IMG/VR virus record: IMGVR_UViG_3300021197_001587
Location: 1 to 21,385 of that record
Source: a virus
Direction: 5' to 3' (one strand)
DNA: 21,385 nt
The position numbers and the translations under genes were made by a program. The notes under the pieces are model-generated. The model did not search any database, was not told the origin of the DNA, and worked only from the letters and a program-made list of their open reading frames with translations. Shown here piece by piece: positions 1 through 21,385 of this stretch (position 1 is the stretch's first letter; each line of letters opens with the position of its first letter).

Positions 1-225
1 GGTGGAGGCTCGGGAGATTCGTTTCCAAACTGTACAGTAACGCCATTACCGAGTAGTGAAGGCAACTTTGATCTAGCAAAACAATTTGATCAAACAGGAA
101 GTGTTGAATCACCATTTGAATCAGGCGGAACTGATGCGTTTGGTGTTAATCTTGGACAAATATATACTATGATGGATCCTGTAGGATCAACATTATCGCC
201 AACAGATTTAGGTGTATTAAGTTAA
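1..225 (+). CDS. C-terminal 74 residues of a probable virion structural protein (partial)
   Basis: An open frame runs from the first base to TAA at 223-225, so the start lies outside the window. The visible piece begins with a GGGSG stretch, is rich in Gly, Ser, Thr, Pro and Phe, and has one Cys (residue 11). No enzyme motif is visible. This low-complexity, exposed style is typical of the ends of tail or baseplate proteins, and the next gene is a tail-fibre-like protein read in the same direction. I infer a tail or baseplate component but do not recognise the family. The stop codon lies inside the late-promoter-like octamer that follows. Confidence 0.6.
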   Translation, partial: GGGSGDSFPNCTVTPLPSSEGNFDLAKQFDQTGSVESPFESGGTDAFGVNLGQIYTMMDPVGSTLSPTDLGVLS

Positions 226-231
226 TAAATA
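224..231 (+). promoter_or_regulatory. Late-promoter-like octamer AATAAATA
   Basis: AATAAATA differs by one base from the T4 late promoter core TATAAATA. It lies 18 bases before the ATG at 250, with AGGAG between. It overlaps the stop codon of the previous gene. Confidence 0.5.
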
Positions 232-249
232 CACTGTTAGGAGAATACA

Positions 250-960
250 ATGCCAACCGTACTTCAATTTAGACGCGGAACTACAACACAAAACAACAAC
301 TTCACTGGTACTGCTGGCGAACTCAGTGTTGATACAGATATCAACACAGTCAGAATTCATGATGGATCTACTGCTGGCGGATTTGCTCTTGCTACAGGAG
401 AAGCAAGCAATGGTGCCGCAACAAACGTTAATGTAACTGCAAATAATACTGCTAACGAAACGGTTTACTTAACATTTGTTGATGGTGCAACAGGCAGTCA
501 AGGTCTTGAAACAGATACAGGACTTAGTTATAATCCAAGTACAAACGTTCTTACTACAACAGCAAGCCAAGCACAATACGCTGACTTGGCTGAACGTTAT
601 ACTGCTGATGCAGATTACGAAGCAGGCACAGTGGTTGAGCTTGGCGGAACTGAAGAAGTTACACAAACCAAAAGACATCGAAGTGTAGCAATTGCTGGCG
701 TAGTATCAACTGACCCGGCCTATCTAATGAACAGTGGTCTGGAAAATGGTGTAAGCATTGCTCTACTAGGAAGAGTACCTTGTAAAGTTGTAGGAACTAT
801 TAACAAAGGGGACATATTAGTGAGCAGTTCAACAGCAGGACACGCAGAAGCACATAGAGACATACACAATCCACCTTCTGGAAGTGCAATCGGTAAAGCA
901 ATAGAAAATAAAACAGACGAAGGTCCAGGAGTTATAGAAGTACTTGTAGGGCGTATGTAA
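250..960 (+). CDS. Tail-fibre-like structural protein with beta-repeat N-terminus
   Basis: 236 residues. The first 45 residues (MPTVLQFRRGTT, then TAGELSVDTD, then VRIHDGSTAGG) follow a pattern common at the N-terminus of receptor-binding or fibre proteins of marine T4-like phages, reminiscent of the major tropism determinant N-domain. The C-terminal part (about 103-236, starting AQYADLAERY and ending VIEVLVGRM) is a conserved beta-rich domain also seen in cyanophage structural proteins. It resembles intramolecular-chaperone or peptidase G2 type endings (ADLAE, then AGVVSTDPAYLMNS), but that link is tentative. A strong AGGAG precedes the ATG. The stop overlaps the next start as TAATG. Likely a virion surface fibre or its chaperone-like tip. 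Family call fairly sure, exact role not. Confidence 0.7.
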   Translation: MPTVLQFRRGTTTQNNNFTGTAGELSVDTDINTVRIHDGSTAGGFALATGEASNGAATNVNVTANNTANETVYLTFVDGATGSQGLETDTGLSYNPSTNVLTTTASQAQYADLAERYTADADYEAGTVVELGGTEEVTQTKRHRSVAIAGVVSTDPAYLMNSGLENGVSIALLGRVPCKVVGTINKGDILVSSSTAGHAEAHRDIHNPPSGSAIGKAIENKTDEGPGVIEVLVGRM

Positions 961-1646
961 TGCTCGAGAGATATCGTAAAGAATATGATGGTGAGTTTGT
1001 TATTGTAGAACACAAGATTTCTGGCGGTAAAAAGTATCAGGAACGTGAATGGATTGACAATCCGATTGAGAATCAACATATAAGCGGACGTGCTGCAGTA
1101 ATTGGCGGCGGAAACAGTCGAATAAACAACAAGACAAAAAACTTTAATTTAAAATATAAAATTGAACAACATGCTGGTTGGCATCTTGGACGTAAGCGTT
1201 TGCAAACTTACGGGTCACAGGATTGTTGGAAAGAGATGCAATGCGATTTTTATGTTGAATTTGATAAAGAAAAGTTAGAAGAAATTAAGAAAGAAAATTA
1301 TCAAGAACGTGTTAGTGTATATACCCATGCACGTAATTGTATAGACGATCCTGGCGAATTCTATCTTGTACCATATGGGGTTCGAGGTAAAAGTATTTCG
1401 GTTGCAACATGGCTGGCATGCTTTGATGGACATAAGGAAGTTTTTTTACTTGGAGTTGACGCTCTCAATGACCAAGATCAACCAGATATAAAAACAGTTA
1501 AAGCAATTAACGAAGTGTTTGTTCATTATCCGTCTGTGCAATTTTATTATATATCTGATAATGCCAAGGCTCATAGTGACTGGCGTAAAAATTTAAACTT
1601 CAATCAAATGGGTTACGCAGACTTTATTTCGTATTGCGATATATGA
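960..1646 (+). CDS. Unknown protein, possible Rossmann-type glycan enzyme
   Basis: 228 residues, starting at the ATG that overlaps the fibre gene stop (TAATG), so the two are probably translationally coupled. Visible motifs are a Gly-rich AAVIGGGNSR (about residues 42-51), ATWLACFDGHKEVFLLGVDAL (about 149-169) and a C-terminal YYISDNAKAHSDW. The GHKEVFLLGVD segment resembles the late Rossmann strand of DUF115-type proteins and sialyltransferase-like glycosyltransferases, but I see no complete catalytic signature. Coupling to a fibre gene would fit modification of a virion or host glycan; that is inference. The last 34 bases overlap the end of the convergent Nudix gene. Confidence 0.6.
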   Translation: MLERYRKEYDGEFVIVEHKISGGKKYQEREWIDNPIENQHISGRAAVIGGGNSRINNKTKNFNLKYKIEQHAGWHLGRKRLQTYGSQDCWKEMQCDFYVEFDKEKLEEIKKENYQERVSVYTHARNCIDDPGEFYLVPYGVRGKSISVATWLACFDGHKEVFLLGVDALNDQDQPDIKTVKAINEVFVHYPSVQFYYISDNAKAHSDWRKNLNFNQMGYADFISYCDI

Positions 1647-2062
1647 ACTTGAGTATTTTTTATAATTTCAATTTTATTTAATATTTCTTCGAAGTTTATC
1701 GTTGTCCATAATCCAGGATGTAAGGGCTTAGGCCATACTCCAGATTTTATCCAACTGTATCCATAGTGTTCGTTGTTTAGTATAGGAACAAATTCGTTTT
1801 CAACTAGGCAAAAAAATGTATGATAAGAAAAGTTGTTGTCTATACTAGTAAACTTTTCAATTGGAACAAGTTTGATAGATTCAGGCCACAAGCCAATTTC
1901 TTCGTGACATTCGCGTTTCATAGCAGATTGTAGATTCTCTCCATTATCAACTTTACCACCAGGTAAACCCCAACATCCAGGATTTTTTAGATCGTTGCGT
2001 AGTAGGTACAAGTACCTGTCTGTGGCAACACTGTAAAACCAAACACCAACTGCATCTATCAA
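1613..2062 (-). CDS. Nudix hydrolase
   Basis: 149 residues with a complete Nudix box: G36-x5-E42-x7-R50-E51-x-x-E54-E55-x-G57, in the context LPGGKVDNGENLQSAMKREC. Nudix enzymes hydrolyse nucleoside diphosphates linked to another group, using a metal held by the two Glu of REXXEE; the substrate cannot be read here. The start is TTG at 2062-2060, overlapping the gp15 stop as TTGA; a GGAG nine bases upstream supports it, and no in-frame ATG lies near. It is the last gene of the minus-strand neck operon and overlaps the convergent gene by 34 bases. T4 also carries a Nudix gene (nudE), but this one sits in a structural operon. Confidence 0.9.
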   Translation of the reverse strand: MIDAVGVWFYSVATDRYLYLLRNDLKNPGCWGLPGGKVDNGENLQSAMKRECHEEIGLWPESIKLVPIEKFTSIDNNFSYHTFFCLVENEFVPILNNEHYGYSWIKSGVWPKPLHPGLWTTINFEEILNKIEIIKNTQVHISQYEIKSA

Positions 2063-3465
2063 AGTACTATACTCCAGTTACCTTCTGTGTACAACCCTTC
2101 ATAGCTCTTTAGCCATTCACCGTCAGCCCATCTGTACTGGACGCTTGTGGTAAGATTGCTCACATATTGTATACTGCTTTGGTTAGTGGCATCAAACACA
2201 ACATTCCAACGTACTCCGTCATATTCTACTATATCGTTTGTGTTTGCAATAAGAGTTGAGCCGTCTGTGCCTCTCCAAGCCTGTGCAAATCCTGGATCTG
2301 TTGTACTACTGTTACCAGTATCGTTTATAAACAAGTATCTTTGTCCTTCTGCAGGTACTGGCAGTCCGGCAGTGGTGCCTGGACCTTTTGCTTGTGGATC
2401 AACAATTGCATTTACGGCATCTAGTGTGTTCTGTGGTATAGTATCGATATCAACAGTAAACAATAAGAACCTATCATCACTAGGATCATAGGAAACAGTG
2501 CCAACGATGATTGTATCATCGTACGGATTATCCAGCCTAACTTGACTTATTCCTGCTCGTAGACTTCCGTAGAGATCTATAACTGTGTGCCACAGTAAGT
2601 TACTAGGAGGAGCAGTCGGAACCTGCACACCTGAATTGTTTGTAACTACTGCTTTTTGTTCTAAGACTTGCAATTTGTTTCCTATCAAAAGTGTTTGATA
2701 ATTAAATGGAGTAAATTTTTGTCTTGTGCCCATAAGCAAATCACTGTTAAAAATTGCCTCTTTCAAGTCACCAGTACCATCAAAGACACTAGCAACGATC
2801 TTTTCAACTACACCTAGTTTTTTTACTTTTGCTGGAGGGGAAATATATATTGGCATAACAAAACGCAGTGTTGCAATATCAATTGGATCATCAGTGCCTT
2901 GTGGTATGTTTCTTGAACTCCAAGTAACCTGTTCTAGATACATCACACTCAAACTGGTCCAGTCAATAAAATTGTCAGTGCTTTGTATTTCCAAGCCTGG
3001 ATTGAACAGTGTAAGCAACTGTTCTAAAAGTTGCAACTTTTGGTTTGTATTAGAAGTCCATATGTCAACATTAATTTCAAGGTCATAAGGAACTGGCATA
3101 AGTTTTTCTATTGTAAAGGCAGTACCTTGTGTAGTTTCATATGATTCACTTTCAACATTCCATTCACGTTGCCGAACGTTTTGTTTTTCTACAAAATATG
3201 GTTCTTGTACTCTATCTCTTGCATAGTTTAAGTTAGTGACATGAAAAGTCATTAATGGTGTACTTGGTAAACTGTTTGCACTGTTCTGTTGTATAATTGT
3301 CTGAGCTTGCCTTGTAGCATCTCCGTATCTCACAGGTACACGATAAAGAGCGGCCTTTTGTGGATTGTCTTTTTCATATCCGTATTCAACTTGAAAGTTT
3401 GAGAATACTCTGGTAACTTGAAGCAAGAACCTTCGTATTTGCTCATCATAAAAAAATTGTTCCAT
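2059..3465 (-). CDS. 15: Tail terminator / tail sheath stabiliser, gp15-like
   Basis: 468 residues, against 272 in T4 gp15. The N-terminal half fits gp15: FFYDEQIRRFLLQVTRVFSNFQ (3-24) matches the T4 start pattern FYNSSFRRYATLMGDLFSNIQ, followed by RVPVRYGD (42-49), PLMTFHVTNLNYARDR (70-85), YDLEINVDIWT (127-137) and LEQLLTLFNPGLEI (147-160). gp15 caps the tail tube and sheath at the head-proximal end. The C-terminal ~240 residues are an extension; residues 367-458 hold PAEGQRYLFI, VEYDGVRW and WADGEWLKSYEGLY, Gly-Trp modules resembling ones in gp14 and gp18. The ATG overlaps the gp14 stop (TAATG). Confidence 0.85.
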   Translation of the reverse strand: MEQFFYDEQIRRFLLQVTRVFSNFQVEYGYEKDNPQKAALYRVPVRYGDATRQAQTIIQQNSANSLPSTPLMTFHVTNLNYARDRVQEPYFVEKQNVRQREWNVESESYETTQGTAFTIEKLMPVPYDLEINVDIWTSNTNQKLQLLEQLLTLFNPGLEIQSTDNFIDWTSLSVMYLEQVTWSSRNIPQGTDDPIDIATLRFVMPIYISPPAKVKKLGVVEKIVASVFDGTGDLKEAIFNSDLLMGTRQKFTPFNYQTLLIGNKLQVLEQKAVVTNNSGVQVPTAPPSNLLWHTVIDLYGSLRAGISQVRLDNPYDDTIIVGTVSYDPSDDRFLLFTVDIDTIPQNTLDAVNAIVDPQAKGPGTTAGLPVPAEGQRYLFINDTGNSSTTDPGFAQAWRGTDGSTLIANTNDIVEYDGVRWNVVFDATNQSSIQYVSNLTTSVQYRWADGEWLKSYEGLYTEGNWSIVL

Positions 3466-4823
3466 TAATTATCAGCCTGCGGTTTAAGCAATTTACTCAG
3501 TGGTTGACGCTCTGGTATGTTACCACGATCTTCAGTAGCAGTTTCATTAGTATTGTTAACAAAACTACTTCTCTGCGTCTGTGAAGTTACGTTTCCGTAT
3601 CCTGTAACTGTCTTAGTAATATCGCCTGGTGTCAAGTTGGTTCTCACATCGTCTTCGTACTTAATCCATCGTGTGCCACTATAGCGAAAAAGTCTGTTTG
3701 GATAGTAGTCAAGTCTCAGTGCAAAGTCGCCTTCCTGAGGACTGCTTGGAAAACTAATACCAGGAGTAACTGGTAACCCGTTAGGAGCAAGTCCGTCTCC
3801 TGTTAAGTATCCTAACGTATAACCATTTGCTCGTGGTGACTGTGGCTGCCCGTCTACATCAACATTAGTTGTATCAACTGTTATTCCTGTGTTGTCAACT
3901 GTGTAACTGTTTGGATCTGCAGGTGTGCCATCTTCATTTGTAGGAACAATATAAAATTTTACAGTATCGTATCCACTTAGTGGTACTTCGTATTCTGCTT
4001 GTGTAAGGATTGCATCGTTTATTTCTGTATCTTTAACCACAGTACCAAATGTATCACGTTCACTAAGTGGAGCAAATTCTTCCCATTTAGTAGTATCAGT
4101 GATTTCAACACCAGGGTCTACGTCGGCTATAGCCTTGTAGTATGTGTCTCCACTTAGTACTATGCTGCCTTTTGGATAATAGTTTCCATTATCCCAAATA
4201 TTTTCTTCTTCAAACGGCTTATCGAGTATATCATTGTACTCTTGAGCACTGACAAGCGGTGTTGCTTTCACACGCCACAAATGAGGAAGCCATGTTTGAG
4301 AAAATCCTTCACTTGCAAAAGAAGCATCTTGTATCACATAGTATTTTGGTATTGCACGAGCAATACCACTGTCAAGAGGGTTGTAATCCTTAAGGTTTGG
4401 AAGTTCAAGGACATCTCCGCTCATAAGTTTACGACCAATTGTGTCTATCATAAAATTATAGTGAAATGTAATAAACAATGTGTCGTTGTTTAGAAATAGT
4501 CCAAATTGACTAAGATCAAAATCAATGTCCTGTGCGTTATAAACGCCACGCATCTGATACACATCATCATCATACTTTCTGTTTCTATTTTCTAGTAGAA
4601 ATAAATCTTCGATAAACAACGGTGATTCACTGCTATACGCAGGTTGTGTGGCATCCTGAGTGCCGCCACTTACACTAGAGCTATCATCTCCGTGTAGTTG
4701 GGGTCCAAGATACTTGTGAACAAACATATCAACACCACCAACCTGGTACATTTCCATAACAGTGCGGTCAATAAATTTGTAATCGTTTTGTCGATTAGGG
4801 CGATATAAACTTAGTCTAGGCAT
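3465..4823 (-). CDS. 14: Neck protein, gp14-like
   Basis: 452 residues, against 256 in T4. Residues 19-190 carry the gp14 core: VYQMRGVY (88-95), DLSQFGLFLNNDTLFITFHYN (103-123), SGDVLELPNLKDYNPLD (135-151), then IPKYYVIQDA and HLWRVKATPL. These parallel the T4 gp14 segments MRGVECYYVP, FSNFGMQVQDEVTLSINPN and EGDLIYFPMDNSLFEI. gp14 and gp13 form the neck joining head to tail. Residues 210-250 (W210, YYPKGSIV, YYKAIADVDPG, W247) look like a carbohydrate-binding module of the CBM5/12 type. Residues 358-390 (SPQEGDFALRLDYYPNRLFR, W386) form a Gly-Trp module also present in cyanophage gp14. The start codon is enclosed in a hairpin. Confidence 0.85.
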   Translation of the reverse strand: MPRLSLYRPNRQNDYKFIDRTVMEMYQVGGVDMFVHKYLGPQLHGDDSSSVSGGTQDATQPAYSSESPLFIEDLFLLENRNRKYDDDVYQMRGVYNAQDIDFDLSQFGLFLNNDTLFITFHYNFMIDTIGRKLMSGDVLELPNLKDYNPLDSGIARAIPKYYVIQDASFASEGFSQTWLPHLWRVKATPLVSAQEYNDILDKPFEEENIWDNGNYYPKGSIVLSGDTYYKAIADVDPGVEITDTTKWEEFAPLSERDTFGTVVKDTEINDAILTQAEYEVPLSGYDTVKFYIVPTNEDGTPADPNSYTVDNTGITVDTTNVDVDGQPQSPRANGYTLGYLTGDGLAPNGLPVTPGISFPSSPQEGDFALRLDYYPNRLFRYSGTRWIKYEDDVRTNLTPGDITKTVTGYGNVTSQTQRSSFVNNTNETATEDRGNIPERQPLSKLLKPQADN

Positions 4824-4845
4824 ACAGTAATCCTTCTTACTGTAT
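4822..4845 (-). promoter_or_regulatory. Hairpin enclosing the gp14 Shine-Dalgarno sequence and start codon
   Basis: Read on the minus strand, ATACAGTAA and TTACTGTAT form a perfect 9-bp stem around the 6-base loop GAAGGA, which is the Shine-Dalgarno sequence of gp14. The last two stem bases are the A and T of the ATG. The upstream arm overlaps the late-promoter-like CATAAATA, so RNA started from that promoter should lack most of this arm. Confidence 0.75.
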
Positions 4846-4850
4846 TTATG
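4843..4850 (-). promoter_or_regulatory. Late-promoter-like octamer CATAAATA before gp14
   Basis: On the minus strand CATAAATA lies 19 bases before the gp14 ATG and differs from the T4 late core TATAAATA only at the first base. With T4 spacing, transcription would begin near 4837, inside the hairpin region. Confidence 0.65.
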
Positions 4851-4853
4851 GAC

Positions 4854-5153
4854 TTAGATGGCAACCTTTATAGGATCGTTACCTGTGATAGAGGTCATCT
4901 TCTTACAGATACCACTTACATCTTCTAGTGTTAAAAAGCCTTTTACAGTATCGCCCTCTGCGGTTATTCCTGGAAGTTCAACACCGTGACCACTTTTATC
5001 ACTTACCATTATTTCAAATAAGCCTTGTGGTCCGCCATAACTGCCTTCATGTTGTATCACACTTAACTCATACTTTTTATAATCAAGTACAAGTTGTATG
5101 CCTTTGTGATATCTGCTGGTATCAAACTGCAAACCTAATAATGTTTTGTTCAT
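4854..5153 (-). CDS. Unknown 99-aa protein
   Basis: 99 residues with an ATG that overlaps the stop of the gene upstream (ATGA), so it is probably translationally coupled. It starts MNKTLLGLQFDTSRY, has a Gly-rich middle (HEGSYGGPQGLFEI, about 55-68) and ends DPIKVAI. The strand pattern suggests a small soluble alpha/beta protein; no signal peptide or metal site is visible. I do not recognise the family. It ends four bases before the gp14 late-promoter-like octamer, so early read-through from the promoter at 5783-5810 would cross it into gp14. Confidence 0.65.
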   Translation of the reverse strand: MNKTLLGLQFDTSRYHKGIQLVLDYKKYELSVIQHEGSYGGPQGLFEIMVSDKSGHGVELPGITAEGDTVKGFLTLEDVSGICKKMTSITGNDPIKVAI

Positions 5154-5374
5154 TTTGTTTCGCTCAAATCAAGTTTCATTTTCTCAAGTCGTTTAATCAT
5201 TTTTTGCATGTGATCTAACATCTGATCTGCGGCATTTTGCTCTTGTATGCCGGCAGGAATACATACTGCTTCTACATCTACACTTTTGAGTGCATCAGCT
5301 GCAATTTCACATGTGGCTTTATCTGCATATGTCATTGGATTTGCCAACATCATTGTTACTAACATAAATTTCAT
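5150..5374 (-). CDS. Unknown 74-aa protein with probable signal peptide
   Basis: 74 residues. The N-terminus is K2, then a hydrophobic stretch FMLVTMMLANPM, then TYA at 15-17, a plausible type I signal peptide cut after A17. The mature part has two Cys (C22 and C37), which could form a disulfide in the periplasm, followed by an acidic and basic C-terminal helix (DQMLDHMQKMIKRLEKMKLD) that looks coiled-coil forming. Both ends overlap neighbours as ATGA. A small exported phage protein expressed from an early promoter could act on the host envelope, but nothing shows what it does. The signal peptide call is by eye. Confidence 0.65.
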   Translation of the reverse strand: MKFMLVTMMLANPMTYADKATCEIAADALKSVDVEAVCIPAGIQEQNAADQMLDHMQKMIKRLEKMKLDLSETK

Positions 5375-5535
5375 TTTTCAGTTCCTCCGTTTAAAAAACA
5401 GTTCATTCTACGCAGAAGATACATTGCATTCTGTGTCCAATAGTCTTTGCCCCACGTACCGTCAGCAAAATGTTCTGCGGCTTGCCAGCAGTTGTCTATA
5501 CGTCTTTCGTATAGTTCCATTTTTTTATGATCCAT
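5371..5535 (-). CDS. Unknown 54-aa protein
   Basis: A 54-codon frame from ATG (5535-5533) to TGA (5373-5371). It fills an otherwise empty gap of about 150 bases in the operon, overlapping the upstream gene by 11 bases and the downstream ATG as ATGA. The protein starts MDHKKMELYERRIDNCWQAA, continues WGKDYWTQNAMYLLRRMNCF and ends GGTEK; it is rich in Trp, Tyr and charged residues, with two Cys, and looks helical. A GGAGGAACTG just before its stop serves as ribosome binding site for the next gene. Unknown function; gene call rests on the tight packing at both ends. Confidence 0.65.
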   Translation of the reverse strand: MDHKKMELYERRIDNCWQAAEHFADGTWGKDYWTQNAMYLLRRMNCFLNGGTEK

Positions 5536-5752
5536 ATTTTAACTCCATTTCATCCTTATAACACTCAACAAAGTTGTAGATAGTTTTAATTAGTTTAACA
5601 TTATTAACTGGAAAAGGACCTGATTGTGTGTAGTCCATCATAGTGAGCAATTCAGCTTCTGCACTACTAACACTATCGTGCTTGCCAGTTTCATATTCTA
5701 CATTAACACTATCTTCTTTTACTATTCCAGTAATTTGTATTTTCTTCTTCAT
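5525..5752 (-). CDS. Unknown 75-aa protein, first gene of the minus-strand operon
   Basis: 75 residues, starting MKKKIQITGIVKEDSVNVEY, with an acidic middle and ending KYGS. No recognisable motif; the first 20 residues suggest beta strands and the rest helices. An AAAAGGAAC ribosome binding site precedes the ATG, and the sigma70-type promoter at 5783-5810 points at it with a leader of about 24 bases. It is followed without a gap by three more small genes, so the four form an early-type cassette feeding into gp14. Confidence 0.65.
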   Translation of the reverse strand: MKKKIQITGIVKEDSVNVEYETGKHDSVSSAEAELLTMMDYTQSGPFPVNNVKLIKTIYNFVECYKDEMELKYGS

Positions 5753-5768
5753 ATAATGTTCCTTTTTC

Positions 5769-5798
5769 CTAACTGTACATACATAATAACACAGTTAG
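5769..5798. repeat. Inverted repeat CTAACTGT-N14-ACAGTTAG across the minus-strand promoter
   Basis: Perfect 8-bp arms at 5769-5776 and 5791-5798 flank the -10 element of the leftward promoter. A third copy, ACAGTTAG, lies at 5890-5897, at the predicted start of the rightward transcript. It could be an operator or a conserved initially transcribed sequence. Confidence 0.55.
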
Positions 5799-5810
5799 AG
5801 TATAAGTCAA
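5783..5810 (-). promoter_or_regulatory. Sigma70-type promoter, leftward
   Basis: On the minus strand TTGACT (5810-5805), a 16-base spacer and TATTAT (5788-5783) give five of six matches at -35 and five of six at -10. The predicted start at about 5776 begins ACAGTTAG. It drives the small-gene cassette starting at 5752. Confidence 0.65.
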
Positions 5811-5854
5811 CCTTTTTATTTAAAAAGAATAACAAAAGTCTTGAAACTTTTTGG

Positions 5855-5882
5855 TTGACACATACTATATACATGTTATAAT
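5855..5882 (+). promoter_or_regulatory. Consensus sigma70 promoter, rightward
   Basis: TTGACA (5855-5860), a 16-base spacer and TATAAT (5877-5882) match the bacterial housekeeping consensus fully. The predicted start at 5889-5890 gives an RNA beginning (A)ACAGTTAG, and a ribosome binding site TAGGAG follows before the ATG at 5913. Probably an early phage promoter read by host polymerase. Confidence 0.8.
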
Positions 5883-5912
5883 CTTTGTAACAGTTAGATA
5901 TAGGAGCAGAAT

Positions 5913-7175
5913 ATGGCAAAAGGCAAAAACTTATTAAAGCCAGGCACTCGTAAGAAGAAGCCAGTTGTAAGAAAACAACGTAGTAAAGCACTAGACCCTG
6001 ATTGGTCAACTGCATTGCAAATGAGTGGACAAGCCTACCATAAACACAAGATGGTTTCAGTTGATTGGTATTACCAAGAACGTAAACCTATAGAACTGTT
6101 TCCTGATCTACTAGCATGGATGAAAGAGAATGCGTATACTAAAGAAGACATAGCCACAATGAAACGTCACGGACACAACGGAATGGTATATGCAAGTATC
6201 TATGCACGATGTTTGAGACAAGGAATGCCGGACATACATCCTGAACACAATGCACACTGGCAAACATTAGCAGGCACTGTTGGCGATGTACAACCAACCA
6301 CAGATTATGTGAAGAAGAGTGTCAAAGAAGCAATAGCAAGAACCATGCCAGCACCAAAGTTAGTGGTTGATAACACAAAGCCAGCGGTTGCACGTAAAAG
6401 CATACAAGAAAACATGCGTGATAAAACAATGGACATTGAAGGTGCAGTGCATGAACTGGTTGATCAGTTCATGGCAAACGACTGTAAGGATCCTGACAAG
6501 TACAGTCTTATGAAATTGTTACGTGATGAAGGATGTCCGCCGCAAACAATAGATATTATTGCTGATCCACTTAAGGCACAACTAAGTGAAATAAATGAGT
6601 TGATGAATCCGCCTAGTAAAAAAGAACAGGCTAAAATGTCAGAACAAGAACTTGATATGATAGCACAACTAGAAGAAGGATACAGTCACTTAGGCAAGTT
6701 ACAGATACGTGCAATGCAAAAGTTTTTTGAACGTGTAGTTGCTGAGTGTGCAAGTTATGTACAGGTTAAAAAAGCAGACAGACAACCACGTCCAATAAAA
6801 CAAAAGACACCAGCACAGTTGGTAAGAAAGTTTAAGTATCTTAAGAAATTTGAAGAACTAGGACTTGTGAGTGTTAGTGCAGAGAAAATGGTAAACGGCA
6901 CTGAAGCATGGCTTTACAATACCAAAACACGTAAACTAATCTATGTTATTGCTGATGAGGTTATTAAAACCTACAGTATTAAAAGTAACAGTGTAATTGG
7001 ATTTGATCCAAACAAGAGTGTACAAAAAACACTGCGTAAACCTGCAGAGCAAATCAAAGAACTGATGAAGGGCGGAAAACCCAACAATAGAAAACAGTTT
7101 GCCAGCATCAAAGCCACGGAAATAAAGTATAACGGTCGAGGCAATGAACACGTAGTAATACTCAAGGCTTGGTAA
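5913..7175 (+). CDS. Conserved unknown 420-aa phage protein
   Basis: 420 residues. The N-terminus is strongly basic (MAKGKNLLKPGTRKKKPVVRK); residues about 30-120 contain aromatic and His-rich segments (WSTALQMSG, DWYYQERKPIELFPDLLAWM, KRHGHNGMVYASIYARCLRQ); the middle is helical and charged; the C-terminus (about 310-420) is beta-rich with WLYNTKTRKLIYVIADEV and ends HVVILKAW. The style resembles a conserved hypothetical protein of marine T4-like phages, but I cannot name a function. The basic start could bind nucleic acid. It has its own consensus sigma70 promoter and an AGGAG site, unlike the structural genes behind late-type octamers, so an early role is likely. Confidence 0.75.
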   Translation: MAKGKNLLKPGTRKKKPVVRKQRSKALDPDWSTALQMSGQAYHKHKMVSVDWYYQERKPIELFPDLLAWMKENAYTKEDIATMKRHGHNGMVYASIYARCLRQGMPDIHPEHNAHWQTLAGTVGDVQPTTDYVKKSVKEAIARTMPAPKLVVDNTKPAVARKSIQENMRDKTMDIEGAVHELVDQFMANDCKDPDKYSLMKLLRDEGCPPQTIDIIADPLKAQLSEINELMNPPSKKEQAKMSEQELDMIAQLEEGYSHLGKLQIRAMQKFFERVVAECASYVQVKKADRQPRPIKQKTPAQLVRKFKYLKKFEELGLVSVSAEKMVNGTEAWLYNTKTRKLIYVIADEVIKTYSIKSNSVIGFDPNKSVQKTLRKPAEQIKELMKGGKPNNRKQFASIKATEIKYNGRGNEHVVILKAW

Positions 7176-7179
7176 TTTG

Positions 7180-7187
7180 CATAAATA
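7180..7187 (+). promoter_or_regulatory. Late-promoter-like octamer CATAAATA before gp13
   Basis: CATAAATA lies 18 bases before the gp13 ATG, the same octamer as before gp14. Its end forms one arm of a weak 5-bp stem (AATAC 7184-7188 with GTATT 7201-7205) whose loop holds the AGGATG ribosome binding region. Confidence 0.6.
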
Positions 7188-7205
7188 CTGTCATAGGATG
7201 GTATT

Positions 7206-7985
7206 ATGGCAGAAGCACAACAAACACTCGATCAAACATTAGAAACCAAGAAGCAAGAAGTAATTGACTATGTAAAGTTACAATTAGGCGAAGGCATAAT
7301 TGACACTGAACTTGATGCAAGTCATTATGAGGCTGCATACCAAAGAACAATTGGGACATATAGACAACGTGCCGAAAATGCTTTTGAAGAAAGTTATAAC
7401 TTTTTAACTCTGCGTGAAGATACAAATATCTACACACTTCCAACTGAAGTACAAACGGTTCGACAGGTATATCGTAGAACTATTGGTTTCAGCAACGGAG
7501 GCGAAGGCACTGCTTTTGAACCATTCAGTGCAGCCGCATTAAACACATATTTGCTTAACGGAAATCAAATGGGCGGACTTGCTACATATGATTTTTACAC
7601 ACAGTATGTTGAGCTCACTGCAAAAATGTTTGGTGGCTTTCTAAATTATAGTTATAATACTGCTACAAAGCAACTTACAATAATGAGAGATATAAAAGGC
7701 TCGGGAGAAGTTGTATTGCTTTGGTGTTATAATCTACGTCCCGAAGTGCAATTATTAACAGACTTCTCAACATCACAATGGGTTAGAGACTACATGGTTG
7801 GTAACTGTAAACTTATTATTGGTGAAGCCAGAGAGAAGTTTGCTACTATTGCTGGACCACAAGGCGGTACTGCACTAAACGGTGCACAGATGAAAGCAGA
7901 AGGCAGTGCTATTATGGATGCCAAAATTGAAGAGCTTAAAATGTACGTAGATGGATCACAGCCACTGTCTTGGGTAATTGGCTAA
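7206..7985 (+). CDS. 13: Neck protein, gp13-like
   Basis: 259 residues (T4 gp13 has 309). The N-terminal helices (TKKQEVIDYVKLQLGEGIID, then ELDASHYEAAYQRTIGTYRQ) followed by LREDTNIYTLPTEVQTVRQV and a C-terminal helical region (WVRDYMVGNCKLIIGEAREK, then AQMKAEGSAIMDAKIEELKM) are the pattern of gp13 proteins in T4-like phages. gp13 binds the portal after packaging and, with gp14, forms the neck that accepts the tail. Here it is on the opposite strand from gp14 and gp15. The stop overlaps the start of the next gene as TAATG. I am fairly sure of the family. Confidence 0.8.
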   Translation: MAEAQQTLDQTLETKKQEVIDYVKLQLGEGIIDTELDASHYEAAYQRTIGTYRQRAENAFEESYNFLTLREDTNIYTLPTEVQTVRQVYRRTIGFSNGGEGTAFEPFSAAALNTYLLNGNQMGGLATYDFYTQYVELTAKMFGGFLNYSYNTATKQLTIMRDIKGSGEVVLLWCYNLRPEVQLLTDFSTSQWVRDYMVGNCKLIIGEAREKFATIAGPQGGTALNGAQMKAEGSAIMDAKIEELKMYVDGSQPLSWVIG

Positions 7986-8380
7986 TGCGTGTTGAAGAGT
8001 TTGTTACCAAACCTGAGATTGTCAACGAACACGAAATGGTGTTTAGTAGATCAGGAAATAAATTAAAAACAAAATGGCGTTGTACTAGCGGTACAAGAAG
8101 AGGTCGTGTTGTTGGTAATGCCAAAGACTGTGATGCACCTATCGATCAACGTAAGCGAGCACAAATGAAAGTGACTCGTAAAACAAAAAGCAAAGTTGCC
8201 GCAAGAAAAGCAAAGAAGACCAAAAGAGTAAATCCAGCAAGTAGACTATTAGGCATGCTGAACAAACTGCGTAAAGGCAGTGTAAGTTCAGGTGGTAAAG
8301 TTCAAAAAGCATACAAGCCACCTAAATCAAGCCTCAAAGGCACAGTCGGGACAAAGAAAACTGTAAAGACTAGAAAGTAA
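7985..8380 (+). CDS. Highly basic small phage protein
   Basis: 131 residues from the ATG at 7985, which overlaps the gp13 stop (TAATG); a TTG 15 bases upstream would add five residues but is less likely. Residues 1-50 contain MVFSRSGNKLKTKWRCTSGT and RVVGNAKDCDAPIDQRKR with two Cys (C33, C50); from about 50 on, the chain is dominated by Lys and Arg with NPASRLLGMLNKLRKG in the middle. Similar Lys/Arg-rich proteins sit near head genes in marine T4-like phages. A DNA-binding or packaged internal protein is plausible, but no function is shown by the sequence. Confidence 0.7.
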   Translation: MRVEEFVTKPEIVNEHEMVFSRSGNKLKTKWRCTSGTRRGRVVGNAKDCDAPIDQRKRAQMKVTRKTKSKVAARKAKKTKRVNPASRLLGMLNKLRKGSVSSGGKVQKAYKPPKSSLKGTVGTKKTVKTRK

Positions 8381-8395
8381 TTACTAAGTAATCGT

Positions 8396-9307
8396 ATGAA
8401 TGTTTCTAATACTCCACTTAGCGAGCACACGAAAAATCTTTTTACACAGATTTATGAGCCTATTTTTGAACAGTACACTAACTTTTATTATAATAATCTT
8501 GAAAGTGAATTTGTTGAAAAATATAATGTCATAAAAGATCCAACTTGGCCAGATTGCACTGCTTATAGTAAATTTGCTAAACTTCCTGATGCTATAAAAC
8601 AAGAGTGTGTTGATGTACATAATTTTTCACCAAAGATATATTATGAATCTGTAAAAAGAGATTTTGGAACCTATCACACACAAACGCATGTCACTATAAA
8701 TGATACTATAGTAAAGTTTATACGAAAGCATATTGATGTAATTGAAAATAAAAATGTAATAGATTTTGCATGTAAGGACGGAGCTGTAAGTTGTCTTGCT
8801 TCATTGTACAAAGCACACAGCGTGTTAGGTATGGATGTAAGGCAAGATAATATAGATATTGCTTGTTCAATAAGGCAAGACCTGCAACTTGATATAAATT
8901 TTGTACTTAGTAATTTGCACGATTATGAAACAAACAAAATATTGTGCAAGGATAAGGATACTGCACTTCTATTCGGCATAATGTATCATGTCCATGACCA
9001 TGTTGACATAATTGATAGTATTTTTTGCAACAATGTGAAAAATATAATGATTGAGTCGGGTATATATGAGGACGAACAACCATTGATTTGGTGGAAGACG
9101 GAACCTACATTTGAACTGCGAAGCGGATGGCATGATAGCAAAAACGAAATAATTGTTGGTTTTCCAACAATTTCATGGTTTGACTTAATTGCAAACTATT
9201 ATGGTTACACCAAGATTAATCAAGTTACATATAATATTCCGTCATCAAAAAACAGTCCAAACGATCATCCTGGACCACGTGCAATTTTATTATATAAAAA
9301 AGGTTGA
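8396..9307 (+). CDS. SAM-dependent methyltransferase, class I, CmoB-like
   Basis: 303 residues. The SAM site is visible: motif I NVIDFACKDGAVSCLA (120-135), an acidic residue after the second strand in VLGMDVRQDNIDIA (143-156) and the motif IV-like ALLFGIMYHVHDHVDI (190-205). The GIMYHVHDH pattern and the preceding 95-residue helical N-terminus recall CmoB-type and related SAM-using enzymes. Motif I has Cys-Lys-Asp-Gly in place of the usual Gly-x-Gly, which is uncommon. Methyl acceptor unknown: tRNA, glycan or small molecule are all possible. The ATG has no good Shine-Dalgarno sequence. The stop TGA lies inside the -35 box of the next promoter. Probably an accessory gene inserted between structural genes. 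Confidence 0.75.
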   Translation: MNVSNTPLSEHTKNLFTQIYEPIFEQYTNFYYNNLESEFVEKYNVIKDPTWPDCTAYSKFAKLPDAIKQECVDVHNFSPKIYYESVKRDFGTYHTQTHVTINDTIVKFIRKHIDVIENKNVIDFACKDGAVSCLASLYKAHSVLGMDVRQDNIDIACSIRQDLQLDINFVLSNLHDYETNKILCKDKDTALLFGIMYHVHDHVDIIDSIFCNNVKNIMIESGIYEDEQPLIWWKTEPTFELRSGWHDSKNEIIVGFPTISWFDLIANYYGYTKINQVTYNIPSSKNSPNDHPGPRAILLYKKG

Positions 9308-9331
9308 CATAGTTTCTTTATCTGCTATACT
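9304..9331 (+). promoter_or_regulatory. Sigma70-type promoter before dexA
   Basis: TTGACA (9304-9309), a 16-base spacer and TATACT (9326-9331). The -35 box overlaps the methyltransferase stop codon. Normal spacing places the transcript start at about 9338, the A of the annotated ATG of the next gene. Confidence 0.65.
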
Positions 9332-9337
9332 GATACT

Positions 9338-9859
9338 ATGGATATTATGATAGATATAGAAACTGTAGGTACTGGCCCTGACGCTTGTATTCTTACAATA
9401 GCAGCCCAAACCTTTGACCCACTTAGTGTTGGTTACCAAAAACAAGATTACTATGCACGTGTTGATGTAGACAGTCAACCTGACAGAGAAGTAGATGATT
9501 CAACTGTAGAATGGTGGGCAACACAACCCAAAGAAGCACAGGATGAAGCATTTGGTGAAGAAGGTCGAATACCTCTAAAGCAAGCACTTGAGGAACTGAG
9601 CAAGTTATGTTTTCATTGCAAACTAACTTGGGCTAACGGTACAACCTTTGATATGGTTATACTTGAGAATGCATTTAAACAACTTGGATTGCCTATACCG
9701 TGGCAATTTTGGAATGTGAGAGATGCACGTACGGTATATAGTTTGTATCCAGACTTGCCTAAGCCACGTGCAAGTCACCATGCACTAGAAGATTGCCGAA
9801 GACAAATTGATCTATTGCAACAAACATTAAAACATCTCAGAGTACCAGGACTAAAATGA
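9338..9859 (+). CDS. dexA: DexA-like 3'-5' exonuclease
   Basis: 173 residues of the DEDD exonuclease superfamily: Exo I is MIDIET with D6 and E8, Exo II is WANGTTFDMVIL with D105, and Exo III is HHALEDC with H147 and D152. The layout resembles T4 DexA and Rv2179c-type enzymes, which trim nucleic acid from the 3' end using two metal ions. At 173 residues it is shorter than T4 DexA (227). ATG at 9338 or 9347 could start it; neither has a Shine-Dalgarno sequence and the promoter predicts a leaderless or 9-base leader RNA. The stop overlaps the kinase start (ATGA). RNase rather than DNase activity is possible. Confidence 0.85.
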   Translation: MDIMIDIETVGTGPDACILTIAAQTFDPLSVGYQKQDYYARVDVDSQPDREVDDSTVEWWATQPKEAQDEAFGEEGRIPLKQALEELSKLCFHCKLTWANGTTFDMVILENAFKQLGLPIPWQFWNVRDARTVYSLYPDLPKPRASHHALEDCRRQIDLLQQTLKHLRVPGLK

Positions 9860-10470
9860 TAATTGGTATATGTGGTTTAATAGGTTCTGGCAAAGGCTCG
9901 GTAGGAGACATACTTGTTAAGCAAGGATACAAAAAAGTAAGTTTTGCTGACAAACTCAAAGACGGTGTAGCAACTATATTTGGTTATGATCGAGCAATGC
10001 TAGAAGGCGATACTGATGAAAGCAGATCTTGGCGCGAACAACCAGATGCCTTTTGGTCCAAAGAAACTGGTAGAACAATTACCCCAAGAATAATTTTGCA
10101 AGAATTTGGCACTGACTGTATGCGAGATGGTTACTATGATGGTGTATGGGTAAGTTTACTCAAACAACACCTACTAGACAACCCAGGAAATTATGTGATA
10201 CCTGATGTGCGTTTTCGTAACGAACAAGATATGATTAGAGATCTAGGCGGAGAAATTTGGCGTGTGCAACGCGGCGATGTTCCTGAATGGTATGGATGTG
10301 CAATGTTAGATAATACAACAGGCAGTAATCTAATGGAAGCCTATGATGTACATGTTAGCGAATACAAATGGATTGATATGAACAACAAGTTCAATACAAC
10401 CATCTATAACAACAGTACCATCAAAGATCTTAAAGAGCGTGTAGTTGGCCTGATAAATATGAATACATAG
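9856..10470 (+). CDS. 1: Deoxynucleoside monophosphate kinase, gp1-like
   Basis: 204 residues. The P-loop GLIGSGKGS (7-15) lies in the first ten residues, as in T4 gene 1 and related phage dNMP kinases. Further family-like segments are KKVSFADKLKDGVATIFGYD, the FWSKETGRTITPRIILQEFG block and VIPDVRFRNEQDMIRDLGGE (about 114-133). The enzyme phosphorylates dNMPs to dNDPs with ATP for phage DNA synthesis. It is translationally coupled to dexA by an ATGA overlap, and the pair has its own sigma70-type promoter, which fits early or middle expression although the pair lies among structural genes. The length is somewhat shorter than T4 gp1 (241). Confidence 0.9.
   Translation: MIIGICGLIGSGKGSVGDILVKQGYKKVSFADKLKDGVATIFGYDRAMLEGDTDESRSWREQPDAFWSKETGRTITPRIILQEFGTDCMRDGYYDGVWVSLLKQHLLDNPGNYVIPDVRFRNEQDMIRDLGGEIWRVQRGDVPEWYGCAMLDNTTGSNLMEAYDVHVSEYKWIDMNNKFNTTIYNNSTIKDLKERVVGLINMNT
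10452..10459 (+). promoter_or_regulatory. Possible late-promoter-like octamer GATAAATA
   Basis: GATAAATA lies in the last codons of the kinase gene, 45 bases before the ATG of the oxygenase-like gene. It matches the late core except at the first base, but could be chance because it is coding. Confidence 0.35.
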
Positions 10471-10503
10471 CACAAATAGTTGTGTAACAGAGAGTATCAT
10501 TAC

Positions 10504-11145
10504 ATGGAAAAAATAGCCGGACAGATACAAGATTTTGCTATTGAAGAAGATTTAGTAGAATGGAGTTTTGCTCTGAGCAAAACAAACGCAATGATAATCA
10601 TGAATAACGATTGCCACGGCGTGGATGAAAACCATATGTTCTACAACTGGTTTATTGATACAATTTTTTCTAAAATACAAAATGTAATGAACGATCAAAA
10701 CCTTGTTCCAACGTTTGGTATGTATCTAAATGAAACTAAACCTTGGGGAATACACACAGACGGCTATCATGTACACGATAATCCAAATCGAGAAGCGGCT
10801 ATAAGTTTTTTAATGCCGTTAAGTGTAGATAATAACCCAAGTTTAGTAACAGAGTCTAGGACTATTGTATTTGACCAGTGCCGAGATACAAATTCAATAG
10901 ATGATATCGAATCGTTGGATGACCAAACCAATCATCCAAATAGTGCATTACACATATATAAAAAACACCTTAGTCATAACAAAGAAAATGAAGTTAAACA
11001 ATTTACTGTGCAAGGGCAATATCAATGGACCCGAGGTAGTCTCATATGGTGGCAAGGCCGATATTTTCACGATACAGACAATTTCTTAGCCAACGGGTAT
11101 ACTTCTAAACAAGCACTGGTTATTCATACACACTATGAAGTTTAA
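10504..11145 (+). CDS. 2OG-Fe(II) oxygenase-like protein
   Basis: 213 residues from the ATG at 10504, chosen because GAGAG lies about ten bases before it; a TTG at 10480 would add eight residues. A jelly-roll pattern is visible: GIHTDGYHV (82-90) supplies His84-x-Asp86, AAISFLMPL (98-106) a core strand, GSLIWWQGRYFHDTDNF (178-194) supplies the distal His189, and SKQALVIHTHY (201-211) follows with Lys202, which could bind 2-oxoglutarate. The two-His-one-carboxylate triad binds Fe(II) in this superfamily. Substrate unknown. The end overlaps the radical SAM gene by 11 bases, suggesting joint function. Superfamily call moderate. Confidence 0.65.
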   Translation: MEKIAGQIQDFAIEEDLVEWSFALSKTNAMIIMNNDCHGVDENHMFYNWFIDTIFSKIQNVMNDQNLVPTFGMYLNETKPWGIHTDGYHVHDNPNREAAISFLMPLSVDNNPSLVTESRTIVFDQCRDTNSIDDIESLDDQTNHPNSALHIYKKHLSHNKENEVKQFTVQGQYQWTRGSLIWWQGRYFHDTDNFLANGYTSKQALVIHTHYEV

Positions 11146-12592
11146 CTGTCTGTCTAATTTAAACAACGAAACACGCGATGTTGTTATAATTACAGTTCCG
11201 TGGACTGACAGCAGCATTCCTCTAATGGCACCAGCTCAACTTAAACCCATCGTCGAAAGTGCAGGAATGAGTTGTTTAGCAACCGATCTAAACGCTGAAA
11301 TATTTTCCTGGACAAAGACACACAGCAAAGTTGACAATTTGTTACGGTTTTTCTTTGATGAATTTTTAGTCGATGACGTTAAAGTTGAACTATTTGATCT
11401 TTTTAAGGAAGTTGCTGAACAAATTCTTAGTTGGAACCCTAAGATCGTAGGATTAAGTTTGTTTAGTTATGTAAGTCAAAGTAGTGCAAAATGGCTTGCT
11501 TGGTTTATTAAAAAAATAGACCCTACTGTTATTATAATACTTGGCGGCGCAGGCTGCTTGCCTACGTTTACTGGTCCTAGTGTATATGCTGACGATTTGA
11601 TTTCTGCTGGATTGGTTGACTATCACATTCGGGGAGACGGCGAGCATGCATTGTATGAGTTTCTTAAAGACAATAGAGAATATGCTGGTATTAATAGTTT
11701 AGAATGGCGTGAACTTAGTAAAGATGAAATGCGTAGTTTGCCTATGCCAGATTATAGTGAATATTATTTTGATACATATCAAAAAAAAGTACTTCCTTTA
11801 ACTGGTAGTAGAGGTTGTGTTCGAAAATGCACGTTTTGTGATTACATTGCTAACTGGAAAGTGTTTAACTGGCGAAATGCTGATGATATTTACAACGAGA
11901 TGCAAGTTCAATATCAAAAATACGGCATTAGGTATTTTAAATTCCAAGATAGTTTAACCAATGGCAATATGAAAGAATTTGTTACGTTAACTGAAATGCT
12001 TAGTGCATACAACACCGCAAACCCAGACAAAAGTTTTCGTTGGAGCGGGTATTATATTTTCCGTGAACATAACTCTAAAACAGAGTATGAATGGGAAATG
12101 GTTGCGGCAAGCGGCGCCGAAACGTTAGCAGTAGGAATTGAAAACTTAAATCAACATATCCGATATGCTATTGGTAAAAAATTTAGCAATGAAGCAATTG
12201 ATGTGCATCTTGCATTTGCACAAAAGCACAATATTCGTTTGCAGTTATTAAATATTGTTGGGTATGTTAACGAAACAGAAGATGATATTAATTTTATTAA
12301 ACAATGGTTGCGTGATCATACTGTGTATCAGGATATACTTCATTTACAATTTGGTGGCACTTTAGGTATATTTCCAAACACCTGGCTTGATCGTAATTGG
12401 AAAAAATTGGGCTTGGAACGCACGAGCGACTCTCCACAAGGGTGGATCAATCGTGAAATTGATAGTACTCCAGAAAAACGTGCCAGATGGGCACAAGAAA
12501 TTAACAAGCTAGGTACTAACTTAGGCTATTCTGTTGCAGACAATCTAGATAATCACTATATACTGGAGTCGATGATAAATGACAAAATTTAA
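11135..12592 (+). CDS. B12-binding-type radical SAM protein
   Basis: 485 residues. Residues about 14-180 form a Rossmann-like domain of the B12-binding type (VVIITVPW, KIVGLSLFSY, IIILGGAGC, then RGDGEHALYEF), but the DxHxxG motif for base-off cobalamin is not seen. The radical SAM core begins at LTGSRGCVRKCTFCDY with C228-x3-C232-x2-C235 for the 4Fe-4S cluster; AVGIENLNQHIR and LLNIVGYVNETEDD are typical later core elements. Such proteins methylate or rearrange unactivated carbons, build glycans, or thiomethylate; the substrate is not readable. It overlaps the oxygenase-like gene upstream by 11 bases and the small gene downstream by 14, a tight three-gene unit. Confidence 0.9.
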   Translation: MKFNCLSNLNNETRDVVIITVPWTDSSIPLMAPAQLKPIVESAGMSCLATDLNAEIFSWTKTHSKVDNLLRFFFDEFLVDDVKVELFDLFKEVAEQILSWNPKIVGLSLFSYVSQSSAKWLAWFIKKIDPTVIIILGGAGCLPTFTGPSVYADDLISAGLVDYHIRGDGEHALYEFLKDNREYAGINSLEWRELSKDEMRSLPMPDYSEYYFDTYQKKVLPLTGSRGCVRKCTFCDYIANWKVFNWRNADDIYNEMQVQYQKYGIRYFKFQDSLTNGNMKEFVTLTEMLSAYNTANPDKSFRWSGYYIFREHNSKTEYEWEMVAASGAETLAVGIENLNQHIRYAIGKKFSNEAIDVHLAFAQKHNIRLQLLNIVGYVNETEDDINFIKQWLRDHTVYQDILHLQFGGTLGIFPNTWLDRNWKKLGLERTSDSPQGWINREIDSTPEKRARWAQEINKLGTNLGYSVADNLDNHYILESMINDKI

Positions 12593-12998
12593 CCAATGTA
12601 AATTAGAAATTAAATTTGAATTTGGAAGTTGTAATAGCAAATATTTTACAGTAGTAGTTTTTGATAATAAGTCTGTAAAAACAATAACTCCTACTGACAA
12701 CTTTTATTGCACTGATATAGAATTACCTACACAAGTAAAGATGGCGTTTAGCGGCAAGAATGATGGCGACACACTTGTGGATGAGAATAATAACATTGTT
12801 GAAGATATGTATGTTAAAATAGCTGGAATCTGGTTGGATAAATTTCCACTAAGTGAAAAATACATGCATCAACAAATACAGATAGTAACAACATCAGGCG
12901 AAACACACACAACAAGTTATATTGGGTTTAATGGCACTGTTGTTTTAGAATATTCTGAAGATAATGTATTTTCGCAAGTGTTGAGTTTAAGCAATTAG
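12579..12998 (+). CDS. Unknown 139-aa beta-rich protein
   Basis: 139 residues. Alternating hydrophobic strands (CKLEIKFEFGSC, YFTVVVFDNKSV, QVKMAFSGKN, VKIAGIWLDKFPL, QIQIVTTSGE, YIGFNGTVVLEY) suggest an all-beta sandwich. SGKNDGDTLVDENNNIVEDM (about 59-78) is Asp/Asn-rich and could hold calcium as in carbohydrate-binding sandwiches. No catalytic motif. It overlaps the radical SAM gene by 14 bases, with GGAG about 11 bases before the ATG. Its stop shares bases with the convergent HNH gene stop (TTAG at 12995-12998). It could be a binding partner or substrate of the two enzymes upstream; this is inference. Confidence 0.65.
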   Translation: MTKFNQCKLEIKFEFGSCNSKYFTVVVFDNKSVKTITPTDNFYCTDIELPTQVKMAFSGKNDGDTLVDENNNIVEDMYVKIAGIWLDKFPLSEKYMHQQIQIVTTSGETHTTSYIGFNGTVVLEYSEDNVFSQVLSLSN

Positions 12999-13339
12999 TC
13001 CTCAATGAGATCCCCAACTCTCCAAGGTAAGTCCATCCTTGTAATTTCTACTGTACAATTTAAACAAACATTTCTTAGATTGGTAAGACTAACATTGTTT
13101 AAATCACCATCCATGTGATATACTAGTATTTGAGCTCCGCTTTTCGCACGGAAGCTACAACGGTCGCATTTTAGTTTTTTAATAAAACCACTTGATCTCC
13201 AACGTGGTTCGTTTGCTTTATGTTTTCGTTTGCGTCTTATACAACTGTCGCATCTGGTGCGATAGTGTGTTTTGTTTTCTTTAATATAATTGACTGCAAC
13301 AAAACGTTGGTTACATGCATTGCAAATAGGCCTATTCAT
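12995..13339 (-). CDS. HNH endonuclease-like zinc protein
   Basis: 114 residues from the ATG at 13339-13337 (MNRPICNACNQRF), the usual start style of this family in marine T4-like phages; a TTG at 13369 would add ten residues. Counting from ATG, CxxC pairs occur at 6/9, 30/33, 58/61 and 92/95, and the HNH-like segment VYHMDGDLNNVSLTNLRNVC (about 73-92) holds His75 and the Asn residues. HNH nucleases nick or cut DNA and are often homing or packaging enzymes. It is convergent with the radical SAM cassette and divergent from the sheath gene. TATTTAGT at 13345-13352 (minus strand ACTAAATA) may be a weak late-type promoter. Confidence 0.75.
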   Translation of the reverse strand: MNRPICNACNQRFVAVNYIKENKTHYRTRCDSCIRRKRKHKANEPRWRSSGFIKKLKCDRCSFRAKSGAQILVYHMDGDLNNVSLTNLRNVCLNCTVEITRMDLPWRVGDLIED

Positions 13340-13403
13340 ACGGGTATTTAGTAATATAAACCTTTGCAAAGGGCAGTGTTTACGGCATTATTTGGAACAT
13401 TCT

Positions 13404-13411
13404 TATAAATA
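13404..13411 (+). promoter_or_regulatory. Late promoter TATAAATA before the tail sheath gene
   Basis: An exact copy of the T4 late promoter core, 34 bases before the sheath ATG at 13446, with AGAGGAAG as ribosome binding site between. It is the only perfect copy I found in the window, and it precedes a gene expected to be expressed very strongly. Confidence 0.8.
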
Positions 13412-13445
13412 TCAGTAAGAGATTTTAACACAGAGGAAGTGAAAC

Positions 13446-16400
13446 ATGGCACTAACATCACCAGGCGTAGAAGTTACCATAATAGACGAAAGTAATTATC
13501 TACCAGCCGCAACAAATTCAGTACCGTTTGTTTTGATTGCAACTGCACAAAACAAAGTAAGTGGCGCAGGAGTTGGCGTAGCCGCAGGAACAACGGCAGC
13601 AAACGCAAATAAACCTTATCTAATAACATCGCAGAGAGATCTATCAGCAACATTTGGAACTCCATTCTTTTATAGTACTGCCGCTGGCACAAGTATAAAC
13701 GGATATGAACTTAATGAATATGGTTTACTAGCAGCCTATTCTGCATTGGGAGTAAGCAATAGAGCATATGTTCAAAGAGCAGATATAGATTTGAGTCAGC
13801 TTACTGCTACAACTGTACGTCCAACTGGAGATCCAGCAGATGGCACTTATTGGTTTGACACAGGTGTAAGTGCATATGGTGCTTTTGAATGGTCAGCAAC
13901 AACAAATGTTTTTACAAACAAGATTCCAACTGTAATAACAAATGTAGCAGACTTAGTTGGTGGTGTAGCAAGTGGCGTACCATTAGCAAGCATAGGTAGT
14001 ATTGGTGATTACGCAATCAACACAACAAACACAAGCAATCCTGTTTACTATAAATCACCAGGAAATGCTTCAAGTGATCCTGTGGTAACTGCGAACAGTT
14101 GGGTATTAGTAGGAAGTGCTGGTTGGAAGAATTCATGGCCAACAGTAATTGGTACTGCTACAAATCCAACTGTGACTGCTGGTAATAGCATGGTTATCAA
14201 CGATGTAACTGTTACTGCTAGTGGAACAACTTTAACAACTATGGCAAGTGATATTAATAGTGCCAGTATCACAGGCGTAAGTGCATTGGTAAGTTCAGAT
14301 AACAAACTGGAAATTTATGCAGACGGAACTGCGGCCAACGATGGTTCAACTGACAACGGAAACGGTATTGTAATGATTGATGATGGTAACAGTGCAACAT
14401 TGTTAACAGAATTAGGTATTGCAACAAGTACATCAAGAGGAGATAAGCCTTATTATGCTCCAGTTGTACATTTTGGTCCAAACTATAGCAACCCGCAATG
14501 GCAGAGCTTTGATACAGAGCCTCATCCAACAGGATCAATTTGGTACAAGACAAACAATGTGAATCTTGGTGCCAACTTAGTAGTCAAAGAATATGCAGTA
14601 GCAACTGATACCTTTACAACAATTAATAACCCACTTTACACAAATGATCAAAGTGCATTGAAAGCATTAGATCCTACCGGTGGCGGAACAAATATTGCAA
14701 CGGGATCTTTGTACTCTCAATATGATGTATCAGATGACGATACATATACAACTAAAATATTTGAAAGATACACAACTGGTGCAACACTTGTAACAGGAAC
14801 AATAATAAGTCCAACGTTTATTGCTGAAGAAACATTTACAATACAAGCAAGTGCAAAAAATAGTAATACACTTACTACTGCGGTAACTGCTACACTCAAA
14901 GGTACTAGTGCTACAGACTTTGTAACTGCATTTACTGCCGCTAACGTAGCAAATACTACTGCAAGAGTATTATCAACTGGTGCAATACAAATTGAACACA
15001 CAGAGGGTGGAGTAATTCGCTTGAAAGACACAAGCGGCGATCCAGTAAATGATGCAGGAATTAGTTCATCAATCACAACTGGACAAGTGAGAGAAGGTTC
15101 TGCAACAGCTGCAGATTTAATTCTAAGTAACTGGATTCCATTAGGGTTTGGTACAACTCCAGTTTACACTGCAAGTTCAACTGCACCAAGTATTGATCCA
15201 GCCGATGGAACATACTGGTATTACAGTACAACAAGTGAAATTGATATTATGATACAGGATGGCGGAACATGGAAAGGTTATCAAAATGTAACCACTGATG
15301 CTAGAGGCTTTGATCTAAGCACTACATCACCAGATGGACCAATTGTATCTTCAACTGCACCAACAAAGCAAAGCGATGATAGTGCATTGGTATACGGTGA
15401 CATATGGATTTCAACTGCCGACTTAGATAACTGGCCATTGATTTATAGATGGGAAAGTGTAAGTTCAGTGGATCAGTGGGTACTAATTGACAACACAGAT
15501 CAAACAGGACAAAATGGCGTATTGTTTGCTGATGCACGTTGGGCTGGAAACGGAACAACTGATCCAATTACAGGCGACATACCTACTATCAAGAGTTTGC
15601 TCACAAGCAACTATATGGATCTAGACAAGCCAGATCCAACACTTTATCCATCAGGAATGTTACTTTATAATACAAGACGTAGTGGATTCAATGTAAAGAG
15701 CTTCCAAGTTGATTACTTTAATGCAACTGACTTTCCATTTGCTACCTACGGTGCATTACCAACAGTAACAGATGCATGGGTCACTGCAAGTGGTAATCAA
15801 ACAGATGGCGCAATGTATGCTGGTAGAAAAGCAGTGAGAGCACTTGTTGTAGAAGCACTAAAAGCAAGTGTTGATGCTACACAAGAACTACGTGAAGAGC
15901 AGAAAATATTCAACTTATTATGTTGCCCTAACTATGAGGAACTAGCAAATAATTTAGTGGCTCTAAATAACGAAAGAAACAACACAGGTTTCGTTCTAAG
16001 TGATATGCCAATGCGTACTGCAGACACAGGAACAGCCATTACAAATTGGGCAACCAATGCCAATGGTGATGGTTTAACAACTGCTGATCCATACTTTGGT
16101 GTGTTTTATCCAAGTTGTCAAACAACAGACTTATCGGGCACAACAGTGGTTGCACCAGCAACACACATGATGCTAAGAACGGTAATACGTTCAGATGATG
16201 TTGCGTTTCCTTGGTTAGCACCAGCAGGTACAAGACGTGGTACAGTTGACAATGCAAGTCAAATTGGATATGTAGATGCAACCACAGGTGAGTTTACGCA
16301 AACTGCGGTTAGACAAGGTCTAAGAGATACATTATATTCAAACAGTATCAACCCAATTACATTTATTCCTGGATCAGGTATACTTAACTATGGTAACAAA

Positions 16401-16769
16401 ACAACTTTTACACAAAGTTCACTGGACAGAATAAACGTTGCAAGACTTGTAGCATTTATTAGAGGAAGACTAGAAACGATTGGTAAGAACTTTGTTTTTG
16501 AGCCAAATGATACTACAACACGTGATGAGATTAAAAATGCCATCGAGAGCTTGATGATTGATTTAGTTGCAAAACGTGGTATATATGACTATTTGGTAGT
16601 ATGTGATACTTCAAACAATACACCGGCTAGAATTGACGCCAACGAATTATATGTTGATGTTGCAATTGAGCCAGTTAAAGCAGTTGAATTTATCTATATA
16701 CCGGTTAGAATTAAAAACACAGGTGAAATTGCCGCTGGTAACGTAGCAAGTTCGGCTGCGGTTACTTAA
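13446..16769 (+). CDS. 18: Tail sheath protein, gp18-like, enlarged
   Basis: 1107 residues, against 659 in T4. The N-terminus MALTSPGVEVTIIDESNYLP and the C-terminal third (about 730-1107, with LYPSGMLLYNTRRSGFNVKS, AYAGRK-like MYAGRKAVRALVVEALKASV and the terminal ARLVAFIRGRLETIGKNFVF to YIPVRIKNTGEI) are typical of gp18. Sheath subunits surround the tube and contract at infection. Residues about 120-720 are largely insertion: Gly-Trp modules near 129-150, 360-383, 584-611 and 649-680, and two related domains at about 240-342 and 457-551 that resemble hook/flagellin IN-type motifs. These should face outward. The gene has an exact late promoter and is followed by a strong terminator. Confidence 0.92.
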   Translation: MALTSPGVEVTIIDESNYLPAATNSVPFVLIATAQNKVSGAGVGVAAGTTAANANKPYLITSQRDLSATFGTPFFYSTAAGTSINGYELNEYGLLAAYSALGVSNRAYVQRADIDLSQLTATTVRPTGDPADGTYWFDTGVSAYGAFEWSATTNVFTNKIPTVITNVADLVGGVASGVPLASIGSIGDYAINTTNTSNPVYYKSPGNASSDPVVTANSWVLVGSAGWKNSWPTVIGTATNPTVTAGNSMVINDVTVTASGTTLTTMASDINSASITGVSALVSSDNKLEIYADGTAANDGSTDNGNGIVMIDDGNSATLLTELGIATSTSRGDKPYYAPVVHFGPNYSNPQWQSFDTEPHPTGSIWYKTNNVNLGANLVVKEYAVATDTFTTINNPLYTNDQSALKALDPTGGGTNIATGSLYSQYDVSDDDTYTTKIFERYTTGATLVTGTIISPTFIAEETFTIQASAKNSNTLTTAVTATLKGTSATDFVTAFTAANVANTTARVLSTGAIQIEHTEGGVIRLKDTSGDPVNDAGISSSITTGQVREGSATAADLILSNWIPLGFGTTPVYTASSTAPSIDPADGTYWYYSTTSEIDIMIQDGGTWKGYQNVTTDARGFDLSTTSPDGPIVSSTAPTKQSDDSALVYGDIWISTADLDNWPLIYRWESVSSVDQWVLIDNTDQTGQNGVLFADARWAGNGTTDPITGDIPTIKSLLTSNYMDLDKPDPTLYPSGMLLYNTRRSGFNVKSFQVDYFNATDFPFATYGALPTVTDAWVTASGNQTDGAMYAGRKAVRALVVEALKASVDATQELREEQKIFNLLCCPNYEELANNLVALNNERNNTGFVLSDMPMRTADTGTAITNWATNANGDGLTTADPYFGVFYPSCQTTDLSGTTVVAPATHMMLRTVIRSDDVAFPWLAPAGTRRGTVDNASQIGYVDATTGEFTQTAVRQGLRDTLYSNSINPITFIPGSGILNYGNKTTFTQSSLDRINVARLVAFIRGRLETIGKNFVFEPNDTTTRDEIKNAIESLMIDLVAKRGIYDYLVVCDTSNNTPARIDANELYVDVAIEPVKAVEFIYIPVRIKNTGEIAAGNVASSAAVT

Positions 16770-16786
16770 GACCAAGAAAAAACTTT

Positions 16787-16812
16787 AAATGGAGCTTCGG
16801 CTCCATTTTTTT
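16787..16812 (+). terminator. Rho-independent terminator after the sheath gene
   Basis: AAATGGAGC (16787-16795), loop TTCG, GCTCCATTT (16800-16808), continuing into a T run to 16812. The UUCG tetraloop on a C-G closing pair is especially stable. It probably limits read-through from sheath to tube so that each is set by its own promoter. Confidence 0.93.
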
Positions 16813-16825
16813 GTGGCAAATTTTT

Positions 16826-16833
16826 GATAAATA
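16826..16833 (+). promoter_or_regulatory. Late-promoter-like octamer GATAAATA before the tube gene
   Basis: GATAAATA begins 13 bases after the terminator and 34 bases before the tube ATG, the same distance as the exact late octamer before the sheath gene. AAGGAG follows at 16845-16850. Placement makes it more credible than sequence alone. Confidence 0.65.
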
Positions 16834-16859
16834 ATATTTGTAATAAGGAGAATTAGAAA

Positions 16860-17477
16860 ATGGCCGTATCATCGCTAACAAGAATGACAGTACCATTGGC
16901 GTCAGACCAATCCAGTCCTACACAAGGACTGTTAATGCCAAAACTAAAATATCGCTACCGGGTGGTATTTGAGAACATGGGAGTGTCTACACCTAGAACA
17001 GAACTTACCAAACAGGTAATGACTTTTACTAGACCTACTATAAACTTTGAAGAAATTGAAGTTCCAATCTACAACAGTAGAATCTATCTTGCTGGACGTC
17101 AAACATGGGACGCTGTATCAGCAACATTTAGAGATGATGCTGGTGGAAATGTTAGTAGACTAGTTGGTGAGCAAATACAAAAGCAAATGGATACACTAGA
17201 ACAAGCAAGTGCAAGTTCAGGTATTGACTACAAGTTTGTTACACGTTGTGAAGTATTAGACGGTGGTAACGGAACAAGCACACCAAACGTTCTTGAGACT
17301 TGGGAATTATATGGTTGCTTCTTAGTAAGTGCAAACTATGGTGACTTAGATTATGCATCAAACGATCCTGTAACAATTGAATGCTCATTACGTTATGACA
17401 ACGCAGTTCAGACACCACTTGGAACTGGTGTTGGTGCTACAGTAGGAAGAACACTGGGTGACGTTGTAACTGGCTAA
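16860..17477 (+). CDS. 19: Tail tube protein, gp19-like
   Basis: 205 residues (T4 gp19 has 163). Segments LKYRYRVVFENMG (about 29-41), ELTKQVMTFTRPTINFEEIE and the strand block YNSRIYLAGRQTWDAVSATF fit the gp19 tube family, as does ETWELYGCFLVSANYGDLDY and the ending TIECSLRYDNAVQTP. The subunits stack as hexameric rings forming the DNA channel inside the sheath. It directly follows the sheath gene as in T4. The extra length is mostly in the first 25 and last 20 residues. A clear AAGGAG lies before the ATG. Confidence 0.92.
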   Translation: MAVSSLTRMTVPLASDQSSPTQGLLMPKLKYRYRVVFENMGVSTPRTELTKQVMTFTRPTINFEEIEVPIYNSRIYLAGRQTWDAVSATFRDDAGGNVSRLVGEQIQKQMDTLEQASASSGIDYKFVTRCEVLDGGNGTSTPNVLETWELYGCFLVSANYGDLDYASNDPVTIECSLRYDNAVQTPLGTGVGATVGRTLGDVVTG

Positions 17478-17497
17478 TTAAGTTAGAGGAGTAACTT

Positions 17498-18742
17498 ATG
17501 GCTTTTGGCGACGATGTACTAAAAGGATTTTTTGGAAACGACTTTTTAAGAGATTATACACATGCGAGTAAAACGTTTCGCAGTAATAACTCGGCCCTTT
17601 CTCCACGTAAGAAGTTTCTATTTCATGTTGTTTTTAACATCAATTCGCAACTAATACCCCAACTACAAGCAGTTTTTCAAGCACAAGACGTTGCTAACAT
17701 GAGCATGCTTGTGAAGGAAGTTAAACTTCCTGCATACAAATTTTCTGTTGAAACTATGAACCAATACAACAGGAAACGCAAAGTTCAAACACAAATAGAT
17801 TATGATCCAATAACATGTGTTATGCATGATGATAACAGTGATCTAGCCAGAGAGCTATGGTATAACTATTATTCATACTACTACAAAGACGCTAGCCAAA
17901 AATACCTTGATGCCGCAGTGACAAATGGTAGTCTCGGACAGAATGCCAGCGGTGTTGATCCAGGAGCCGCTTATCCTTATGGTTTTAGAGATATCTACAC
18001 ACAAGACAGAGAAATAAATGACTGGGGATACATTGGCGAAAGTTATATGGATGGTCCTACAAACACCAGAGGCGGCAAGCCAGCATTCTTTAGAGACATA
18101 ACTATATTTGGATTCAACGATCATGAATTTGCAGCCTATGTGCTAGTAAATCCAATCATCAGTGCATTTGAGCACGATACTTACAATTATAGTGAAGGTA
18201 ATGGTATAATGCAAAATACCTTTACTTTTGAATATGAAACAGTGAAATACTATCATGGTGCAATAAACGGTGATTCACCAGATGATCAAATTCCAAGTTT
18301 TGGTAATAATGCAAACTATGATACTACAAAGTCGCCATTGGCAAGACCAGGCGCAACAGCTACAATATTTGGACAAAGTGGTTTGATTGATGCAGGTTCT
18401 GGTATTATCACTGACCTCAGTGCTGGTAACTTAGCTGGTGTAGTTGGAGCAATACAAAAAGGTGGTACTGCCTTTGAAACTTTTAAAGGACGTGATCTCA
18501 ATGAAATGTTCAAAACAGAATCAACTAATATGGCTAGAAGCGTTGTAAAACAAGATCTACCAGGTGCGGCCAGAGGATCTGGATTTTTTCCAAAGCAAGC
18601 AAGATTTACACCAGTAAATGAACAGGCAGCAACTCTAAAGGCTTCTAATACAGGAACAAATCAAAATCCTGCTAACTTAAATGGACCAAGCACTGTTCCG
18701 GGTCAAGTTGGCAAAAATCCTAACAATAGGGGTAGAAGATGA
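17498..18742 (+). CDS. Second tail-tube-family protein, possible tube initiator (gp54-like)
   Basis: 414 residues. Residues about 37-125 carry tube-family features: PRKKFLFHVVFNINSQ (36-51), LVKEVKLPAYKFSVETMNQY (71-90), TQIDYDPITCVMHDDNSDLA (98-117). A second block, GNGIMQNTFTFEYETVKYYH, gives the closing strand of the domain. Between them lies a Tyr/Asp-rich insertion, and the last ~120 residues are rich in Gly, Asn, Pro and Ala and look flexible. T4 baseplate tube initiators gp48 and gp54 share the tube fold with gp19, so a baseplate or tube-initiating role is likely, but I cannot choose between them. Preceded by AGAGGAG; the stop overlaps the next start (ATGA). Confidence 0.7.
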   Translation: MAFGDDVLKGFFGNDFLRDYTHASKTFRSNNSALSPRKKFLFHVVFNINSQLIPQLQAVFQAQDVANMSMLVKEVKLPAYKFSVETMNQYNRKRKVQTQIDYDPITCVMHDDNSDLARELWYNYYSYYYKDASQKYLDAAVTNGSLGQNASGVDPGAAYPYGFRDIYTQDREINDWGYIGESYMDGPTNTRGGKPAFFRDITIFGFNDHEFAAYVLVNPIISAFEHDTYNYSEGNGIMQNTFTFEYETVKYYHGAINGDSPDDQIPSFGNNANYDTTKSPLARPGATATIFGQSGLIDAGSGIITDLSAGNLAGVVGAIQKGGTAFETFKGRDLNEMFKTESTNMARSVVKQDLPGAARGSGFFPKQARFTPVNEQAATLKASNTGTNQNPANLNGPSTVPGQVGKNPNNRGRR

Positions 18743-19098
18743 CAACTGTAAATTATCCAAACCCAGGAACAGATCCAACAGTTCGAGTATTTGATGATTT
18801 TTATCAACGTGAGCTTGTTATAGATCAAAACCAATATGATAATGTTTATAGTTTTTTTGCAGGAATTTTTGCAAGCAAAGAACAGGCAGGAAATTTTACC
18901 TTGGCTGTATTTCAAATCAATGAAGATAGTGGAACTCCAATTGAGCAATTATTGAGCGAACTTTCTAAGCAGAATCAAATACAAATCACTGCTACTCTAG
19001 CGTATTATCTCAATAATCAACGCAGTAATACAACTCTACTTGGTATAACCACTGTTCCAACTCCAAATCAATATACTGCCCGCAATATACTAGTATAG
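18739..19098 (+). CDS. Conserved unknown 119-aa protein of the tail module
   Basis: 119 residues, coupled to the tube-like gene by ATGA overlap. Visible segments are FDDFYQRELVIDQNQYDNVY (18-37), FFAGIFASKEQAGNFTLAVF (39-58) and PIEQLLSELSKQNQIQITAT (67-86), ending LVQ-like PNQYTARNILV. The middle looks helical, the end extended. No catalytic residues or membrane segments are evident. Its steady place between tail and head-completion genes suggests a minor virion or assembly protein. I do not recognise a named T4 counterpart. Confidence 0.65.
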   Translation: MTTVNYPNPGTDPTVRVFDDFYQRELVIDQNQYDNVYSFFAGIFASKEQAGNFTLAVFQINEDSGTPIEQLLSELSKQNQIQITATLAYYLNNQRSNTTLLGITTVPTPNQYTARNILV

Positions 19099-19105
19099 GT
19101 GATTC

Positions 19106-19546
19106 ATGGCTAACAAGTTCCAGCAAGGTCCTTATGTTGTAATGAATCCTCAAAAGTATGCTGGTAAGGGTGTTCCTAAATACCGAAGTGGTTGGGAACT
19201 AGCATTTATGCGTTTTTGTGATAGCAATGATCATATTATCAATTGGTCAAGCGAAAGTGTTGTTATTCCTTATATCAATCCTCTTACAGGTAAACAAACA
19301 CGTTATATTCCTGACTTCCTGATACAATACAGAAACAAACACAATAAGATTGTAACCGAACTAATTGAAATCAAACCAAAGAAGCAGAGTATTCTTGAAA
19401 GCAAAGCAAACAATAGAGATAGAATGGTTGTTGCAATCAATCACGCAAAATGGGCTGCCGCACAAAAATGGTGTCAACGTAGCGGATTAACCTTCAGAGT
19501 AATTACAGAGGAAGACATTTTCCGTCAAGGTGGAAAACGTAAATAA
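19106..19546 (+). CDS. 4: Head completion protein, gp4-like
   Basis: 146 residues (T4 gp4 has 150). The start MANKFQQGPYVVMNPQKYAG, then KYRSGWELAFMRFCDSNDHI (26-45), the conserved strand ending with YIPDFLIQY (about 77-85) and TELIEIKPKKQS (94-105) follow gp4. E31, D80, E98 and K100 have the arrangement of a PD-(D/E)xK nuclease core, as in TnsA-like proteins. In T4, gp4 acts after packaging to make heads competent for tail joining, perhaps trimming DNA. It sits between tail tube and small terminase genes. Only a weak AGGTGA precedes the ATG. Confidence 0.9.
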   Translation: MANKFQQGPYVVMNPQKYAGKGVPKYRSGWELAFMRFCDSNDHIINWSSESVVIPYINPLTGKQTRYIPDFLIQYRNKHNKIVTELIEIKPKKQSILESKANNRDRMVVAINHAKWAAAQKWCQRSGLTFRVITEEDIFRQGGKRK

Positions 19547-19551
19547 GTAAC

Positions 19552-19716
19552 ATGAAGACTTGCGAACTATGTAATACTAGATTTACTTGCGATCCAGATT
19601 ATACCTGTTGGTGCATGATAGAACCTTTGGTGCCAATTAGCACAGAGTTACATGATTGCGTATGTCCAAAATGTTTGAAGGAAGCACATGACCAAGAAAC
19701 TAGAAGAACTGTTTGA
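19552..19716 (+). CDS. CWC-type cysteine-rich microprotein
   Basis: A 54-codon frame from ATG (19552) to TGA (19714-19716). It holds eight Cys: C4-x2-C7, C13, C19-W-C21, C36-x-C38-x2-C41. The CELCN start, central CWC and CVCPKCL ending match the Cys-rich CWC family, a small bacterial zinc-type protein of unknown function. It starts six bases after the gp4 stop and overlaps the small terminase start by 29 bases in another frame, so it fills the gap neatly. It may bind zinc and assist a neighbour such as gp4 or terminase; this is only context. Upstream ribosome binding site is weak (AAGTAA). Confidence 0.75.
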   Translation: MKTCELCNTRFTCDPDYTCWCMIEPLVPISTELHDCVCPKCLKEAHDQETRRTV

Positions 19717-20182
19717 ACTACCAACTGAAGATGGATTATCTGACGAAGTAACTCCTGATAACGTCCCTGAAGCAAAGCCAGAAAACAATCCAATCATGCA
19801 AAACACACTTAGTGAACTTGACAAAGTGCAAGCGGCACTACCACAAGTGCGAGGTCTAGAAGCAAGCGATACAGAGATGGACGACCTTGCTGACAAAGCC
19901 ACAAAAGGCTTTGATGATATGATGGACTTGGGTATGAACGTAGACAGTAGATGGGCAAGTGATATATTTGGCGTAGCAAGCACAATGCTAGGACATGCTA
20001 TCACTGCAAAAACTGCAAAACTTAACAAAAAACTTAAGATGGTTGATTTGCAACTAAAGAAAGCAAACTTAGATCAAAAGGTAATTGCAAACACAGAAGA
20101 TATTGCAACAGGAACTGGTGTTGTACTGGATAGAAACGCACTTTTGGATAGGTTATTAAACAAAGACAAAGAAGAGAAATGA
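19688..20182 (+). CDS. 16: Terminase small subunit, gp16-like
   Basis: 164 residues, the same length as T4 gp16. The acidic first 45 residues are followed by a helical core: DLADKATKGFDDMMDLGMNV (66-85) and RWASDIFGVASTMLGHAITA (88-107), then KLNKKLKMVDLQLKKANLDQ. These parallel the T4 gp16 core with its ALEVASNLIKTNAEVTKDLL helix. gp16 forms a ring that recognises DNA and stimulates the gp17 packaging motor. The gp17 gene is not in the window and may follow. GAAGGAAGCAC upstream gives a ribosome binding site inside the CWC gene. Confidence 0.85.
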   Translation: MTKKLEELFELPTEDGLSDEVTPDNVPEAKPENNPIMQNTLSELDKVQAALPQVRGLEASDTEMDDLADKATKGFDDMMDLGMNVDSRWASDIFGVASTMLGHAITAKTAKLNKKLKMVDLQLKKANLDQKVIANTEDIATGTGVVLDRNALLDRLLNKDKEEK

Positions 20183-20192
20183 GCTCTAGTCT

Positions 20193-20200
20193 GCTAAATA
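20193..20200 (+). promoter_or_regulatory. Late-promoter-like GCTAAATA
   Basis: GCTAAATACTG lies 20 bases before the ATG at 20221 and shares the AAATACTG core with the octamer before gp13. It differs from TATAAATA at two bases. AGAAGGAA follows as ribosome binding site. Confidence 0.5.
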
Positions 20201-20220
20201 CTGCATAGAAGGAACATAAG

Positions 20221-20871
20221 ATGAAATCATTTGCACAATACCTTGTAGAAACACGTCAAACATTTGATTATAGAATCAAAATATTAGGCGATGTAGATGC
20301 AGAACTAATAAACGCATTGGAAGAAAAACTTCAGCAGTTTGATGTCGTGAAGATGACAGAGCCGAAGAAGACTCCAATACAAAAAGTATTACCTGACTTT
20401 CCAGAAGCTGAAAACGATAGTGTTACATTCATGGATGTTACTTTTAACTATCCAGCAACACCGCCACAGATTACACAGATGGCAGAGCTACTTGGAATGA
20501 ATCCAAATCACATGATCATACAAACACAAGAGTATGTTAACAGTGTTGAAGAGGAACGCAAAGGTTACGAAGACCAACCTAATCCAGTGCTAGGCACAGA
20601 AGAAGGTGAACAACCTGAAAGTTCAGAAAGCAAAAAAGCAAGTGCATACTATGCCGCTGATCCTTACAAAAGAGAAGTAGTTGGCAATGAGTATTCAAGT
20701 GATTTCACAATAGCAGGTGGAAAAACTCCGCCAGCAAAATTTACTACAGATTACCCTAACGGCGTAGACAGTCCTATTATGGGTACAAACAAGATTCCAG
20801 TCGTAAAGGCCTCTAATGGTAGTTCGGCTCCGGAGAATCGCAAAAATGGCCCTCCGGGTAAAAACAAATAA
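20221..20871 (+). CDS. Putative internal head protein with capsid targeting sequence
   Basis: 216 residues. The first ten residues, MKSFAQYLVE, follow the pattern of the T4 capsid targeting sequence MKTYQEFIAE of internal proteins IPI-IPIII, ending in L-x-E, the gp21 prohead protease cleavage motif. The rest is a compact N-terminal part (to about 110, with ILGDVDAELINALEEKLQQF and FMDVTFNYPATPPQITQMAE) and a hydrophilic, Gly/Pro/Ser-rich tail ending in NGPPGKNK. Related proteins occur near terminase genes in marine T4-like phages. I infer packaging into the prohead and cleavage after E10; a scaffold or structural role is also possible. Confidence 0.75.
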   Translation: MKSFAQYLVETRQTFDYRIKILGDVDAELINALEEKLQQFDVVKMTEPKKTPIQKVLPDFPEAENDSVTFMDVTFNYPATPPQITQMAELLGMNPNHMIIQTQEYVNSVEEERKGYEDQPNPVLGTEEGEQPESSESKKASAYYAADPYKREVVGNEYSSDFTIAGGKTPPAKFTTDYPNGVDSPIMGTNKIPVVKASNGSSAPENRKNGPPGKNK

Positions 20872-20882
20872 AGGAACCTACA

Positions 20883-21385
20883 ATGGACAATATTTACGAC
20901 ACACTAGCCAAACTAAACAAGGTAGCAAATGCACCTGAAATAGTCAAAGAGGATAGTAATGCACTGTTGAAAAAAGGTCTGGAAGACTTTATCAGCAAGG
21001 AGAGAGATAAATCAGGTCGTCGTGCAGATGACAAAGCTGTTGCTGACGCCAGTAAGATGAATCAAATGTACAAGCCATTTGGCAAAGGTGACAAAGACTA
21101 TGAAACTGGTCTACCAAAGGATGCTAAGAAGGACAAGATGTTTGATGACAAGGCGGCTGCTGATGCAGCCAAAATGAATAAGCAAAGTACTTACACACCA
21201 TTTAGTGACAAACAAAGTCCAGATGGTTTACCAGAGAAGAAAAAAGACACTAAGATGTTTGAAAAAGAGTCTGATGTTGAAAGAGATGATCGTGCAGAAA
21301 AAGCAGGACGTGAAGTAAAGCGTGATGCAAAATATGATCGTTATCATCATGCTGGTAGAGATGGTAAAGACGTAACCAAAGACAT
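20883..21385 (+). CDS. Charged tandem-repeat protein (partial)
   Basis: 167 residues visible; the frame remains open at the window end. The start is supported by AAGGA at 20871-20875. After a helical N-terminus (MDNIYDTLAKLNKVANAPEI), two 39-residue repeats occupy 49-87 and 88-126, followed by a very charged segment (EKESDVERDDRAEKAGREVK) and a His/Tyr/Arg-rich stretch. No signal peptide, Cys or enzyme motif. It follows the capsid-targeting protein closely (11 bases), so a head-associated or scaffold-like protein is the best guess, not a recognised family. Confidence 0.7.
   Translation, partial: MDNIYDTLAKLNKVANAPEIVKEDSNALLKKGLEDFISKERDKSGRRADDKAVADASKMNQMYKPFGKGDKDYETGLPKDAKKDKMFDDKAAADAAKMNKQSTYTPFSDKQSPDGLPEKKKDTKMFEKESDVERDDRAEKAGREVKRDAKYDRYHHAGRDGKDVTKD
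21027..21260 (+). repeat. Tandem 39-residue repeat (2 x 117 bases)
   Basis: Unit 1 is 21027-21143 and unit 2 is 21144-21260. Both begin DDKA(V/A)ADA(S/A)KMN, carry (Y)KPF or YTPF in the middle, then GLP(K/E), and end D(K/T)KMF or similar. Equal unit length and shared ends show duplication; more units may follow beyond the window. Confidence 0.75.

Follow-up and report, generated by a model that had tools for sequence, protein, structure and literature searches.

A B12-type radical SAM protein and a carbohydrate-binding-module-like partner form a near-obligate gene pair in phage genomes

B12-dependent radical SAM enzymes, a largely uncharted group, catalyse methylations that rank among the most difficult known. 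In the chemistry of this class, reductive cleavage of SAM yields a 5'-deoxyadenosyl radical that abstracts hydrogen from the substrate, the methyl group comes from methylcobalamin, and most members methylate (PMC8992657, PMC11659888). The closest described relatives of the system analysed here are the cobalamin radical SAM class B methylases (PhpK, TsrM, CysS; TIGR04479, TIGR03975, TIGR04072), in which a B12-binding Rossmann domain is followed by a CX3CX2C radical SAM domain, and the RiPP systems (TIGR03975, ApyD), in which a B12 radical SAM gene lies beside a small-protein gene. Two further protein classes serve for comparison: the Ca-dependent modules of CBM36/CBM60 (vCBM60; 2xfd, 2xhh), known as modules of glycoside hydrolases, and the prolyl 4-hydroxylases (viral collagen prolyl hydroxylase 5c5t, bacterial P4H, PHD2). 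We place the locus described here among the cobalamin-dependent radical SAM tailoring systems, as a phage-borne form with a CBM-like partner.

The window, that is, the whole stretch of 21,385 bp that was analysed, is the complete IMG/VR record IMGVR_UViG_3300021197_001587. The closest homologues of its tail tube and sheath proteins are found in the jumbo myoviruses Sinorhizobium phage Phosso, Agrobacterium phage Atu_ph07 and Pseudomonas phage PA5oct, and the window is thus a piece of a jumbo myovirus genome. Three genes on the plus strand make up the cassette: OXY (10504..11145, with an alternative in-frame TTG start at 10480) encodes an Fe(II)/2-oxoglutarate (2OG) oxygenase-like protein of 213 aa, rSAM (11135..12592) a radical SAM protein of 485 aa with a putative B12-binding domain, and BETA (12579..12998) a beta-sandwich protein of 139 aa with a predicted CBM60-like fold. 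By the ORF coordinates, OXY and rSAM overlap by 11 nt and rSAM and BETA by 14 nt, in exact agreement with the first-pass annotation. The same annotation had located the cassette between nucleotide metabolism genes and the sheath gene. On the left, a deoxynucleoside monophosphate (dNMP) kinase gene does adjoin it (9856..10470, plus strand; PHROG 139, 9.8e-43), but on the right an HNH-endonuclease-like gene (12995..13369, minus strand; PHROG 2255, 4.6e-5) intervenes before the sheath gene.

Both flanking genes are core genes and lie outside the module. In close relatives with a 96-100% identical tube protein (L005, L007, L009, L014), the cassette is absent and the kinase and HNH genes abut, which reveals an empty insertion site. 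Elsewhere, the rSAM-BETA pair is found after a neck gene, after an exonuclease gene, or at unrelated positions. The proximity of the dNMP kinase and exonuclease genes might point to phage DNA, tRNA or deoxynucleotides as targets of the enzymes. This is weakened by the fact that these neighbours are core genes, retained in relatives without the cassette, and by the presence of the pair at unrelated positions; we consider such a nucleotide or nucleic-acid modification very unlikely. The neck-to-sheath region as a whole is a cargo hot spot. Cargo at nearby sites includes a methyltransferase-like gene (window 8396-9307) and, in the relative L024 (2914-5592), SGNH-hydrolase-like, methyltransferase-like and unassigned genes.

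A T4-late-promoter-like octamer, GATAAATA (10452..10459, plus strand), matches DATAAATA 52 nt upstream of OXY and is suggestive only. Four such octamers occur in the window (224, 10452, 13404, 16826), all on the plus strand, 26-52 nt before the starts of the fibre, OXY, sheath and tube genes, an arrangement resembling T4 late promoters. Their number is not above the 6.1 expected by chance, and no octamer precedes rSAM in 64 other loci; these octamers were therefore dropped as evidence.

The rSAM protein has the radical SAM domain of the class B methylases and a probable B12-binding domain before it. Its cluster-binding motif CX3CX2C (residues 228-235; C228, C232, C235), reported as clean from the first reading, is kept in 62/62 relatives. 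Pfam Radical_SAM (PF04055) matches above its cut-off (1.1e-7), and the B12-binding model PF02310 matches residues 81-176 (1.6e-6) with 28.4 bits, just under its cut-off of 32.1. NCBIfam models of B12 radical SAM proteins align over both domains, and those for PhpK, TIGR03975, ladderane-B12, ApyD and BchE match all 21 scanned relatives, far under their cut-offs. The window protein fails the family-level cut-offs of PhpK (74 bits vs 600), TIGR03975 (80.1 vs 281.85) and ladderane-B12 (TIGR04072; 73.9 vs 360). Its scores, between about one tenth and one quarter of the cut-offs, place it in none of the class B methylase families; since the models match and yet score so far below their thresholds, the superfamily is clear and the family is new. 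Against the anti-phage defence models of PADLOC, rSAM has a weak match to the candidate model PDC-M51A (1.5e-6, 25 bits), no stronger than might be expected of radical SAM proteins in general.

A DxHxxG motif had initially been described as missing. A literal string of this form, DYHIRG, does exist at residues 162-167; however, it occupies the GDGE position, beyond the GGxG loop, and only 19 of the 62 relatives have DxHxxG. It is therefore not the axial-His (His-on) motif, and the original inference stands. Like the class B methylases, rSAM is without the His-on motif at the canonical place, and B12 radical SAM enzymes lacking this motif or a lower axial ligand have precedent in Mmp10 (PMC8828468) and TsrM (PMC8992657).

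To collect homologues, profile scans were needed, as single-sequence 8-mer peptide scans gave only one relative contig. Profile search of the scanned viral contigs yielded 420 rSAM relatives, of which 80 were retrieved after a first set of 25, and the family spreads over viral records of up to 350 kb. Across 65 distinct loci, including two MAG contigs, BETA directly adjoins rSAM in 63, nearly always overlapping it (62 by clustering and HMM, plus L148, where it lies behind a frameshifted rSAM); the exceptions are L149 and L181. The second commonest neighbour family occurs in 16 of the 65 loci, and by this measure the linkage of BETA to rSAM far exceeds chance. Clustering at 70% identity divides the 62 rSAM proteins into 42 groups, the BETA start lies between -44 and +8 nt of the rSAM stop, and the distance matrices of the two proteins are correlated (Mantel r 0.78, p 0.001). 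The neighbourhood comparison had been set beforehand, with genes that never co-occur as the refuting outcome, and the refutation fails. The genes proposed as a three-gene set do co-occur, although not as a fixed trio: OXY is optional (11/65), and rSAM and BETA form a near-obligate pair that is the actual unit of the cassette.

Searches of whole records uncovered second, more distant rSAM paralogues. In one paralogous pair (L234), the gene order is swapped: BETA comes first and overlaps rSAM at an ATGA. A natural fusion is encoded in a 192-kb phage record (G048, IMGVR_UViG_3300047548_000772) by a 703-aa ORF (L233:4103-6214), with rSAM at residues 3-388 (E 3.9e-75) and BETA at residues 531-656 (4.6e-13). 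Upstream of this ORF, at a distance of about 2.7 kb, lies a nucleotide-sugar dehydrogenase gene, and an OXY homologue is located within a few kb. Together, the linkage, the swapped order and the fusion are strong evidence for a shared function of rSAM and BETA. On a separate 46-kb contig (IMGVR_UViG_3300030108_005478), two diverged rSAM-BETA pairs (L155 and L192) were observed. Distant rSAM relatives in the MAG contigs L120-L123 are without an adjoining BETA, while in L119 a weak BETA match is located upstream.

The structure of BETA was predicted with AlphaFold2 from 18 sequences, at a pLDDT of 92. Only two PDB entries match this model in Foldseek below 1e-3, and both are vCBM60 structures (2xhh, 2.8e-4, probability 1.00; 2xfd, 9.3e-4). 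VIA-align superposes them over 108 and 101 residues at 3.3-3.4 Å, with Z scores of 8.5 and 8.4, compared to 5.5 for the next unrelated entry, at a sequence identity of 14-15%. The model thus matches a beta-sandwich fold of the vCBM60 type (CBM36/60), in line with the binding-type beta sandwich proposed in the first-pass annotation; the protein is not motif-free as had been stated there, since the family has a conserved K..DT..D..GNI..D loop and a GFNG motif. In a set of 11 diverse members that covers paired, singleton and fused proteins, none departs from K60, T65, D76 and G119. As in CBM36/CBM60, an acidic loop is present in most members; by alignment and motif count, about one in four of the paired proteins has lost the K60-D76 loop, so Ca-dependent sugar binding would not be universal in the family. 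The CBM-like fold does not by itself establish sugar binding. Unlike the modules of CBM36/CBM60, BETA is a stand-alone partner of a radical SAM protein. No family in Pfam, PHROG or NCBIfam matches BETA, and profiles of BETA and OXY gave no match among PDB sequences.

Some BETA-like proteins occur as singletons without rSAM. They form a conserved jumbo-phage locus in L235, L238, L239, L240 and L241 (also L112 and L113), with DnaJ-like, Clp ATPase-like, 122-aa, BETA, nucleotidyltransferase-like and 'HICMPCYGG' glycosyltransferase-like genes, assigned by eye except for the match of the 122-aa protein. L241 has an inserted radical SAM gene of the SPASM type directly after its BETA singleton. The 122-aa protein next to several singletons has a weak virion-structural match, and BETA could accordingly be a virion-protein family. 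By analogy with RiPP maturases, or with Mmp10 acting on methyl-coenzyme M reductase, BETA might itself be the substrate: a small phage protein, perhaps lectin-like and at the virion surface, that is C-methylated or otherwise modified by rSAM and hydroxylated by OXY before acting. A single BETA per rSAM, produced right after it, would fit this reading, as would the four invariant residues, the singletons beside the 122-aa protein, the RiPP C-methyltransferase model among the best NCBIfam matches of rSAM, and the co-occurrence of a prolyl-hydroxylase-like OXY with a Pro that is invariant in 62/62 BETA proteins. However, most loci are without OXY although this Pro is invariant, and joining an enzyme to its own end product, as in the fusion protein, would be odd. 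The BETA genes mostly encode 120-180 aa, and the model of BETA shows a complete folded domain, of 120-160 aa in the family, rather than a precursor peptide. Unlike in RiPP systems, no leader/core peptide, protease or transporter was seen adjoining the pair among ORFs above about 40-60 aa. We regard BETA as substrate as unlikely, if credible, and favour BETA as a docking subunit, a role suggested by its binding-module fold, by the reversed gene order of one pair and by the fusion; the fusion argues for an enzyme subunit rather than an end product, without being decisive.

For OXY, the AlphaFold2 model from four sequences has a pLDDT of 70 and is closest to 2OG-Fe(II) oxygenases and prolyl 4-hydroxylases (VIA Z 13.3 for 6n1f and 12.4 for 5c5t). 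The HxD...H triad noted at the outset is H84-T-D86 with H189 as the distal His. These residues and K202, a conserved basic residue 13 residues after the distal His, as for a candidate 2OG carboxylate contact, are invariant in 12/12 relatives down to 20% identity. OXY is thereby predicted to be an Fe(II)/2OG oxygenase with the double-stranded beta-helix, HxD...H motif and Lys of the prolyl hydroxylases, to which it has about 10% identity; it has no family match in Pfam, PHROG or NCBIfam. The structure predictions proposed as a check thus yielded a CBM60-like beta sandwich for BETA and a 2OG-oxygenase fold for OXY, and the description of two radical- or iron-based tailoring enzymes agrees with the domains of rSAM and the predicted fold of OXY.

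OXY is a facultative, mobile third member, found near the pair in about one locus in six. It is located upstream with an overlap in L002, L153, L156, L178 and L117, downstream of the pair in L088, L097 and L115, antisense in L157 and L160, and a few kb away in L146; more distant members are found near the fusion gene and diverged rSAM genes (L119, L233, L237). L002 and the window share 96% nucleotide identity over rSAM, 95% over BETA and 87-94% over the flanks but 76% over OXY, which indicates that OXY is exchanged, or evolves, on its own. This separate exchange, like the varied cargo taken up by the neck-sheath site in relatives, would be expected if the genes were chance neighbours of unrelated function. 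The linkage of rSAM and BETA, their reversed order and their fusion largely refute this for the pair, and the recurrence of OXY in differing arrangements speaks against it for the third gene; overall, we judge chance association extremely unlikely.

Other loci place twitch- and SPASM-type radical SAM proteins and short-chain dehydrogenases next to the pair. In the larger islands L156, L162, L167 and L178, paired family-less genes, sometimes with OXY, are followed by rSAM, BETA and a tandem array of as many as three radical SAM genes with twitch domains; these islands look like a phage-borne biosynthetic pathway. The pair could then tailor the diffusible product, a small molecule or a peptide, of a larger phage-encoded biosynthetic island, with BETA as a pathway scaffold, and the additional radical SAM proteins, dehydrogenases and other enzymes in several loci would suit this role. 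As the window and most close loci are without an island and have just the pair or trio among structural genes, we find this distinctly unlikely. Glycosyltransferase-like neighbours noted by eye had no support in any family library.

We return to BETA as a docking subunit. Starting from the genes, motifs, folds, pairing, fusion and facultative OXY described above, we infer cofactor use, subunit role, methylation and substrate class as follows. The N-terminal Rossmann domain of rSAM would hold cobalamin, and SAM would be bound on a [4Fe-4S] cluster ligated by C228, C232 and C235. The radical reaction would most probably place a methyl group on an unactivated carbon (or on phosphorus); the curated models that come nearest, PhpK and the RiPP C-methyltransferase, are methyltransferases. 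BETA would be made from the rSAM operon by translational coupling, would bind rSAM, and would then dock or select the substrate, most likely a phage or host glycan or glycoconjugate. Where present, OXY may carry out an Fe(II)/2OG-dependent oxidation of the same target. In this scheme, a molecule produced in the course of infection, likeliest a sugar-bearing one, probably receives a chemical modification from the pair. Our preferred reading as a whole is tentative, quite possible while short of probable: jumbo-phage mobile cargo encoding a two-component cobalamin radical SAM tailoring enzyme, with BETA docking the substrate, likeliest a glycan, and optional oxidation by OXY.

Of the targets named in the first-pass annotation (a glycan, a peptide, a nucleotide or the small protein itself), the glycan is hinted at by the CBM fold of BETA, which is not decisive, and the nucleotide-sugar dehydrogenase gene near the fusion gene also counts for the preferred reading. 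Counting against this reading are the loss of the acidic loop in part of the BETA family, the BETA singletons without rSAM, the lack of family support for glycosyltransferase-like neighbours, and the resemblance of OXY to prolyl hydroxylases, enzymes that act on proteins. That phages diversify the system through paralogous pairs, swapped order, fusion and an optional 2OG oxygenase so as to methylate and oxidise a glycan or glycoprotein of the virion or host surface appears possible but doubtful.

Unlike the class B methylases, rSAM is phage-borne, paired with a CBM-like protein and without an isolate homologue: tblastn searches of 50,697 phage records with rSAM, OXY, BETA, a diverged rSAM and a BETA singleton gave no match, and no description of an rSAM-BETA system was found in the literature on radical SAM or cobalamin proteins in jumbo, huge or viral genomes. 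The pair represents a broad phage-borne branch of B12 radical SAM proteins with a near-obligate CBM-like partner, absent from the cultured phages of the collection searched. If BETA is a specificity subunit, it would provide a handle on the choice of substrate by B12 radical SAM enzymes, and would suggest that unusual C-methyl or hydroxyl groups are introduced by jumbo phages during infection, perhaps to escape recognition by the host. The fusion protein lends itself to a direct test of the pairing.

Two minor observations concern other gene arrangements. In the Rhodobacteraceae MAG contig L121, a distant B12 radical SAM gene faces a tandem array of three 2OG-oxygenase-like genes, and another such gene lies upstream, as judged by eye. 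In the window, a 228-aa protein without a family match (960-1646) is encoded beside the Mtd_N fibre gene and recurs adjoining the NUDIX gene in the relatives L089 and L093.
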